This document shows positions 1 through 64,000 of a stretch of 64,000 nucleotides of DNA, piece after piece. Positions within the stretch are counted from its first letter, which is position 1. Every line of letters begins with the position of its first letter. The DNA lies in NCBI GenBank assembly GCA_026398615.1, contig JAPLSN010000014.1, positions 1 to 64,000 on the forward strand, given 5' to 3'. Made by a program: the position numbers and the translations under genes. Source of the stretch: Spirochaetota bacterium. GTDB lineage: Bacteria; Spirochaetota; Spirochaetia; Treponematales; UBA12059. A model generated the notes under the pieces. The model did no database searches. It saw nothing but the letters and a program-made list of their open reading frames with translations, and had not been told where the DNA came from.

Positions 1-943
1 GGAAGTAAACCATGGCCTCCTTTGTGCGACGCAGGTAGAACGGCGCCCGCTTACGGTTCATCGCTTCGCGGATCGATTTCACGTCGGCGTAGCAGTCGGC
101 GTCGAGGAGCTGCAGGAACAGGCTGAAGTTCTCCGGATCGCCCTTGTGCGGCGTCGCGGTCAGCAGGAGGAGGTGGTCCGAGGTGTCGCGCAGCAGCTCA
201 CCGAGCCTGTAGCGAAGGCTCTTGTGCGATTCATCCGCCGCGGACATGCGGTGCGCCTCGTCCACGATGACCAAGTCCCAGTGGACCTGGCGCAATCCGG
301 GCAGAATTTCCTGGCGCTTCGCCAAGTCGAACGAGGTGATAACCCGGTTCCGTTCGAGCCACTGATTCACTCCGAACTGGTCGCGGATATCCTGTCCCTT
401 GAGGACAAGGAACTTGGTATCGAACTTCTCCTTCAGCTCGCGCTGCCATTGGAAGGCGAGGTTCGCGGGGCAGACGATCAGGATGCGCTCGGCGAGGCCG
501 CGGAGTTCCAACTCGCGGATGAGCAGGCCCGACATGATGGTCTTGCCTGCGCCGGCATCGTCGGCAAGCAGGAACCGGACACGCGGGAGCTTGAGCAGGT
601 AGTCGTATACCGCTTCGAGCTGGTGCGGCAGCGGATCGACGCGCGATATCGAGAGCCCGAAGTATGGATCGAACTCGTAGGCGATGCCGAGCGCGTAGGC
701 CTGGAGACCCAGTCGCAACAGGCGTCCGTCGCCGTCGAAAGAATGCTCCACATTGATAACCGTAAGGCGGTCGAGATCGGTATCGGTCAGCGTCACCTTC
801 CGGAATCGTTCTGACTGTGTACCCACCAGACCTACCACCCAGCTCGCCGGGCCATTGTTCTGCACGGTCTCGACCCGCATGGGCTCGTTGAAGACGGCAC
901 CCGTGAGAATTTGGCCAGGACTGACGGGAGGCAAGCGAGTCAT
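1..943 (-). CDS. SNF2/DEAH-type helicase, N-terminal 314 residues (runs off the left edge)
   Basis: Open reading frame on the minus strand from an ATG at 943 with GGAGAT upstream, still open at base 1. The N-terminal 90 residues form a small lead-in domain. The first RecA-like domain follows: LPHQLEAVYDYL (Q-motif-like), Walker A DDAGAGKT, IVDEAHRM (DEAH box) and LLLLTATPHKGD (motif III). It continues with the FYLRRTKEAMVYF stretch typical of large SNF2 helicases that accompany phage-defence methylase/ATPase genes (Hma- and DISARM DrmD-like). The second RecA domain and C-terminus are outside the window. Base composition is visibly less GC-rich than the genes to its right. Helicase identity is firm; the defence role is inference. 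Confidence 0.85.
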   Translation of the reverse strand, partial: MTRLPPVSPGQILTGAVFNEPMRVETVQNNGPASWVVGLVGTQSERFRKVTLTDTDLDRLTVINVEHSFDGDGRLLRLGLQAYALGIAYEFDPYFGLSISRVDPLPHQLEAVYDYLLKLPRVRFLLADDAGAGKTIMSGLLIRELELRGLAERILIVCPANLAFQWQRELKEKFDTKFLVLKGQDIRDQFGVNQWLERNRVITSFDLAKRQEILPGLRQVHWDLVIVDEAHRMSAADESHKSLRYRLGELLRDTSDHLLLLTATPHKGDPENFSLFLQLLDADCYADVKSIREAMNRKRAPFYLRRTKEAMVYF

Positions 944-1220
944 CGTGCTGGATCTCCCATCAGATGCAACCTCCAAGACCGATGTTTCCTGTGTTTGCCG
1001 AGCACGATGCTCTCCGAACGCTGCGCAGGCGGCAACTTTGATCAGCCCGATTCAATCGTATGGACATTTTTCTCCAAATCCGTCGTAAATACGCTATCAG
1101 TATTCTAGCGCACCCGGGGGATTCTTATTTGCTGTTTTTTTTCGTTTTTTCCGACATTTCTGTCCGGATTCTTCCCGGATCAGTCTATCATATGACGTAT
1201 ACGCTTCGAGGAGGTTCCCC
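944..1220. other. Intergenic, lower-GC divergent region
   Basis: Divergent spacer between the helicase and the exported protein at 1221. It contains T-runs at about 1132-1150 and TATCAT at 1186-1191, a possible -10 for the rightward gene. I see no coding signal, RNA gene or insertion-sequence end. The composition change fits a junction between acquired DNA and the core chromosome. Confidence 0.4.
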
Positions 1221-2387
1221 GTGAGAACGACCTTGAGTCTCCTGCTGGCCTTCCTTGTCTCGGCGCCGCTGTCCGCCAATATTGCCGCGCCCGCAGCGCC
1301 GCCGGAAGAGCTCGGCGACCTGTTCCTGCCGTCGATCGAAAGCAACCCGCTGCGCATCGACCGGGAAACCCTGACCTTCGACCTGCGGGAAGCCGCCAGC
1401 CACAGGGCGGAGGCGCTGGCCGTCTATTCCATCACGAATCCCACGGACGCCCCGGTGGCGATGGATTTCCTCTTCATCACGCGTGACGCCGCTTCCATCG
1501 TGGCGAGCGTCGACGGCTCGGTCGTCCCGAGCGTCGAATCGGAAATAGCGGGGAAATACATCCCGTGGAACGACGGCGCGAATTCGCCCCGGAACGAACG
1601 GCCCTTCCCCGGTTCCCGCTTTTCCGTGTCCTTCGAGGCCGGCCAGACGAGGACCGTCTCCGTCGCGTTCCGGATGACCGGCGGCTACGACAATACGGCC
1701 ATCCCCTTCGGACCGGAAGCCCCGGCGGCCGCGCATTTCCTGAACCAGGTCAAGGACGGCGAATGGGTCCGCTGGTACCAGTATGACCTTTTCGCGTCCA
1801 CCAGCTTCGATGGGGGATTCGGCACGCTCGAACTCACCGTGCGCATTCCCAGGGGCACCGATCTCGGGGCCAACGTGGACCTGGAGGAAGTAGCGTCCGG
1901 CGACGCGGATATGCGTGTGTTCGCGGCGAGTTTCGAGGGCATCCCCAGACCCATGCTGGACATGAAGGTCCTGCATCGAGAGGACTACAACATCGTCGGG
2001 CTCACGTTGAAGTCCGGCGTCGCCTTCCCCTTCGATGGCAGGGGGATCTACTGGAACAACCAGCTCCTCTTCGACCTCTGCCTGTCCAACAACCAGCTTT
2101 CCGTCGGCGTGGAGGGGAATCCCTTCGCCCCGTACCTGCACGGCATGCTGTTCTACACTTGGTTCCCGCCCGGGCGTACCGGCTACGGTTACGGGGGCTG
2201 GTTCGACGTGCGCGCGGGCGGCGGGCTCGAACTGGACTTCCTGCGGGACTACGCCGTCGGCTTCGAACTCTACCTCGGACTCCGGATGGGGTCGCTGGCC
2301 ATGGAACCCTCGTGGGAAATTTTCCTCCCCGATCCTGACGGCATCATGGCCCAGGAACTGTCGTTCAATTTCGTATTCGGGTTGTAG
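1221..2387 (+). CDS. Putative exported protein with barrel-like C-terminus
   Basis: 388 residues starting at GTG 1221 behind AGGAGG. A signal peptide (MRTTLSLLLAFLVSAPLSA) is followed by a region rich in beta strands, including 'AVYSITNPTDAPVAMDFLF', like the DUF4424 style of exported protein. The last 130 residues alternate aromatic/hydrophobic and polar residues (YGYGGWFDVRAGGGLELDF) and end in phenylalanine-leucine after NFVFG, suggesting outer-membrane strands. No catalytic motif is seen. It stands alone and converges on the small gene at 2460. The function is unknown; envelope location is inferred from the signal peptide and strand pattern. Confidence 0.7.
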   Translation: MRTTLSLLLAFLVSAPLSANIAAPAAPPEELGDLFLPSIESNPLRIDRETLTFDLREAASHRAEALAVYSITNPTDAPVAMDFLFITRDAASIVASVDGSVVPSVESEIAGKYIPWNDGANSPRNERPFPGSRFSVSFEAGQTRTVSVAFRMTGGYDNTAIPFGPEAPAAAHFLNQVKDGEWVRWYQYDLFASTSFDGGFGTLELTVRIPRGTDLGANVDLEEVASGDADMRVFAASFEGIPRPMLDMKVLHREDYNIVGLTLKSGVAFPFDGRGIYWNNQLLFDLCLSNNQLSVGVEGNPFAPYLHGMLFYTWFPPGRTGYGYGGWFDVRAGGGLELDFLRDYAVGFELYLGLRMGSLAMEPSWEIFLPDPDGIMAQELSFNFVFGL

Positions 2388-2409
2388 CGCCGCGGCGAAA
2401 AACGGGTTT

Positions 2410-2448
2410 CCCGCCGCGCGCGCACCGGAAAGCCCCGCGCGCGGCGGG
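2410..2448. terminator. GC-rich hairpin between convergent genes
   Basis: A perfect 12-bp inverted repeat, CCCGCCGCGCGC (2410-2421) and its complement (2437-2448), with a 15-nt loop between the convergent ends of the 1221 and 2460 genes. There is no U-tract, so it may block or stabilise transcripts from both sides rather than act as a classic intrinsic terminator. Confidence 0.5.
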
Positions 2449-2459
2449 CGGCACGGACT

Positions 2460-2621
2460 TCAGCCCAGCGCCGCCTTCACCTGCGCCTCGGTCACGTATC
2501 CCAGTTTGAGGAGGATCGCGCCGATGCGTTCTCCGGGATTCTTTTTCTGCTCCGCCAGCGCGGTTTCCATCTGGGCCGCGGTGATGATGCCCTTGCCGAT
2601 CAAAATCTCTCCGAGTTGCAT
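2460..2621 (-). CDS. Stand-alone MshEN-like mini-protein (53 aa)
   Basis: Starts at ATG 2621, which has GGAGGAGG four bases upstream; the longer frame to 2663 lacks such a site. The whole protein is two copies of the MshEN helix pair: QLGEILIGKGIITAAQMETA (residues 2-21) and RIGAILLKLGYVTEAQVKAA (32-51). In ATPases of type II secretion and type IV pili this fold is the N-terminal module, and some members bind cyclic di-GMP through an RLGxxL...G motif. Here the first repeat has Gln instead of Arg. No other domain is attached, so it could be a free adaptor or sensor. The family call is good; ligand binding is unproven. Confidence 0.7.
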   Translation of the reverse strand: MQLGEILIGKGIITAAQMETALAEQKKNPGERIGAILLKLGYVTEAQVKAALG

Positions 2622-2967
2622 GGGTCCTCCTCCAACGTTGAAAAGCCTCAGGTTTTCCGACAACCTGTCAAGGACGGTGCGAGGATGACGCGCTCCGGCA
2701 TGGAGACGAGGACGGTCCAGCCGGTATCCCCGACGGTGATCCCGCTCACGATGCCCGGTTCCCCGTCGCGGATCGTCCGGTACTCAAAGGCTGTCCCGCT
2801 GCCGGACGGTTCGATGGGATCCGCGTCATGTTCACAGGATAGACGGTCGGCGGGCCGGGTGCAAGGGACGACAGGGTTCTTCGCCAGCCGTTTCCCCCGG
2901 GGCGCTGTCCTTGACCGCCCGGTGGACGGGCTGTAGACTTCGGGCCCGTCGATCCAGGAGTTACAGC
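2622..2967. other. 346-bp intergenic region, nothing recognised
   Basis: Divergent spacer between the MshEN mini-protein and the XdhC-family gene. I find no convincing reading frame, RNA or repeat. A TGTAGACT stretch near 2932 may be part of the rightward promoter. Confidence 0.4.
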
Positions 2968-4011
2968 ATGGGTTACGAGATGATCAGGATCGCGGCCGCC
3001 CGGAACGGGGGATTCTTTGTCCTTACCGTGGTCGGGGCGCGGGGATCCGTACCGCGGAAGGTCGGCGCGATGATGCTCCTGTTTCCGGACGGTACGACCG
3101 CCGGAACCGTGGGCGGCGGCGGCGTGGAAGCGGCGGCGCTGGCCAAGGCCAGGGACTGCATGGCCGGGAGGCGTTCGGCGGTCGTCAGGCTCGACATGGA
3201 CGGCGCCGAAACCCTCGGTACTGCGCAGATCTGCGGGGGCTCCGTCGCGATTTCCGTCGACTGGGTCCCGGGTCCGGAGCAGTTCCGTGCGGCGCTCGGG
3301 GTGCTCGACGCGGGTCGCCGTGTCGCCCTCTCGTGGAGCCCGGGCGAAACCATGCCCGTCGCCTTCGCGGCCGGCACGGACGGCGCCGCGAGGACCATCA
3401 TCAGCGACGCGGCTGCGGACACAGCTGGCGACGCCCGCGCAGCTGGCGAGGCCGGCGCGGAGGTACTGTCGACCGGGACTTCTTCGGCTTCGGGCGACCG
3501 CTTCTGGCTCGCCGTGGATCCTCCTGACCGCCTCCTCGTCCTCGGCGGCGGCCACGTGGGACAGGCGCTGGCGGCATTCGCATGCAAGCTCGACTTCCGC
3601 GTGACCGTGGGCGACCCGCGCCCGGAATACGCCGATCCATCCAGGTTCCCGGCCGGAACCGAGGTGATGCGGGCGGATTTCCGCTCGGTCATCGACGCAT
3701 TCGCCTTCGGCCCCGCGTCCTGCGTGGTGGTCGTGAGCCCGGGCCATCTCGACGACCTGGAATGCGTCAGGGCCCTGCTCGGCAGGGAGTACCGCTACGC
3801 CGGTTTCATCGGCTCTCGCCGCAAGGCCCGCATGATCCTCGACAGGCTCCGGGAGGAAGGCTTCGACCCCGCGGAGCTGGACAGGATCCGCAGCCCCGTC
3901 GGCGTGGACATCGGCGCGGAAACGCCGGAGGAAATCGCCGTTTCCATCCTGGCCGAGATCATCGCGGTGCGGCGGAACGCGCAGCCCCTCCGGTCGAAGC
4001 ACGGCGGCTGA
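2968..4011 (+). CDS. XdhC/CoxI-family protein
   Basis: 347 residues from ATG 2968, behind CAGGAG; an upstream ATG at 2911 has no ribosome site. The N-terminal XdhC/CoxI domain has the typical GARGSVPRKVGAMMLL and GTVGGGGVEAA. The C-terminal Rossmann domain begins LLVLGGGHVGQALA, followed by GFIGSRRKARMI and SPVGVDIGAETPEEIAVSI. This family inserts or sulfurates the molybdenum cofactor of xanthine dehydrogenase-type enzymes. An alanine-rich linker (about residues 148-180) separates the halves. No molybdoenzyme gene lies nearby, so the partner must be elsewhere or the protein has another job. Confidence 0.85.
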   Translation: MGYEMIRIAAARNGGFFVLTVVGARGSVPRKVGAMMLLFPDGTTAGTVGGGGVEAAALAKARDCMAGRRSAVVRLDMDGAETLGTAQICGGSVAISVDWVPGPEQFRAALGVLDAGRRVALSWSPGETMPVAFAAGTDGAARTIISDAAADTAGDARAAGEAGAEVLSTGTSSASGDRFWLAVDPPDRLLVLGGGHVGQALAAFACKLDFRVTVGDPRPEYADPSRFPAGTEVMRADFRSVIDAFAFGPASCVVVVSPGHLDDLECVRALLGREYRYAGFIGSRRKARMILDRLREEGFDPAELDRIRSPVGVDIGAETPEEIAVSILAEIIAVRRNAQPLRSKHGG

Positions 4012-4053
4012 CGCGAAGATGCATATTTGCCCGGGAGAACGGCGTCACGGACC

Positions 4054-4081
4054 TTACATCCCGCAAGGTCTACGGTATACT
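4054..4081 (+). promoter_or_regulatory. Candidate sigma-70 promoter for the cNMP/GGDEF pair
   Basis: TTACAT (4054-4059), a 16-nt spacer and TATACT (4076-4081). It would give a leader of about 30 nt to the gene at 4120. Confidence 0.5.
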
Positions 4082-4119
4082 GACAGTCAACGGGCGCGGA
4101 CCCCGGATCGGACGGCGGC

Positions 4120-5130
4120 ATGGACGATGACGACAGGCTCGGGCTTATCGGCCTCCTCGGAAACACCTACCTCTTCTCGGGCTTGGGCGAAAGCGACCTG
4201 TCCTTCGTGGCCGACCGCGTGGAGATCCTGCGCTATCGCCCGGGCGAACTGATCTTCGGACGGAATGAGACCGCTTCCCGCTTTTTCATCGTACGCTCCG
4301 GCGAGACGGCCATAGGGATCCGCGACGCCTGCGACCGTTTCGACGAAAAAGCCAGGTTCGCCCCTGGAGACGCCGTCGGCGACATCGCGTTCGCGTCGGG
4401 CGACTCGTTCGGCGCGGAGGCCATCGCGGTCACGGATGCCGAACTCGTCGCTTTCCCGGGAGGCGGGCGGAGCCTCGACGACATCGCCCGGGAACGCCCT
4501 GAAACCGCCGCCGCCATCCTCCTCCGCTCCATGGCCATGATCGGCGACCGCGTCCGCTCCGTCCAGAAGCTCATCAGCGGCAACGTCCCCTGGGTGCGGG
4601 AGCTCCGCAAGCGCCTCTACACCGAACCCGCCACCGGCCTCTGGTCCAGGTCCTTCCTCGACGAGGAAATCCCCAAGACCCTCGGCGCGTCCGCGGCTCT
4701 CGTCGTCATGAAGCCGGACCGATTCAAGGATCTGGTGGACGCGAACGGGCACGCCGCCGGCGACGCGGCCATGACGCTCCTCGCTGCCGCGCTCTCGGCC
4801 AGGACCGAGGAACTCGGCCGGGGCTGGGCGGTGCGGCTCAAGAGCAACGAAACCGCGATCGTCGTACCGGATGCCGATGCCCGGACTGCAGGGGAAATCG
4901 CCGGAAAACTGCGCGCCGCCGTCGGCGCGATCGAGCTTCCCGCGTCGGCGGGAGCCGCCCCCTTCAGGTTCAGCGCGAGCGTCGCCTCGGGATCGTGGCC
5001 TCGCGACGATCCGGAATGGCCGTCCCTCTTCGATCGCGTCTACGGCGCCATGTTGGATGCGTGGCGCGCAGGCGGCGACCGCGCCGTACGCGTGGCGCGC
5101 TCCGGGCAAAACGGGGAAAATCCACCATGA
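4120..5130 (+). CDS. Cyclic nucleotide-binding domain protein with decayed GGDEF domain
   Basis: 336 residues. Residues 10-125 are a cNMP-binding (CAP_ED) beta-roll: YLFSGLGESDLSFVADR, RPGELIFGRNE, then FAPGDAVGDIAFASGDSF where the phosphate-binding cassette belongs. Residues 165-330 have the length and outline of a GGDEF domain (YTEPATGLWSRSFLDEEI for the usual DxLTGLxNR start), but the catalytic loop reads RLKSNETAIVVP instead of RxGGDEF. It is therefore probably not a diguanylate cyclase. Its stop overlaps the next gene's start by ATGA, so the inactive and the apparently active proteins are co-translated, suggesting a regulatory heteromer. Confidence 0.85.
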   Translation: MDDDDRLGLIGLLGNTYLFSGLGESDLSFVADRVEILRYRPGELIFGRNETASRFFIVRSGETAIGIRDACDRFDEKARFAPGDAVGDIAFASGDSFGAEAIAVTDAELVAFPGGGRSLDDIARERPETAAAILLRSMAMIGDRVRSVQKLISGNVPWVRELRKRLYTEPATGLWSRSFLDEEIPKTLGASAALVVMKPDRFKDLVDANGHAAGDAAMTLLAAALSARTEELGRGWAVRLKSNETAIVVPDADARTAGEIAGKLRAAVGAIELPASAGAAPFRFSASVASGSWPRDDPEWPSLFDRVYGAMLDAWRAGGDRAVRVARSGQNGENPP

Positions 5131-6119
5131 ACGACATCGCGGCTTTCCTCGCGACCTCTCCCATCTTCGCCGGCTTCGACGAATCCGAACTCGAGGCGGT
5201 CGCGGCGACCCTCGTCCCGAAGGCGTATTCTGGAGGCGCGACCGTGTTCCGCCAGGGCGATCCGGGCTCGGAGCTGTACTTCGTGAAATCGGGCCGCGTC
5301 GGGTCCTTCGTCTCGATGGAGGACGGCGGGCGCAGGCAGATCTACGAATTCTTCCCCGGGCGCTTTTTCGGCGAGATGGCCATCGTCGGGAACACCCCCA
5401 GGTCGGCTACCTGTTCCGCCGAGGGCGACACGGAGCTCCTGGCCCTCAGGGCTCGGGATTTCTTCGCGCTCGTGAAGCAGCGCCCCGCCCTGGGCGTCAA
5501 GCTCCTGCGGTCCATGGCCCGCGTCATGGCGTCCTGGATCGACGAGGCATCGGGCTTCCTGGACGAGATGGTGCGCTGGGGGGAAAACGCGCGCCGCAGG
5601 GCGGTGGCCGACGAATTGACGGGGCTTTTCAACAGGAGGTTCCTGGAAGAGTCGGTGCGCCTGCGATTCGCCCGTTCGGCACAGGCGGCCGGATCGTCGC
5701 CCTGCTCGCTGCTCATGCTCGACGTGGACCGATTCCATGCGTACAACGATGCCTACGGCATGAAGTCCGGGGATTCCATCATCGCGTCGCTGGGCGACGT
5801 GTTCGGGAAAATCACGGCTGAAGGCGACACGGCGGCGCGCTTGGCGGGGGATGAATTCGCGTTCTTCCTGCCGAGCGCCGGCATCGACGAGGCCGCGTCG
5901 TTCGCGGAGCGGATCCGGGCCGCGGCGGCCGGATCGGACCTGGAGTTCGTTTCGGAGAAAACCGCCGAAACGGTGAACCTGAGACTCACGGTGAGCATCG
6001 GGGTCGCCGCGTTCCCGAAGCACGCCGACGCGCCGGACAAGCTGTTCGCGTCGTCCGACCGCGCGTTGTTCAGGGCCAAGGAAAACGGGAGGAACCGGGT
6101 GGCGCTCGCCCCGGAATGA
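5127..6119 (+). CDS. cNMP-binding domain diguanylate cyclase
   Basis: 330 residues from ATG 5127, overlapping the previous stop by 4 nt. Residues 5-125 form a cNMP-binding domain with FFPGRFFGEMAIVGNTPRSA, including the Gly-Glu and Arg expected to hold the cyclic phosphate. Residues 165-330 are a GGDEF domain: DELTGLFNRRFLEESV, LMLDVDRFHAYNDAYG and active-site RLAGDEFAFFLP (AGDEF is an accepted variant). There is no RxxD inhibitory site five residues upstream. Predicted reaction: 2 GTP to cyclic di-GMP, gated by a bound nucleotide such as cAMP. The ligand is not proven. Confidence 0.9.
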   Translation: MNDIAAFLATSPIFAGFDESELEAVAATLVPKAYSGGATVFRQGDPGSELYFVKSGRVGSFVSMEDGGRRQIYEFFPGRFFGEMAIVGNTPRSATCSAEGDTELLALRARDFFALVKQRPALGVKLLRSMARVMASWIDEASGFLDEMVRWGENARRRAVADELTGLFNRRFLEESVRLRFARSAQAAGSSPCSLLMLDVDRFHAYNDAYGMKSGDSIIASLGDVFGKITAEGDTAARLAGDEFAFFLPSAGIDEAASFAERIRAAAAGSDLEFVSEKTAETVNLRLTVSIGVAAFPKHADAPDKLFASSDRALFRAKENGRNRVALAPE

Positions 6120-6137
6120 GGCGTTCCCGGAAGGTGG

Positions 6138-6536
6138 TCAGTTCTTCGCCGTGACGAAGCGCTCGACGACCGAGCAGATTTCGTTGGCGGTCCAGGGCTT
6201 CCCCAGGTTGGCGACGAGGCCCGCGTCGTCCTTGAGCCGCTCGGACTCGTCCCGCGTGCACCCGCCGGAGATCAGCGCGGTCGCCACGGCCGGATGGCGC
6301 TTGTGGAGCTCGACGAGAAATTCGTCGCCCTTCATCCCGGGCATGAGGAGATCGGAAAGAACGAGCACGAGTTTGCGGCCGTCGGCGACGAGTCTGTCGG
6401 CCGTCGCGAGCGCGTCATGCCCGTTCCGGGCGGTCGCATACTCGAAGCGGTCGCCGAAGCGGCGGCTCAATTCCTTCTTCATGGCAAGGAGGATGATGTT
6501 TTCATCGTCCACGCACAGGATCGCTTCGTTCTTCAA
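6138..6536 (-). CDS. Single-domain response regulator
   Basis: Receiver domain only: acidic pocket CVDDE, phosphoacceptor in VLSDLLMPGMKGDEF, conserved Ser in ALISGG, and the lysine in LGKPWT. About 130 residues. The frame opens with TTG codons at 6551 and 6536; 6536 has GGGGTG about seven bases upstream and gives LKNEAILCVDDE, so I prefer it. There is no output domain, so it probably acts by protein-protein contact or as a phosphorelay intermediate. It faces the end of the cyclase gene 18 bp away. The partner kinase is unknown. Confidence 0.85.
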   Translation of the reverse strand: MKNEAILCVDDENIILLAMKKELSRRFGDRFEYATARNGHDALATADRLVADGRKLVLVLSDLLMPGMKGDEFLVELHKRHPAVATALISGGCTRDESERLKDDAGLVANLGKPWTANEICSVVERFVTAKN

Positions 6537-6782
6537 TCGAAAACACCCCAAACCAAACCGGTTTATCGACCCACGATGCCATTATGATCGGCGAAAAAAT
6601 GGAAGGACTGAACGTCGCGACGAATTTGCCGGTTTTTAGGTTTCGCGGGGGACCCCGGTTTGTAACCGCGCGTGCCTGAGGCTATTATCTATACGAGGAA
6701 TCGAAGAGAGGGCACCTCCCCGTCCGCGATTCTTCCCCTTCGGAACGTCGAACGAGCCGGATTCCCGGCAATGGGAGAGATC

Positions 6783-8801
6783 ATGCAGAAACGAATGACC
6801 ATTCCGCTCGCGGTTCTCGCGGCTTTCCTGCTCGTCGCCGGCTGCGCGTCCGGGAAGGCTCCCGCTGCTGTCGGAACGCCGGGTACCGAGGGCGCGCCGG
6901 CAGCCGTCGCCCCGGCTTCGACGGAGCCATCCAAGCCGGCCGGCGAGGCGTCAAAGAGCGTCGAAAAGGACGCCAAGGCAGCCCCCGCTCCCGCGGATGC
7001 CGCAGGCAGCGTACGGGAAGACGACGTCACGAGCGATACCTACGCATTCATGGAACCGGAAACCGGCCCCGGCGCCGCGACCGCGACCGACGGCGCCAGG
7101 TCGGCACCCGTCAGCGGATCCACGGCCGGCACGGCCAGGTCGCCCGCTGCCTCCGCGGCCAAGACCCCGCCGGTGGCGTCCGGCCTTCGCGCGGGCTTTT
7201 CCGACGACAACGCCCAGTACAACTACTTCGTGCATTTCCTCGAGGAATTCGCGAAAGTCCGGCACCATGACCTCCCGATCGGGGAGCGCATCACCCTCGT
7301 CGTCCGGGACGCCAACGGGAAACCGGTTTCCGGCGCCCGCGTGACGGTATCCCTCAGGGGCAGGACGCTCGACTCGGGCCGCAGCTATTCCAACGGCTAC
7401 TACCGCATCTACCCCGACGCATGGGGCCAGGATGCCAAGGCAGCGGCCTTCGACGTCCGCGTGGAGGCTCAGGCCGGCAAGTCCGCCGCCGTCCAGGCTT
7501 CCGTCGCGTCGCTCATCGTCCAGCGCGAAGGACCCCGCACCGTGGAGCTCAAGCTGGACAAACCCCGGTCCGTCGCCGAGCCCCTGCCCGTCGACATCCT
7601 CTTCGTGATGGATACGACCGGCTCCATGGGCGAGGAGATCGAGCGCCTGCGTTCCACGATCGAGATCATCTACGCCAACATCGGAACCATGAAACCGAAG
7701 CCGGCCGTCCGCTTCGGCCTGGTGCTCTACCGCGACGTCGAGGACGAGTACGTCACGAAGGTCGTGGACTTCACTTCCGACCTGGACGCTTTCCAGCGCA
7801 TCCTCGACGGGGTGGACGCCGACGGCGGCGGCGATACGCCCGAGGACCTCCAGTCGGCCCTCGACGACGCCATCCACAACGTTTCCTGGAACGGGGACGG
7901 CATCAAGCTCGCCTTCGTGGTGACCGACGCCGACGCCCAACTCGACTACGCCGGTAAATATAATTTCACGTATGGGGGCGGCGTCCGGCTCGCCCAGCCA
8001 GTCACCAAGTCGAAACCCTGGAAGGGCAGGGAGTATACCTACGCCGACGCCGCGCGGGACGCGAAGGCCATGGCGGTCAAGATCTACACGATCGGCACGG
8101 GCGGCCTCCCCATCGAGGGCGAATATCTCCTCAGGCAGCTCGCGCAATACACGGACGCCAGGTACATCTTCCTGACTTACGGGGAAGCCGGGGAAGCCCA
8201 GGGCGGGCGCGAAGGCTCGGTGAGCCACCATACCGGCACCAACTTCACCACCGACAAGCTGGAAGCCGTCGTCATGCGATTCGTCAAGGAGGAGATGGCC
8301 TTCCAGTCGGACACCCCGCTCGAAACGGGCGAGGATTATTTCGACGCGAAGAAGGTGGAGGACGAAAACCGGGAAAAGACCCTGGAACTCCTCTTCACCG
8401 ACGCACTGAAGAACCTCGTCGACTATTCCACCTACAGGATCGGCCCGGACACGCCCTGCGCGGTGCTGCCGGTGACGACGAGCGACCAGACGATCGCGAC
8501 GACCGCGGAGTATTTCGGGGAACGGGTCCTGCTCACCGCATCGGGCGCCAAGCTCTGGAAGATCGTCGACCGCAAGAATCTCCAGGCCATCGCCGACGAG
8601 ATCGAACTCCAGCTTTCCGGGCTCTTCGACGAGTCCCAGGCCGCCAAGGTCGGCGAACTGCTGGGCGCCGAGATCCTCGTGGTCGGCAACGTGTACAAGC
8701 GGGGCGGCACATACGAGCTCTTCCTGAAGCTCGTGCGCGTCCAGACCGCCGAAGTCCTGGCCGTCTCGCGCGCGAAGATCGACGAGAAGCTCGGGCTGTA
8801 G
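6783..8801 (+). CDS. vWA-domain lipoprotein with C-terminal TolB/LpoB-like domain
   Basis: 672 residues. ATG 6783 gives a clean lipoprotein signal, LAAFLLVAGC, with cleavage before Cys; the longer frame to 6672 adds a non-signal extension. An Ala/Pro-rich linker covers about residues 25-150. Next comes an Ig-like segment (VVRDANGKPVSGARVTVSL), then a von Willebrand A domain starting near 268 with metal site MDTTGSMGEE. The last 110 residues (LLGAEILVVGNVYKRGG, ELFLKLVRVQTAEVLAV) resemble the TolB-like fold of CsgG/LpoB/FlgO-type envelope proteins. It is probably anchored in the periplasm or at the surface. The substrate or partner is unknown. Confidence 0.8.
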   Translation: MQKRMTIPLAVLAAFLLVAGCASGKAPAAVGTPGTEGAPAAVAPASTEPSKPAGEASKSVEKDAKAAPAPADAAGSVREDDVTSDTYAFMEPETGPGAATATDGARSAPVSGSTAGTARSPAASAAKTPPVASGLRAGFSDDNAQYNYFVHFLEEFAKVRHHDLPIGERITLVVRDANGKPVSGARVTVSLRGRTLDSGRSYSNGYYRIYPDAWGQDAKAAAFDVRVEAQAGKSAAVQASVASLIVQREGPRTVELKLDKPRSVAEPLPVDILFVMDTTGSMGEEIERLRSTIEIIYANIGTMKPKPAVRFGLVLYRDVEDEYVTKVVDFTSDLDAFQRILDGVDADGGGDTPEDLQSALDDAIHNVSWNGDGIKLAFVVTDADAQLDYAGKYNFTYGGGVRLAQPVTKSKPWKGREYTYADAARDAKAMAVKIYTIGTGGLPIEGEYLLRQLAQYTDARYIFLTYGEAGEAQGGREGSVSHHTGTNFTTDKLEAVVMRFVKEEMAFQSDTPLETGEDYFDAKKVEDENREKTLELLFTDALKNLVDYSTYRIGPDTPCAVLPVTTSDQTIATTAEYFGERVLLTASGAKLWKIVDRKNLQAIADEIELQLSGLFDESQAAKVGELLGAEILVVGNVYKRGGTYELFLKLVRVQTAEVLAVSRAKIDEKLGL

Positions 8802-8802
8802 G

Positions 8803-8832
8803 CCTGGTCCCGGGGGATTCCCGGGGACCAGG
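8803..8832 (+). terminator. Hairpin just after the vWA lipoprotein stop
   Basis: CCTGGTCCC (8803-8811) pairs with GGGACCAGG (8824-8832) around a GC-rich inner stem. It begins one base after the stop codon. No U-run follows, so it could be a transcript-end stabiliser. Confidence 0.45.
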
Positions 8833-8947
8833 ACCCGGCCGGCACGGTCCATGGAACGCACCCTCGCCGCGCCCGAACCGGACAATCGCCGGATGATCAC
8901 CCTGATGGCTTCAATCGCCGCCCCCGTTTCGGGTAGTATGCGGGTGC

Positions 8948-10312
8948 ATGAAGAAGAAAACGACCGTCTACCGCTGTTCCGCCTGCGGCCATACCGAACC
9001 CAAGTGGCTCGGCCGCTGCCCGTCCTGCGGCGAATGGAACACCCTCAGGGAATCCGAAGCCGCGGCGGTCGACGCCGCCCGCGACTCGGGCTTCAGCCTC
9101 CCGCTCTCGTCTGTGGATCCCGCGGAGGGGGTGCGCGTCTCCTCGGGCTCCGCGGAAGCCGACCGCGTGCTCGGCGGCGGGATCATGAAGGGCTCCTCCG
9201 TGCTCGTGGGCGGAGAGCCCGGCATCGGCAAGAGCACCCTGCTCCTCCAGCTCGCTGCCAGGGCGGAGACGAAGGGACGGGTGCTCTACGTCTCCGGCGA
9301 GGAAAGCGCCCCGCAGATCCGCTTGCGCGCCGACCGTATCGGACTGGCCCGCGAGGGGTTGGAGCTCTTCTGCTCCGGTGAGCTCGGGGCGATCCTGGCC
9401 GTCCTCGACACGACCAGGCCATCGATCGTCGTCATCGACTCGATGCAGACCCTGCACTCCGACGAAGCCGGGATCGTGCCCGGCACGGTCAACCAGGTGA
9501 AATACTGCGGGATGACCCTCGCCGACTGGGCGAAGCGGCATGGCTCCTCCATCTTCTTGGTCGCCCACGTCACCAAGGACGGGCAAATCGCGGGTCCCAA
9601 GGCCGCGGAACACATGGTGGACACGGTCCTTTCCTTCGAGCAGAGCGACGGGGACGTCCGTTTTCTCCGGTCCACCAAGAACCGCTTCGGGAGCACGGAC
9701 GAAGTCGGCCTGTACACGATGACCGCCGCCGGCCTGGTGGAGGTTTCCGACCCGTCGAGCATCTTCCTCGTCCGGAGGGAAGGGGCCGCGCCATCCGGCA
9801 CCGCGGTGGCGGCCGTGTGGGAAGGCAGCCGCTGCATCCTCGTCGAAGTGCAGGCCCTCGTCGTGCCCTCCAAGGCAGCGGTTTCGCGGGTGAATTCCGA
9901 CCGCATCGATCCTTCCCGCGTGGCGCGGATCGCGGCCGTGCTCGAGCGCCACGCCGGCGTCGTATTTTCCGACCGGGACATCTACGTGAACGTCTCGGGC
10001 GGCATGAGGATCGCGGAACCGGGAGTGGACCTGGCCGTGGCCGCCGCCCTGTATTCGGCCCGCTCCGATCTCGCCCTGCCCGACCGGACTTCGCTGTTCG
10101 GCGAGCTTTCGCTCGCCGGGGAAGTCCGCCCGGTCAAGCGCTCCAGGTCGCGCGTGAAGGCGTCGCGAAGTCTGGGCTTCGACTCGGTGTACGGGCCGGC
10201 TCACGCCGCCGGGGCCGAACCCGACGACGACGGCGCCGACGCGAAGGTCGTGGCCGACGTTCGGCGCATGGTCCAAGTCCTCTTCGGGGCGGTCGGGCGG
10301 CCGCCGCGCTGA
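8948..10312 (+). CDS. radA: DNA repair protein RadA
   Basis: 454 residues, full length for the family. An N-terminal four-cysteine zinc finger (RCSACGHTE and GRCPSCGEWNT; Cys 10, 13, 24, 27) precedes the RecA-like core with Walker A GGEPGIGKST near residue 90. The RadA signature KNRFG is near residue 244. The C-terminal 150 residues are the Lon-protease-like domain (YVNVSGGMRIAEPGVDLAVA). It promotes branch migration during recombinational repair. The start ATG lies only 8 nt after a TAGTAT -10-like hexamer (8934-8939) and has no Shine-Dalgarno, so the message may be nearly leaderless. Confidence 0.95.
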   Translation: MKKKTTVYRCSACGHTEPKWLGRCPSCGEWNTLRESEAAAVDAARDSGFSLPLSSVDPAEGVRVSSGSAEADRVLGGGIMKGSSVLVGGEPGIGKSTLLLQLAARAETKGRVLYVSGEESAPQIRLRADRIGLAREGLELFCSGELGAILAVLDTTRPSIVVIDSMQTLHSDEAGIVPGTVNQVKYCGMTLADWAKRHGSSIFLVAHVTKDGQIAGPKAAEHMVDTVLSFEQSDGDVRFLRSTKNRFGSTDEVGLYTMTAAGLVEVSDPSSIFLVRREGAAPSGTAVAAVWEGSRCILVEVQALVVPSKAAVSRVNSDRIDPSRVARIAAVLERHAGVVFSDRDIYVNVSGGMRIAEPGVDLAVAAALYSARSDLALPDRTSLFGELSLAGEVRPVKRSRSRVKASRSLGFDSVYGPAHAAGAEPDDDGADAKVVADVRRMVQVLFGAVGRPPR

Positions 10313-10439
10313 AACGCCCGGGCGTCGCGCGCCTGGGGCATATTCCCTCCCGGCCTGATTCCAGCTATAGTAAAACGGTCGAGCGAACCGGCCGCGAACG
10401 CCGCGCCTGGCCGCCACATCGCTGTTTTTGGGGGACATC

Positions 10440-12434
10440 ATGAATTATCCGCTCGGAGATCGCCGGGCCTTCGGCGTCGTACTTCCGCTTCCCGCGCTTC
10501 GCAGCTCCCGGAGCGGCGGGGTCGGTGAATACCCCGATCTCGTGGAGTTCGGCGCCCTGTGCCGTTCCGTCGGAATCGACCTCATCCAGCTCCTGCCCGT
10601 CAACGATTCGGGCCGCATGAGTTCGCCCTATTCGGCCCAGTCCGCGTTCGCGCTCCACCCGCTCTATGTCCGCCTCGCGGACTTCCCTGAGGCGAAGGAC
10701 TTCATGGAAGCCATCGCCGCCATCAGGAAGGAATTCGACGACGAGGACCGTTTCCGTTACCGTGAACTCCTCGGGGCCAAGACCGCCGTGCTCAGGGCCA
10801 TGTTCGAACGCAACCGGAAGGCGATCGCCGCGGACGGGGAACTTTCCGCCTGGACGAAAGGCAACGCGTGGGTCAGGCCCTACGCGGTCTACTGCTCCCT
10901 CAAGGAAAAACATTCCTTCTGCGGTTGGAAGGAATGGGGCGAACACCAGGCGCCGAAAGCCGCCGACATCGACGCCCTCGCCGCCGATCCCGAACTCGCC
11001 GACGAGATCCTCTTCACCGAGTGGCTCCAGAAACGCTGCGAGGAACAGTTTTCCCGCGCGGCCCGCGAACTGGCCGCGATGGGCATCTTCCTCAAGGGCG
11101 ACCTCCCGATCCTCATGAACGAGGACTCCGCGGACGTGTGGGCGTCGCGCGTGTACTTCGAGCCGGGGCTCCGGGCGGGGGCACCGCCCGACATGTTCTC
11201 GCAGTACGGGCAGAACTGGGGCTTCCCGATCTACGACTGGGCGGCCATCGAAAAGGACGCTTTCTCCTTCTGGACCGAACGCCTCGCGGCCGCGGACAAG
11301 TTTTATTCCGCCTACCGGATCGACCACGTCCTCGGTTTCTTCCGCATCTGGGCCATGCGCGAGCGCGAGGAAACCGGGTACCTCGGCCGCTTCGTCCCCG
11401 GCGGCGGCATTCCGAAGAAACGCCTCCTCGAATCCGGCTTCGACAACGGGCGCATCCGCTGGATGAGCGAACCGCACATCAGGACCGAAGCCTTCCTCGA
11501 AACCCTGCACGGCGTTCCCGATCCGGCCGCCGAAGCGGCAAGGACCGCGGCCGTCGCTTTGGACCGCATCGGGACCGAGGAGCTGTTCCTCTTCAAGCGT
11601 TCGATCCGCGGGGAGCGGGACATCCTGGAGCTGCCGATCCACGGGAACGCGAAAGACTTCCTCGTCGCCGCGTGGAGGAACCGCACCCTCCTCGAAAAGG
11701 AACCCGATGTCTTCATCCCGACCTGGCGCCACTACGAGTCCACCGCCTGGGAGACGCTCTCGTCCATGGAGCGCAATGTTCTCGAACGCCTGTTCGGGGA
11801 GCTCCGCGCGGCAGACGAGCGGGAATGGGAAGCCCGCGGAGCGAAACTTCTGAGCGCGCTGAAGAACGCCTCCCGGATGCTGCCCTGCGCGGAGGACCTC
11901 GGCGCCGTCCCCGATTGCGTCCCTCCGACGCTCGCCAGACTCGGCATCCTCGGGCTGCGCATCCCGAGGTGGACGCGCTCCTGGGGCGCGCCCGGCGATC
12001 CCTTCATCCCCCCCACCGAATATCCCGAGCTGTCCGTGTGCGCCCCTTCGGTACACGACACCTCCACGCTCCGCGACTGGTGGGAGCACGAAGCCGGCAA
12101 ATACGAATTCTGGCAGTCCCTTACGGCCAGCGCCGGCGCCCCGGAGGGCGAACCCTGCCCGGAAGCCTGGTCCCCCGAACTCGCCCTCGACCTGCTCCTC
12201 CGCCTGTCCGGCTCCACATCGCGCCTCCTGGTGACCCAGGTCCAGGACCTCCTCGCCCTTTCTGCCGCGTACGCCCCGGCTGACTCGCGTTCGGAGCGCG
12301 TCAACGTCCCGGGCACGGTGAACGATTTCAACTGGACCTGGCGCATGCCGGCCACGATCGAAACCCTCGCCGCCGACGAAGGCTGGAAGCGGCTCGTGGC
12401 GTCGATCGCGGCGGCCAGGGAGGCGGGACGTTGA
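10440..12434 (+). CDS. malQ: 4-alpha-glucanotransferase (GH77)
   Basis: 664 residues from ATG 10440, behind GGGGGA. It disproportionates malto-oligosaccharides and glycogen breakdown products in the cytoplasm. Family motifs: SPYSAQSAFALHPLYVRLAD, the catalytic nucleophile region YRIDHVLGFFRIWAM, the acid/base region CAEDLGAVPDCV, and VHDTSTLRDWWE near the C-terminus. No N-terminal starch-binding domain is seen. A TATAGT hexamer near 10368 may belong to its promoter. Its stop overlaps a TTG start of the next gene, so at least three genes may be co-transcribed. Confidence 0.95.
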   Translation: MNYPLGDRRAFGVVLPLPALRSSRSGGVGEYPDLVEFGALCRSVGIDLIQLLPVNDSGRMSSPYSAQSAFALHPLYVRLADFPEAKDFMEAIAAIRKEFDDEDRFRYRELLGAKTAVLRAMFERNRKAIAADGELSAWTKGNAWVRPYAVYCSLKEKHSFCGWKEWGEHQAPKAADIDALAADPELADEILFTEWLQKRCEEQFSRAARELAAMGIFLKGDLPILMNEDSADVWASRVYFEPGLRAGAPPDMFSQYGQNWGFPIYDWAAIEKDAFSFWTERLAAADKFYSAYRIDHVLGFFRIWAMREREETGYLGRFVPGGGIPKKRLLESGFDNGRIRWMSEPHIRTEAFLETLHGVPDPAAEAARTAAVALDRIGTEELFLFKRSIRGERDILELPIHGNAKDFLVAAWRNRTLLEKEPDVFIPTWRHYESTAWETLSSMERNVLERLFGELRAADEREWEARGAKLLSALKNASRMLPCAEDLGAVPDCVPPTLARLGILGLRIPRWTRSWGAPGDPFIPPTEYPELSVCAPSVHDTSTLRDWWEHEAGKYEFWQSLTASAGAPEGEPCPEAWSPELALDLLLRLSGSTSRLLVTQVQDLLALSAAYAPADSRSERVNVPGTVNDFNWTWRMPATIETLAADEGWKRLVASIAAAREAGR

Positions 12435-13441
12435 CGGGAGCCAGGCCGGAAACCAGCCCGCATCTCCCGCACGAAGCGGTTTCATCGCGCATCGTACGCG
12501 CGCTGAAAGGCGCTTCGAAGACGAGCGTAGCCACGATCTGGTTCCTCGCCCGCATCATGATACCGGTTTCGTTCGCAGTGTCCCTGCTCGCATGGTCAGG
12601 CGCACTCCGCGCCGCGTCAGCATTCCTGAAGCCGGTCATGGGCATCCTGGGCCTGCCCGGCGACGCGGCCGTCGTGCTCATGAGCGCCGTGTTCCTCAGC
12701 AACTACAGCGCCATCGCCGCGATGAACGCCCTTTCCTCCGTGGGACTGCGCGAGGCGCTCATCCTCGCCATCATGTGCCTCACCGCCCACAACATGATCG
12801 TCGAGACCGCCTTGATGCGGAAAACCGGGTCTTCGGCCGCCAAGATGGTGTCGCTCCGCCTTGGCGCCGCCTTCGTGATGGGCTGGATCTTCAACCTCGT
12901 CCTGCCGGCCGGCATGGGCGCCTACGCGGGCTCCGCGTCGGTCGCAGCCGCCGGAGCCGCTCCTGTGGCCGGCGTCGCCATCGGCGACATGCTGCGGGGC
13001 TGGGCGATCTCGACCACGAGTCTCGTCGGGAAGATCGTCATCCTCGTGATCTGCATCATGATCGTCCAGCGGCTCCTCCAGGAATTCAGGGTCGCAGAAT
13101 ACCTGTCGCGACTCTTCGCCCCGCTCATGAAGGTATTCGGGCTCCGCGAATCCTCGAGCTTCCTGTGGGTCATCATCAACCTCGTCGGGTATGCTTACGG
13201 CGCGGGCGTCATCAGGGAAGAGATCGAGCGCGGCGGGATGACAAAGTCGGAGGCGGACCTGTTCAACCATCACGCAGCCACCTGCCATTCCCTCCTCGAG
13301 GACAGTTTCCTCTACTTCGCGGTCGGTATCCCGGTGCTCATGATCACCATTCCCCGCATCCTCCTCGCCATCGTCGTCGTCTGGTCCGAACGGGCCAGGC
13401 GAAACCTCTTTCGCGCTTCATTCCGCGTCGGTACGCATTGA
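12431..13441 (+). CDS. Nucleoside-recognition (Gate) domain membrane protein
   Basis: About 336 residues, read from TTG 12431, which overlaps the malQ TGA and sits seven bases after GGAGG. It has eight or so hydrophobic segments and two Gate-like halves, with SNYSAIAAMNAL, CLTAHNMIVETALMRKTGS in the first and HHAATCHSLLEDSFLYF in the second. These resemble SpmA/SpmB- and YjiH-type proteins. Members are inner-membrane transport or channel proteins with poorly defined substrates. No spore genes are nearby. The translational coupling to malQ is seen; a shared function is not evident. Confidence 0.75.
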   Translation: MTGARPETSPHLPHEAVSSRIVRALKGASKTSVATIWFLARIMIPVSFAVSLLAWSGALRAASAFLKPVMGILGLPGDAAVVLMSAVFLSNYSAIAAMNALSSVGLREALILAIMCLTAHNMIVETALMRKTGSSAAKMVSLRLGAAFVMGWIFNLVLPAGMGAYAGSASVAAAGAAPVAGVAIGDMLRGWAISTTSLVGKIVILVICIMIVQRLLQEFRVAEYLSRLFAPLMKVFGLRESSSFLWVIINLVGYAYGAGVIREEIERGGMTKSEADLFNHHAATCHSLLEDSFLYFAVGIPVLMITIPRILLAIVVVWSERARRNLFRASFRVGTH

Positions 13442-13457
13442 ACACAAGGAGCTTGCC

Positions 13458-13955
13458 GTGAAACTTGAAACCATCACCCTGGCCGAGGAAGTCCTCCCCG
13501 TCGAGCTGGACGGATTCGTCGTCAAGCGGACAAAGGCGCTCACGGTCGTCATCCAGGAGTTCGACTTCAGGCTGGACGGTTACGTCGCGGTGCGGAGCCC
13601 GGACATCGAGAGCGTCGAGGCGTCGGACGCCGACGAGTTCCACATGTCGGTCATCCTGAAAGAGAAGCTCCTCGACGAGTACGCGGACCGGGACGCCGTC
13701 CCCGCCGACTCCTTCAAGTCCCTGTTCTCGGGCTTCGCCGCCACCCATGAGCTGGTGAGCGTGGAGAAACCCGGCGATTTTTTCATCGTCGGGGAAGTTG
13801 CCGACATCGACGACGAGGGAGTCACCCTACGTTGCATGACGCCCGCCGGCGAGTGGGACGAAGAAGACGAGTTCGTGATCTACGACGAGATCACGATGGT
13901 GCACTGGAAGAACAACTACCTCCGCATGTTCCGCAAGCATGGTGCGCCGCGCTGA
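13458..13955 (+). CDS. Hypothetical acidic protein
   Basis: 165 residues from GTG 13458 with AAGGAG upstream, 16 bp after the Gate-domain gene. It is acidic (many Asp/Glu), soluble, with no signal peptide or transmembrane segment. The pattern is mixed alpha/beta, with a strand-rich tail (GDFFIVGEVADIDDEGVTLR, FVIYDEITMVHWKNNY). I do not recognise the family. It is probably the last gene of a malQ-Gate-hypothetical transcript. Confidence 0.65.
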   Translation: MKLETITLAEEVLPVELDGFVVKRTKALTVVIQEFDFRLDGYVAVRSPDIESVEASDADEFHMSVILKEKLLDEYADRDAVPADSFKSLFSGFAATHELVSVEKPGDFFIVGEVADIDDEGVTLRCMTPAGEWDEEDEFVIYDEITMVHWKNNYLRMFRKHGAPR

Positions 13956-14028
13956 GGCGGAGCGGCAGTTCGGGGCGGCCATCCCGCATGCAGGCTTCCG
14001 ATCGCGTCCGCGCCGGGTACGCGGGATT

Positions 14029-16590
14029 TCACCGCTCTGCCCTATCGAAAACCCGCGCGAAGACGGGCAGCTTGGCGATCTCGTTGATGAGCACCGCGAC
14101 GACCCCGGTGACCGCGCAGAGCGCGAGTTGCCACGGGTGCAGCGATGCGAATCCGAACACGCCGTTCAGCGCCGGCACGAACACCGCGAGCGCGAGGAAG
14201 GCGAGCGCGGCGGACGCCACGATCCAGAGCGCGCGGTTGGGCATGCGGATGCTCTTCAGGATCGAGCGCGTCCACGAGCGGTTGGAGAAGATCATACCGA
14301 TGTTGCCGAACACGAGGTTGACGTACGCGAGCGCCCGGGCTTCGCCCTCCCCGTAGCCTGAGAAAAGCGCCCACGCGTAGATCCCCGCCACCAGGGCGAA
14401 TATCCCGAACCCCTGGGTAAGGCCGATGAAGATCATCCGCGGGCCGAAAAGCCTTTCGCCCGCGGGCCGCGGCTTCCGCTTCATGATGTCGGCCTCCTCG
14501 TCTTCCATCTCGAACACCACGGAACACGCGGGATCGATTATGAGCTCCAGGAAAAGGATGTGGACGGGCATGAGGGCGAGCGGCCATTTCAGGAGCACGG
14601 GCAGCAGGCTCATGCCCGCGATGGGCAGGTGCACCGAGAAGATGAAGGTCATGGCCTTGCGCAGGTTGTCGAAGATCCTGCGGCCGACGCGGACCGCCTG
14701 CACGATGGACGCGAAGTCGTCGTCGAGGAGCACGAGGGCGGAGGATTCGCGCGCGACGTCGGTGCCCCTGCCGCCCATGGCGATGCCGATGTCAGCGGCC
14801 TTGAGGGCGGGCGCGTCGTTGACGCCGTCGCCCGTCATGGCGACGACTTCGCCGTTGGCCTTGAGGGCGCGCACGATGCGGAGCTTCTGCTCCGGCACCG
14901 CCCTGGCGAAGATGTTCACGGTGGCGATGCGCCGCCGGAGTTCGGCGTCGTCCATCGCGTCGAGTTCCGGTCCCGTGATGATCTCCCCGGGATTGGCCAG
15001 GCCGATGGTCCCGGCGATGTTGCGCGCGGTGCCCGGGTAGTCGCCCGTGATCATGACCACGCGGATTCCCGCCCCGGCGCAGTCGGCGACCGCTTGCGGG
15101 ACGTCGGGGCGCACCGGATCGTGCAGGCCGAGGAGCCCGACGAATCGGAAGGCGAAATCATGCTGGCCTTCGGGCAGTCCGCTCCTGCCGAATTCGGCCT
15201 GCGCGACGCCGATCACGCGCAACCCGTCGTCGGCCATCCTGTCGATGTCCGCGCGGAGTTTCGAGAGTCCCGCTTCGTCCAGGTGGCAGATGTCCGCGAC
15301 GGCTTCCGGCGCGCCCTTGGCCGCGATGACGAAGTGTTCGCGGTCGGGGGATTCCCAGACGCGGCTCATGGCGAGGAGCTTGTCCGAAAGCGGGTATTCG
15401 CGGACGAAAGACCAGTCCTCGTGAAGGTGCTCCGTGTCCATGAGCGTGCGGGCGCCCAGCTCGCGCATCGCCTTTTCCATGGGATCGAAGGGATCCCTGG
15501 GACTCGCGATGATCGCGTATTCGACCGCGTCATGGAACGCCTCGGGCAGCGTTGCCGTCCTTTCGCCGACGTCGTGGAAGGCGCCTTCGACGGCGATCCG
15601 GGAGACCGTCATCCGGTTCACGGTGAGCGTGCCGGTCTTGTCGGTGCAGAGGACGGTCGCCGAACCGAGCGTCTCGATGGCATGGGCGCGGCGCGTGAGC
15701 ACGCGCCGTTTCGAGATGCGCCAGGCGCCGAGCGCGAGGAATACCGTCATGACCACGGGGAATTCCTCGGGCAGCGTGGCCATGGCCAGGGAAAGACCCG
15801 CGAGGATGCCTTCGAGCCAGTCATGGCGGGTATAACCGAACACGAGCACGACCGCGACGCAGAGGAAGAATCCCACGAGCGCGAAGGTCTTCACGATGCC
15901 GCCGACCTGTTTCTGGAGGTTCGTGTCCTCGGTCTCGAGGGTCTGGAGCGCCTTCCCGATCTTGCCGATCTCCGTCCGGGATCCCGTGGAGGCGACACGC
16001 GCGACGCCCTGGCCCCCGACGACCATGGTGCCTGAGAATACGAACGGCTGGTCGTCGCCGCCCGGCCTGCCTTTTTCGTCCACGCCGTTCCACGAGGCTT
16101 TCCTGACCGGCACTGATTCGCCGGTAAGGAGGGATTCGTCGACGGAAAGGTTCGTGGAGCGGAGCACCACCGCGTCCGCCGGGACGCGGTCGCCTTCCTG
16201 GAGGAGCATGATGTCGTCGCGCGCGACGTCGCGTCCCGCGATGCGCACCTGCACGCCGTTCCGGATGACGAGGGCTCGCGGGCTGGAAAGTTCGCGGAGG
16301 GCGTCGAGCGCTTTTTCGGTCTTGTTTTCCTGGTAGAGCGTGATGCCGATGACGACGACGACGAACCCGAGCAGCATGAGCGCTTCTTCCGGATCGCCGA
16401 GGAGAAGGTAGAGGACGCCGCAGGCGATCAGCAGGATGAACATGGGTTCCCTGACGACTTCCCACAGGATGGCCAACACGGTGCGCTTTTTCGCGCCGGG
16501 CAGTTCATTGTAACCTTCGACCGCCAGGCGTTCGCTGACTTCAGCGTCGGAAAGCCCCTGGAGCGCATCGATCACGTTGCTGTCGTTCAT
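14029..16590 (-). CDS. Calcium-type (P2) cation-transporting P-type ATPase
   Basis: 853 residues, full length. It has an N-terminal cation-ATPase domain (LQGLSDAEVSERL), actuator motif LLTGESVPV, transmembrane motif LPEEFPVVMTV (PEEFP in place of PEGLP), phosphorylation site CTDKTGTLTVNRM near residue 317, and the hinge TGDGVNDAPALKAADIGIA near 590. Ten predicted membrane helices include a C-terminal group of six. It couples ATP hydrolysis to export of calcium or a related cation at the inner membrane. It is transcribed away from the GbsR/MarR gene, from a promoter at 16674-16702. Ion specificity cannot be settled from sequence by eye. Confidence 0.9.
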   Translation of the reverse strand: MNDSNVIDALQGLSDAEVSERLAVEGYNELPGAKKRTVLAILWEVVREPMFILLIACGVLYLLLGDPEEALMLLGFVVVVIGITLYQENKTEKALDALRELSSPRALVIRNGVQVRIAGRDVARDDIMLLQEGDRVPADAVVLRSTNLSVDESLLTGESVPVRKASWNGVDEKGRPGGDDQPFVFSGTMVVGGQGVARVASTGSRTEIGKIGKALQTLETEDTNLQKQVGGIVKTFALVGFFLCVAVVLVFGYTRHDWLEGILAGLSLAMATLPEEFPVVMTVFLALGAWRISKRRVLTRRAHAIETLGSATVLCTDKTGTLTVNRMTVSRIAVEGAFHDVGERTATLPEAFHDAVEYAIIASPRDPFDPMEKAMRELGARTLMDTEHLHEDWSFVREYPLSDKLLAMSRVWESPDREHFVIAAKGAPEAVADICHLDEAGLSKLRADIDRMADDGLRVIGVAQAEFGRSGLPEGQHDFAFRFVGLLGLHDPVRPDVPQAVADCAGAGIRVVMITGDYPGTARNIAGTIGLANPGEIITGPELDAMDDAELRRRIATVNIFARAVPEQKLRIVRALKANGEVVAMTGDGVNDAPALKAADIGIAMGGRGTDVARESSALVLLDDDFASIVQAVRVGRRIFDNLRKAMTFIFSVHLPIAGMSLLPVLLKWPLALMPVHILFLELIIDPACSVVFEMEDEEADIMKRKPRPAGERLFGPRMIFIGLTQGFGIFALVAGIYAWALFSGYGEGEARALAYVNLVFGNIGMIFSNRSWTRSILKSIRMPNRALWIVASAALAFLALAVFVPALNGVFGFASLHPWQLALCAVTGVVAVLINEIAKLPVFARVFDRAER

Positions 16591-16673
16591 GATTCCTCAT
16601 CGGGACAAACGGGTTTCGGCTCGGGGGAGTCGTACGCGGCTCGATCCGGGCCCGGACCGGTCGCTGACCAGGA

Positions 16674-16702
16674 ATGATAGCAAACATCGAACATTCTGTA
16701 AA
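16674..16702 (-). promoter_or_regulatory. Promoter of the P-type ATPase gene
   Basis: On the minus strand: TTTACA (16697-16702), 17-nt spacer, TATCAT (16674-16679). The leader to ATG 16590 is about 80 nt. Three GAAC repeats (near 16689, 16706 and 16714) lie in and upstream of this promoter and could be regulator sites. Confidence 0.65.
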
Positions 16703-16744
16703 TACCGAACGATCAGAACGTGCAGGATGCTCCGTTTGTCCCGA

Positions 16745-16774
16745 TTGACTGTCATGCCCGGTGCCGGAAATAAT
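16745..16774 (+). promoter_or_regulatory. Promoter of the GbsR/MarR regulator, leaderless
   Basis: TTGACT (16745-16750), 18-nt spacer, AATAAT (16769-16774). The ATG is at 16780, so transcription would start at or beside the start codon. Confidence 0.6.
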
Positions 16775-16779
16775 CGCAC

Positions 16780-17253
16780 ATGGTTGGAAAAGAAATCGGC
16801 GAACGCCATTTCATAGAAGACATCGCGCTTTTTTGCGAACAGATGGGGCTGCCCAGGATGGCCGGGCGGGTGCTAGGGGTGCTTCTCATCTCGGATCCGC
16901 CCTCCCAGTCCCTGAACGACATCTGCGATTGCCTGCAGGCATCCAAGAGTTCCGTGTCCACGATGGCACGCTTCCTCGTCGGCGAAGGGCTTATCGAACA
17001 GGCTCCCTGTCTGGTCCCGCGGCGCGACTACTTCCGTTTCAGGACCGGAGGTTGGCTCGAATTCATGCGGAGGCGGATGGAGGTCATGGCCGGCCTCCAT
17101 GACATCGCGGACCGCGGCCTGTCCCTCCTCGATGGAAAGGACGATTCCCTCAAAAGCCGCCTGGAAGAAGCCCACGACGTCTTCGAGTTCGTGGACACGG
17201 AATTCCGGGGCTGGTTCGAGCGGATGGGACAACGGAGCAGGAAGCAGCGTTGA
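16780..17253 (+). CDS. GbsR/MarR-family transcriptional regulator
   Basis: 157 residues. The HFIEDIALFCEQMGLPRMAG opening and VLGVLLISDPPSQSLNDI are typical of the GbsR branch of MarR winged-helix proteins; the recognition helix is around SKSSVSTMARFLVGEGLI (residues 51-70). The C-terminal half is helical and probably dimerises. GbsR-type proteins often repress osmolyte or efflux genes. It is divergent from the cation ATPase with about 190 bp between starts, so that ATPase is the obvious candidate target. The start is leaderless by promoter position. Confidence 0.8.
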   Translation: MVGKEIGERHFIEDIALFCEQMGLPRMAGRVLGVLLISDPPSQSLNDICDCLQASKSSVSTMARFLVGEGLIEQAPCLVPRRDYFRFRTGGWLEFMRRRMEVMAGLHDIADRGLSLLDGKDDSLKSRLEEAHDVFEFVDTEFRGWFERMGQRSRKQR

Positions 17254-17275
17254 AGATGGCGGCATGGTCCCCGGA

Positions 17276-18127
17276 TCAACCCGGTTCTTTCACCGTTTTC
17301 GACGTAGCCACGGTATTCACGGCGAGTCCGAGGGCGATGAACGCCAGGCCCGCGAAGAAGCGCGCGTTGGGGCGTTCGCCGAGCAGGACGCCGAAGACCA
17401 TGGTGAGTGCCGTCTCGAAATAGAAGACGACGCTTCCCTTCCCCGCCGGTACGAGCTTGTAGCCGAGCGCCATCATGATCTGCGCGCAGAAGGCGAAAAC
17501 GCCGGCAGCGAGAGCCAGCCAGATGCCCGAGGGATCGATGGCGGCTGATGACAGGCCCCCGCCCAAGGCGAGGGCGGGCAGGCCGAACAGGCAGGGAGCC
17601 AGGTACAGCATGAAGGGGCCGTCCGTCGCGGACGCGCGGCGGACGAAGTTGACGGCGAATCCGGCGAAGATCGCCCCGCCGATGGCCGCGAGATCCCCGA
17701 GCATGGAGGCGCCGGACCCGTCGCGGACGACGACGAAGGCGCCCAGCGCGCAGGCAGCGAGCGAAACGATCGTCGCCGGCCGGATGCGCTCCCCGAAGAC
17801 GAGCGCCGCGATGACGGCCACGAGGATGGGATAGGTGTTGCCGAGGACGGTGGCCCGGCCGGGGCCGGTGAGCCCGATGGCCACGTAGGCGAGGATCATG
17901 GACGCCGCGCCGAAGAGCCCGCGGAGCAGGACGATGCCCGGCCGTTTCGGGCGGAAGCCACCGCCCGTGACCGCGATGGCGACGACGCAGAACAGGATGC
18001 CGACCGCGAACCGGACCCCGGATACCATGGGTCCCCCGAGCCGCGCGGCCGCGAGCTTGACGAACACGGATGTCACCGCGAACATCGTCGCGGCCGCGTA
18101 CAACCTCGGGATCCCGCCCAGTTTCAT
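17276..18127 (-). CDS. EamA/DMT-family transporter
   Basis: 283 residues with about ten hydrophobic helices in two EamA repeats. LRGLFGAASMILAYVAIGLT and VLGNTYPILVAVIAALVFGE lie in the first; FFAGLAFIALGLAVN ends the second. It is an inner-membrane metabolite exporter or importer of the drug/metabolite superfamily; the substrate is unknown. ATG 18127 is the only sensible start. It converges on the regulator at 16780 with a 22-bp gap. Confidence 0.85.
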   Translation of the reverse strand: MKLGGIPRLYAAATMFAVTSVFVKLAAARLGGPMVSGVRFAVGILFCVVAIAVTGGGFRPKRPGIVLLRGLFGAASMILAYVAIGLTGPGRATVLGNTYPILVAVIAALVFGERIRPATIVSLAACALGAFVVVRDGSGASMLGDLAAIGGAIFAGFAVNFVRRASATDGPFMLYLAPCLFGLPALALGGGLSSAAIDPSGIWLALAAGVFAFCAQIMMALGYKLVPAGKGSVVFYFETALTMVFGVLLGERPNARFFAGLAFIALGLAVNTVATSKTVKEPG

Positions 18128-18328
18128 GTTGCATCCTTCGCGCGCCCGTCGGGGATGACCGGTTCACAAGCGCATGCGCCCGACATGGTAGCGGGCGGTT
18201 CGCTTCTGGGCAAGCGCCGGCAGAGCCAGCCGGGCGCTGGCGTAGAAAACCGACGCTTGCCAGTAGCCCACCCCCCGGTTGTAGAATGGGCGTGCTCCGA
18301 CGGCTTTCGGAGTCGCGGGAGGAAGCCC

Positions 18329-19294
18329 ATGCCCCAACTCGTCGTCGTGACCGACGACCGTTTCGGAGATTACTCGATCGAGCGGTCCATCCTCGAACCC
18401 GCGGGCGCGGAGCTGCGCGTGGAAAACTGCCCGGACGCAGCGGCCGTGGCCGTAGCGTGCCGGGAGGCCGTGGTGGTGCTGGCCAACCTGGCCCCCGTGA
18501 GCGCCCTCGCCATCGATGCCATGGAGCGCTGCAAGGCGATATGCCGCTACGGCACGGGGCTGGACAACGTGGACATCGCGGCGGCAGCGCGGCGCGGCAT
18601 CGCGGTGCGGAACGTCTCCGGCTACTGCGACGATGAAGTCGCGGAGCACGCGCTGGCCCTCCTTCTGGACGCGGCCAGGTCGGTCAGTTTCCGGGACCGG
18701 GAAATCCGTGCCGGTTTCCGGGACAGCCATGCACCGGCCATCCGCGTGCGCGGGACCACGCTCGGAGTGCTCGGATTCGGGGGGACGGCCACAGCTTTCG
18801 TCACGAAAGCCATCGGCCTCGGTTTCAGCGAAATCCTCGCGTGGTCGCCTTCCCTCGACACCGACCGGCTGGCACGGCAGCTCGGCCCGGCGATCGCCGC
18901 CGCGGCCGCCGCCCTCGGGACGGTCATCCGCGCCGCGACCCTCGACGAGCTGCTCGCCGCTTCCGATTTCGTATCCCTCCACCTGAAACTGGCGCCGGAA
19001 ACGCTCGGCTTCCTGGGCGAATCGCGCATCGCGGCCATGAAGCGCGGCGCCATCCTCGTCAACGTGGCGCGCGGCGCGCTGGTCGACGAGAACGCCCTGG
19101 CGGACGCGCTCGAGTCCGGCCGCCTCGATGCCGCGGGACTGGACGTCTTCGCGACGGAGCCCCTGCCCCCAGGCAGCCGCTTGCGCTCATGTCCGAACGT
19201 CGTCCTGACTCCGCACGCCGCCTGGTACTCGCCCTCGTCCGTCGCAGAACTCAAACGCCGCACCGCCCTGAACGCCCTGGACTACCTGCGCTGA
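18329..19294 (+). CDS. D-isomer-specific 2-hydroxyacid dehydrogenase
   Basis: 321 residues from ATG 18329, with GGGAGG upstream; frames extending to 18155 are not needed. NAD-binding loop GVLGFGGTATA (residues ~148-158), catalytic Arg in NVARGALVDENALADALE, Glu in LDVFATEPLPPGS and His in TPHAAWYSPSS. The layout and CRYGTGLDNVDIAAAARRGI place it near the CtBP/phosphoglycerate dehydrogenase-like branch. It would reduce a 2-keto acid or the reverse; the substrate is not deducible. An 8-residue alanine-rich insertion (IAAAAAAL) follows the Rossmann strand. Confidence 0.85.
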   Translation: MPQLVVVTDDRFGDYSIERSILEPAGAELRVENCPDAAAVAVACREAVVVLANLAPVSALAIDAMERCKAICRYGTGLDNVDIAAAARRGIAVRNVSGYCDDEVAEHALALLLDAARSVSFRDREIRAGFRDSHAPAIRVRGTTLGVLGFGGTATAFVTKAIGLGFSEILAWSPSLDTDRLARQLGPAIAAAAAALGTVIRAATLDELLAASDFVSLHLKLAPETLGFLGESRIAAMKRGAILVNVARGALVDENALADALESGRLDAAGLDVFATEPLPPGSRLRSCPNVVLTPHAAWYSPSSVAELKRRTALNALDYLR

Positions 19295-19334
19295 AAGCCC
19301 CGCCGCACGTGCCGGTACGATGCGCCAGGTCTCC

Positions 19335-19368
19335 AGTTCGGCGCAACGCTCGCTTCGTTCGCCAAACT
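19335..19368 (+). terminator. Interrupted hairpin after the dehydrogenase
   Basis: Stem AGTT/AACT, GGCG/CGCC and AACG/CGTT in register, with single-base mismatches, 40 bp past the stop. No U-run follows. Confidence 0.35.
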
Positions 19369-19418
19369 GCGTGGAACTGTACTGACGGTGCCGCTCTCGC
19401 GGCATGTAGCTCCCCCTT

Positions 19419-19448
19419 TTGACCTGAAAGGCCCCAGCAGGGTATAGT
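19419..19448 (+). promoter_or_regulatory. Promoter of proS
   Basis: TTGACC (19419-19424), 18-nt spacer, TATAGT (19443-19448), predicting a leader of about 25 nt with GAGGTG before ATG 19479. The leader is too short for a T-box. Confidence 0.65.
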
Positions 19449-19478
19449 CCCCCCCATCTTTCGTACCCGAGGTGTCTC

Positions 19479-20945
19479 ATGGCAGAGAAGATCACCCCAA
19501 GAAACGTCGACTACTCGCAGTGGTATATCGATATCGTCCTCAAGGCCAAGCTCGCCGATTATTCGCCGGTCAAGGGCTGCATGGTGATTCGACCCCGCGG
19601 CTTCGCGATCTGGGAGCGGATCCAGGCCGAAATGGACCGCCGCTTCAAGGAAACCGGGCACGAGAACGCCTATTTCCCCCTCCTCATCCCGATGAGCTTC
19701 CTCAAGAAGGAAGCGGAGCACGTGGAAGGATTCGCCCCCGAGCTCGCGGTGGTCACGCATGGCGGCGGCGAGGAGCTCGAGGAACCATACTGCATCCGCC
19801 CGACGAGCGAGACGATCATCTGGGCCATGTACAAGAACTGGATCCAGAGTTGGCGCGACCTTCCCCTGCTCTACAACCAGTGGTGCAACGTCCTGCGCTG
19901 GGAAAAGCGCACGCGGCTCTTCCTCCGCACGACCGAGTTCCTCTGGCAGGAGGGCCACACCGCCCACGAGACGGAAGCGGAAGCGGTCGAGGAGACGCTC
20001 AGGATGCTCGAAGTGTACCGTTCGACCATCGAGGAGCACCTCTGCATCCCGGTGCTCGCGGGGCTCAAGAGCGACGCGGAGAAGTTCGCCGGCGCGGTGC
20101 GGACCTACTCGATCGAGGCGATGATGCAGGACAAGAAGGCCCTGCAGGCGGGCACGAGCCACTTCCTGGGCCAGAATTTCGCCAAGGCCTTCGACGTCCA
20201 GTTCCAGACCCGCGACGGGAAACTGGATCATGTCTGGGCCACGAGCTGGGGAACCTCGACCCGGTTGGTCGGCGCCGTCATCATGACCCACTCGGACGAC
20301 AAGGGTCTCGTCCTTCCCCCGAGCCTTTCGCCCGAGGAAGTGGTCATCGTCCCGATCTTCAAGAACGACAACAAGGCGGCGGTGTTCGCCTGCGCCGATG
20401 GCATCAAGGGCGCGCTCAAATCGTCCGGCCGCCGCGTGACCCTGGACACGGACGACCAGAATTCCCCCGGCTGGAAATTCGCCGAGTGGGAGATGCGCGG
20501 CGTACCCTTGCGCATCGAGCTCGGGCCCCGCGACATGGAAGCGGGCAACGTGGTGATGGTGCGCCGCGATACATCCGAAAAGATCACGGTCAGGGCGGGG
20601 GAAGTCCCAGCGAAGGCCTCCGAGCTCCTCGCGGCCATCCAGGCGAACCTGCTCGCCCGCGCACGGGCGTACCGCGACGCCAATACCCGCGACATCGCCG
20701 ACTACGAGGGCATGAAGGCCTTCTTCGGCCCGGCCGGAGAGGAGGCCGCGGGCATCGGGGAAGCCAAGGGCGGCTATGCCCGGGCCCTCTGGTGCGGCAG
20801 CCGGGAGTGTGAAGCCATGCTCAAGGCGGAAACCAAGGCAACCTTGCGCTGCATGCCGCTCGACGACCAGGAGGCCGTCCACGGCAGCTGCGCGCTCTGC
20901 GGCCAGACCGCCAGACACCGGGCCATCTTCGCGCGAAGCTACTGA
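19479..20945 (+). CDS. proS: Prolyl-tRNA synthetase, archaeal/eukaryotic type
   Basis: 488 residues. It charges tRNA-Pro with proline. Class II motifs: [20 protein letters not shown] (motif 1), [32 protein letters not shown] (motif 2) and a C-terminal zinc-type region with [13 protein letters not shown] and HGSCALCGQ. The absence of the long editing insertion and the presence of this C-terminal domain mark the short archaeal/eukaryotic form, which also occurs in some spirochaetes, clostridia and mycoplasmas. Start ATG 19479 follows GAGGTG. Confidence 0.95.
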
Positions 20946-21026
20946 GCGGCCTTCCGCCCGTGCGCATTCGGGGACATGTCAACGAAGCCTCACCTGCGCA
21001 CGGGAACCGGCCGATCATCAAGTACC

Positions 21027-22139
21027 ATGCGCATCTTCCCACGCCGCGGCCAAGCCATCCGCTGCCGTCAAGCGTTGCCCCCACTGTTGCTGGCGCTTGG
21101 CTTTTTCCTGTTCTCCCCTGCCTGCGCGCGTCGAAATGCCATGCCGCCCCCGGAAGAAGCGCCAAGCGCCGCTGTTGGATCCGCGGGTTCCACGGCGATC
21201 CTGACGGTTTCGTGGGCTGGTCCGCTCGTCCTCTGGCTGGCGGATGGATCGCTGTCCACCCGGGCGCCTGCCGCTTCGCCGCCCGTGGATGCCATGACGG
21301 CGGAAGCGATCGTCAAGGTGGCTTCCGACGCGGCCGGCTTCGTCGCCGCTGCCGAACGCGTCGGCCTCTTCCGCATCCGGCTGGACTCGGCCGGATGGAC
21401 GGCCGAACTTGGCCCGCCCCTCGGAACCGGGTTTTTCGCCGGCAGGTCGGTAGGCTCGCTGTTCACATCGGGTAACCTGGTCCTCTGCCATCTTTTCATC
21501 GACGACCTCAGGCTATCCAATGCCGCGGGAACCGGGGGTCCGGAGCCGATCGTCGTCGCGCTCGCGGAAGGCGGTCCGCACCCCGTCCTGCGCTCCATTC
21601 CCGCGAAAGGCACCCCGCTCACCCGCATCTTCGGCGTTTTCCCCGCCGCCCGCGACTCGTGGCTCGTCCAGACCCGGACCGTGGACGACGAACGGGTCCT
21701 CGCGGCCTGGTTCGAGTACGACCCCATCGATGATTCCCTGGTTCCCATCGACCGCGAATCTTTCGAATCCGGTTCCATCCGGCCCGAGTCCTCCCTGCCT
21801 CCCGCCGCCGCATCCGTCTCGGGCGGCCCCGCCGCGATCGTCTTCTGGCGCAGGCCCGACGGTTCCCGTTCGGTAACGCGGACGGGATCGGGAGACCCGG
21901 GGGATGCCGTGGAATGGTACGCTGCCGGCGATGAAGAGAGCTCGATCTGCGTTTCGAGGAACGGCGGAGGATTCAGCGCCGTCGGGACGGCCATGAAACC
22001 GTTCCGCGTCAGCCTGCCGTCGGGGCAGGCGGTCGTCGTCGACGCGGCGCTCTCGTCCGGCGCCGCCGCGCTGGCATGGCAGGAAGATTATTTTCCCGCC
22101 GTCGGAGCCTCGGGCCTCATCCTGCTGGCCCTCCCCTGA
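21027..22139 (+). CDS. Putative lipoprotein of unknown function
   Basis: 370 residues from ATG 21027; an alternative ATG at 20976 would only lengthen the charged N-terminus. Hydrophobic stretch ALPPLLLALGFFLFSPAC is followed by ARRN, a loose spirochaete-type lipobox with Cys about 29 residues in. The rest is rich in short strands separated by Pro/Gly (TILTVSWAGPLVLWLADGS, FRIRLDSAGWTAEL, GAAALAWQEDYF), consistent with a beta-propeller or similar, but no repeat is clear enough to name. A GC-rich stem (CCCGCC/GGCGGG, about 22150-22172) follows the gene. Confidence 0.6.
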   Translation: MRIFPRRGQAIRCRQALPPLLLALGFFLFSPACARRNAMPPPEEAPSAAVGSAGSTAILTVSWAGPLVLWLADGSLSTRAPAASPPVDAMTAEAIVKVASDAAGFVAAAERVGLFRIRLDSAGWTAELGPPLGTGFFAGRSVGSLFTSGNLVLCHLFIDDLRLSNAAGTGGPEPIVVALAEGGPHPVLRSIPAKGTPLTRIFGVFPAARDSWLVQTRTVDDERVLAAWFEYDPIDDSLVPIDRESFESGSIRPESSLPPAAASVSGGPAAIVFWRRPDGSRSVTRTGSGDPGDAVEWYAAGDEESSICVSRNGGGFSAVGTAMKPFRVSLPSGQAVVVDAALSSGAAALAWQEDYFPAVGASGLILLALP

Positions 22140-22206
22140 ACCGGGGCGTCCCGCCGACGCTCACCGGGCGGGTCAGTTTGCCTTTTGGCCCCGGCGTGCT
22201 ATAGTC

Positions 22207-22974
22207 ATGGGTGTGGGAATCCTGAAACGATTGCTGTTCGCGATCCCGGCCGTCCTGTGCGTCGCCGGCGCCGCCGCCCTGGATCTCGATTATGCCACCC
22301 CCAGGCTTGGCGTGCTCTTCATCCTCAACGACTCGGGACAGGGAGCGGCTTCCCCGATCGTCAACATCATCGGCTGCTCGCTCTCATATTCATTCACCGG
22401 TGGCGGCGCGTGGAGCTTCGATCCGGGATTCGACCTCTTCTGGACCCAGTACGAGTGGGATGCCTCGGGTTCGCGGGCCATCCCCACCGAACCCGAGACC
22501 GCCGAAGCGTCCTTCGTCATCGGCGGCATCCTGGACGGTCCCTTTTCATACCGATTCCGCATCAACGAGCGCCTGTCCATCAAGCCGGGCGCGGGCCTGG
22601 CCATGGTGCTCCGCGTACCCATTCCCAATTCGACGTCCATGCCGGGAGAAGACAACCTGGCGATAGCGGGATGGTTTTACGGTGGCGCGCGTTTCCTGTA
22701 CCCGGAACTGCAGGCGCTCGTGGATGTCGAACTCCAGGACCGATTCGCCTTCGAGTTCGCCGCCAGGACGTTCTGGCCCGTCTTCAATCTCTGGACCGGC
22801 GCCAATTTTTTCGATCACTGGATGTTCCAGGCAGCCCTGTCGGTCAGGGTCAAGCTCGGTCCGCCGAAAGCCGCGCCCGGACCTGACGCGGTCCCCCCCG
22901 GGGCAGACGCCCAACCCGGAGCTGAAGCCACGCCGGACGCGGTTCCCGCAAGCCCCGTGGAAGGGTCGCCGTAG
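22207..22974 (+). CDS. Putative outer-membrane beta-barrel protein
   Basis: 255 residues with a signal peptide (LLFAIPAVLCVAGAAA). Alternating strands follow: LGVLFILNDSG, GCSLSYSFTGGGAWSFDPGF, FSYRFRINERLSIKPGAGLA, FEFAARTFWPVFNLW, WMFQAALSVRVKLG. After the last strand comes an unusual 35-residue tail of Pro/Ala/Gly/Asp, probably periplasmic or exposed. A promoter-like TTTGCC, 17-nt, TATAGT ends at 22205, one base before ATG 22207, so the in-frame GTG at 22213 may be the real start of a leaderless message. Barrel prediction is by eye. Confidence 0.6.
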   Translation: MGVGILKRLLFAIPAVLCVAGAAALDLDYATPRLGVLFILNDSGQGAASPIVNIIGCSLSYSFTGGGAWSFDPGFDLFWTQYEWDASGSRAIPTEPETAEASFVIGGILDGPFSYRFRINERLSIKPGAGLAMVLRVPIPNSTSMPGEDNLAIAGWFYGGARFLYPELQALVDVELQDRFAFEFAARTFWPVFNLWTGANFFDHWMFQAALSVRVKLGPPKAAPGPDAVPPGADAQPGAEATPDAVPASPVEGSP

Positions 22975-23005
22975 CACTTGCTCGACGTGGGCTCTTGAAC
23001 ATGCC

Positions 23006-23359
23006 TCAGCCAGGAAGACCCGCGTATTGCATGAACCCCTGCCTGGATATGAAGTTGCTCGTCTTCGCGAGCACCCCGTCCCGATAATACCGGACGTATG
23101 GCACCTGGTCGTTGCCGAGCGCCGTTTCCTTGAAGGTCATGAATTCGTCCAAGCAGGGTTCGCGGTCGTATTCGATCCAGAAAACTGCCAGCTCTGCGCT
23201 CCGGGGGATGAGTTCCAGCCAGGTCCGCATGGCCGCCCACTGCGGGCACCAGCTCTGGGTCAGCACTACCACGACGGACGAAGCGGCGTTCCTGATCTCG
23301 GGACCGAATTCGCCGGAACTCATGCACCCCAGGCATTGTTCTTTCGTAAGATTTTCCAT
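23006..23359 (-). CDS. Thioredoxin-like protein lacking the second redox cysteine
   Basis: 117 residues from ATG 23359. The fold outline is thioredoxin-like: strand VVVVLTQSWCPQWAAM, then FWIEYDREP, then VPYVRYYRDGVLAKTSNFIS with the cis-Pro before Tyr. The active site reads WCPQW, so only the first cysteine of CxxC remains. A separate CLGC pair lies at residues 9-12. It could be a thiol-binding or glutaredoxin-like monothiol protein, or use the N-terminal pair. It is divergent from the NTPase gene and the promoter abuts the start codon (leaderless). Confidence 0.7.
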   Translation of the reverse strand: MENLTKEQCLGCMSSGEFGPEIRNAASSVVVVLTQSWCPQWAAMRTWLELIPRSAELAVFWIEYDREPCLDEFMTFKETALGNDQVPYVRYYRDGVLAKTSNFISRQGFMQYAGLPG

Positions 23360-23366
23360 ATATGCC

Positions 23367-23396
23367 ACGATAGCGCAGGTGATGGGGTTTGGGTAA
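23367..23396 (-). promoter_or_regulatory. Promoter abutting the thioredoxin-like gene
   Basis: Minus strand: TTACCC (23391-23396), 18-nt spacer, TATCGT (23367-23372), then 7 nt to ATG 23359. Confidence 0.5.
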
Positions 23397-23476
23397 GGGA
23401 TGCGAATTCTCGAATCCCGGGCTCTGTCCCTCAACATACGAATCGAACCAACCGCCATGCCGGGTAAAGGGGAAAC

Positions 23477-24052
23477 GTGAAGGCGATAATCATCCGGGGT
23501 GACCGGGGAAGCGGCAAGACCAAAGCGTGCATGAAAATCCTGGAAGAAGCGCGGCAACGGGGTTTCCGTGCTGGCGGCGTGATCTGCCCGTCCATACTGG
23601 CTCCCGACGGAACCAAAACGGGCTGCCTGGCCCTCGATGCCGCCACGGGCATGACCGTGGAACTCGGTTCCAACCGGAAAGCCTTCCCGGGCCCGGGATG
23701 GAAACGCTGGAGTTTTTCCGACGAGGGATTTGCCTTCGCGAACGCCGCGGTCGGCTCCGCGCTGTTGCGTGCCGATCGCATCGTGTTCCTGGATGAAATC
23801 GGCCCGATCGAGCTCGAAACGTCCCGGGGGCTCATTCCTTCGCTGCGCCTGCTCGAAGCGGCCATCCGCAATTCTTGGTTCGAAACTGCCGTCGCCGTGG
23901 TTCCGGTACGGCCCGAACTCGTCGAATCCGTCGGGAAACGGCTGGGTTCTTCCCCTGTGCTCGATGCCGCAAGGGCCGATCTCGACGCGATTATCGCCGA
24001 CGCCGGCGTGGCCCTGCTGGACGTCCTCGATCCCATGCGCGCCATGCGGTGA
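23477..24052 (+). CDS. THEP1-family nucleoside-triphosphatase
   Basis: 191 residues from GTG 23477, behind AAAGGGGAA. Walker A is RGDRGSGKTKACM; Walker B is DRIVFLDEIGPIELE. Both are diagnostic of the NTPase_1/DUF265 (THEP1) family of small P-loop enzymes that hydrolyse NTPs and may act in nucleic-acid or cofactor metabolism. It lacks membrane segments. It lies 90 bp upstream of galU on the same strand, but galU seems to have its own promoter. The cellular role is unknown for the family. Confidence 0.85.
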   Translation: MKAIIIRGDRGSGKTKACMKILEEARQRGFRAGGVICPSILAPDGTKTGCLALDAATGMTVELGSNRKAFPGPGWKRWSFSDEGFAFANAAVGSALLRADRIVFLDEIGPIELETSRGLIPSLRLLEAAIRNSWFETAVAVVPVRPELVESVGKRLGSSPVLDAARADLDAIIADAGVALLDVLDPMRAMR

Positions 24053-24105
24053 CGGGACTGTTTCCCCTCGCCTCGCCGGGGAAGAATCCGCCGCATGGGG
24101 ATGCC

Positions 24106-24135
24106 TTGTCCGCGGCGGCGGGTGCAGGCTATCAT
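24106..24135 (+). promoter_or_regulatory. Promoter of galU, leaderless
   Basis: TTGTCC (24106-24111), 18-nt spacer, TATCAT (24130-24135); ATG begins at 24143. Confidence 0.55.
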
Positions 24136-24142
24136 CATCGCC

Positions 24143-24976
24143 ATGAAAGGCGTCATAGTCGCGGCGGGCTACGGGACCCGGTTTCTTCCCGTCACCAAGA
24201 CCGTCCCCAAGGAGCTGCTTCCCCTCCTGACGAAGCCCTCCATCCAGTACATCATCGACGAGTTCGCGTCCTCGGGCATCGAGGAGGTCGTGGTCATCAC
24301 CAGCCGCAGGAAAAAAGCCCTGGACGATTACTTCGACCACGAGGCGGAACTCGAAGCGCTTTTTTCCAAGGAAGGCAGGGCCGACAAGCTCGCCATGGTG
24401 GCGCCCCCCGCGATCAGGGTTTCCTTCGTCAGGCAGACCGAGATGCTCGGCACGGGCCATGCCCTGCTCCAGGCGGCACCCCTCCTGTGCGGCGAACCCT
24501 GCGTCGTCGCCTATCCCGACGACATCCACATCGGGAATCCGCCCATGACCAGGCAGCTCATCGACCTCTACGAAAAAACCGGCTGCAGCGTCCTGGCCTG
24601 CCTCCACGAGCCAGGCGACGTATCGCGCTACGGCGTCATCGACCCGGATTCCGACGGCATCCACGTCAAGGGCTTTGTCGAAAAGCCCGTGCCCGGCGAG
24701 GAACCGAGCCACGAAATCTCGCTCGGCCGCTACCTCTACACCCCCGATTTCTTCCACCATCTCGCGGAAGGCTGGCGCCGCCACGGCAGCGGTGAGTACT
24801 ACCATACCTTCGCCCTCGACAGGCTCATCGCGACGGGCAGGGTCGCCTGGAAGCGCGTCGATGGATTGCGGCTCGACACCGGGGATCCGGAGGGCTATCT
24901 CCATGCCATCCTCGAAATGGCCTGGCGAGAGCCGGCCTACCGGACCGTGATCGAGCGATTCATGGCATCGCGGTAG
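24143..24976 (+). CDS. galU: UTP-glucose-1-phosphate uridylyltransferase
   Basis: 277 residues, normal length for bacterial GalU. Nucleotide-binding start VIVAAGYGTRFLPVTKTVPK (GxGTRxLPxTK signature) with KELLPLLTKPSIQYIIDEF. Later motifs are TEMLGTGHALLQAAP, AYPDDIHIG, VKGFVEKP and DRLIATGRVAWKRVDG. It makes UDP-glucose from UTP and glucose-1-phosphate for glycans and lipopolysaccharide-type polymers, and pairs functionally with galE at 42433. The start at 24143 is supported by the adjacent promoter; the longer frame has no ribosome site. Confidence 0.95.
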   Translation: MKGVIVAAGYGTRFLPVTKTVPKELLPLLTKPSIQYIIDEFASSGIEEVVVITSRRKKALDDYFDHEAELEALFSKEGRADKLAMVAPPAIRVSFVRQTEMLGTGHALLQAAPLLCGEPCVVAYPDDIHIGNPPMTRQLIDLYEKTGCSVLACLHEPGDVSRYGVIDPDSDGIHVKGFVEKPVPGEEPSHEISLGRYLYTPDFFHHLAEGWRRHGSGEYYHTFALDRLIATGRVAWKRVDGLRLDTGDPEGYLHAILEMAWREPAYRTVIERFMASR

Positions 24977-24988
24977 GATGATGCGGCC

Positions 24989-26026
24989 GTGAGGACGACG
25001 AAGCTCGCCGCGGTCATGTTCCTCGACGTGGCGGGATTCCAGGATCTCGTCGCGGGCGACGGAAAAACCGCGCTCGGCTTCCTCACGGAGTTCAGGAGCC
25101 TGGTCCTGCCGATCGTCTCCGAACATGACGGGGAAATCTTCGACCTCACGGGCGACGAAGCCCTCGTCGTGTTCGACAGCGTCCTGTCGGCCGTCCAGTG
25201 CGCCATCCACATCCAGTACGCCTGCAGGGCGGCGTTCGCCCCGGCGCGTTTACCGGTAGCCCCCAGGATCGGCCTCCACCTGGGCGAGATCTGGCGCGAC
25301 GAAACGCGCGTCTACGGCACCGGCGTCAACATCGCCTCGCGCGTGAAGGACGAATCGAGGCCGGGCGGCATATGCGTATCCGAAGACGTATTCCACCAGG
25401 TGTCGAACAAGCTCGATATCGACATGCGGCTCCTGGAAGGCCGATCCCTGAAGAACATCGAACGGCACCTCGAGCTCTACGAAATCCTCACCGGCTGCGA
25501 ACGCGGCCCCGCGCCTGATCTCCCTGCACCGGCAACACCGCCTGCGGCCGCTCCCGGGCCGGAACGGATCGGCTCCACGGAAGCCGTCGGGGGACCCGGG
25601 CGCGTGGATCCAGGTACGCGGATCGATCGCCTGGTCGCCGAGACGATCCGCACGGCGTTCGACTCGGTCGAGATCGCCGTGAATGCGGACAGGGTCACCG
25701 TCACGCGACGCGCTTCGGCCACGCATCCGCGGCGGAAACACGGGAAAGGGAAAAGCGCGAAGCAGAAGATCGCCGCCCGTTCCCCTCTGGAAAAGAAACG
25801 GGAAAAGACCGTGGAAGCGATCGGTCGCGGAATCCGGCGATCGCTGTGGGGGCTCGCCTTCCTGGGAGCGGCCGCTTACGGTTTTTACGGCCTCGGAGCC
25901 GTGGTGCTGCCCGTGGCGGGAGCGGGTATCGGGTTCATCATGTTCCTTTCGGGACTTCGGCTGGCCGGCACATCGGCGATCGAAGTAAAGTACATCGACG
26001 GGGACTCCAGCCGCTCCATGACCTGA
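24989..26026 (+). CDS. Class III adenylate/guanylate cyclase with C-terminal membrane hairpin
   Basis: 345 residues from GTG 24989, 12 bp after galU. Residues 5-170 are the cyclase domain: metal Asp in MFLDVAGFQDL, second metal Asp in GEIFDLTGDEALVVF, HLGEIWRDETRVYG, and transition-state Asn/Arg in GTGVNIASRVKD. ICVSEDVFHQVSNK and a glycine-poor end complete it. A Pro-rich linker leads to a basic stretch and two hydrophobic helices (LWGLAFLGAAAYGFYGLGAV, VLPVAGAGIGFIMFLSGL), so the enzyme is tethered by its C-terminus. It probably makes cAMP for the cNMP-binding proteins, although the nucleotide is not certain. Confidence 0.85.
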   Translation: MRTTKLAAVMFLDVAGFQDLVAGDGKTALGFLTEFRSLVLPIVSEHDGEIFDLTGDEALVVFDSVLSAVQCAIHIQYACRAAFAPARLPVAPRIGLHLGEIWRDETRVYGTGVNIASRVKDESRPGGICVSEDVFHQVSNKLDIDMRLLEGRSLKNIERHLELYEILTGCERGPAPDLPAPATPPAAAPGPERIGSTEAVGGPGRVDPGTRIDRLVAETIRTAFDSVEIAVNADRVTVTRRASATHPRRKHGKGKSAKQKIAARSPLEKKREKTVEAIGRGIRRSLWGLAFLGAAAYGFYGLGAVVLPVAGAGIGFIMFLSGLRLAGTSAIEVKYIDGDSSRSMT

Positions 26027-26064
26027 AAGGCCCCGGTGTCCCGGAAAAAACAGGGAGGTTCGAC

Positions 26065-26370
26065 ATGATCGTCATATTCATCCGGATCCGCGTCACGCCG
26101 GGCGCCGAGGACAGGTTCGTCGCCGCGTCACTCGACAACGCGCGGCATTCCATCGGCGAACCGGGCATCGCCAGGTTCGACCTGGTCCGCGAAGTCGAGG
26201 ATGCGACGCGGTTCGTGCTGGTCGAAGCCTACCGCGACGAGGCGGCGGTCGCCGCCCACAAGGAAACCGCACACTACGCGAGGTGGAAATCGGCCGTCGA
26301 GCCGCTCATGGCCGAACCGCGGACCCGCATGGTATACGACGGCATTTTCGTCCCCGAAACAGGAAACTGA
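26065..26370 (+). CDS. ABM-domain (antibiotic biosynthesis monooxygenase-like) protein
   Basis: 101 residues with GGGAGG before ATG 26065. The ferredoxin-like fold is evident from MIVIFIRIRVTPGAEDRF, GEPGIARFDLVREVED, RFVLVEAYRDEAAVAAHKE and TAHYARWKSAVEPLM, all standard in ABM domains. Members include heme-degrading and quinol oxygenases and LsrG-like isomerases. The substrate is not deducible. It stands 38 bp after the cyclase gene and could be its last co-transcribed gene. Confidence 0.85.
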   Translation: MIVIFIRIRVTPGAEDRFVAASLDNARHSIGEPGIARFDLVREVEDATRFVLVEAYRDEAAVAAHKETAHYARWKSAVEPLMAEPRTRMVYDGIFVPETGN

Positions 26371-26449
26371 ATTCCCTTTTCTTGCCTTCGACCCTGGGAT
26401 GGATGTCCGCCATGCTCGACGAGCCGCCCGTATCCGCGGGCGGCACCCG

Positions 26450-26478
26450 GTGACTTTCCCGCCGCGGGGCGTTATACT
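26450..26478 (+). promoter_or_regulatory. Promoter of the 96-aa gene, leaderless
   Basis: GTGACT (26450-26455), 17-nt spacer, TATACT (26473-26478), ATG at 26486. Confidence 0.55.
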
Positions 26479-26485
26479 ATGAACC

Positions 26486-26776
26486 ATGGAATATGACCAG
26501 GCCAGACGGATTTTCTCCAACCTGAAACCCGTGTATGACCTCATGGGCGGCGACCTGGTGACGGCCTGCATCGACGAGGGGATCCCGCCCGACCTGATTC
26601 GCGCTCTCATGACGGAGTGGAACGAATCGCAGGAAGCCATCGACCAGGCGCTCGGCGTCATGCCCGACGACCCCGAGGCGGAAAAGCGCATCGACGACGA
26701 CTTGATGCGGCGCTTCGAAGCCCATCATGACGATTTCGGCGACGTGATATTGAACAAGAAGCTATCGTCCCGCTGA
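26486..26776 (+). CDS. Hypothetical small acidic protein
   Basis: 96 residues, soluble and helical, with many Asp/Glu (VMPDDPEAEKRIDDDLMRRF). I do not recognise the family. The start codon lies 7 nt after a good -10 hexamer, which supports expression as a leaderless transcript. It converges with the sensor-kinase-like gene at 26797. Confidence 0.6.
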   Translation: MEYDQARRIFSNLKPVYDLMGGDLVTACIDEGIPPDLIRALMTEWNESQEAIDQALGVMPDDPEAEKRIDDDLMRRFEAHHDDFGDVILNKKLSSR

Positions 26777-26796
26777 AGGCCGGGACCGTACCGCCG

Positions 26797-28599
26797 TCAG
26801 GTGGTGGTTTCGAGCCGGGAAGGGAAACGCACGATAATGGTGAAATCACGCCCCCCGAGCTTGCGGAAGACGACGTTGGCGTCCAGGGCCTTGGCGATCG
26901 CCGAACTGAGCACGGCGAGTTCGTTCGGCTTGAGCGACGTACCCGAGCGGAAATACGGCTCGAACGGATCGGCGCCTTCTTCCCCGTGCGCGAGTTCGGC
27001 CGAGATGACGAACTCCACGACGACGGATTCCCCGTCGGGATAGACCGACACGTCCAGGGAATCGAACTCGGTGCGGGCTTTCCTGTGATCCACGATGAGC
27101 GAGGCCATGGCCGGCAGGAGCCGCCCGATCGCCCCGGGCCGGACCCTCGCGTATGCCGTTTCCATCCGGTGGAAACGAATCGCCACGCCTTCATCCTCGA
27201 CCGCCGAATCCACCGCGCCCGAGTTTTCCTCGAGATAGCCCCGGACGTCCATGACGCGGAGCGCCTCGTCCGACAGGTCCAGCGTCGCGCGCTTGAAGAG
27301 ATCCACGAGCGACGCGGCTTTCCTGAGCGCCTGTTCCAGGATGCCGATGGCTTCTCGCATCCGGTCGGCCAGGCGCGCCTCCTCGGCCCCCCCGTAGGAT
27401 CTCCTCGACTCCGCTTCCTCGAAGATCGATGCCAGGTAGCTGGACGACGTGATCGCGACGCCGATCGGCGTGTTGATCTGGTGGGCGATGGTGGTGACGG
27501 CGCGCCCGAGAGCGGCGTTCTTGGCTGACTGCACGAGCCGGTCCTGCGCCTCCGCGAGTTCGGAAAGGGTCCTTGCCAGCTCCGCGTTGCGCTCGCCGAG
27601 CTGCCTCGTCCTCAGGGCCACGAGGACTGTGGCGAGTATCGCCACGAGCACGATCGCCGCGACGAGCATCCTGGCCATGTCGAAGGGCAGCTCGAAGTCG
27701 CGGGCGGGGATCCCGCCGACGAGCGTCCACCCGTTGAGCCTGAAAGGACTCCATCCGAGCAGGTAGCGCGATTCCCCGAGGGCGACGATCCCGTATCCCT
27801 CCGTCCTGCCGAGAACTCCGCCCTTGACGCGTCCGATCCCCGTCCCCGACGGAGGAAGGGAAGATTCGAGCGGCGCGGATCCGTCGAAGGGGAGGAGGAA
27901 GCGGAGCGACTCGTCGAGTATCCCGAGCGCGAACCCGGAGACGCGCGTGCTGCTGAGGAGCGGAGCCGTGAGCTTGCGCAGGCTGACGACGAGCCCGGCC
28001 GTCCCGATGTTCCGGTCGTTCCTGTCATAGACCGGGGTGCCGACCACGATGACGGGTTCGGTTCCGGGGGCGAGCGACAAGGGCCCTTCGACGCTCTGGT
28101 TGCCGTACTTGGCCTTCAGGGCGAGGGTCCTCCCCGCGAGTATCGCCGCGCTCCGGTCGACGCCGTAGGTGAAAACCGGTGAATCGTCGCGGTCCATGAA
28201 GAAGTAACCCTCGTAGTATTCGCCTTCCGCGGAAATCCGGTCCGCGTAGCTGCGGAAGGATTCCGCGTATGGCTCGGCCCGGGCAGGCTTTCCGGTTCCG
28301 AGGGCAATCAGCTCGAGGGCGTCGGGATTATGGGCGATCTCGACCCCCGCGCGCTTCAGCGCGGCGAAGGCTTCCATGAGGACGCGATCCCGCTCGGAGA
28401 TCGTCGCCAGGACGGTCGTGCCGGACTGCGCGGTCAGGCGTTCTGTGACGTTCATGAGGACGAGCGTCGCGATGACGATGAGGGCGAAGGAGATGGTGAT
28501 GACGGGGCCGACGATCCTGGTCATCGTCCGCAGGATCTCCCGCGGTGAACCCGCGTGGATCTTTCGCCCGCCCTTGCCGCCGTCGTGGACTTCCGGCAA
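26797..28599 (-). CDS. Membrane sensor histidine kinase-like protein with decayed ATPase domain
   Basis: About 600 residues from TTG 28599, two bases after the upstream lipoprotein stop with AGGAAGG before it; ATG 28524 is an alternative. It has a first helix (VGPVITISFALIVIATLVLM), a periplasmic Cache-like sensor (about 60-300; YEGYFFMDRDDSPVFTYG), a second helix (MLVAAIVLVAILATVLVAL) and a coiled HisKA region with AHQINTPIGVAITSSSYLA. The related kinase at 39262 has AHEINTPVG. In the ATPase region the Asn box is replaced by LIVDHRKARTEF and no GxG loops are seen (FEPYFRSGTSLKPNELAVLS). It may therefore be a pseudokinase, signalling by binding rather than phosphorylation. Confidence 0.75.
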   Translation of the reverse strand: MPEVHDGGKGGRKIHAGSPREILRTMTRIVGPVITISFALIVIATLVLMNVTERLTAQSGTTVLATISERDRVLMEAFAALKRAGVEIAHNPDALELIALGTGKPARAEPYAESFRSYADRISAEGEYYEGYFFMDRDDSPVFTYGVDRSAAILAGRTLALKAKYGNQSVEGPLSLAPGTEPVIVVGTPVYDRNDRNIGTAGLVVSLRKLTAPLLSSTRVSGFALGILDESLRFLLPFDGSAPLESSLPPSGTGIGRVKGGVLGRTEGYGIVALGESRYLLGWSPFRLNGWTLVGGIPARDFELPFDMARMLVAAIVLVAILATVLVALRTRQLGERNAELARTLSELAEAQDRLVQSAKNAALGRAVTTIAHQINTPIGVAITSSSYLASIFEEAESRRSYGGAEEARLADRMREAIGILEQALRKAASLVDLFKRATLDLSDEALRVMDVRGYLEENSGAVDSAVEDEGVAIRFHRMETAYARVRPGAIGRLLPAMASLIVDHRKARTEFDSLDVSVYPDGESVVVEFVISAELAHGEEGADPFEPYFRSGTSLKPNELAVLSSAIAKALDANVVFRKLGGRDFTIIVRFPSRLETTT

Positions 28600-28601
28600 G
28601 G

Positions 28602-28967
28602 TTACGGCGCCTTCCTGGCTCCGGAAGCCAGTTCTCCGGCGAAGGTCTCCAGCGCGAGGCGGATCCCGGTCGGGACGGGCGAAGGTCCGGAACCTTCGCC
28701 GTAGTCCACGCCGAAAGCCCTGTCGGCGAGGCCGGAGCGCCTGCTCGTGCCGCCTGCGAATCTTCCGCCGATTATGTCCCTGACGGCGGCGTACGACGCG
28801 CCCCCGACGATGAGCGCGACCCTTGCGCCCTGTCCGGGCTGGCCGGGGGCGGCCGTTTTCGCGGCGGTAGCGCAACCCGCGGCGGCGACCGCGATCGTGA
28901 TGATCAGGGCGCGCGCCATATATTTGTTGCGCGCGATATGTCTATCGCGAAGGATAGTATGATTCAT
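28602..28967 (-). CDS. Small lipoprotein
   Basis: 121 residues from ATG 28967 with GGGGGTG just upstream, or 105 from the internal ATG at 28919. ARALIITIAVAAAGCATA is a signal with lipobox AAGC. The mature part has GARVALIVGGASYAAVRDII and ends ETFAGELASGARKAP; no domain is recognised. Its stop is two bases before the TTG start of the sensor gene, so the two are probably translationally coupled, and the lipoprotein may feed signals to the periplasmic sensor domain. Confidence 0.7.
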   Translation of the reverse strand: MNHTILRDRHIARNKYMARALIITIAVAAAGCATAAKTAAPGQPGQGARVALIVGGASYAAVRDIIGGRFAGGTSRRSGLADRAFGVDYGEGSGPSPVPTGIRLALETFAGELASGARKAP

Positions 28968-29064
28968 GTCACCCCCGGTGCGGCCCGCAAACCGGCTCCG
29001 GCCCGATTTCTTTTCAGTACGAGCATAGCATACATACTCCGCTTGGCTCAGGCTGGCTGTCCGC

Positions 29065-29958
29065 TCAGGTCGCCTGGTACCTGAGGCAACCGCCCTCGAA
29101 GCGGGCGTCGAGCTTTCCGCCGTCGCACAGCCACGACAGGTACGACCGGACCGTGCTCCCGACGAGGGCGTACTGTGCATGGTTCATCTGCAGTCCGTAA
29201 CGCCGGGCCAGCGAAGCGAGCACCTCGTCCGGCCCGGCGGGTTCGGCGCAGGCGTCAACACACAGTTGCGCGATCTCGAGGACCTGGGCGCGGTTCTCCG
29301 CGACGAGGGGGCGGATGTCCCGGGTGGCCGCAGCGTGGCTCGGCACGAACCAGTCGGCGTCAAAGGTTTCGAGCATGGCGAGCGTCTGGAGCTGGGCGCC
29401 GGGGTCCCGGAGGTAGAAAATGCGGTACTTCCGCAGGATTTCGGAGGAAGCGACCGTGTCCGCGCAGAAGAGGACGCGGTCCGGCGTCCGCACGCCGACC
29501 ATTTCGAGGAAGTGGCCCGGCAGGGGCACGAGCGTCAGCTCTGTCCCCGGAACCGGCCCAGGGGCGGCCACGCGGTCGTCCACCGCGCAGGGCTCGGCCA
29601 TGAGGAATTTGCCGCGTATGGCGCGCGGAGGCATTCCGCCCCAGAGCAGCGAAGGTTCGAGGAATGGATGCTCGACCACCGCCGCCTCCAGCGGGGACGC
29701 CGCCACGCGGCAGCCCGAGCGCGCCTTCATGAATGCCGCGCCGCCTGCATGGTCCGCGTTGGAATGCGTGAGGACCAGCCCCGATACCCGCAGGCCTTCC
29801 GCTTCCGCAGCCTTGAGGAGCTTGCGCCCGCCGTCCGCGTCGTTGCCCGAGTCCACGAAGACCGCGCTGCCGTCGCCGGGCGCGAAAATGCCCACGTTGG
29901 TCGCACCCGCAACGATCCTCGTCCTTCCCGCCAGGGCTTCCATCGTCATGCCGGCCAT
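29065..29958 (-). CDS. MBL-fold metallo-hydrolase
   Basis: 297 residues from ATG 29958 (GGAG seven bases upstream). Metal-binding signature LTHSNADHAGG replaces the usual HxHxDH, with Asn in the second position. Other beta-lactamase-fold pieces are VFVDSGNDADGGRKLL, LVPLPGHFLEMVGV, VLFCADTVASSE and WFVPSHAAATRDI. The C-terminal 70 residues (LARRYGLQMNHAQYALVGST) are a helical extension, perhaps winged-helix-like. It is a soluble hydrolase of unknown substrate. It sits between two envelope-protein genes with no overlap. Confidence 0.85.
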   Translation of the reverse strand: MAGMTMEALAGRTRIVAGATNVGIFAPGDGSAVFVDSGNDADGGRKLLKAAEAEGLRVSGLVLTHSNADHAGGAAFMKARSGCRVAASPLEAAVVEHPFLEPSLLWGGMPPRAIRGKFLMAEPCAVDDRVAAPGPVPGTELTLVPLPGHFLEMVGVRTPDRVLFCADTVASSEILRKYRIFYLRDPGAQLQTLAMLETFDADWFVPSHAAATRDIRPLVAENRAQVLEIAQLCVDACAEPAGPDEVLASLARRYGLQMNHAQYALVGSTVRSYLSWLCDGGKLDARFEGGCLRYQAT

Positions 29959-30106
29959 CTCCGCGCTCCTTTCGTGCCGGGCGCGCCCGCAGGGGAAGCG
30001 ATCCCGGAGGGCGCCACCGCGGTGACGGGAAAACCCTCCCGCCGGGGAGGGCTCGCAAACGTAATTGCACGACGGACCCGATGCATCGAGTCCGCCATCA
30101 CCCCCG

Positions 30107-30796
30107 TCAGGGCACCAGTACCGTCTCCACCATATAGCTGTATCCGGCGCCCTTGGCCGATGACAGCTTCTTCTCGACGATGAACACGAGGGTGCGTTCG
30201 TCGGGTGCCACCAGGATGCGCCGTATGGCGTACCCGGCAACGCCGTCGCGGCTGTACGTGGGATTCCCCGCCTCGAAGCGCTTGACGATCCCGTCCTTGC
30301 CGGTGACCGTCACGGAAATCCCGAAACTCGACGATGCCGCGCCGTTCCTTTCCACGACGCTCTGGGCGAGCTTCACCCCGTACTGCGCCTGGGTCTTGAA
30401 ATCCTGGAACTGCAGCGCGTCCGCCTGCGGCGCGCCGTTCAGGAGCACGTAGATGAGTCGCCCCTGCTTCAGGTGGTCGATGCGCCGCTTCTTCACGGCC
30501 TCGACATGCTCGGCGTAGAGCGCGAAAAGGGCGCCAGCGGGATCCTGCCCGGGTTCCAGCTTTGTCGGGAACGACTTGCGGACCGCGCCCTGCGGGACGA
30601 ATTCGTTCCGCTTCGTGTCGACGAGGTAGAGCTCGGCGTACGGTTGACCGGTCGCTTCATCGATCCCGTACTGGCCGAACAGGAAAAATGCCGAATCGGG
30701 CGAGAATCCGAGATTCACGAGCTCCGGCACATCGCCGGCCGCCGCGGTCGAGACGACGATCAAGGCCGCCGCCAGAACGAACAAGGTACGTTTCAT
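30107..30796 (-). CDS. DUF2259-type secreted protein
   Basis: 229 residues from ATG 30796 (AGGAG seven bases upstream; the ATG two codons earlier is too close). Signal peptide TLFVLAAALIVVSTAAAG. The mature domain starts VPELVNLGFSPDSAFFLFGQ and contains AELYLVDTKRNEFVPQGAV, matching the DUF2259 secreted family known mainly from Treponema and relatives. It is periplasmic by prediction; its function is unknown. This match is one of the better phylum markers in the window. Confidence 0.8.
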   Translation of the reverse strand: MKRTLFVLAAALIVVSTAAAGDVPELVNLGFSPDSAFFLFGQYGIDEATGQPYAELYLVDTKRNEFVPQGAVRKSFPTKLEPGQDPAGALFALYAEHVEAVKKRRIDHLKQGRLIYVLLNGAPQADALQFQDFKTQAQYGVKLAQSVVERNGAASSSFGISVTVTGKDGIVKRFEAGNPTYSRDGVAGYAIRRILVAPDERTLVFIVEKKLSSAKGAGYSYMVETVLVP

Positions 30797-30911
30797 CCGC
30801 ATGCTCCTCTCCCAAGTATCGGAGCGTTGCGCCGCGCAATGAAATGAAAATCCGTACATTCCCTGAAGCCACGCCTGTACCACCGATGGTTTTTTCGCTA
30901 CCCTGTTCCGC

Positions 30912-31718
30912 ATGACGATCTCGACCAGAATCAGGTTTTACAGAATTGCCTGGCTCGTCTCCCTGGCGGCGGCGGCGGCATGGTCGTTCCTGTTCGCCCG
31001 CTTCCTGTTCGGACGGGGCGAACTTGCTGGGGCCGCCGCTGCCATCGGCTTCGACCCGGCCGGACTCGCGGCGAGGATGGCTTCGGGCGGCATCGGCGTA
31101 CTCTACGCGACCGCCGTCCTCGCCACCATGGCCTTCGCCTATCGCAAGACCGTCTCGGCGGAACTCTTTTTTTTCGCGCTCTGGGCGTTTTCGCTGTCCT
31201 TCGAAGCGGGCCGGATCCTGACCGCCTCCGGCCTTCTTGGCGGGGCGCCCGCTTCGTTCATTGTCTCGGTGACGCGGACCATCGTCGTCGCCAGGTACTT
31301 CGGCCTGTTCGCGCTGTTCTGTTCCAGCCTCTACGCGGCCGGTTACCGGAACGACCGCATCGGCACAGTGGTGCTCGTCATGTTCCTGCTGGCGCTCGGC
31401 GTCGGGACGGGGCTTCCCCTCGACGGGGACGACTTCACGACCCTCCCCCTCCTCATGAAACCCGGATTCGGCTCCTTGCGGGATTTCTTCGACGCGGCGC
31501 TCGTGCTCATCACGGTTTCCGATTTCGCCTACGCGTGGTTCTTCAGGACCGAAAAAGCCTACATCCCCGCCATCGCCGGTTCGGCGCTCAGCGCGGGGGG
31601 AGCCATGCTCCTCCGTTCCGCCGCCGACCCCGGCCGGGTGATCGCCGGAGCCGCCTGCCTCGCGCTGGGCGCAATCCTCTTCGTCAGACCCATTCACGAA
31701 TATTATCTCTGGCAATGA
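30912..31718 (+). CDS. Multi-pass membrane protein of unknown function
   Basis: 268 residues with about seven hydrophobic helices (IAWLVSLAAAAAWSFLFARF, GVLYATAVLATMAFAY, ELFFFALWAFSLSFEAG, YFGLFALFCSSLYAAGY and others) and a conserved-looking acidic motif SFEAGRIL. The length resembles 7TM sensor modules without an attached output domain. I do not recognise it. It diverges from the DUF2259 gene and converges on the CDP-alcohol/dolichol kinase-like gene with an 18-bp gap. Confidence 0.6.
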   Translation: MTISTRIRFYRIAWLVSLAAAAAWSFLFARFLFGRGELAGAAAAIGFDPAGLAARMASGGIGVLYATAVLATMAFAYRKTVSAELFFFALWAFSLSFEAGRILTASGLLGGAPASFIVSVTRTIVVARYFGLFALFCSSLYAAGYRNDRIGTVVLVMFLLALGVGTGLPLDGDDFTTLPLLMKPGFGSLRDFFDAALVLITVSDFAYAWFFRTEKAYIPAIAGSALSAGGAMLLRSAADPGRVIAGAACLALGAILFVRPIHEYYLWQ

Positions 31719-31737
31719 CGCTGTGATCGGAAAGGGT

Positions 31738-32367
31738 TCAGAAGATCAAACGCGCCATGAACCCGACGGCGACCGGCAGGATGATGTTGTCGTAATCCTT
31801 GGAAGGCACGGCTTCCACGATCGTGGCGAAAGCGGCTATGCCCAGGGACGGTCCGAGCCTGCCTGAGAGGCCGTACGCGCTCACGAGAACGGCGGTGAAA
31901 CAGGCCAGACTGCCTTCGACCGACTTGCCCCCGGTAAACGGGATGCGGATGGTCCCGAAAAGCCTGCCGACGAGGCTGGACAACCCGTCGCCGAAAGCCA
32001 GCGTGTAAATCGCGATGGAAGCGGCCGGTTCGGGATACAGGAGGAGGCTGACAAGGGCGCCGAGGCCGAGGGTGACCGGTCCCATGACAAAGCGCCCGGT
32101 GTCCCGCTTGCGGGCAGCCATGGCCGTGAGCCTGGAAACGATGGCAACGTCGTAGCCCTGCAGGCGCAGGGTTTCGCAATAGGCGTAGAGGATGATTCCG
32201 CTTCCGAGCAGGGCCATGGTTGCACCCAGGTTCCACGCCGCGAGCGCGGGCACGGTAGCGATAAGGAAATGAATGCTCTTGCGGAGGATTTCCGTACGCA
32301 GCTCGTTCGCGTAATTGAAGAGGCTGCGTCGTCCGATGATTATCGACAGTATTTGTTCCATATGCAT
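31738..32367 (-). CDS. Dolichol kinase / phosphatidate cytidylyltransferase-like membrane protein
   Basis: 209 residues if started at ATG 32367 (ATG 32361 is alternative). The tell-tale stretch is YTLAFGDGLSSLVGRLFG followed by FTGGKSVEGSLACF, as in SEC59/VTE5-type CTP-dependent polyprenol or phytol kinases and CDP-diglyceride synthases. There are five or six membrane helices; RTEILRKSIHFLIATVPALA is the usual N-terminal start. It probably phosphorylates a lipid alcohol at the inner membrane. TATCAT at 32380-32385 lies 12 nt before the start, so the leader is very short. Its upstream DNA is notably AT-rich. Confidence 0.75.
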   Translation of the reverse strand: MHMEQILSIIIGRRSLFNYANELRTEILRKSIHFLIATVPALAAWNLGATMALLGSGIILYAYCETLRLQGYDVAIVSRLTAMAARKRDTGRFVMGPVTLGLGALVSLLLYPEPAASIAIYTLAFGDGLSSLVGRLFGTIRIPFTGGKSVEGSLACFTAVLVSAYGLSGRLGPSLGIAAFATIVEAVPSKDYDNIILPVAVGFMARLIF

Positions 32368-32399
32368 TACACTTTCACAATGATAAGTGCAATTTTCAT

Positions 32400-32530
32400 A
32401 CCAATCACACCCGCTCACGATAAATAAAAATAATTGCATGATGGGAAGCAAATTACTTCGATGCAATCCTACAGCGAAACAGGGCTTTCCGGAGTTTTGG
32501 TATACTAATTCAGACGCAGCGTTCAATAAA
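32400..32530. other. AT-rich intergenic pocket
   Basis: A stretch whose A+T content is far above the surroundings (runs such as ATAAATAAAAATAATTG). It includes TATACT near 32502. No gene, repeat or insertion end is seen. It separates the lipid-kinase-like gene from tRNA-Val. Confidence 0.4.
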
Positions 32531-32591
32531 TAGAATACCTGGCGGAAGATCCGCGGGCGGGCGCGTACAGGCGGGCGGCACGTAAAATGCC

Positions 32592-32621
32592 TTGACAGCG
32601 AAGCTGCCCGACGGATACTAT
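32592..32621 (+). promoter_or_regulatory. Promoter of tRNA-Val
   Basis: Perfect TTGACA (32592-32597), 18-nt spacer, TACTAT (32616-32621); the predicted start is about 20 nt before the mature tRNA. Confidence 0.7.
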
Positions 32622-32636
32622 TCGGCGTTCTTCGAG

Positions 32637-32730
32637 AACCCGTTCCGGACGATTAACTCAGCGGGAGAGTGCCACCTTCACACGGTGGAAGTCACTGGTT
32701 CAAATCCAGTATCGTCCATAACGGGTTTTT
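32637..32730 (+). terminator. Stem enclosing tRNA-Val, followed by T5
   Basis: AACCCGTT (32637-32644) and AACGGGTT (32720-32727) are exact complements that bracket the tRNA, and the right arm runs into TTTTT. It could act as a processing stem for the precursor and as terminator. The right arm abuts the stop codon of the opposing TPR gene. Confidence 0.45.
32647..32718 (+). tRNA. tRNA-Val (anticodon CAC)
   Basis: A 72-nt cloverleaf: acceptor GGACGAT/ATCGTCC, D-loop with CAGCGGGAGAG, anticodon stem CCACC/GGTGG with loop TTCACAC (anticodon CAC), and T-arm CTGG-TTCAAAT-CCAG. The discriminator is A and CCA is not encoded. It reads GUG valine codons. Confidence 0.9.
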
Positions 32731-35700
32731 ATTGCTGTTGCTTGCGCTTCTCCGGACCGTCCTGGTCCGGATCCCACCCCTGCGGAAAATCCATGCTCCT
32801 CGGCATCCTCTTCTCGATGACGATATCGACGCCGCGCTTCGGATGCGTGATCGCGTCGATATTCGTGTAGGCGATGGATCTCGCGTCCGGCCGCAGCATG
32901 TCCACGTAATCGCGCTTGAGCGAGTCCCACATCTCGAGGGATTCCGCGAACGAGGACATGGCAGCCCCGCGCATCCCCGGATTGCCCGTGCGCTCGGAGG
33001 CCCTGTAGAGCGATACGCCGAGGTTGTTGTCCGTGAACATGAGCAGCTGGACCATTTCGTGGTGGACGTCGCGCGTCTGCGGCGAGACGATCTCGAGGCG
33101 GTCCAGTTCGTAGCGGAGCCGGTCGGCAAGGGCGGAGTAGTAACTCCGCGCCGCGAACCAATCCTCGCGGATGAACATGGCGTTCGCGATCGCGTAGTCG
33201 AGGTAGTACCGGTCATCTTCGAGCCCGAGACCGGCGCGGTAGAAATACTCGACTGCCTTGTCGGGCTTCCTGAACTCTTCCGACGAATAGTATATGTACC
33301 CGCGCTTGTAGTGGATCTCCGGAGTCTCGTAGCCGTTTTCCGCGGCCTGGTCGAAAAGGTTCAGGGCGCCGGCGTAATCATAGCGGTCCGAATAGTAGAT
33401 GTCGGCGAGGTTGGCGTAGATGGACCCGTAGCGCCGGTTCCGGGCCAGCCGCCGTCCGGCGAGCGCCTTCTCGTACATCGCCCTTGCCCTTTCGAAGAAA
33501 CTCTCGGCGGTCACGTACTCGCCCGAGCGCGCCCGGAATTCTCCGGACCAGTTGAGCGAATCGATGAAGTGCCCGACTTCCTTCGACCTGAGGTTCTGCC
33601 TCGCGTCATAGGTGGCCACGGCGTTGGCGAGCGCCTTTCGTTCCTCGTCGGGATTGTTGGTGTTCCGGTAGTACCTCGCGATGTGGTAGTGGGTTTCCGG
33701 CCAGCCGGGATCGAGTTCCGCCGAGCGCATCAGGATTTTCCGCACGTCCTGCAGCATATCCCTGTCGACGAGGTAACCGCCGAGATCCGTGAGGGTGACG
33801 GCCGATATCTTCGCCCTCCACGACGAGGTGAAATGCTCCTTGAGCGTTATGATCTGTTTCGACTTGTCGATGCCGCGCCCCTGCTCCAGCCTGATGAAGT
33901 ACCGCAGCATGCGTTCCAGGTAGGGATCCCGCTGGCCGTACTTCGAGATGAGCGCGGCGTATGCCAGGCGGGCTTCCTCGAACTTGTCGGGTTTGTCCCC
34001 GGCGGGATCCTCTTCGGCCCAGTCGAGGTACGAATCCCCGAGGAGCATGAGGGCCTTCCTGTGGTAGTAGTCCGCGTCGAGGATCCAGGTCTTGAGGATC
34101 CTCGCGGCTTCCTTGTAATCGAAGACCTGGTCCTTCTCGAAGGTCGCCCACTCGATCGCCGCATCGTCCTCGGACGGCCAGCGCGCGAGGATCTGCGCGT
34201 ACTTCTTCGCCGCGAGTTCGTAGCGCCGCTTGGCCAGGTAGCCGCGCGCGTAGCGGAAGTACCATGCCTTCATCGGCCAGACCCTGTCGGCCCTGGCGAA
34301 ATCCTCCTCGGCCTCGGTGAAGGAATCATCGCGCACCCGCTCGTAGCCGCGCGCGTACCACGAGTTCGAATACACGGGCCGGTAGACGAAGTTGTAGGCA
34401 AGCCATCCGAGGACGAAAGCAAGGAATCCTACGACGACGGCGATCCGCAGTATCGGCAGGACGTTGTGGACGAAGATGTACGGGAAACTGCCCCGCTCGG
34501 CTTCGAACGCGGCTCCCGTCCGCTTTTCGAAGCCCTTCGGCAGTTCGATCGGGCGCTTGAGCACCCTGCTCGCCTGGTCCGCCACGGCGGACGGGGACGC
34601 GCCTTCCACCAGCATCCAGACGAGCCGTTCGCGCTGGGCAAGCGAGCCCTTTTCGTTGGCGACGATGTCCTCGACCGCGAGCCGCAGGTTGAGGGGGAAG
34701 GAAAGGAGGCTGTCCTGCAGCGCGTCGACCTGGCCGTCGGAGAGGGATACCGGCTTCGAGGTTTCGCTCTCGTCCTGCCGCTCGGGCTGCAGTTTCGGCT
34801 CGAACGCGGCCGCCGCGGGACCGGGAGCCGGCCTGGTCGCCTTGGGCGCCGACCTGGAATCCAGCGCCGAGATCGAAAAATCCCCGCCGAACCCGTCGTC
34901 AAGGCTGAAATGGCCGGCGGTTTCGTCGCCGCTCTCCAGGGATTCGAGCGCCTTGTCGAGATCGGGAATGGCCGGCCCGAGTCCGAAAGCCGCCCCGAGA
35001 TCTTCCGTACCGCCGGCGGCGGCGGATGAATCGGCTTCGACCGCGGCCGGGGCTTCAGGCGGCGCCCCCAGGTCGAGGAAGTCCGCGTCTCCGCCCAGGT
35101 CTATCTCCCCGAGATCGGGAAGAAGCTCTTCCGGCGCGGACACGACGTCCGCGGGCTCCGCGGCGGCTTGCCCTGCGGGCTCCACCCCCTCGGGCGTCGA
35201 TATCCCCGTATCGCTGCCCATCGCGTCGAAATCGCCGAGGTCGAACCCGGCGCCGGCTGAACCTTCGTCCGGAGGGATGGTGGTTTTTTCGACCTCTCCG
35301 GGCCCGATCGCGCCGTCCGTTTCCGCGCCGAAGCCGGTATCGGCCGCTCCGGTTTCACCTGAGCCGGCGGAAAAAAGATCGTCGCCGATCTCCGGCAACT
35401 CGAATCCCCCGGTTCCGGCATCATCCGGTACGGAAGGAAGGGCTTCTTCGATACCGGTTTCGGAAACTTCGTCGGGGACGGTAGAAGCGCCAGCGGATAG
35501 ATCCGTTTCGCCGGCGGGCGAACCCGAGGCGTCCGACGGTTCCAGCTCGGCCGCAAGCCCGTCCAGGAGGGCGGCCGAATCGAAATCCCCCATGCCGTCG
35601 TCGAAGGGTCGAACCGGCTTGCCGCCTTCCACGATGCCGCTACCGGGCGTATCCTCGCCGGGAACGGGGCCGGGCGGGATTTCCGGATTCACGGAGCCTG

Positions 35701-35968
35701 AATCCAGCCCATCCAGGTTCATTCCGTCCAGAAAAGAGTCGAATTCGTCGGCGGCCGAGGGTTCGGATGGAGTGCGATCGAGAGTGGCGAAATCCGGGAC
35801 GCGCTTCCGCCCCTGCGGCGCGATCAGGGCGGACAGGTCCTCCGACAAGCCCTGTTCGGGCGGAGATATATCCACGAGCTGTTCGCCCCATTTGGCGAGC
35901 AGCTCCTCCTCGTGGCCGAGGGGACGGAGATCTTGCTTGAACCTCTCGATGTCCTGGAGCCGCGGCAT
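32729..35968 (-). CDS. Large one-TM TPR protein, flagellar-collar (FlcA)-like candidate
   Basis: 1079 residues. Residues 1-400 are acidic, low-complexity and rich in Asp/Glu/Gly/Pro (cytoplasmic). A short folded part follows (GQVDALQDSLLSFPLNLRLA, SPSAVADQASRVLKR). One membrane helix lies at about 503-525 (ILRIAVVVGFLAFVLGWLAY). The C-terminal 550 residues are TPR-like helix pairs with many Tyr/Trp (EEDFARADRVWPMKAWYFRY; GYETPEIHYKRGYIYYSS). The layout fits the periplasmic TPR scaffolds of spirochaete flagellar motors such as Borrelia FlcA (BB0236). That assignment is inference from architecture; no flagellar gene is adjacent. Confidence 0.7.
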   Translation of the reverse strand: MPRLQDIERFKQDLRPLGHEEELLAKWGEQLVDISPPEQGLSEDLSALIAPQGRKRVPDFATLDRTPSEPSAADEFDSFLDGMNLDGLDSGSVNPEIPPGPVPGEDTPGSGIVEGGKPVRPFDDGMGDFDSAALLDGLAAELEPSDASGSPAGETDLSAGASTVPDEVSETGIEEALPSVPDDAGTGGFELPEIGDDLFSAGSGETGAADTGFGAETDGAIGPGEVEKTTIPPDEGSAGAGFDLGDFDAMGSDTGISTPEGVEPAGQAAAEPADVVSAPEELLPDLGEIDLGGDADFLDLGAPPEAPAAVEADSSAAAGGTEDLGAAFGLGPAIPDLDKALESLESGDETAGHFSLDDGFGGDFSISALDSRSAPKATRPAPGPAAAAFEPKLQPERQDESETSKPVSLSDGQVDALQDSLLSFPLNLRLAVEDIVANEKGSLAQRERLVWMLVEGASPSAVADQASRVLKRPIELPKGFEKRTGAAFEAERGSFPYIFVHNVLPILRIAVVVGFLAFVLGWLAYNFVYRPVYSNSWYARGYERVRDDSFTEAEEDFARADRVWPMKAWYFRYARGYLAKRRYELAAKKYAQILARWPSEDDAAIEWATFEKDQVFDYKEAARILKTWILDADYYHRKALMLLGDSYLDWAEEDPAGDKPDKFEEARLAYAALISKYGQRDPYLERMLRYFIRLEQGRGIDKSKQIITLKEHFTSSWRAKISAVTLTDLGGYLVDRDMLQDVRKILMRSAELDPGWPETHYHIARYYRNTNNPDEERKALANAVATYDARQNLRSKEVGHFIDSLNWSGEFRARSGEYVTAESFFERARAMYEKALAGRRLARNRRYGSIYANLADIYYSDRYDYAGALNLFDQAAENGYETPEIHYKRGYIYYSSEEFRKPDKAVEYFYRAGLGLEDDRYYLDYAIANAMFIREDWFAARSYYSALADRLRYELDRLEIVSPQTRDVHHEMVQLLMFTDNNLGVSLYRASERTGNPGMRGAAMSSFAESLEMWDSLKRDYVDMLRPDARSIAYTNIDAITHPKRGVDIVIEKRMPRSMDFPQGWDPDQDGPEKRKQQQ

Positions 35969-36108
35969 ACCCTTCCTTGCCTCGGGAAATGCGACCGAAG
36001 CCGGGAACGCTTCACGATCGTGTCTATATTAACGGAAGATCCTCCGGCATGTGAAGCTTTATCTTCATTCCGGCGGGAATCGTGCCGATATTCCGAAGGA
36101 CCGTCATC

Positions 36109-36813
36109 ATGAAGAAAACCATGTTCGCCGCGGCCCTCGTCCTGCTCGCGCTTGCGACGGCCCCGGCCTTCGATGTGGAATCCGCCTCGTTGCACCTCTA
36201 CCTCGCGGGGCTGTCACGCGCAGAGACGCCGTCCGTCAGGGAAGGCTTCGCCGTTTTTTCCGCGTCCGGCCCCTACCGTTGCGTCGGAGCTGCCTTCGAA
36301 CATGAAGGCTGGGCAGCGGTCCACTCCTTCGAGCGCAACGGTCTCGGAGTTTTCGTCCTCGCCTACCCCGTCCCCTGCGACCGTGACGCCCCGCTCTCCT
36401 ACAGGCTGGTCATCGACGGCGTGTGGACGAAAGACCCTTCCAATGCGGCCGCTGTCCGGGACGGCCGGACGGGTCTGGAGATCTCCGTGCTCCCCATCCC
36501 TTTCCTGTCGTCCGAACGGCCGGGCGTCTGGCGCCAACTTTCGGCCGACGGACGCACCGTCAGGTTCCTCTTCAAGGGTGAACCCGGCCAGGTGGTCACC
36601 GTCTCGGGCGATTTCAACGGCTGGGATCCTTTCCTCCACGAACTCGCGGAAACCGCTCCGGGCGTGTACCGTCTGGAGCTGGAACTGCCGCCGGGCAGGC
36701 ACCTCTATTCATTCTTCTACCGCGGCGACCGCCTGCCCGATCCGCTGAATCCCTCGTTGATCTATACCGGGGAAGGCACGCCCGTGTCGGTCATCGTCGT
36801 ACCGGGAACCTGA
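36109..36813 (+). CDS. Exported protein with isoamylase-type (CBM48/E-set) domain
   Basis: 234 residues from ATG 36109 behind GAAGGA. The signal peptide is TMFAAALVLLALATAPAF. Residues ~140-234 form an AMPK/isoamylase early-set domain: VRFLFKGEPGQVVTVSGDFN, GWDPFLHELAETAPGVYRLE, PGRHLYSFFYRGDRLPDPLN. The first half (GLGVFVLAYPVPCDRDAPLS, YRLVIDGVWTKDPSNAA) looks like a second, weaker copy. Such domains bind alpha-glucans or serve as protein-contact modules. No catalytic barrel is attached. It is followed at 72 bp by the EAL protein but has a separate promoter. Confidence 0.75.
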   Translation: MKKTMFAAALVLLALATAPAFDVESASLHLYLAGLSRAETPSVREGFAVFSASGPYRCVGAAFEHEGWAAVHSFERNGLGVFVLAYPVPCDRDAPLSYRLVIDGVWTKDPSNAAAVRDGRTGLEISVLPIPFLSSERPGVWRQLSADGRTVRFLFKGEPGQVVTVSGDFNGWDPFLHELAETAPGVYRLELELPPGRHLYSFFYRGDRLPDPLNPSLIYTGEGTPVSVIVVPGT

Positions 36814-36847
36814 TCGTCCGGGATGCCGGGAGGCCGATCCGCGTTCA

Positions 36848-36875
36848 TTGCTTTCCGCCTTCCTGCGCCTATACT
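36848..36875 (+). promoter_or_regulatory. Promoter of the EAL gene, near-leaderless
   Basis: TTGCTT (36848-36853), 16-nt spacer, TATACT (36870-36875), ATG at 36885. Confidence 0.5.
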
Positions 36876-36884
36876 TGAAGCCGT

Positions 36885-39002
36885 ATGACAAACATAAAAA
36901 TACGCCTTATACACAGCGCCAGGAGCGAAACGCTCACGGCCGCCCTCGTCGCGGTCGCCGCGTTCGCGCTGTACGCGGCCGCTTTCATCCTGTCATTCCC
37001 GTATTTCGGCCGCGTGGTGGGCATCCTCGCGATCTTCCCCGTATTCGTGCTGATCAGGTCGGCGGGCCTCGCCGGAGGCACCTTCGGCGGCCTCGCGGTC
37101 TTCCCGATCGACACCGCGCTCTACGCCGCACTCGGGTACGGCGACCCCTTCCTTTCGCCCACAAGACTCGCCAGCTGGGGCATCGTGATGGGATTCGGGC
37201 TGCTCTTCGGCTTCATCGAAGAGATGGAATGCGTCCGGAGGCGGCAGGAACGCGCGTTCACGCGGGCCTTCCAGGCGGTCGAGGAAGGCATCTGGGACGT
37301 GGATCTCAGGCGGGACCTCGTCTCGGTGAGCCCCGGCTGGTACAGGACGGCAGGTTATTCGGGTCCGGGCGCCATCGCCACGATGAATGACCTCAAGGCC
37401 CGGCTCCATCCCGAGGAAACGGAACTCGTGGAAGACGAAATCGAACGGCTGCGGGACGGGGTGACCGAGAGCGCTTCCTTCGAATACCGGTTGCGCGGCG
37501 AGGATGGTCGCTGGCGTTGGCTCCACACCAAGGGACGGATCGCGGCAAAGGACAGGACGGGGAAGCCCACCCGCCTCGTCGGCGTTTCCTGCGACATGAC
37601 GGAGCGCAAGAATCACGAGGAGCTGCTCGTCTTCCAGGCCTACCATGACCAGCTGACGAGGCTCCCCAACCGCAAGGCCTTCTTCGAGCGCGCCGTCGAG
37701 ATCCTGGCTGCCGCCGAACGGTCCCTGCACGAGCGTACGCGGTCCTTCGTCATTCTCGATATCGACAATTTCAAGCACGTGAACGATTCGCTGGGCCACC
37801 GGGTCGGCGACCTCCTTTTACGGGCCGTCGCGGAACGCCTCCAGCGCCTGGTCAGGCGGAGCGACTTCATCTTCCACCTCGGGTCCAATTCCTTCATGAC
37901 CGTCCTCTCCCATACGACCATCGATACGGACGCCGCACTTTTCGTCGAGAAAGTGATCGCGTCGTTCGCGGAAGCCTTCAACGTGGAGGGTTTCCAGGTC
38001 TACGTGGGGATCAGCGCCGGGATCACCATCTACCCCCGCGACGGGACCGATCCCCTCACCCTGATACGGAACGCCGAATCAGCCCTGTACGAGGCCAAGC
38101 ACGACCGCAACACCTATCGCTTCTACTCGGCCGACATCCAGGCGAAAGCCTCGGTGCGCCTCGGGCTGCTCTCGAATTTGAGGAAGACTATCGACAGCGG
38201 CGGGTTCACGCTGGAATATCAGAAGATCATGAACCTGGACGGAAGCGTCGAAAGCCTCGAAGCCCTCATCCGCTGGACGAGGGGAGACACGGGCGAAGCG
38301 GTGCCTCCGATGGACTTCATCCCCATCGCCGAGGAATCTGGTCTCATCATCCCCATCGGGCACCAAGTCATGGATATGGCCCTGGCGGACCTCGCGCGGC
38401 TGGCCGCGTCGGGCGTCGGGGCACCCGTCTTCGCGGTGAACGTTTCGGCCAAGCAGATACGGGACAGGACCTTCACCGCTTTCCTGCGGGCCGCGCTGGA
38501 GCGCACGGGGGCGCCCGCCCGCCTGCTCCGCGTGGAGATCACCGAAAGTTGCCTCCTCGAAATGACCGACGAGGTGCTCACCCGCCTGAGGTCCATCCGG
38601 GAGCTGGGCGTGTCGGTGTCCCTGGACGATTTCGGCACGGGGTACTCGTCCCTCGCCTACCTGCGCGAACTGCCGATCGACGAGATGAAGATCGACCGCC
38701 TGTTCGTGAGCGACCTGCCGGACGGCAAAGCCGAGGCTATCGTGATGGCCATCATGGATCTTGCGCGCGGCCTCGGAAAACGTGTCGTCGCCGAGGGCGT
38801 GGCTACCGCGGAAGCCTTCGACTGCCTCGTAAAACTGGGATGCGACCGCTTCCAGGGCGAGTACTTCTCCGCTCCCGCCCCGCTGTCGGAGATTATCAAG
38901 CCTGCGCCGCCGGCCGGACCGGAGATCGCGGGGCATGCCGCTACGGAAACGGACCGTGAAGGCAGCGGCGAATCGGGGCGGGGAAACGGCATCGGGGCTT
39001 GA
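36885..39002 (+). CDS. PAS/GGDEF/EAL protein: cyclic di-GMP phosphodiesterase with dead GGDEF
   Basis: 705 residues. Membrane helices lie in 18-110, and a PAS domain at about 120-240 ends with DGRWRWLHTKGRIAAK. The GGDEF domain (250-410) begins HDQLTRLPNRKAFFERA with VILDIDNFKHVNDSLGHRVG, but its active loop reads FHLGSNSFMTVL, so cyclase activity is unlikely. The EAL domain (about 430-680) keeps all key motifs: ESLEALIRW, NVSAKQI, VEITESCLLE, LDDFGTGYSSLAYL, KIDRLFVSDL and VAEGVATAEAF. It should hydrolyse cyclic di-GMP to pGpG, perhaps tuned by GTP bound to the dead GGDEF. Confidence 0.9.
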   Translation: MTNIKIRLIHSARSETLTAALVAVAAFALYAAAFILSFPYFGRVVGILAIFPVFVLIRSAGLAGGTFGGLAVFPIDTALYAALGYGDPFLSPTRLASWGIVMGFGLLFGFIEEMECVRRRQERAFTRAFQAVEEGIWDVDLRRDLVSVSPGWYRTAGYSGPGAIATMNDLKARLHPEETELVEDEIERLRDGVTESASFEYRLRGEDGRWRWLHTKGRIAAKDRTGKPTRLVGVSCDMTERKNHEELLVFQAYHDQLTRLPNRKAFFERAVEILAAAERSLHERTRSFVILDIDNFKHVNDSLGHRVGDLLLRAVAERLQRLVRRSDFIFHLGSNSFMTVLSHTTIDTDAALFVEKVIASFAEAFNVEGFQVYVGISAGITIYPRDGTDPLTLIRNAESALYEAKHDRNTYRFYSADIQAKASVRLGLLSNLRKTIDSGGFTLEYQKIMNLDGSVESLEALIRWTRGDTGEAVPPMDFIPIAEESGLIIPIGHQVMDMALADLARLAASGVGAPVFAVNVSAKQIRDRTFTAFLRAALERTGAPARLLRVEITESCLLEMTDEVLTRLRSIRELGVSVSLDDFGTGYSSLAYLRELPIDEMKIDRLFVSDLPDGKAEAIVMAIMDLARGLGKRVVAEGVATAEAFDCLVKLGCDRFQGEYFSAPAPLSEIIKPAPPAGPEIAGHAATETDREGSGESGRGNGIGA

Positions 39003-39028
39003 CGAGACGGCAGGATGTTCGATATAAA
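38999..39028 (+). promoter_or_regulatory. Promoter of tRNA-Phe
   Basis: TTGACG (38999-39004, overlapping the EAL stop codon), 18-nt spacer, TATAAA (39023-39028), 11 nt before the tRNA. Confidence 0.7.
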
Positions 39029-39039
39029 TATCCCGTTTC

Positions 39040-39112
<73 letters not shown>

Positions 39113-39113
39113 A

Positions 39114-39146
39114 AGCCGGCCACCCTCCCCTGGGGTGGCTTTTTTA
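39114..39146 (+). terminator. Intrinsic terminator of tRNA-Phe
   Basis: GCCACCC (39119-39125) pairs with GGGTGGC (39133-39139), followed by TTTTTT (39140-39145) and TA. Confidence 0.85.
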
Positions 39147-39261
39147 TTGTATCGCCGGTGCACGGAAACGGATCGACGTTGTGCTAACGTTCCGGGTATC
39201 TTATAATCGACCGGATGCCCGGCTCGCGGCATCGGGCGACCGACAGGAGAACGCAGACAGG

Positions 39262-40788
39262 ATGGCATCGATCCAAGCCCAGAAACTCGCATCCATGAGG
39301 CGCTCCGTATCGTTCCGCATCTATACGAGTGCCTTCACCTTCATCGCCGTCCTCGTCGTGGCGGCGGGCTTTGCCGTCTTCATGTACGAAACGCAATCGG
39401 TACACCGCTCCCTGAACACCGAGACCGAGGAAATCAAGGAACGGGTATCGGCCGTCATCATCGAGCCGCTCTGGTCCTTCTCGAAAAACCAGATCGACAC
39501 GATCCTCTCCCTCGAGATGCGGAAGCAGGAAATACTCTACATCTACATCTGGGACGAACGGGGCGCGCTCTTTTCGGGACTGGCCCGCAAGCCGGACGAT
39601 ACCGTCGTCGCCGCCGGGGCGGCCGACAGGGACTTCATCAAGCGCTCCACCTACAGGACGATCTTTTCCGAGCTCAAGCGCGAAGGCTACGAACTCGGCG
39701 TCCTCGAGATCGGCGTCACGGATTTCTTCGCCGCGCGGGAAATCCAGCGACGCTTCGTCACCGACATCCTCCGTACGGTGGCCGTCTCCGCGATCGGCCT
39801 TGCCTTCGTTCTCCACGCGCTCAAAACGGGCGTCCTCGACCCGCTCTCGCGGCTGGACGAGGCGGTCAACCGCTTCGGGAACAGGGATTTCGCCGCCCGC
39901 GTCCCGGTCCCTCCCCGCGACGACGAGATGGCCGACCTTAGCCGGACTTTCAACACGATGGCCGACCTCATCCAGGGATATTCGGGGGACCTCGAACGCC
40001 TCGTCGCCGAGCGCACCCAGCAGCTCGTGGAAGCCGAGAAGATGGCCTTCCTCGGCAGCCTCGTGGCGGGCGTCGCGCACGAGATCAACACCCCGGTCGG
40101 CGTGGCCGTGACGGCGGCTTCCCACCTCCAGGAACGGGGAGCCGAGGTCGAGAAAGAATTCCGGGAGCGGAGCCTGACGCGCAGCGCGCTCGAAGCCTTC
40201 CTCGCCGAATCGGCGGAAGCCTCCGGCATCCTGCTCACGAACCTCCGGCGCACGAGCGATTTCGTGCGGAGCTTCAAGCAGGTCGCGGTGGACCAGACCA
40301 ACGAGGAGCGGAGAATCTTCAAGGTGAAACCCTACCTCGAGGAAATCGTGTTCTCCCTCAGACCCAAGCTCAAGAAGACGAGGCACGTCGTGGAGGTGGA
40401 CGCGCCCGAGGGGCTCACGCTCAATTCCATGCCGGGGATGTTCGCGCAGATCGTCACGAACCTCATCATCAACTCCCTGACGCACGGTTTCGACGAAGGC
40501 GCCGCAGGCCGCATCGACATCCAGGCGAGGGTCCAGGGAGGCAAGTTCGCGCTGCACTACCGCGACAACGGCAAGGGCATTCCGCGGGAAAACCTTCAGA
40601 AGATCTTCCAGCCGTTCTTCACGACGAGGCGGAGCCATGGCGGTACCGGCCTCGGCCTCTACATCGTGTCGAACATCGTGACCAACCTGTCGGGATCGAT
40701 CTCGTGCACGAGCGAACCGGGACAGGGGGTGGAATTCATCGTGACGCTTCCGGCGGAAGCGATCGCGGACCCCGGAGCAGGCCGATGA
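39262..40788 (+). CDS. Sensor histidine kinase (HAMP, HisKA, HATPase)
   Basis: 508 residues from ATG 39262. There are two membrane helices (TSAFTFIAVLVVAAGFAVFM; LRTVAVSAIGLAFVLHALK) around a short periplasmic sensor (IIEPLWSFSKNQIDTILSLE, YIYIWDERGALFSGL). Then come HAMP (GVLDPLSRLDEAVNRFGNRD), HisKA with phospho-His in VAHEINTPVGVAVTAASHL, Asn box IVTNLIINSLTHGF, and G boxes DNGKGIPRENLQKIFQPFF and GGTGLGLYIVSNIV. It should autophosphorylate and signal to the HD-GYP regulator, whose start overlaps its stop by ATGA. Confidence 0.9.
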   Translation: MASIQAQKLASMRRSVSFRIYTSAFTFIAVLVVAAGFAVFMYETQSVHRSLNTETEEIKERVSAVIIEPLWSFSKNQIDTILSLEMRKQEILYIYIWDERGALFSGLARKPDDTVVAAGAADRDFIKRSTYRTIFSELKREGYELGVLEIGVTDFFAAREIQRRFVTDILRTVAVSAIGLAFVLHALKTGVLDPLSRLDEAVNRFGNRDFAARVPVPPRDDEMADLSRTFNTMADLIQGYSGDLERLVAERTQQLVEAEKMAFLGSLVAGVAHEINTPVGVAVTAASHLQERGAEVEKEFRERSLTRSALEAFLAESAEASGILLTNLRRTSDFVRSFKQVAVDQTNEERRIFKVKPYLEEIVFSLRPKLKKTRHVVEVDAPEGLTLNSMPGMFAQIVTNLIINSLTHGFDEGAAGRIDIQARVQGGKFALHYRDNGKGIPRENLQKIFQPFFTTRRSHGGTGLGLYIVSNIVTNLSGSISCTSEPGQGVEFIVTLPAEAIADPGAGR

Positions 40789-42332
40789 CAGGAAACGACA
40801 ACACCCTCGTCTTCGCCGACGAAAAAACCCAGGCACCCGTCCGGCGCGACGACCATTGGACCGTGCTGATCGTGGACGACGAGGCGGAGGTGCATCACGT
40901 CACCAAGCTCGTGCTCACGGGCTTCTCGTTCATGAACCGTCCCATCCGCTTCCTGAGCGCGTATTCGGGGGCGGAGGCCAGGAAGGTCATCTCGGAAAAC
41001 ACCGAGATCGCGGTCGTCCTCCTCGACGTCGTGATGGAGGACGAGGGCGCCGGCCTCGCGCTGGTGAAGCACATCCGCGACGAGCTCAAGAACCCCTACA
41101 TGCGGATCGTGCTTCGCACCGGCCAGCCGGGCTACGCTCCCGAAGGGCGCGTGATCGTCGAGTACGACATCAATGACTACAAGGAAAAGACCGAGCTCAC
41201 CGCCCAGAAGCTCTTCACGACCATGGTATCGGCCATACGTTCCTACCGGGACATCATGACCATCGAGAAGAACCGGCGCGGTCTCGAGAAGATCATCGAC
41301 GCCTCCGCCCACATCTTCGAGATCCAGTCCCTGCAGAAATTCGCTTCGGGCATACTGGAGCAGCTCACGAGCCTCCTCAACATCGACCGGGACGCGATCT
41401 ACTTCAACGTCGGGGGCTTCACCGCGGTTCTGGAGGAGAACGGCTTCCGGGTCCTCGCGGCCACCGGGCGCTACGCGGCGATGATCGGGAAGCACGTCGA
41501 CGAGATCCTCGAACCCGGCTCCGTCCGGCTCGTGGCGCGCAGCGTGGAGGAGCGCAGGAGCCTCTACGAGAACTCCGCGTACGTCGGCTACATCGAGACC
41601 AAGTCCGGCTCGAAGAACATCATTTACCTCGACAACTGCGCCGGACTGACCTCGATCGACATCGAACTGATCAACATCTACTGCATCAACGTGGCGGTGG
41701 CGTTCGAGAACATCTACCTCAACAGGGAGCTCGAGGAAACCCAGAAGGAGCTCATCTTCAAGCTCGGCGAGGTGATCGAGAACCGGACGCAGGACACCGA
41801 CACCAACGACCACGTCAAACGCGTCGCGGGCCTCGTCCGCTTCCTCGCGCTCAAGCGCGGCCTTTCCGAGGACGAAGCCGAGCTCGTGAGCGTCGCGAGC
41901 GCCATCCACGACATAGGCAAGATCGCGATCCCCGACAGCATCCTCCTCAAGCCAGCCAAGCTCTCGTCGACGGAATTCGGCATCATGAAGGAACACACGG
42001 CCTTCGGCCGCAGGATGTTCGAACATTCCAAGCGAAGCCTGTTCGGCGCGGCCACCGTGATAGCCTACCAGCACCACGAATGCTGGGACGGGACGGGATA
42101 TCCCACGGGCTCCGCGGGAGAGGACATCCACGTCTACGCGCGCATCACCTCGGTGGCGGACGTCTTCGACGCCCTGACCCACAAGCGAGTCTACCGCGAG
42201 GGAGCCTTCCGCCTCGAAGAGGCCGTGGATTACATCAGGAGCCAGTCGGGAAAACAGTTTGATCCCGAACTGGTCGAAATCTTCCAGGCGTACTCCGACG
42301 AGTTCGCGGCGCTGGCGGGCATCCTGCCTTGA
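40785..42332 (+). CDS. Response regulator with DUF3369 and HD-GYP domains
   Basis: 515 residues from ATG 40785 (4-nt overlap with the kinase). Residues 25-150 are a receiver: LIVDDEAEVHHVTKL, Asp in VVLLDVVMEDEGAGL, and the conserved Lys near DYKEKTEL. Residues 155-320 match DUF3369, a GAF-like insert (LEKIIDASAHIFEIQSLQKF). Residues 325-510 are HD-GYP: DHVKRVAGLV, SAIHDIGKIAIPDSILLKP, HTAFGRRMFEHS, YQHHECWDGTGYP. HD-GYP enzymes cut cyclic di-GMP to GMP. With the kinase it forms a complete phosphorylation-gated cyclic di-GMP breakdown module. Confidence 0.9.
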   Translation: MTGNDNTLVFADEKTQAPVRRDDHWTVLIVDDEAEVHHVTKLVLTGFSFMNRPIRFLSAYSGAEARKVISENTEIAVVLLDVVMEDEGAGLALVKHIRDELKNPYMRIVLRTGQPGYAPEGRVIVEYDINDYKEKTELTAQKLFTTMVSAIRSYRDIMTIEKNRRGLEKIIDASAHIFEIQSLQKFASGILEQLTSLLNIDRDAIYFNVGGFTAVLEENGFRVLAATGRYAAMIGKHVDEILEPGSVRLVARSVEERRSLYENSAYVGYIETKSGSKNIIYLDNCAGLTSIDIELINIYCINVAVAFENIYLNRELEETQKELIFKLGEVIENRTQDTDTNDHVKRVAGLVRFLALKRGLSEDEAELVSVASAIHDIGKIAIPDSILLKPAKLSSTEFGIMKEHTAFGRRMFEHSKRSLFGAATVIAYQHHECWDGTGYPTGSAGEDIHVYARITSVADVFDALTHKRVYREGAFRLEEAVDYIRSQSGKQFDPELVEIFQAYSDEFAALAGILP

Positions 42333-42432
42333 CGGCCGCCCGCCCTCCGATCCATCATCCGCGGGCAGCCTGCCGACGAAGGCGCGCTCGTCCCCGTCGG
42401 CATCCTCGAAAAGCGACCATGGGGGAACCACG

Positions 42433-43410
42433 ATGAAGATTTTCGTAATCGGCGGCGCCGGCTATATCGGAAGCCATGTCGTCCTCGAATTCCTGGACGG
42501 CGGGCATGAGGTGACGGTCTACGACAACCTGTCATCGGGCGCCCGCGTCAACCTTTCCCCTCAAGCGGCCTTCGTCGAGGGCGACATCCTGGACCCGGCG
42601 GCGCTGACGGCGGCGATGGGGCGCGGTTTCGACGCCGTCGTCCACCTCGCGGCCTTCAAGGCCGCGGGAGAATCGATGGTCGCCCCGGAAAAGTACTCCG
42701 TGAACAACATCACGGGCACGATCAACATCCTCAACGCGATGTGCTCGACCGGCGTCAGGCGGATCGTCTTCAGCTCGTCCGCGGCCGTCTACGGCGAACC
42801 CGCCTACATCCCCATCGACGAAGATCATCCCACCAACCCGGAGAACTACTACGGCTTCACGAAGCTGGAGATCGAGCGTTTCCTGGCCTGGTACGACAGG
42901 CTCAAGGGAATCCGGTACGCGGCCCTGCGCTACTTCAACGCGGCAGGCTACGACGGCGAAGGCAGGGTTCGCGGACTCGAGAAGAATCCGGCCAACCTGC
43001 TCCCGGTCATCATGGAAGCGGCTGCCGGAAAACGCGCAGAAGTCCTGGTTTTCGGGAACGATTACCCGACGAAGGACGGCACCGGGGTTCGCGACTACGT
43101 CCACGTTTCGGACCTGGCGGCGGCGCACGTTTCGTCCCTCGCGGCGATCGACGCGACCGACGCCAGCCTCGTGCTCAACCTCGGCAGCGAGGAAGGACTC
43201 TCGGTGACGGAGATACTCGAGACGGCGCGCAGGGTGACCGGCAGGCCCATCCCCTCGCGGGCGGTCGGCAGGCGGCCCGGGGATCCGGCGAAGCTCGTCG
43301 CGTCCGCCGAACTTGCCCGCGGCCTCCTTGGCTGGAACGCCGGACGCAGCGGTGTCGGGAATCTCGTGGAAACCAGCTGGAACGCGTACAGGCGGGAATT
43401 CGGGCTCTGA
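42433..43410 (+). CDS. galE: UDP-glucose 4-epimerase
   Basis: 325 residues from ATG 42433 behind GGGGGAA. NAD loop FVIGGAGYIGSHVV, LAAFKAAGESM, Ser in VFSSSAAVYGEPAYIP, catalytic YxxxK in NYYGFTKLEIERFL, and LRYFNAAGYDGEGRVR. The later motif TGVRDYVHVSDLAAAHV is as in GalE. It interconverts UDP-glucose and UDP-galactose, downstream of galU. It is preceded by the HD-GYP gene at 100 bp and followed by the M20 gene at 55 bp, which has its own ribosome site. Confidence 0.9.
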   Translation: MKIFVIGGAGYIGSHVVLEFLDGGHEVTVYDNLSSGARVNLSPQAAFVEGDILDPAALTAAMGRGFDAVVHLAAFKAAGESMVAPEKYSVNNITGTINILNAMCSTGVRRIVFSSSAAVYGEPAYIPIDEDHPTNPENYYGFTKLEIERFLAWYDRLKGIRYAALRYFNAAGYDGEGRVRGLEKNPANLLPVIMEAAAGKRAEVLVFGNDYPTKDGTGVRDYVHVSDLAAAHVSSLAAIDATDASLVLNLGSEEGLSVTEILETARRVTGRPIPSRAVGRRPGDPAKLVASAELARGLLGWNAGRSGVGNLVETSWNAYRREFGL

Positions 43411-43465
43411 CCCGCCATCGCCGAAGACCTCGGCTTTTTCTCAAGCGTTGACAATCGGAGGGATC

Positions 43466-44695
43466 ATGTCGAAGAAAGATACCGTTTTCGCCTGCATCGG
43501 CGCCCGCAAGGGCATGGTCATCGAGCTCGAGACCCTGCTCACCGCCATACCCGCGCTCGCGCCCGAATCGGGCGGAGAGGGCGAGATGAAAAAGGCCGAA
43601 GCCCTCGTGGCCTGGCTCACATCGCACGGCATCACCGCCATCGAGCACCATGACGCTCCCGACCCCCGGGTTCCCGGCGGCCTGCGCCCCAATCTCGTGG
43701 CCACGATAAAGGGAGCGAACCCGGGGAAGCGCCTCTGGATCATGTCCCACCTCGATGTCGTCCCCGAGGGCGACAGGTCGCTGTGGGCCACCGAACCCTT
43801 CCAGGCGGTGGAAAAGGACGGCAGGATCTACGGCCGGGGCGTCGAGGACAACCAGCAGGGCCTCATCTCCTCCGTCATCGCGGCGCTTTCCCTCGTCGAC
43901 GGCAGGACGACGCCGCCGCACGACCTTAAGCTCCTGTTCGTGGCCGACGAGGAATTCGGTTCCGGCTACGGGATCCAGTGGCTGCTCGCGAACCGCTCGC
44001 TCTTCGAAAAGGACGATCTCATCGTTATTCCGGACGGCGGCGTCCCCGACGGCGCCGACATCGAGACCGCGGAAAAGAACATCTGCTGGCTCAAGGTCAT
44101 CACGAAGGGCAAGCAGTGCCATGCGTCCACGCCCGATGTGGGCGCCAACGCATTTCTCGCGAACTGCGACCTGGCGCTCCGGCTCCACGCGATGGAGACG
44201 GAGGTGTTCACCGCACGCGATCCCCTGTTCACGCCAGATCGTTCCACGATCACCCCGACCAAGAAGGACGCCAACGTCCCGAACATCAATACCGTCCCGG
44301 CGGACGACGCATTCTACATCGACATGCGCGTCCTGCCCGGATACTCGGTGTCCATGGTCCTCTCGGAATGCGAAAAGCGCATGCGCGCCGTGGAGAAGGT
44401 CTATGGAGTCACGATGCGGCACGAAGTTATCCAGCGCAACGAGAGTCCCGCGACCCCCGTGGACACCCCCGTCGTCCCGCTCCTGTCGAAGGCCATCAGG
44501 GAAGTCTACGGCGTGGAAGGCCGCGCGGTCGGCATCGGCGGCGGCACCGTGGGAGCGTACCTGCGCAAGGCCGGCTACCCCTGCGTGGTCTGGAGCCGCC
44601 AGGACGAGACCATGCATACCCCGAACGAATATGCCGTCATCTCGAACATCCTGGGCGATGCCAAGGTTTTCGCGACGCTTGCCCTCCGCGAGTGA
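43466..44695 (+). CDS. M20-family metallopeptidase
   Basis: 409 residues from ATG 43466 behind GGAGG. Metal ligands: HxD in IMSHLDVVPEG, Asp in GRGVEDNQQGLIS, catalytic Glu-Glu in FVADEEFGSGYG, Asp in IPDGGVPDG, and a C-terminal His in DETMHTPNEY. NTVPADDAFYIDMRVLPGYS marks the dimerisation lid region. It is related to the Xaa-His dipeptidase, ArgE/DapE and YgeY group; a soluble amidohydrolase of small peptides or acylated amino acids. The exact substrate is unknown. Confidence 0.9.
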   Translation: MSKKDTVFACIGARKGMVIELETLLTAIPALAPESGGEGEMKKAEALVAWLTSHGITAIEHHDAPDPRVPGGLRPNLVATIKGANPGKRLWIMSHLDVVPEGDRSLWATEPFQAVEKDGRIYGRGVEDNQQGLISSVIAALSLVDGRTTPPHDLKLLFVADEEFGSGYGIQWLLANRSLFEKDDLIVIPDGGVPDGADIETAEKNICWLKVITKGKQCHASTPDVGANAFLANCDLALRLHAMETEVFTARDPLFTPDRSTITPTKKDANVPNINTVPADDAFYIDMRVLPGYSVSMVLSECEKRMRAVEKVYGVTMRHEVIQRNESPATPVDTPVVPLLSKAIREVYGVEGRAVGIGGGTVGAYLRKAGYPCVVWSRQDETMHTPNEYAVISNILGDAKVFATLALRE

Positions 44696-44815
44696 TCGAT
44701 CGCCGTCCGACGGCCCGGCGCCGGAACGAACGGCACCGACCCGCTCACGGGACGGAGCTGCACCTTCTTCAAGGATCCTGATGGGCTTCCGATCGAACCG
44801 TGCGGCGGGAATTGA
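44696..44815 (+). pseudogene. Remnant of a VOC/glyoxalase-family gene (C-terminus)
   Basis: In the frame directly after the M20 stop codon, about 40 codons lead to GRSCTFFKDPDGLPIEPCGG and a stop at 44813-44815. FFxDPDGxxIE is the hallmark C-terminal strand of VOC-superfamily proteins. There is no start codon, ribosome site or upstream domain, so this looks like a degraded or truncated gene end. The call rests on one motif. Confidence 0.5.
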
Positions 44816-44830
44816 AGGGGGATGGAAAAT

Positions 44831-44868
44831 CCCGAGGCTGTCCGATAGCGGGTATCGGACAGCCCGGG
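44831..44868. terminator. Long hairpin between convergent genes
   Basis: GGCTGTCCGATA (44836-44847) is exactly complementary to 44853-44864, and CCCG/CGGG extends the stem past a bulged A. It lies between the rightward M20 gene (with its remnant) and the leftward gene ending at 44878, so it can terminate both. No U-run is present. Confidence 0.65.
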
Positions 44869-44877
44869 AGAACATTA

Positions 44878-45258
44878 TCAGACAGCCTTGGCGAAATTGC
44901 CGATTTCCGGCTTATTTTCCGGAAGCGGAGCGTCATCCAGCATGCCCTTGGCGAACGCCATCACGACGTCGTGTATCGGTCCGGCGGCTCCTCGTACGAC
45001 GCACACACGCCGGGCATGATACATGTGAACGGTGTCATTATCGATTCGCATGGTGATCAGGTGGGTCACTCCCCGCCTGGCGAGTTCGTTGGCCGTATCC
45101 GCGGGAGTGCGCTCCCCGTCGTCGGCCGACGTCTCGACTTCGTATTCTTCTACCGTTTCGATGGAGTAGTCGGATGCGAGCGTATACAACATGAAACGCC
45201 CGCAGAATTCGACATGCTCCTCGACGATACCCTCCCCGGTCGGTACGGCGATGATCAT
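44878..45258 (-). CDS. NifX/NifB-type dinitrogenase cofactor-domain protein
   Basis: 126 residues from ATG 45258, with AAGGAGG upstream. It opens MIIAVPTGEGIVEEHVEFCG. The middle THLITMRIDNDTVHMYHARR and the end VVRGAAGPIHDVVMAFAKGM follow the NifX/iron-molybdenum-cofactor-binding fold in diverged form. Such stand-alone proteins are common in anaerobes and probably carry Fe-S or Mo-containing clusters. No nitrogenase gene lies here. A GC-rich hairpin (CCCCC...GGGGG near 45290-45306) lies in its leader. Confidence 0.6.
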   Translation of the reverse strand: MIIAVPTGEGIVEEHVEFCGRFMLYTLASDYSIETVEEYEVETSADDGERTPADTANELARRGVTHLITMRIDNDTVHMYHARRVCVVRGAAGPIHDVVMAFAKGMLDDAPLPENKPEIGNFAKAV

Positions 45259-45370
45259 CGTCGAACCTCCTTGCAGTCATGGATTGCGGATCCCCCGCTC
45301 GGGGGGCCGGAGGGTTCGCTTGCGATCAGCGAACCATATATGATTGATATACCATCGATCGCCCCACGGA

Positions 45371-45680
45371 TCAAGGATGATTTTCGCCTCCGGACGAAAT
45401 TTTTCGCCCGGGAAGATACGGGCGTCCGGCAGGATTTCGGGATGCCTCACGCGGGTTGACGACCGGTCTCCGGAGGAATTCCCGGTCGACGGTCGCGGCG
45501 AGGAAGCCCGTTTCCACGGACAGGTTCACGCCCGCTTCGCGGGCCGGCGTTTCGAACCCGGCGGCGACATCCTCGAGCAGGGCGCCAAGGACCATCTCTG
45601 ACAGATCCAGCGCGATTCCGTGACGGTCGGCACGAGCTTCGCGCCGTCCCGGTCGCGCGCATCGCGAATATCCCGTCCGG
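45371..45680 (-). pseudogene. Histidine-kinase remnant (linker and start of ATPase domain)
   Basis: Read leftwards, one frame gives ALDLSEMVLGALLEDVAAGF, then ETPAREAGVNLSVETGFLAA and DREFLRRPVVNPREASRN before drifting to a stop at 45371. This follows the consensus just before and at the Asn box of sensor kinases, where VNLLxNAxRNT would be expected; the box is damaged and the catalytic loops are missing. There is no start codon; the frame is cut at the copA end. It is probably the leftover of a kinase once beside copA. Confidence 0.5.
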
Positions 45681-45686
45681 GCCCGC

Positions 45687-48176
45687 TCAGGCGGGGACCT
45701 TGAATCGCTTGAGCCTGAGCGCGTTGGTCACCACCGAGACCGAGGACATGGACATCGCCGCGGCGGCGAAGATCGGGTTGAGGAGCGGCCCGCCGAAGGC
45801 GTGGAGGAGGCCGGCCGCTATCGGGATGCCGAGGACGTTGTAGCCGAACGCCCAGAAGAGGTTCTGCCGTATGTTGCGGATGACGGCCCGGCTCAGCGCG
45901 ATCGCCGAGACCGCGTCCATGAGGTCGCTCCGCGCCAGGACGATGTCGGCGGATTCGGCGGCCACGTCCGTGCCGGAGCCGATCGCGATCCCGACGTCTG
46001 CTCGGGCAAGGGCCGGGGCGTCGTTGATGCCGTCGCCGATCATGGCCACGACGCGGCCCGAGGCCTGGAGTTTCGCGACTTCGTCGGCCTTGTCTCCCGG
46101 GAGTACCTCGGCGAGCACGCGATCCACGCCGACCTCGCGGGCGATGGCCTCGGCCACGGGCCGCGAGTCCCCGGTGATCATGACCGTCTCGATTCCGAGC
46201 CTGCGGAAGGCGGCGATGGCGGCCGCACTCGTGGGCTTCACGGTGTCGGCGACGGCCACGATGCCCACCAGCGCCAGGTCGGAGGCGACGAGCATCACGG
46301 TCTTGCCTTCCCTGGCCAGCCTGGCCAGGTCGCCCGCGGCCGCCGACGCGTCGACGCCCCGTTCCTCCATGAGCCTCGCGTTGCCGACGAGGGCTGCCTT
46401 CGCGCCCAGCCGAGCCTCGATGCCGCGGCCCGGCAGGGCCGCCAGGCCGCGCGCGGGTTCGACGGCGAGGCCGGCCGCTTCCGCCGCTCCGACGATGGCC
46501 GAGGCCAGGGGGTGCTCCGATCCCTTTTCGGCCGACGCGGCAAAAGCGAGCACGGCGTCCCCGGGAAACCCGCCGGCTTGCCCGGCGCTGCCGGCTTGCC
46601 CGGCAAGGTACCCGATGACGTCGGTGACCGACGGCCGCCCGATGGTGATGGTGCCCGTCTTGTCGAGGACCACCACCCTGACCTTGTGCGCGGTCTCGAG
46701 CGCGACGCCCGACTTGATGAGGACGCCCAGTTCGGCGCCCTTGCCGGTGCCCACCATGATGGCGGTCGGCGTGGCCAGTCCCAGCGCGCAGGGGCAGGCG
46801 ATGACCAGCACCGCGATGAAGACGCGCAGCGCGAAAACCTGGCTTTCGCCGGCGAGGAGCCAGGCGCCGGCCGCGAGCACGGCGATGGCCACGACCGCCG
46901 GCACGAACCAGCCGGAAACAGTGTCAGCCAACGCGGCAATTGGCGCTTTCGAGCCCTGGGCTTCCTCGACGAGGCGCACGATGCGGGCCAGGGCGGTGTC
47001 CTCGCCGACACCAGTGGCGCGGAAGAGGAAGGCGCCGTTCCCGTTGACCGTGGCCGCGGCCACCCGGGACCCGGGGCCTTTCGAGACGGGGATGCTCTCG
47101 CCCGAGAGCATGGATTCGTCGACCGCGCCCGATCCTTCCGTGACGGTTCCATCCACGGGAATGCGCTCGCCGGGCCTCACCCGCACGATGTCGCCGACCT
47201 CGACCTCCCCCACGGGAAGCTCGATGTCGCCGCTTTCGTGGACGACCACCGCGGTCTTCGGGGCAAGCCCCATGAGCTTCTTGATGGCCTCGGACGCACG
47301 CCCCTTCGAGCGGGCTTCGAGCCCCTTCCCGAGGAGGATCAGGGCGATGATGACGGCGGCGGTCTCGTAGTAGAGGTGACCGGCGGCGGAAAAGTCGCCG
47401 GCCGCGATCCGCATGGTCGAGTAGACCGAGTACACGATGGCCGCCGTAGTCCCGATCGCGATGAGGCTGTCCATGTTCGGCGAGAGGTGAAGGATCGCCT
47501 TGGCGCCGACGGTATAGAAACGCCGCCCGGCGACGACCGCAGGGACGACGAGCGCGAGCTGCACGAGGGCGAAGTTGAGCGGATGGTCCATCGGGTGGAG
47601 GATGGCCGGAAGCGGGAGACCGACCATGTGGCCCATGGCGATGTAGAGGAGCGGGATGGCCGCCGCGGCGGCCGCGAGGAACCTGCGCCCGAGAGACCGC
47701 AGCTCCCGTTCCCTGGCTTCCTCGTGTTCGTCGACCTTCATCCCCGCTTCGATCGCGAGCGGTTCGTAGCCTGAGCCCTTCACCGCGCGCTTGATTTCCG
47801 AAAGCCTGGTGACCGAGGGATCGTAGCTGACCGTCGCCTTGTCGGTGGCGATGTTGACGGAAACCGAGGCGACGCCGGCCACCTTGCCCAAAGCGCGCTC
47901 CACGGCCATGGCGCAGGCCGCGCAGGTCATGCCTCCGATCGGCATGACGACCGTCTTCACGAGGGGAGGCAGCGCGGCTTCGTACCCGGCGGCCCGGACC
48001 GCGGCCGCGATGGATTCGCGGGATACCGCGTTCTCGTCGTACTCGACGGCCAGGGTTTCGGTGGCATAGTTGACCTCCGCGCGGGCTATGCCGGGAAGCT
48101 TTCCCACCGCGCGTTCGTTGGCGCGGGCGCAGGCCGTGCAGGTCATGCCACGGATGGGAATAAATTCCGACTTCAT
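45687..48176 (-). CDS. copA: Copper-exporting P1B-type ATPase
   Basis: 829 residues from ATG 48176 (GGGGG six bases upstream; an ATG one codon earlier is alternative). Two N-terminal heavy-metal domains carry [12 protein letters not shown] and [12 protein letters not shown]. There are eight membrane helices, actuator [10 protein letters not shown], the membrane metal site [14 protein letters not shown] near residue 462, phosphorylation site [15 protein letters not shown] near 505, [10 protein letters not shown] and [20 protein letters not shown]. It pumps Cu(I) out of the cytoplasm. The promoter at 48196-48224 carries a GC palindrome that may be a copper-sensor operator. Confidence 0.95.
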
Positions 48177-48195
48177 CATGTACCCCCAGGGTTTC

Positions 48196-48224
48196 AATCT
48201 AGGCAATACGACCCCGGGGGTCAA
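48196..48224 (-). promoter_or_regulatory. copA promoter with palindromic operator
   Basis: Minus strand: TTGACC (48219-48224), 17-nt spacer, TAGATT (48196-48201). The perfect palindrome GACCCCGGGGGTC (48210-48222) overlaps the -35, a position suited to a CsoR-type repressor, whose sites are GC-rich pseudo-palindromes. Confidence 0.65.
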
Positions 48225-48477
48225 CGGAATCCCGGGGAAGTTCGACCGACGGGGCGTCCTGCGGCGCTTTCAGTCGGCAACGGCGATCCGCGAGCGGATC
48301 ATGCCCATCCAGCAGGGAAAGGGGATGGCGCCCTCTCTCGCGGGAATGAACCCGAAACGGCTGGCGCCCGGGTGGTGCGGTCCGCCGGGTATGAGGCCGT
48401 TGGCGAGTCCCACCGCACATGAAGGAATGCGCGTGCGACCGCTTTCGCCTGAAAGCCGCCCCTGCTATGATGAGCGC
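48225..48477. other. Divergent spacer between copA and azlC
   Basis: 253 bp with no convincing gene on either strand; the frames present are anti-sense noise with high Arg/Pro content. TATGAT at 48466-48471 probably serves azlC. Confidence 0.4.
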
Positions 48478-49191
48478 ATGTCCTCCCACTCACCGTCCGA
48501 CCGGATCGCGGGTCGGGCGTTCAAGGCTACCATTCCCGTGCTCCTCGGCTACGTTACCATCGGATTCGCCTTTGGCCTCCTCGCCGTCGAATCAGGGTAC
48601 CCCGCGTGGCTGGCCGTCCTCATGAGCGTGGTCGTCTTCGCCGGGGCCGCCCAGTTCATCGCGATCGGCCTCTTCGTGGCCGGCGCGGGCCTGCCGGAGA
48701 TCGCCGCCGTGACGTTCATGGTGAACGCCCGCCACGCCGCCTACGGCCTTTCCCTCATCGGCCGCTTCCGGGCCGCGGGAAAGTTCAGGCCCTACCTCAT
48801 ATTCGGACTCACCGACGAAACCTTCGCCCTCCTGTCGTCGGAGCCCGCGCTCGCCCGGCACGACAGCGCCTTCATGTTACTCGTCACGCTCTTCGACCAG
48901 CTGTGGTGGGTTTCAGGCACCCTGTCAGGCGCCGTCGCGGGCGAGCTGCTCCCCGTAAAGCCGGCGGGGCTCGATTTCGCCCTCACCGCCCTTTTCATCG
49001 TACTGGCTATCGAACAGGCTCTTCGCGTCCGGGAATTCCTTCCCTTCGTCGTCGCGGCCGCCGCCACGATACTCGCGGCATTCGCCTTTGGTCCCCGGGG
49101 AGCCCTCGTCGCCGGGATGGCTTCCTCGCTCGTCATCGTCGCGCTCGCGAAACGCCCCGGGAAACCCGGAAAGGGGAAAGCGCCGTGCTGA
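48478..49191 (+). CDS. AzlC-family branched-chain amino acid exporter subunit
   Basis: 237 residues from ATG 48478, about 6 nt after TATGAT (48466-48471), so probably leaderless. The AzlC core is present: FKATIPVLLGYVTIGFAFGL, GYPAWLAVLMSVVVFAGAAQ, FMVNARHAAYGLSLIGRF, LIFGLTDETFALLSSEP. Six or seven membrane helices. With AzlD it forms the two-subunit branched-chain amino acid (and analogue) efflux system of the inner membrane. Confidence 0.9.
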   Translation: MSSHSPSDRIAGRAFKATIPVLLGYVTIGFAFGLLAVESGYPAWLAVLMSVVVFAGAAQFIAIGLFVAGAGLPEIAAVTFMVNARHAAYGLSLIGRFRAAGKFRPYLIFGLTDETFALLSSEPALARHDSAFMLLVTLFDQLWWVSGTLSGAVAGELLPVKPAGLDFALTALFIVLAIEQALRVREFLPFVVAAAATILAAFAFGPRGALVAGMASSLVIVALAKRPGKPGKGKAPC

Positions 49192-49508
49192 GCGTGCAAC
49201 AGGCCCTCGTGGCGTCGTTCGTCATGGGCGCCATCATCGCCGGCCTCAGGGCGGCGCCGTTCCTGTTTTTCGGCGGCCGGACCACTCCGGCCTTCCTCGG
49301 CTTCGTGGAGCGCTACCTCCCGCCCGTCGCCATGACGGCCCTCGTCGTCGCGTCCTACGCCTCCGTGCGCTGGCTCGACGGCCCGCACGGGCTTCCCGAA
49401 CTGGCCGCCGGAACCGCGGTGGCACTGCTCCATCTATGGAAACGCAACGCCCTGCTCTCCATCGTCGGCGGCACCGCACTCTACATGGCGCTCGCGTCCC
49501 TGGCTTGA
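49185..49508 (+). CDS. AzlD-family small exporter subunit
   Basis: 107 residues from GTG 49185, overlapping the azlC end by 7 nt with AAGGGGAAAG upstream. Four hydrophobic helices, with RAAPFLFFGGRTTPAFLGFV, ERYLPPVAMTALVVASYA and WKRNALLSIVGGTALYMAL, the usual AzlD pattern. The overlap indicates translational coupling with AzlC. Confidence 0.9.
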   Translation: MLSVQQALVASFVMGAIIAGLRAAPFLFFGGRTTPAFLGFVERYLPPVAMTALVVASYASVRWLDGPHGLPELAAGTAVALLHLWKRNALLSIVGGTALYMALASLA

Positions 49509-49618
49509 CGGACTGCCGCATGCGCGCATGGAATCGCCGCGGGTTTTTTGCGCACGGCCCTTCCTTCGCCTATACTTGCCTCATGCGGCCGGTTCATCGC
49601 GCCGCGGGAGGAAGCAGG

Positions 49619-51274
49619 ATGCACAAGAGGAATTGGCTCGCGATGGCGGCCATGTTCATGGCGGTATGGAGTCTCGCGGCCGCGGACATCTGGGTGGCTG
49701 CGGGCGCGGCGGGCAGGGGCAAGGCCAGGGACGATCCCATGCCGGAACTCTGGAAGGCCGTGGAGCGCGCCGAACGCGGCGACGTCATTCACGTCGCCGA
49801 AGGCACGTACAACGGAAAGGCAGGATCCGGGCACTGGATCGCCAAGGTGCCGAACTTGACCATGGTCGGCGGGTACAGACAGGATTTTTCCGAGCGGAAT
49901 CCCTTCAAGTACTTCACGATCCTCGAGCGGGCCAAGGATTTCCGAGGCGACTGGACCGGGCTTCCCGAGGCGATCGTCTCCGGCGACGCGGATCACTCCA
50001 ACTTCACCATCGACGGCTTCGTCCTCAACTGCGAAAGCCGCAACGTGTACACGGAAAAGGGCCTCAAGCTCCAGGCGCCCACGTATTCGGGCATGGCGCT
50101 CCAGACCAACTCACCGAACACGAAGGTCCGGAACTGCATCCTCCTCAATCCCGCCGGCGACGGGATCTACTGCACCTGGCAGGGCTCCGACAACGAAGTG
50201 TCGAACTGCTTCATCGTGAACACCCTCTACGCCGCCATCGAGACGAGGTCGGCCCAGCCCGACTCCGTCATCAACATTAAGAACAACACGATCGTGTACG
50301 GCTGGTTCTACCCGACCAAGGGAGGCGCGACCGGCGTCTTCGTGGGCCGCCAGGGAACCACGATCGTCGATTCCAACGTGATCGCCTTCCTTCAGACCGA
50401 GGGCGGCGAGGACGGATTCGGCGTCAAGAACACCTTCGCGAACTTCGACACCGTCATGAAGAACAACGTCTTCTTTTCGCTCACCGGCGGCTACTACAAG
50501 TACATGGACAACAACAAGCAGAGCCTCATCGCCTGGAAACCCTCCGACCTCGAGGACCTGAACGACGAGGAATACTGCGAGGACTACACCCTCGCCGAAT
50601 CCGGCGGCAACCGGGAAGCCGACCCCGGGCTCGTCCCCGACAAGGACTTCGCCGGCAAGTTCTCCAATTACATCGCCTCCGAGCCCGGCAAGCTCAACAT
50701 GGACGCCATGAATGAATGGCGCAGGTCCATGGGGCTCCCGCTCCAGGCCGAGCCCGGCAAGGCCAGGGAAAATTACGCCTTTGCCTATCCGCTCAAGGCC
50801 GTGGTCCCGGGCCTGGGTTCGAAAATCAAGGGCGTGGGCGTCCGGATCGAAGGCCCCTTCGCAGCATACGCGTCGGAGGCAGCGGGCGCGAAGACGGCGA
50901 GCTACGAGGAAGCCGCCTTCGATTCGTTCAAGAAAGGCGGGGCAAATTCGAAGGGAACGAACGGCAAGGCGGTGAGTTTCCGCGCCGGCCTCGGCGACAA
51001 GAAGACGACCTTCGAGATTGCCGAAGCGACCTCGACCAACTACTACAGCGTGATGCTCCTCATCCCCGGCTCGACCTCCACCGCCACCCGCGACTTCGTG
51101 TACGGCTACATCCTCAAGGGATCGCCCGCGGACAAGGATTGGATCAAGCTGGAAGCCAAGAAGAGCGGTACATGGAAAGACGGCGTCGTGATCAAGGGGA
51201 AAGTCTATGACTTCAAGAACCAGACCTACCCCTACCCCGTCGGGGTGATCATCGACTCGATTTCTTCGAAATGA
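49619..51274 (+). CDS. Secreted right-handed parallel beta-helix protein
   Basis: 551 residues from ATG 49619 behind GGGAGG (an in-frame ATG at 49583 is less suitable). The signal peptide ends AVWSLAAADI. Residues 40-330 have beta-helix rungs with Asn ladders: GDVIHVAEGTYNGKAGSGHW, NFTIDGFVLNCESRN, TKVRNCILLNPAGDGIYCTW, NEVSNCFIVN, NIKNNTIVYGW, NVFFSLTGGYYKY. The C-terminal 150 residues form another beta domain (TSTNYYSVMLLIPGSTST). Such proteins are often polysaccharide lyases or surface binding proteins; no catalytic residue can be assigned by eye. Confidence 0.75.
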   Translation: MHKRNWLAMAAMFMAVWSLAAADIWVAAGAAGRGKARDDPMPELWKAVERAERGDVIHVAEGTYNGKAGSGHWIAKVPNLTMVGGYRQDFSERNPFKYFTILERAKDFRGDWTGLPEAIVSGDADHSNFTIDGFVLNCESRNVYTEKGLKLQAPTYSGMALQTNSPNTKVRNCILLNPAGDGIYCTWQGSDNEVSNCFIVNTLYAAIETRSAQPDSVINIKNNTIVYGWFYPTKGGATGVFVGRQGTTIVDSNVIAFLQTEGGEDGFGVKNTFANFDTVMKNNVFFSLTGGYYKYMDNNKQSLIAWKPSDLEDLNDEEYCEDYTLAESGGNREADPGLVPDKDFAGKFSNYIASEPGKLNMDAMNEWRRSMGLPLQAEPGKARENYAFAYPLKAVVPGLGSKIKGVGVRIEGPFAAYASEAAGAKTASYEEAAFDSFKKGGANSKGTNGKAVSFRAGLGDKKTTFEIAEATSTNYYSVMLLIPGSTSTATRDFVYGYILKGSPADKDWIKLEAKKSGTWKDGVVIKGKVYDFKNQTYPYPVGVIIDSISSK

Positions 51275-51304
51275 GCCCGGGATCGTCGAACAAGAAATAA
51301 GGAA

Positions 51305-51483
51305 GGTTTCACCACGGGGACACGGAGTTCACGGGGGGAATGCGAGGGAGGGAAGAGAGAGTTCCGGGATCCGGGAAGAGACAGGGAGAACGGCGATATT
51401 TTCCTCCTGATATCTTCTTCACTCCTTCATCTCCTCCTCGTCTCCCTGGCATCGCCTCGAGTCTCAGCACCCCGTGGTTTCCC
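51305..51483. repeat. Dispersed palindromic element, copy 1
   Basis: The left end GGTTTCACCACGGGGACACG (51305-51324) is matched by an inverted right end, CACCCCGTGGTTTCC (51469-51483), sharing CCACGGGG/CCCCGTGG exactly. The interior is purine-rich on the left half and pyrimidine-rich on the right half, so the RNA could fold into one long imperfect hairpin. It fills the gap between the beta-helix gene and the methyltransferase. It resembles the 'CACGGAG' intergenic elements seen in many bacterial genomes and is related to the copy at 53155. Confidence 0.65.
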
Positions 51484-51585
51484 CCGGAAAGCCGCACTCG
51501 GTCCCTGAGCTTCCTCACCGAGGCCGCGCCCGACGCGTCGACAGGCCACTTGCGGGTCCGCGGGAGGACGGGATACGGTACGGGT

Positions 51586-52812
51586 ATGAAAAGCGTTGCG
51601 AACGTGTGGCTCAAGCCGAGGGAAGAAGACCGCATCCTCCGGGGCCATCCCTGGATCTACGACAACGAGATCGCGTCGGTGGACCCCGCCGACCCGCCTC
51701 CGGGAACGGAGGTGCTCGTGCGCGGCTCCCGCGGGCGCTTGCTGGGATCCGGGCTCTGGAGCCCCGTTTCAAAGATACGCGTACGCCTCCACTCGACGGC
51801 CGACCGGCGTTGCGACGCGGCGTTCCTGCGTGAAACGATCGAACGTTCGGCCGCACGTCGGGAGAGGTTCCGGGATATCGCCCGGGATTCCTGCAGGCTC
51901 GTCTTCGGCGAAGCCGACGGCCTCCCCGGACTCATCGTCGATTCCTTCGTCGCCCCGGGGGGTTCCGGCTCCCCCGAAGCGGGCGGCGGGCGCTATCTTT
52001 CCGTGCAGATCCTCTCGGCCGGCATGGAAGCCAGGCGGGAAGCGATCGTCGCCGTCCTCGAGGATCTCTTCCGTCCCGCGGGCATCCTCGAACGCTCCGA
52101 CGCGCCCGTCAGGGGGCTCGAAGGCCTCGGGGAAGCGGTCGGAACGCTCGCGGGCACGGTCCCTGACCGCGTCCTCATCGAGGAGAACGGGTTGCTCTTC
52201 GCGGTGGACCTGGCTGGAGGGCAGAAGACCGGGTGGTTCCTCGACCAGCGCGACAACAGGGCAGCAGCAGCAGCCTACGCCCCGAACGTACGGGTGCTGG
52301 ACGTCTTCTGCAACGCGGGGGGGTTCGCGCTCTGCGCGGTGAAAGCCGGGGCAACATCCGTCACCGCCATCGACATTTCGGCGGACGCCATCGCCCAAGT
52401 GCGGGCCAACGCTGCGCTCAACGGCATGGAACGGCGCGTGGAAACCGCCGCGGCCAATGCCTTCGACTACCTCCGCGAGCTGGGCGCGTCGAACGAGCGC
52501 TACGGCATGATCGTGCTGGATCCGCCCGCCTTCGCCAAGAACCGCGCGGCCCTGCAGGGAGCGCGCCGCGGGTACAAGGAAATCAACCTACGAGCGCTGA
52601 AGCTGCTCGAACCGGGCGGTATTCTCGTCAGCTGTTCCTGCTCGTACTGGCTGGACCGGGACGAATTCCGCGGCATACTCGGGGAAGCCGCGGCCGACGC
52701 CCGCATCCGGCTCCATTTGCTCGAAAACCGCACGCAGTCCCGGGACCATCCGATCCTGCTCGGCTACCCGGAAAGCGAATACCTGAAATGCCTCATCGCG
52801 GAGCGGGAATGA
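51586..52812 (+). CDS. Class I SAM-dependent rRNA methyltransferase, RlmI-like
   Basis: 408 residues from ATG 51586. An N-terminal PUA domain (LKPREEDRILRGHPWIYDNE, PGTEVLVRGSRGRLLGSG), an EEHEE linker domain (RLVFGEADGLPGLIVDSF; GGQKTGWFLDQRDNR) and a C-terminal Rossmann methyltransferase: VLDVFCNAGGFALCAVKAGA, ITVSG-like VTAIDISADAIAQVRANA, catalytic motif MIVLDPPAFAKN and GGILVSCSCSYWL. The family methylates C5 of a 23S rRNA cytosine. Ribosome site weak. Residues 127-137 carry a Gly/Ser-rich insertion. Confidence 0.9.
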   Translation: MKSVANVWLKPREEDRILRGHPWIYDNEIASVDPADPPPGTEVLVRGSRGRLLGSGLWSPVSKIRVRLHSTADRRCDAAFLRETIERSAARRERFRDIARDSCRLVFGEADGLPGLIVDSFVAPGGSGSPEAGGGRYLSVQILSAGMEARREAIVAVLEDLFRPAGILERSDAPVRGLEGLGEAVGTLAGTVPDRVLIEENGLLFAVDLAGGQKTGWFLDQRDNRAAAAAYAPNVRVLDVFCNAGGFALCAVKAGATSVTAIDISADAIAQVRANAALNGMERRVETAAANAFDYLRELGASNERYGMIVLDPPAFAKNRAALQGARRGYKEINLRALKLLEPGGILVSCSCSYWLDRDEFRGILGEAAADARIRLHLLENRTQSRDHPILLGYPESEYLKCLIAERE

Positions 52813-52817
52813 GGGCC

Positions 52818-53111
52818 TCAACCGAGCGCCAGCACGCGCTTGACCGCTTCATCTGAAACGCCGAAGAGCCGCTCGAGATCGTCGGCTGTATTGTTGTTCG
52901 TCCCGGCCTTGTCGTTGTACGCGGCAATGACGAGTTCGGTCTCCCCGGCGTCCTTGGCGAACAGGGCCGAGGAAAATGCGGCGCGAAAAAAGCCCTTGTC
53001 GAGAAGTTCCCGTGTGGAAAGCTTCCCGTAGGAACGCCGGGCATTCGCGTCCACGACGGCGGACTCGCCGTCGAAGCCGATGATGAAAATGAAGTCTTCC
53101 CTGGAAATCAT
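52818..53111 (-). CDS. Hypothetical protein
   Basis: 97 residues from ATG 53111 (ATG 53120 alternative). It begins ISREDFIFIIGFDGESAVVD and ends GVSDEAVKRVLALG; RELLDKGFFRAAFSSALF is a likely amphipathic helix. No family is recognised. TAGGAT (53119-53124, minus strand) sits seven bases before ATG 53111, another candidate leaderless start. It converges with the methyltransferase gene. Confidence 0.6.
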   Translation of the reverse strand: MISREDFIFIIGFDGESAVVDANARRSYGKLSTRELLDKGFFRAAFSSALFAKDAGETELVIAAYNDKAGTNNNTADDLERLFGVSDEAVKRVLALG

Positions 53112-53154
53112 GGAACGCATCCTAGCATGAAACCGTCTCCCGAGTGCTACAGGA

Positions 53155-53385
53155 TTTTTTCACCAAGGCGGCACGAAAACACGGAGGATCAAGGGGTATC
53201 GGAACACGAAGGGTACGAAGGAAGAAGGGAAAGTTCACGAAGGAATCGAAGAACAAGAAACGGGGCAGGAATCGGAAATGAAATCGATCTGCCGTCATTT
53301 TCATTCCATCCTTTTACCTTCCCCCTTACCCTTCGTTTCCTTCGCGCTCCCTCGTGCCTCCGTGCCGCCGTGGTTGGTCTTTCCC
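53155..53385. repeat. Dispersed palindromic element, copy 2
   Basis: The left end TTTTTTCACCAAGGCGGCAC (53155-53174) and right end CGTGCCGCCGTGGTTGGTC (53361-53379) share GGCGGCACG/CGTGCCGCC exactly, plus CACGGAGG-type motifs on both arms. The interior again splits into a purine half and a pyrimidine half, with GGAAATGAAA facing TTTTCATTCC near the middle. Same design as copy 1 but about 50 bp longer. It lies between the 97-aa gene and rubredoxin. Confidence 0.7.
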
Positions 53386-53398
53386 GGCGGCATGCGAA

Positions 53399-53560
53399 TC
53401 AGTCGGCGGGACTGAAACTGTCCTTGCCGGCGCCGCACATCGGGCAGACCCAGTCCGCGGGCAACTGGTCGAACGGGGTTCCCGGCTGGATCCCGCCGTC
53501 GCCGTCGCCGACCGCCGGATCGTAGATGTAGCCGCACACGTCGCACATGTATTTCTTCAC
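53399..53560 (-). CDS. Rubredoxin
   Basis: 53 residues from GTG 53560 with AAGGAG upstream; the longer frame to 53611 is unnecessary. The two iron-binding knuckles are [15 protein letters not shown] (CxxCGY) and [13 protein letters not shown] (CPxCG). It is a one-iron electron carrier that reduces superoxide reductase and rubrerythrin in the cytoplasm. It is the last gene of the rubrerythrin - superoxide reductase - rubredoxin set. Confidence 0.95.
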
Positions 53561-53643
53561 TTGTCGCTCCTTCCCGCCGCGGCATCCGTTCCCGGCGCCG
53601 CAGCCTGTCATGATGCGCCACTACCAGAAAAAAGCAGATCCCG

Positions 53644-54024
53644 TCAAGCCTGGGCTTTCCAGAGACCGTGCAGGTTGCAGTACTCGCGGGCGTACGCCGA
53701 AGCGGCCTTGACCCTGAAAAAGGCTTCGGGCCTGTCGCCGGGCTTGAGGAAAGCCCTGTGGATCTCCCCGCCCGCGATGAGCTCGATGAACTCGATGTAG
53801 TGTTTTTCTTCCATGGGATGGGCGACGGCGCCCACTGTGACCCTGTATCCGTCGGAGGTCTTTTCGACGACCGGCACGTGCTTTTCCTTCGCCGCGTCCG
53901 TGGTGTTCTCGCCCAGGAGCTTCATCTCCTGTCCGCAGCACGAAGGGGCGCAGGTTCCGGCATGCAGGACTTCGACGATATTGCCGCATTTTTCGCACTT
54001 GTATACCTGGAAGCGTTCAGCCAT
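53644..54024 (-). CDS. dfx: Desulfoferrodoxin (superoxide reductase)
   Basis: 126 residues from ATG 54024 with AGGAGG upstream. Centre I (desulforedoxin-like) is [15 protein letters not shown] with the CCGQEM pair; centre II is [20 protein letters not shown] with CNLHGLWK at the end. It reduces superoxide to hydrogen peroxide without making oxygen, an anaerobe's strategy. Both rubredoxin (electron donor) and rubrerythrin (peroxide removal) are adjacent. The two-centre form is complete, with no missing ligand. Confidence 0.95.
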
Positions 54025-54106
54025 GTGGATAATCCTCCTGTTCACGTCGTTTCGGCGGCCCGTCTCCCGAAGGAACGTGCGCACCGTTTCCAAGCCCACT
54101 CTGCTT

Positions 54107-54682
54107 TCAGTAATTCTCGACGAGGACCTCGAAGTACGACTGCGCGTGGCCGCAGGCCGGACAGGCCTTCGGAGCCATGACGGCTTCGACCAGGTAACCG
54201 CAGTTCAGGCAGCGCCAGAGGACGGGCTTGTCCCTCCTGAAGACCCGGCCCGAGTCCACGTTCGCCTTGAGTTTCTCGTAGCGGTGCGCATGCTGTTTCT
54301 CCGCGGCGGCGATGGCTTCCATGACCGCGGCGATGGCGTCGAAGCCTTCTTCGCGGGCGATCTTCGCGAACGAAGGGTACATTTCCTTCCATTCGTGATT
54401 CTCGCCCTCGGATGCGTGGAGGAGGTTTTCTGAGGTCGAGCCGATCGTGCCGAAGGGGAAGGTCGCGGTGATGGCCGCTTCCCCGCCGTCCATGAACATG
54501 AACAGGCGCTTGGCGTGCTCCTTCTCCTGTTCCGACGTCTCCAGGAACACGGCGGCGACCTGCATGAATCCCTCGTCCCTGGCCTTGCTGGAGTACATCG
54601 TGTACTTGTTCCTCGCCTGCGATTCGCCCGTGAAAGCCGCCATCAGGTTCACGGCGGTTTTTGTACCCTTGAGACTCTTCAT
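54107..54682 (-). CDS. rbr: Rubrerythrin
   Basis: 191 residues from ATG 54682 with GGGAGGAG upstream. The diiron four-helix part has [32 protein letters not shown] and [16 protein letters not shown] (EExxH-type ligands). The C-terminal rubredoxin-like domain has [11 protein letters not shown] and [14 protein letters not shown]. It reduces hydrogen peroxide using electrons from rubredoxin. It is the first gene of the oxygen-defence operon, behind the promoter at 54746-54774. Confidence 0.95.
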
Positions 54683-54745
54683 GTGCACTCCTCCCATAAT
54701 CGGTGATATCGAGCACCATCCGGGTGCGTTCATGGACTTCAGTCA

Positions 54746-54774
54746 AGTGTACTCATCGGATCGGGACCTTTCAA
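54746..54774 (-). promoter_or_regulatory. Promoter of the rubrerythrin operon
   Basis: Minus strand: TTGAAA (54769-54774), 17-nt spacer, TACACT (54746-54751). The leader is about 57 nt. I do not see a clear PerR box. Confidence 0.6.
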
Positions 54775-54912
54775 AGCCAATTTCACCAAAAAAACACGAT
54801 CCATCCGGGTTCGAGCGGCGTTCCCCGCCGACCAGTCAAGCGCGAAATCCTGACGACGGCGGTAAGCTCAGGAAAACCTTCCTTGGCGACCAAGCTGTCG
54901 AACGGAGCCCAC

Positions 54913-55608
54913 ATGCCCGATTGCATCTATGAAAACGGGAGCCCCTCTTATTCAGGCAAGCCCGACGTGCGGGAGCGCTTGTTCCGCTCCGGACCGGGCC
55001 GCCTCACGGACATCGAGCTCCTGTCGGCGCTGCTCGGCTCGGGCGTCCGCGGCCGGGGCGTCACCGATCTTGCCGCCGATGTGCTGGCCATCCTCGATTC
55101 CTCCAGGGACGGGCCGGATCCCGACAAACTCGTTTCGCTGAACGGCGTCGGCGCTGCCAAGGCCTGCCTCGTCAGCGCCGCCCTGGAACTGGGCCGCAGG
55201 CTGTACGGCTCCCGGGAACGGCGCGTCGTCGGGCCGGCGGACGTCTTCGGCATCGTTTCGCACTGGGCGGACCGGACCAGGGAACGTTTCATCGCGGTGA
55301 CGCTCAACGGGGCCCACGAGGTCATCCGTTCGCGCGTCATCACCATCGGGCTCGTCAACCGCACGGTCGTCCATCCGCGCGAGGTATTCGCGGACGCGGT
55401 ATCCGACCGCGCCTGCGCCGTCGTGCTCGCCCACAACCATCCCTCGGGACGGCTCGACCCGAGTCCCGAGGACAGGGACATCACGACGAGGCTCAGGGAC
55501 TCGGGCGAGCTGATCGGGATCCCGGTGATGGATCACCTCGTGTTCTCCGCGGATGGCTACTACAGTTTCGTCGAACACGGCCTCCTCCAGCCCCGTTCCC
55601 CGGACTGA
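54913..55608 (+). CDS. radC: RadC-family JAB/MPN protein
   Basis: 231 residues from ATG 54913 behind CGGAG; the frame extends upstream without support. Residues 20-80 form helix-hairpin-helix (LTDIELLSALLGSGVRGRGV, LVSLNGVGAAKACLV). The C-terminal JAMM metal motif is VVLAHNHPSGRLDPSPEDRD near residues 169-188. The name is historical; the biochemical role of RadC is not settled. Divergent from the rubrerythrin operon. Confidence 0.95.
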   Translation: MPDCIYENGSPSYSGKPDVRERLFRSGPGRLTDIELLSALLGSGVRGRGVTDLAADVLAILDSSRDGPDPDKLVSLNGVGAAKACLVSAALELGRRLYGSRERRVVGPADVFGIVSHWADRTRERFIAVTLNGAHEVIRSRVITIGLVNRTVVHPREVFADAVSDRACAVVLAHNHPSGRLDPSPEDRDITTRLRDSGELIGIPVMDHLVFSADGYYSFVEHGLLQPRSPD

Positions 55609-55808
55609 AAACCGCCGCGTCGGGGGCAGGACGAGGTGGGCCGCGACCTGCGCCATCGCGCGACGCTTGTCGCCCGAGCGCCGGCGCGCCGCTTGCCATC
55701 CGGGTCGCGACTTATCCCGCCTTCGCCCGGAAACGCGTGCCCGCCATGGAGGCGTGAAGTATTTCAAGCCCTGGGCACGCCGGATCCCCTGCCGCTCCGG
55801 CCCCGGAC

Positions 55809-56285
55809 TCAGATTCCGTTCACGCGGCGCGACGGCGCGCGGTATTCGACGTAACGCACCGCTCCCGCCTCTATCGCCGCACGGAGACTGCGCTCGACGC
55901 CCGAAAGCTTCGCGTCGCCCGACTTGACCTCGACCAGCACGACTTCGCGAACCTCGCCCGTCGAAGCGCCCGGGAACGCCACGAAATCCACGGGTTTCCC
56001 GATGAACCGTACCTCGGTGGGGTCGAAGGGAAAGCCGGGCAGCCAGGGAGCCAGCTGTTCGGCCATGAGGCCGCCGATCACCGCGCGGGAGCGCTTGACG
56101 GCGTCGTCGCGCTCGGAGGGCAGCTTCCGTTCGAAGTCCCGCTCGGCTTCCGCCATGCCCGCCCGGCGGCCGAGCGCCATGCCGAGGGCGACCCCGATCG
56201 CGAACAGGCAGGCCACGAGGACGGCCGTGGCGACGAGGACGGGGTCGAAGGCGAACGCGTTCACGATCGATTGGGCGGTCGTCAT
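55809..56285 (-). CDS. Membrane-anchored PD-(D/E)XK (archaeal Holliday-resolvase-like) nuclease
   Basis: 158 residues from ATG 56285, overlapping the hydrogenase stop by ATGA. An N-terminal helix (PVLVATAVLVACLFAIGVAL) is followed by a basic/acidic helix, then FIGKPVDFVAFPGASTG and EVVLVEVKSGDAKLSGVERS: the D...ExK core of a nuclease-type fold seen in 'resolvase-related' endonuclease proteins. The product would be tethered to the inner membrane. Its place as the third gene after ferredoxin and hydrogenase is odd. Activity and substrate are unknown. Confidence 0.7.
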   Translation of the reverse strand: MTTAQSIVNAFAFDPVLVATAVLVACLFAIGVALGMALGRRAGMAEAERDFERKLPSERDDAVKRSRAVIGGLMAEQLAPWLPGFPFDPTEVRFIGKPVDFVAFPGASTGEVREVVLVEVKSGDAKLSGVERSLRAAIEAGAVRYVEYRAPSRRVNGI

Positions 56286-57895
56286 GGCGAGCCCGGAACG
56301 GGATTCGCGGGTTTTGCCTCTTTACCCCAGTCCGGTCCGGCGGCTGCCGCGAAAGCCGCGACCGCCGCTTTCGCGCGCCCGAGGGGCGCCAGGGTTCCCG
56401 GTCCGCCGATGCATCCCCCAGGACAGGCCATGCCTTCCGCGAGGAGGATCGCAGGGACGTCCTTCCCGGCGGCGATCCGGTCGATGAGGGCAAGACAATC
56501 CTCGAGCGTGTCGGCGGAAGCGAAGGGAAGATCGAGTTTCTTCCCGGCCAGGCGTTCCGCCGCCGCGACGATGGCTTTCGAGACATTGCCCGACACCGGA
56601 TACGCCCTGGCCGCGGAAGATGCCGGTGCGTCGATACCGTTCGGCGCCCCGGCGCGAGCCGCTCCACCTTCGGGCGTCCCGGCAGCTACCGCTGCCGAGG
56701 GGTCCACGCCGGCCGCGGAGAACAGAGCCGCGAGCTCCTCGTACGTCAGCACGAAATCGACCCAGGCGGCGACGCGGGGATCGTAGCACTCGGTCTTCTT
56801 GGCGACGCAGGGTCCGACGAAGACCACGCGCGCCAGGGAATCCAGCTCCTTGACGCGCTTCGCGGTCTCCACCATCGGCGTGAAGGAATCCTCGATGTTT
56901 CCCGCCAGTTCCGGCCTGTGCCTCCGGGCGGCCTTTACCCACGAGGGGCAGCACGATGTCCCGAGGAAGCGTCTGCCTCCCGTGCGGACCGGGTCTCCGG
57001 CCGCGTTCGCGATCTCCACGAGTTCCGCGGCCTCGTTTTCGATCGCGATACCGGCGCCGTACGCCACCTCGACGACACCCGCGAATCCGAGAGCCCTGAT
57101 CGCGGCCACGATCCTCTCCGGCGACGCGAGCGGGCCGAACTGCCCGACGAAAGACGGGGCCAGCTCCGCCCATATCCTCCCGCCGCTTCGCAGCGCCCTG
57201 GCCACCTGGGCTATCTCGGACTTCTCGGCGATCGCGCCGAAGGGGCACGAGACGATGCAGAGGCCGCACGACACGCATCTCCCGTGGTCGATCTCGGCGA
57301 AACCTTGCGCGTCGGAACCGATCGCGTCGACGCCGCAGGCCGAGGCGCAGGGGCGCTCGCGGTACAGTATCGCGTTGTACGGGCAGACCTGCGCGCATCG
57401 CCCGCAGCGGATGCACGCGACCCGGTCGATGAGGGAGCGGCCGTCCTTCATCGACACTGCCTTTTTCGGGCAGACATGGACGCAGGGATGGGCCATGCAT
57501 CCCATGCAGCCGTCGGACACGACGTATGATGCCGTCGGGCAGCGTTCGCAGCCAACCTTGATGACGTTGACCAGAGGTTCACGGACCACCTTCCGGTCCA
57601 CGAGGGCCGGGGCGGCGTCGTCGACGATGGGTTCGTGCGCGCCGAATTCCCGAAGGTCGAGGCCGAGGGCCAGCCTCACGCGCTCGCGGACGAGCGCGCG
57701 CTCCCTGAACACGCAGCAGCGGTAGGTCGGCGTGTCCCTGTCGATGATCGCGTAGGGGATGTCCTCGACGCGGTGGCCGGGTCGGCCCTCCAGCGCCATG
57801 CGCGCCACCTCGACGAGGACCTTGCGCCGGACGTCCACGACCGCGGTGAAGAGGCCGCGGGTCTTTTCGAAGATGTCGAGTTCCGGCAGGGGCAT
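56282..57895 (-). CDS. Monomeric [FeFe] hydrogenase
   Basis: 537 residues from ATG 57895 (GGGGAG seven bases upstream; ATG 57898 gives an ATGA overlap). The N-terminal part includes IIDRDTPTYRCCVFRERA. Several cysteine clusters follow: GCMGCMAHPCVHVCPKKA, CIRCGRCAQVCPYNAI and CVSCGLCIVSCPFGAI (4Fe-4S pairs). The H-cluster loops are GTSCCPSWVKAARR, VFVGPCVAKKTECYD (GPC instead of MPC) and LAEGMACPGGCIGG. It makes or uptakes H2 in the cytoplasm. The GPC variant hints at a group B-type enzyme. An Ala/Gly-rich insertion follows the second loop. Confidence 0.9.
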   Translation of the reverse strand: MPLPELDIFEKTRGLFTAVVDVRRKVLVEVARMALEGRPGHRVEDIPYAIIDRDTPTYRCCVFRERALVRERVRLALGLDLREFGAHEPIVDDAAPALVDRKVVREPLVNVIKVGCERCPTASYVVSDGCMGCMAHPCVHVCPKKAVSMKDGRSLIDRVACIRCGRCAQVCPYNAILYRERPCASACGVDAIGSDAQGFAEIDHGRCVSCGLCIVSCPFGAIAEKSEIAQVARALRSGGRIWAELAPSFVGQFGPLASPERIVAAIRALGFAGVVEVAYGAGIAIENEAAELVEIANAAGDPVRTGGRRFLGTSCCPSWVKAARRHRPELAGNIEDSFTPMVETAKRVKELDSLARVVFVGPCVAKKTECYDPRVAAWVDFVLTYEELAALFSAAGVDPSAAVAAGTPEGGAARAGAPNGIDAPASSAARAYPVSGNVSKAIVAAAERLAGKKLDLPFASADTLEDCLALIDRIAAGKDVPAILLAEGMACPGGCIGGPGTLAPLGRAKAAVAAFAAAAGPDWGKEAKPANPVPGSP

Positions 57896-58131
57896 CATGA
57901 TACTCCCCTGCGGATGCGCTCGAGGATGCCCTCGGGCGAAGCGCATGCGACGGTCTCGCCGTCGATCTCGACGACGGGGGAACGCCGTCCGCGTTCGCAC
58001 GATCCGAGGCATCCGACCGTTTCGACCTCGACGACATCGCGCAGGACCGGATCGTGTTCGACGAGTTCCAGGAGTTCCTGCCCTCCGCGGGAGGCGCATT
58101 CGAGCCCGCAGCATATCTTCATGCGTATCAT
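57895..58131 (-). CDS. Thioredoxin-like [2Fe-2S] ferredoxin
   Basis: 78 residues from ATG 58131, with AGAGG eight bases upstream; ATG 58122 (MKICCG) is alternative. The four cluster ligands are CCGLECASRG near the start and VGCLGSCERG later, as in the small NuoE/HydC-like 2Fe-2S domain. It overlaps the hydrogenase start, so the two are co-translated and it is probably the hydrogenase's electron partner. Confidence 0.85.
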   Translation of the reverse strand: MIRMKICCGLECASRGGQELLELVEHDPVLRDVVEVETVGCLGSCERGRRSPVVEIDGETVACASPEGILERIRRGVS

Positions 58132-58263
58132 CCGCCGTACCTCTTCCGCGACTATGGCACGGAAGGCTTTCCGCCGCAAGCGAAGCCCGGCCTGCCCGAG
58201 CTCTTCGCCACGGCGGCCGATCGGGCAGACCGCCGGTTGGCGTCCATGCTATGATGGAAGTTC

Positions 58264-60117
58264 ATGGCATTCATGTCCGTCAACGCCGCCGAGCTCTCCG
58301 CCCGCGGCATTTCGCAGCCCGATTTCGTCCTCGTCACGGGCGACGCCTACGTCGATCACCCGAGCTTCGGCGCCGCCCTCATCGGCAGGGTGCTCCAGGC
58401 CGAAGGCTGGTCCGTCGGCCTGATTGCCAGGCCCGATCCGGGATCCGCGGACGCTTTTCGGCTCTGCGGCCAACCCCGGCTCGCCTTTCTCGTCACATCG
58501 GGCAACATCGATTCCATGGTCGCCAAGTATACCGCCAACCGCCGGCTCCGCTCCGAGGACGAGTACGCGCCGGGCGGCAGGACCGAACTCTGCCTCCGGG
58601 GCGACGGCCGCATCGTTCCCGTCGCGTCGGGCGATCCGAGGAAGACCGTGCACGCGCGGCCCGACCGTGCGACCATCGCGTATGCCGCCAGGTGCCGCGA
58701 AGCATTCAAGGGCGTACCGGTCATCCTCGGCGGCATCGAGGCTTCCCTGCGGCGGCTGTCGCACTACGATTACTGGAGCGATACTGTCCGCCGTTCCATA
58801 CTCCTCGACGCCAAGGCCGATCTCGTCGTCTACGGCATGGGCGAAACCGCCATCCTCGAGATCGCACGCCGGCTCAATGCGGGGGAGAGCGCCCGGTCGA
58901 TGGAGGGCGTGCGCGGCACCGTGCGCTGGACCTCCTCCGATCCCGTCCTCCCGCCCGGGAGTTTCGTCGAACTGCCCACGTTCGAGGCCGTCCGCGACGA
59001 TGCCCGGGCCTTCGCGGAAAGCTTCCGCCTCCAGTACCTCAATTCGGACGCGCGCTCGGCCCTGCCGCTCGTCGAAAGGACGGAAGGCCGGTGGGTCGTC
59101 CAGGAACCGCCCGCGCTCCCGCTCCCGGCAAGGGAGCTGGACCGGGTCTACGGCCTTCACTTCGAGCGTGAGGCGCATCCCTCCTGCGACGCGTTCGGGG
59201 GCGTACCCGGCCTCGCGGAAGTGAAGTTCTCCATCGCCTCGAGCCGGGGCTGTTTCGGCGCCTGTTCATTCTGTTCCCTGGCCTTCCACCAGGGAAGGGT
59301 GGTCCAGGCTCGTTCGCACGACTCCATCCTCGCCGAAGCGCGCAGCCTGGCCGCGATGCCGGATTTCAAGGGCTATATCCACGACGTGGGCGGTCCGACC
59401 GCCAATTTCCGCAAGCCCGCCTGCCCGGGCCAGGCGAAGAAAGGCGCCTGCGTCGATCGCCGATGCCTGGCGCCGGAACCCTGCCCGTCCCTCGAAACGG
59501 ACCAGGGCGACTACGATGCGCTGCTCCGGAAGCTCCGCCGGGTTCCCGGCGTGCGCAAGGTTTTCGTCCGCTCCGGCGTCCGCTTCGACTACCTCATGCT
59601 CGCCCCGGACGATTCCCTCTTCCGCGAACTCGTCGAGCACCACGTTTCGGGCCAGCTCAAGGTCGCTCCCGAGCACGTTTCCGACCGCGTCCTGCGCCTC
59701 ATGGGCAAGCCCCCGCGGCGGGTGTACGAAGCCTTCGCGGAAAAATTCAGGAGCGTCAACGAGGAACTCGGGCTGAAGCAGTACCTGGTGCCCTATTTCA
59801 TTTCCGCCCACCCGGGCGCCACCCTGGACGACGCCATCGAGCTCGCCGAATACCTCAGGGACTCGGGTATCGCCCCTGAACAGGTCCAGGACTTCTACCC
59901 GACCCCGGGAACCCTCTCTACCTGCATGTGGCGGACGGGACTCGACCCGCTCACCATGGAAAGCGTCTACGTGGCGAAGGGAGACCGGGAACGAACCATG
60001 CAGCGCGCCCTCCTCCAGTACCGCAAGGGCGAGAACCGCGCGCTCGTGCTCGAAGCCCTTCGCATGGCCGGGAGGACCGACCTGATCGGCTCGGGGCCGG
60101 ACTGCCTCGTCCGCTGA
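58264..60117 (+). CDS. YgiQ-family radical SAM protein
   Basis: 617 residues. The N-terminal region (DFVLVTGDAYVDHPSFGAAL, GLIARPDPGSADAF) resembles a cobalamin-binding-type domain. The radical-SAM cluster is SRGCFGACSFCSLAFHQG (Cys near 331, 335, 338). Other family motifs are FKGYIHDVGGPTANFRKPAC, CPSLETDQGDYDALLRKLR, YFISAHPGATLDDAIELAEY and QVQDFYPTPGTLSTCMW. The function of YgiQ is not established. TATGAT (58250-58255) ends nine bases before ATG 58264; no Shine-Dalgarno is present. Confidence 0.9.
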   Translation: MAFMSVNAAELSARGISQPDFVLVTGDAYVDHPSFGAALIGRVLQAEGWSVGLIARPDPGSADAFRLCGQPRLAFLVTSGNIDSMVAKYTANRRLRSEDEYAPGGRTELCLRGDGRIVPVASGDPRKTVHARPDRATIAYAARCREAFKGVPVILGGIEASLRRLSHYDYWSDTVRRSILLDAKADLVVYGMGETAILEIARRLNAGESARSMEGVRGTVRWTSSDPVLPPGSFVELPTFEAVRDDARAFAESFRLQYLNSDARSALPLVERTEGRWVVQEPPALPLPARELDRVYGLHFEREAHPSCDAFGGVPGLAEVKFSIASSRGCFGACSFCSLAFHQGRVVQARSHDSILAEARSLAAMPDFKGYIHDVGGPTANFRKPACPGQAKKGACVDRRCLAPEPCPSLETDQGDYDALLRKLRRVPGVRKVFVRSGVRFDYLMLAPDDSLFRELVEHHVSGQLKVAPEHVSDRVLRLMGKPPRRVYEAFAEKFRSVNEELGLKQYLVPYFISAHPGATLDDAIELAEYLRDSGIAPEQVQDFYPTPGTLSTCMWRTGLDPLTMESVYVAKGDRERTMQRALLQYRKGENRALVLEALRMAGRTDLIGSGPDCLVR

Positions 60118-60153
60118 CGTCGCCGCATGCCCGGCGCGTTGCGCGATCTGGTT

Positions 60154-62001
60154 CTACCGCCCTGCGGTGGATGACAGGCGGATCATGAGGAGCGCGGCGT
60201 CTGATGGCCGTACGCCCGGGGTCCTCGCGGCCTGGCCGAGGGTCAGGGGCCGCGCGGCCGAGAGTTTTTCCCTCGCCTCTGACGACAGGCCTTCCACCTT
60301 CCGGTAGTCGAAATCGCGGGCTATCCTCATCGACTCGTATTTTTCCAGCCGCGCCACGAGGCGTTCCTGCTTGGCGACGTAGCCCTCGTAACGCAGGTCC
60401 AGGACCGCCGCTTCCACCCATTCCGCGGGAAAGCCCGCCAGGCCGGGTTCAATGGGTCCGAGATCGGCGCTCCCCACCCGCGGATCGCCGATCGCGTCGC
60501 GAAGGGAAGCCCCGACGTGGGGAACGAAGGCGGGCAGTGCCCGCGCGTCGGCGGCGGCAATACGCCTGTTCCGGAGGAGTTCCCCGATGGCCGTGATCCC
60601 CTCGCGCTTCGCGGCGAGGCGTTCCGCCCGGCGGGCTCCTGCGAGCCCTACCCGGAGGCCGATCGGCGTGAGCCTGGCGTCGGCGGTATCGTGGCGCAGG
60701 CCCAGCCGGTGCTCGGCGCGGCTCGTGAACATGCGGTACGGTTCCTTGGCCCCCAGGGTCACGAGGTCGTCGACGAGGACGCCGATGTAGGCCTCGGACC
60801 TCGACAGGACCAATTCGCTTTCTCCCCGCAGCCTGAGCGACGCGTTGATGCCGGCCAGAAGGCCCTGCGCGGCGGCTTCCTCGTAGCCGGAAGTCCCGTT
60901 GATCTGCCCGGCGCTGTACAGTCCCGGCACGATCTTGGTCTCGAGGGTCGCAAGGAGGCAGGTCGGGTCGATGTAATCGTATTCCACCGCGTATCCCGGC
61001 CTCACGAGCTCGGCATTCGCGAAGCCCGGCATGGTGCGGATGAACGCCGACTGGACGGACTCCGGGAGGGAGGACGAGAGGCCGTTCAGGTACATTTCGT
61101 CGGTGCCGGTCCCTTCCGGTTCCACGAAGATCTGGTGCCGTTTCCGGTCGGGGAAGCGGACGACCTTGTCCTCGATGGACGGGCAGTAACGCGGCCCCCG
61201 ACCCGTGATCTTTCCTCCGTAGAGCGGGGAAAAACGCAGGTTTTCCCTGATGATCGCGTGGGTTCTATCGTCCGTGTACGTGATCCAGCAGGGAAGGGAG
61301 GGACGGTCCACCGCGTCATCGAGGAACGAGAAGGGCGCGTTCGGCTCGCCGTCCTGCCGCTCGAGGAGGCCGAAGTCGAGGCTGAGGCCGCGCACTCTCG
61401 CCGGCGTGCCGGTCTTCATCCTTCCCACCGGGAATCCGCGGCTCTTGAGCGCCGGGCCGAGGCCCGTCGCGGCCGGCTCTCCGAGCCTGCCCGAGGAAGC
61501 CTCCCACTCGCCGATGAAGACACGCCCTTCCATGAAGGTCCCCGTCGTCAGCACGACGACGCCGGCCGTGATCCGGTTGCCCCGCTCCGTGAGCACGCCC
61601 GAAACCGCGCCCGAACCGTCCGTCAGGAAATCGACCACCGTGTCCATGAAGATGGACAGGTTCGGCGTCGCCTCGAGCCAGCGCCGGGCGAGCGACGAAT
61701 ACGCGGCCTTGTCCGCCTGCGCCCGGGGCGCCTGCACCGCGGCGCCGCGCGAGCGGTTGAGTACCCGGTACTGTATCATGGCCCCGTCGATGAGGAGCCC
61801 CATGATGCCGCCCAACGCGTCCACTTCGCGGACGAGATTGCCCTTCGAGAGCCCCCCGATGGCCGGGTTGCACGACATCCGCCCGATGGAGTCGGGGTTC
61901 TGCGTCACGAGGAGGGTGCGGTGCCCCAGCCTGCCGAGCGCCGACGCGGCTTCGATGCCCGCGTGTCCGCCGCCGATCACGATCGCTTCGTAGTCTCCCA
62001 T
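60154..62001 (-). CDS. mnmG: tRNA uridine-5-carboxymethylaminomethyl modification enzyme, FAD subunit
   Basis: 615 residues. FAD loop [20 protein letters not shown], then [30 protein letters not shown]-like [40 protein letters not shown] and [19 protein letters not shown]. The C-terminal helical domain ends near [10 protein letters not shown]. With MnmE it installs the cmnm5 group on wobble uridine 34 of tRNAs. It begins 4 bp after the mnmE stop, so the pair forms one operon. Confidence 0.95.
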
Positions 62002-62005
62002 GGTT

Positions 62006-63373
62006 TCACTTCCCGACGCAGAATCCGGAGAAGATGGTTTCGAGGATGCCGTCCCCGAGCCCTTCGCCGAGCAGCTCGCCGAGCGCGTCCAGGGCTTCGC
62101 GCAGGTCCAGGGCGACGGCGTCGAGCGGAAGCCCCGAGGACAGGGCTTCCATCGCCTCGCCGAGGGAACATCCCGAGGATTCGATGAGGCGCCGGTGCCG
62201 CTCGGAGGCTATCCTGGTGCCATGTCCCCCGGTCTCGCCGAGTATCCCGAAACCGTCGAGGATGGCGTCGCAGAGGGTACCGATGCCCTCGCCCGTGAGG
62301 GAAGAGAAAGGCAGCCACCCCGCGGGCGCGTCCTTCGCGTCTGGCAGGTCGACCTTGGTCCATACGCGTATGACGGTCTTGCCGGCGAGAGCCGGTTCGG
62401 CGGACGGGTCTTCGCCGGGCGCAAGTCCCGCGGTTCCATCCGCGAGATACAGGACCACGTCGGCTCCCTCGAGGACGAGCCTGGAACGACGGACGCCCTC
62501 CGCCTCGACGGGATCGGCCGATTCGCGCAAGCCCGCGGTATCGAAAAGCCGGACCGGCACGCCGCCCAGGTCGACGACGGCTTCGATGTAGTCGCGCGTC
62601 GTCCCGTGGACGTCCGACACGATGGAACGCTCCTCCCTGAGAAGCCGGTTGAACAGGCTCGACTTGCCGGCGTTCGTGCGGCCGGCCACGGCCACGACCG
62701 CACCTTGATCCACGAGGCGCCCGACGCGCCAACTGGAGGCCAGCCCGTCGAGCCTCCCGCGCAAGGAAGTCAACTTCCCTTCTTCGGCGGAAAGGTCGCC
62801 GTCCACCTCGTCTTCTCCGTAGTCCAGCCGCACTTCGACCGCCGCAAGGACTTCCAGCATGGCCGACCGGATCGACGAGATGTCGCGCGACAGGCTGCCA
62901 GCCAGCCTGGACAGGGCGTCCGCGCGGGCTTCGGAACTGCGGGCGCGGGCCAGCTCGGCGACGGCTTCCGCCCGTGCGAGGTCCATCTTCCCGTTGGCGA
63001 AAGCCCGGAAGCTGAACTCGCCCGGAAGCGCCTTCCTGGCGCCTGCCGACTCGCAGGCCGACAGTACCGCGTCGACGACGACGGCGCTGCCGTGGCAGAC
63101 GATGTCGGCAGAGTCCTCGCCGGTATAGCTCCTCGGGCTTCGGAACACGGACACGGTGACTTCGTCCGCGGTGGAACCCGATGCGTCCAGGATCCGCCCG
63201 TAGACTACGCTATGGCCCGGCGCGTCCCGTATCGCCAGGGGACGCGAAAAGCGCCCGGCCAGCAAATCGAGGGAACCCGGCCCCGAAAGCCTCACCAGCG
63301 CGAGTGCGCCTGCGCCCGGCGGAGTGGCGCAGGCGACAATGACGTCCCCGGAGGACAGGTATCCGCGTTCCAT
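62006..63373 (-). CDS. mnmE: tRNA modification GTPase MnmE
   Basis: 455 residues from ATG 63373. N-terminal formyl-THF-binding domain ([20 protein letters not shown]), helical domain, and a G domain with G1 [24 protein letters not shown] (G3) and VWTKVDLPD (G4-like). The protein ends FSGFCVGK, keeping the essential C-terminal Cys of the FCxGK motif. The start is fixed by a promoter whose -10 ends six bases upstream (63380-63385), implying a leaderless mnmE-mnmG mRNA. Confidence 0.95.
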
Positions 63374-63379
63374 GCCGCG

Positions 63380-63409
63380 ACGATACCGCGCGCTGCCGAT
63401 CTGGCGCAA
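63380..63409 (-). promoter_or_regulatory. Promoter of mnmE-mnmG, leaderless
   Basis: Minus strand: TTGCGC (63404-63409), 18-nt spacer, TATCGT (63380-63385), then 6 nt to ATG 63373. Confidence 0.55.
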
Positions 63410-63431
63410 GGGTGTGATCGTCGCGCCGCAC

Positions 63432-63459
63432 TTGACATACCGGGGCGCTGGTTTATGAT
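63432..63459 (+). promoter_or_regulatory. Strong promoter for the last gene of the window
   Basis: Consensus TTGACA (63432-63437), 16-nt spacer, TATGAT (63454-63459). It predicts a leader of about 120 nt to ATG 63584. Confidence 0.75.
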
Positions 63460-63521
63460 AGAGTGGGACGCAGGTTCGGGGCACGATCTGCACCTGATTC
63501 ATGCGTCCGCTGATCGAGATC

Positions 63522-63549
63522 GGCACGCCGGACACGGCACGCCGGACAC
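63522..63549 (+). repeat. 14-bp tandem duplication in a 5' leader
   Basis: GGCACGCCGGACAC occurs twice without a gap (63522-63535 and 63536-63549), 34 bp before the start of the 63584 gene. Confidence 0.9.
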
Positions 63550-63583
63550 GGCGAGGAACCGCTAACGACCCCAAGGAGGAGAC

Positions 63584-64000
63584 ATGAAGCGTATCATCGC
63601 GCTGGCGTGCGCGCTGGTTCTGATCGGAGCCATCGGCGCCGCGGCCCAGCCCAAGGTCAGCGAAAAGCAGGAAGTGGCCATTTTCGCCCTCGGCTACACG
63701 GGATGGAACATCCCCTACGAAGCCCTCGGGACCATCGACATCAAGATCCAGAAGGTTTTCGTCGACCTCGGGCGGTTCACCGTCATCGGCATGACCCAGC
63801 GCTTCGCCTCGCCGGACGTCGGCCAGTTCATCGACACCCTCCGCAAGGCCAAGGAGGCGAGCTTCGTCATCCCCGAAAAATACCAGTTCGGCGAGGCCAT
63901 CCTCACCGAAGCCGAATTCCAGCGCCTCACCGGCGCCTTCGTGATCGCCGTGCCCGTCGTCACCAACTTCGCGACCGGATACAACGGCAAGAGCTTCACC
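63584..64000 (+). CDS. Exported TolB/CsgG-like protein, N-terminal part (runs off the right edge)
   Basis: 139 codons visible from ATG 63584, which has AAGGAGGAG upstream. Signal peptide IIALACALVLIGAIGAAAQ. The mature start VAIFALGYTGWNIPYEALGT and IQKVFVDLGRFTVIGMTQRF follow the opening of TolB/CsgG-type envelope proteins (conserved 'xxLxxxGRFxVI' segment). It is open at base 64000. It may be related in fold to the C-terminal domain of the vWA lipoprotein at 6783. The downstream part is needed to name it. Confidence 0.7.
   Translation, partial: MKRIIALACALVLIGAIGAAAQPKVSEKQEVAIFALGYTGWNIPYEALGTIDIKIQKVFVDLGRFTVIGMTQRFASPDVGQFIDTLRKAKEASFVIPEKYQFGEAILTEAEFQRLTGAFVIAVPVVTNFATGYNGKSFT

Follow-up and report, generated by a model that had tools for sequence, protein, structure and literature searches.

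Hairpin repeats of a Spirochaetota genome and their association with GxxExxY nuclease-like genes

A 64,000-nt stretch of a Spirochaetota genome (contig JAPLSN010000014.1, positions 1 to 64,000; hereafter, the window) contains two palindromic sequences that raise a simple question: what are they, and what enzyme, if any, spreads them? The original prediction, drawn from the letters of the window, had taken them for two copies of one dispersed palindromic element with a purine left and a pyrimidine right half, and its placement of both proved right to about 10 nt.

Two palindromes and their genome-wide family

Copy 1 (positions 51307 to 51480, no strand assigned), delimited by pattern match and by alignment of its halves, is a short palindromic element that holds no GxxExxY ORF and starts 32 nt past the stop of an ORF ending at 51274. 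Sequence and half alignment place its left purine arm at 51311 to 51336 (plus strand), with the units CACGGGG-A-CACGGAG-TT-CACGGGG, and its right arm, which is decayed and ends in CACCCCGTGGT, at 51455 to 51479 (minus strand). Copy 2 (53158 to 53376, likewise with no strand assigned) is composite or nested, with an inner CACGAAGG/TACGAAGG unit pair lying within outer CACGGAG-type arms. Its left outer arm (53162 to 53188, plus strand) is 78% complementary to the right outer arm with which it pairs (53348 to 53374, minus strand), and its left inner arm (CACGAAGGGTACGAAGG; 53201 to 53233, plus strand) is 73% complementary to the right inner arm that pairs with it (53318 to 53350, minus strand). 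Both copies carry TTTCACCACGG-type inverted ends, reading TTTCACCACGGGGACACGGAG and TTTCACCAAGGCGGCACGAAA, so that terminal inverted repeats of the kind expected of a MITE are present; no target duplication was seen by eye beside either. The inverted arms of both are built, with the purine arm on the left, from 7-nt units of the form CRCNRAG (for example, CACGGAG), one per 8-9 nt.

To score each palindrome, the left half was aligned to the reverse complement of the right half. Copy 1 scores 20 and copy 2 scores 27, values reached by 3 of 3073 and 2 of 3071 background stretches of the same length elsewhere in the window, and by 2 and 0 of 2000 half-shuffles, respectively. The purine content of the left and right halves is 0.72 and 0.25 in copy 1 and 0.73 and 0.32 in copy 2, an asymmetry matched by none of the background window stretches (0/6144 and 0/6140), which bears out the predicted purine and pyrimidine halves. 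The two copies align with each other at a score of 30, compared with 18 for the best alignment elsewhere in the window. Copy 1 is the more decayed of the two, and its right arm is weak. Each had also been proposed to fold as one long RNA hairpin, and such a fold is possible; it is just moderately better than those of shuffled sequences (z = -1.80 for copy 1, with 12 of 200 shuffles as good; z = -2.85 for copy 2, with 2 of 200), no Rfam family matches it, and folding was set aside as main evidence. Known identities were tried as well. An rRNA intervening sequence (IVS) or another known Rfam RNA was rejected, as two tRNAs are the sole Rfam matches in the window and the genome is without an S23 match; an intrinsic terminator was rejected with 2 found in 51200-53500, one of them at 53360-53373, against 2.8 expected in shuffles.

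Allowing at most 3 mismatches, the end pattern has 29 matches at 26 distinct places across the genome (3.38 Mb), against none for the reversed control. At least one arm could be read by eye at 23 of these places (at L004 and L007 just the left one), and the other 3 (L017, L027 and L028) show no element around the pattern match. A looser two-unit pattern, CRCRRAGNCRCRRAG, gives 51 matches against 15 control matches in the same genome, and a strict palindrome scan of 31 places in it gives mixed scores of 8 to 22, which are left out of the evidence. Among 96 related genomes, 48 hold an end-pattern match; five genomes of the family, including this one, have 28 to 65 matches, and most of the order is at background. 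The family is large, the window copies are typical and partly decayed examples of it, and the description as a dispersed element holds; that there might be only two copies, unrelated after alignment, is contradicted both by the genome matches and by the mutual alignment.

Two features of copy arrangement were also observed. A BREX- or restriction-like island in this genome (L279, C38:113500-121500; gene names by eye) has, in several successive gene gaps next to a GxxExxY element of the same unit, either palindromes or single arms of the CGCAGAG type, and outside this island the genome has mostly CACGGAG units. A second small palindromic repeat, of the GAGGTCGCGCGCG...GAAAGCG...GCGCAG type, is nested in arms of CACGGAG elements in the related genomes G013 and G016 (L109 near 3500, L111 near 2325 and, in G016, L240).

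GxxExxY genes framed by the repeat arms

That GxxExxY genes might often start in repeats of this type was a lead put to the test here. The family (TIGR04256/PF13366) has a PD-(D/E)XK nuclease fold and is, to our knowledge, a curated family without a known role. TIGR04256 has 6 matches at 4 places in the genome, none of them on the window's contig in this whole-genome search, and on reading the flanks repeat arms were found at all four. Two of the genes are intact, one in CACGCAGAGGCGCAGAG arms (L030, arm score 17) and one in CACGCGAAGGCGCGAAG arms (L031, arm score 21), and a third is broken and lies in CACGAAGGGCACGAAGG arms (L033/L035; score 20 at L033), whereas slid-window controls for L030, L031 and L033 score 7-11. 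At the fourth place (L034/L032, C29:2644-4274) an ACAGGAT-unit palindrome stands ahead of a split gene, and the right side is not clear. The intact genes of this genome are those with CGCAGAG and CGCGAAG arms, and the broken ones those with CACGAAG and ACAGGAT arms. The gene at L034/L032 is split by an apparent IS3-type insertion sequence, and G014 and G007 have orthologous elements without an interruption. Upstream of the L031 gene, the GxxExxY reading frame runs on without a stop through the purine arm, whose translation would give a low-complexity N-terminus (P0001) and is likely to give rise to odd protein predictions in databases.

A scan of 84,980 species genomes returned at least 592 pattern stretches, at least 577 of them encoding GxxExxY relatives. 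The best 80 were taken, covering about 14 phylum-level groups; 9 lie too near a contig end, leaving 71 testable loci, and same-shape windows slid along the same loci served as controls (n = 619). Within this best 80 of at least 577, arm scores of at least 16 occur at 51/71 GxxExxY loci and 0/619 controls, and scores of at least 14 at 57/71 and 3/619; the median arm score is 20 within a locus and 8 across loci. A unit pair is present on both sides of the gene at 44 of these 71 loci against none of the 619 controls, and on at least one side at 59 against 14. A separate phylum set agrees on units (at least one side, 17/29 vs 7/160 controls; both sides, 10/29 vs 0/160), but an arm score of at least 14 is reached there by just 13 of the 29 GxxExxY loci, which weakens the reading, and several of its loci have other units (ACAGGAT, AAAGAT, ACGCAGAT) or, by eye, no arm.

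Genes for S23, a four-helix bundle, were compared in the same way. A CRCNRAG unit pair lies on at least one side in 1 of 27 and on both sides in none, yet inverted arms of other units score at least 14 in 8 of 27, compared with 0 of 146 controls. In the sets compared the CRCNRAG unit is specific to GxxExxY; the other-unit arms around S23 genes place the two families in a broader class of small genes enclosed by hairpin arms. The S23 arms (L066-L087, e.g. L073, L074 and L069) are tandem 7-9 nt units of other sequence, such as TAATGGGTAATGTG. Two GxxExxY genes, L046 and L052, stand beside a different long repeat (CACACGGATGAGTACGCTAACGCTGTGGCGAC...), which at L046 is present as direct copies on both sides. 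A phage-borne gene was considered and dropped, as a relative of one query occurs in 0/50,697 phage and 5/72,556 plasmid records.

Is the protein a plausible partner for a hairpin? The proteins scanned score 138-157 bits against TIGR04256 (cut-off 35) and 131-152 bits against PF13366 (cut-off 22), and among 50 sequences the GxxExxY motif and the catalytic D62 and E72-x-K74 are invariant, with Q86 and Y90 conserved in at least 90%. Among solved folds the closest to an AlphaFold model (pLDDT 96.2) is that of SSO0001 (Z 9.7, rmsd 3.3, 97 aligned), which we take to be Cas4, and archaeal Hjc Holliday junction resolvases follow at Z 6 to 7. Going by predicted model and residues, the protein has the fold together with the D, ExK and QxxxY (as we label the last motif) of Cas4/RecB-type PD-(D/E)XK nucleases. 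A sequence search of the PDB found no GxxExxY relative (best E 0.17), Foldseek gave no match at E <= 0.001, and the literature searched describes no enzymatic activity for the protein. An end- or junction-cutting nuclease would fit a hairpin substrate, though a fold shows no function.

Arm units co-vary with the protein and turn over at fixed sites

Across the 57 loci with scored arms (from the best 80 of at least 577), protein identity predicts common arm 6-mers (rho 0.27, 0/2000 permutations), and the relation persists among cross-phylum pairs of the same set (rho 0.26, 0/2000 permutations, 1390 pairs). Lysobacterales, two Chthoniobacterales and Desulfuromonadales loci, for example, have similar proteins (72-75% across phyla) and all have CGCGGAG arms; L159 and L160 are a counter-example, with proteins 74% identical and zero common arm 6-mers.

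The short copies of a genome can likewise be compared with its full elements. In G013 the GxxExxY element (L096, 2496-2975) has ACCACGGAGACACGGAG arms, which are the arms of that genome's many short copies. A CACGGAG-armed GxxExxY gene is present in 4 of the 5 family genomes with at least 28 matches (one of the four, in G016, is cut at a contig end, its arm lying within a 95% alignment to G013) and in 0 or 1 of the 18 others, the uncertain one being G001, which has mixed units; arms were assigned by eye. Fisher's test over these 23 family genomes gives 0.0006 or 0.003, values that are optimistic because the genomes are related. Intact GxxExxY genes whose arms match the short copies of the same genome were found in G013, G004 and G018. 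Against a simple pair model, the genome of the window has CACGGAG short copies but no intact CACGGAG-armed GxxExxY, and G007 has a single GxxExxY match with ACAGGAT arms, its short copies being of CGC and CACGAAG types.

That such elements recur in many phyla had been predicted, and among the genomes that hold 20 of the best 80 loci (of at least 577), 13 of 20 have at least 19 matches to an exact two-unit pattern and at least threefold more than to its reversed control. Sphingopyxis sp. HIX has 352 matches against 34 in the control, a Roseiflexus genome 235 against 7 and Nostoc sp. 106C 163 against 22. Five genomes (G360, G361, G364, G365 and G375) have a GxxExxY locus and at most 4 unit-pair matches, and in two more (G366 and G374) the matches are near control.

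To follow single sites, 18 G013 sites were compared with the congener G007, all judged by eye. The flanks of orthologous sites are 76 to 96% identical, and CACGGAG is kept at none of the 18: ten have a palindrome of other units in G007 (CGCGGAG, CGCAGAG, CGCCGAG and CACAAAG), one has a half element (CACGAAG) and seven show nothing clear. Where both species have a palindrome at an orthologous site, the units differ in both arms. The two arms at L098:258 begin in base-for-base alignment, TTCCACCACGGAGGCACGGAG vs TTCCGCCGCGGAGGCGCGGAT, with CAC changed to CGC in both units. Among the 50 matches listed for each genome (in G013 the first 50), with 100 units apiece, CACGGAG makes up 68 units in G013 and 4 in G007. 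Full elements behave similarly at one gene pair, where, by eye, the arms are CACAGAG (L226 and L233), CACAGAG/CACGGAG (L228), CACGGAG (L232) and, in the broken copy of the window's genome, CACGAAG (L033). GxxExxY elements occupy the same gene pair in several genera and therefore look vertical, not mobile. The comparison yielded no clean empty site: sites without a copy in G007 also differ in extra flanking bases.

Target duplications and a linked transposase had been named as features to look for, and neither was found. In 23 G013 copies the longest direct repeat has a mean of 4.1 nt, compared with 4.3 nt for mismatched flanks, so a classical MITE with target duplication was rejected, and no transposase was found as a partner; a linked nuclease family, GxxExxY, was found instead.

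A candidate nuclease-driven hairpin family and its alternatives

That a characteristic arm motif frames GxxExxY genes suggests that the enzyme spreads or maintains hairpin elements. We somewhat favor the reading that a REPIN-like hairpin family, mobile or self-propagating and served in trans by the GxxExxY nuclease, includes the window copies as short, non-autonomous members. The full form would consist of a purine arm containing 2-4 CRCNRAG units, a small GxxExxY ORF and a complementary pyrimidine arm, and the short form of both arms with a small loop. Beyond the association, co-variation, dispersal and turnover shown here, we infer that the nuclease would recognize the units of its own arms on a single-strand hairpin or cruciform and cut there, and that repair from another copy would then insert or overwrite an element. 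By such homing or gene conversion, at old copies and new sites alike, one unit type could sweep a genome; the short copies would use the enzyme in trans, as REPINs may use RAYTs, and copies would lie just behind stop codons because selection tolerates them there.

Could the hairpins instead serve the host, as transcript 3' ends or RNase III sites under selection, with GxxExxY landing there or using the purine arm as a ribosome-binding leader? Their position fits: in G013, 22 of 28 scored flanking gene ends lie at -1 to 20 nt from a copy (ORFs chosen by length) and only 1 of 23 copies stands between divergent genes, GxxExxY is in line with both neighbors at 36 of the 70 loci having both neighbors called, and palindromes persist at orthologous sites despite sequence change. 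Long rRNA hairpins (IVS) are known RNase III substrates (PMC4990558). Yet generic terminators would not be expected to share one unit class in many phyla or to be tied to one protein family, the T-tract signal around the window copies is 2 vs 2.8 expected in shuffles, and a parasitic look comes from nested copies and from copy numbers that are high and species-specific; we consider host function unlikely. If replication slippage and template switching perfected quasi-palindromes into tandem 8-9 nt units with no dedicated enzyme, then tandem units, arms that agree better within a locus than across loci (medians 20 and 8, best 80 of at least 577) and fast turnover at fixed sites would all follow; what such products do not predict is a CRCNRAG unit common across phyla, the framing of GxxExxY (44/71 vs 0/619) or the absence of that framing from S23 (0/27), and we regard this origin as distinctly improbable. 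It is also quite unlikely, in our view, that GxxExxY is a passenger whose nuclease gene, selfish or serving defence, sits safely on preexisting hairpins while these are moved otherwise (e.g. by an HUH transposase). The unrelated S23 genes framed by other-unit arms (8/27 vs 0/146 at a score of at least 14) speak for a passenger, as do the GxxExxY genes that adjoin restriction- or BREX-like genes (names by eye), but a passenger need not show the co-variation of protein and arm units across phyla.

A self-propagating family served by a GxxExxY nuclease has partial parallels among known systems, here compared through the portions of the sources available. REPINs are proposed to use RAYTs in trans (PMC3116915), and the likeness, as that text describes them, extends to many short intergenic palindromes, a linked enzyme gene that is single-copy and adjoins copies of its own flavor, several flavors per genome, clusters and nested copies, and inferred trans action. 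By the same account, RAYT is an HUH transposase beside the copies, whereas the enzyme here is PD-(D/E)XK nuclease-like and lies inside the arms, and the arms here are 2-4 repeats of a 7-nt unit with purine and pyrimidine halves; the enclosed gene matches only PF13366 in Pfam and so is not of the RAYT type (HUH, Y1 transposase). The 23S rRNA IVS with an S23 ORF, as far as the available text goes (PMC4990558), is also a small ORF in a long-stemmed hairpin recurrent at fixed sites, but the elements here lie outside rRNA and encode another protein family. The authors who describe the hupL MITE of Ca. Thiomargarita, a small inverted-repeat element, connect it with a PD-(D/E)XK_2 (YhgA-type) protein (PMC4853749); that nuclease belongs to Pfam PF12784, the element has 10-bp direct repeats at its ends, and the part of the article available describes no arms of 7-nt units. 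Geobacter multicopy sequences, whose authors note non-random insertion, comprise families of palindromes and of short direct repeats located in numerous intergenic regions within a single genus (PMC2996986, PMC2700814); the available portions of those two articles name no linked protein, and the comparison is by description, not sequence.

What is new here is the tie between hairpin repeats and GxxExxY. Our literature search, with subscription papers, preprints and supplements outside its reach, found no description of this link, and no explanation in print was found for CACGGAG/CGCAAAG-type repeats across many phyla. More tentatively, and with less conviction than for the window copies themselves, we raise the possibility of a new mobile-element class, in which a PD-(D/E)XK nuclease would recognize hairpin repeat units and spread the hairpin by break and repair without target duplication, overwriting older copies and driving one unit type genome-wide as the specificity of the enzyme shifts along; its range would take in at least a dozen phyla and leave out phages and most plasmids.

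With this tie, the role of GxxExxY and the origin of the repeats, two open questions, become one testable system, and cultured hosts such as Sphingopyxis and Nostoc have hundreds of unit-pair matches. For bacteria, arm units that switch throughout a species while their sites stay fixed would make an unusual example of concerted evolution.
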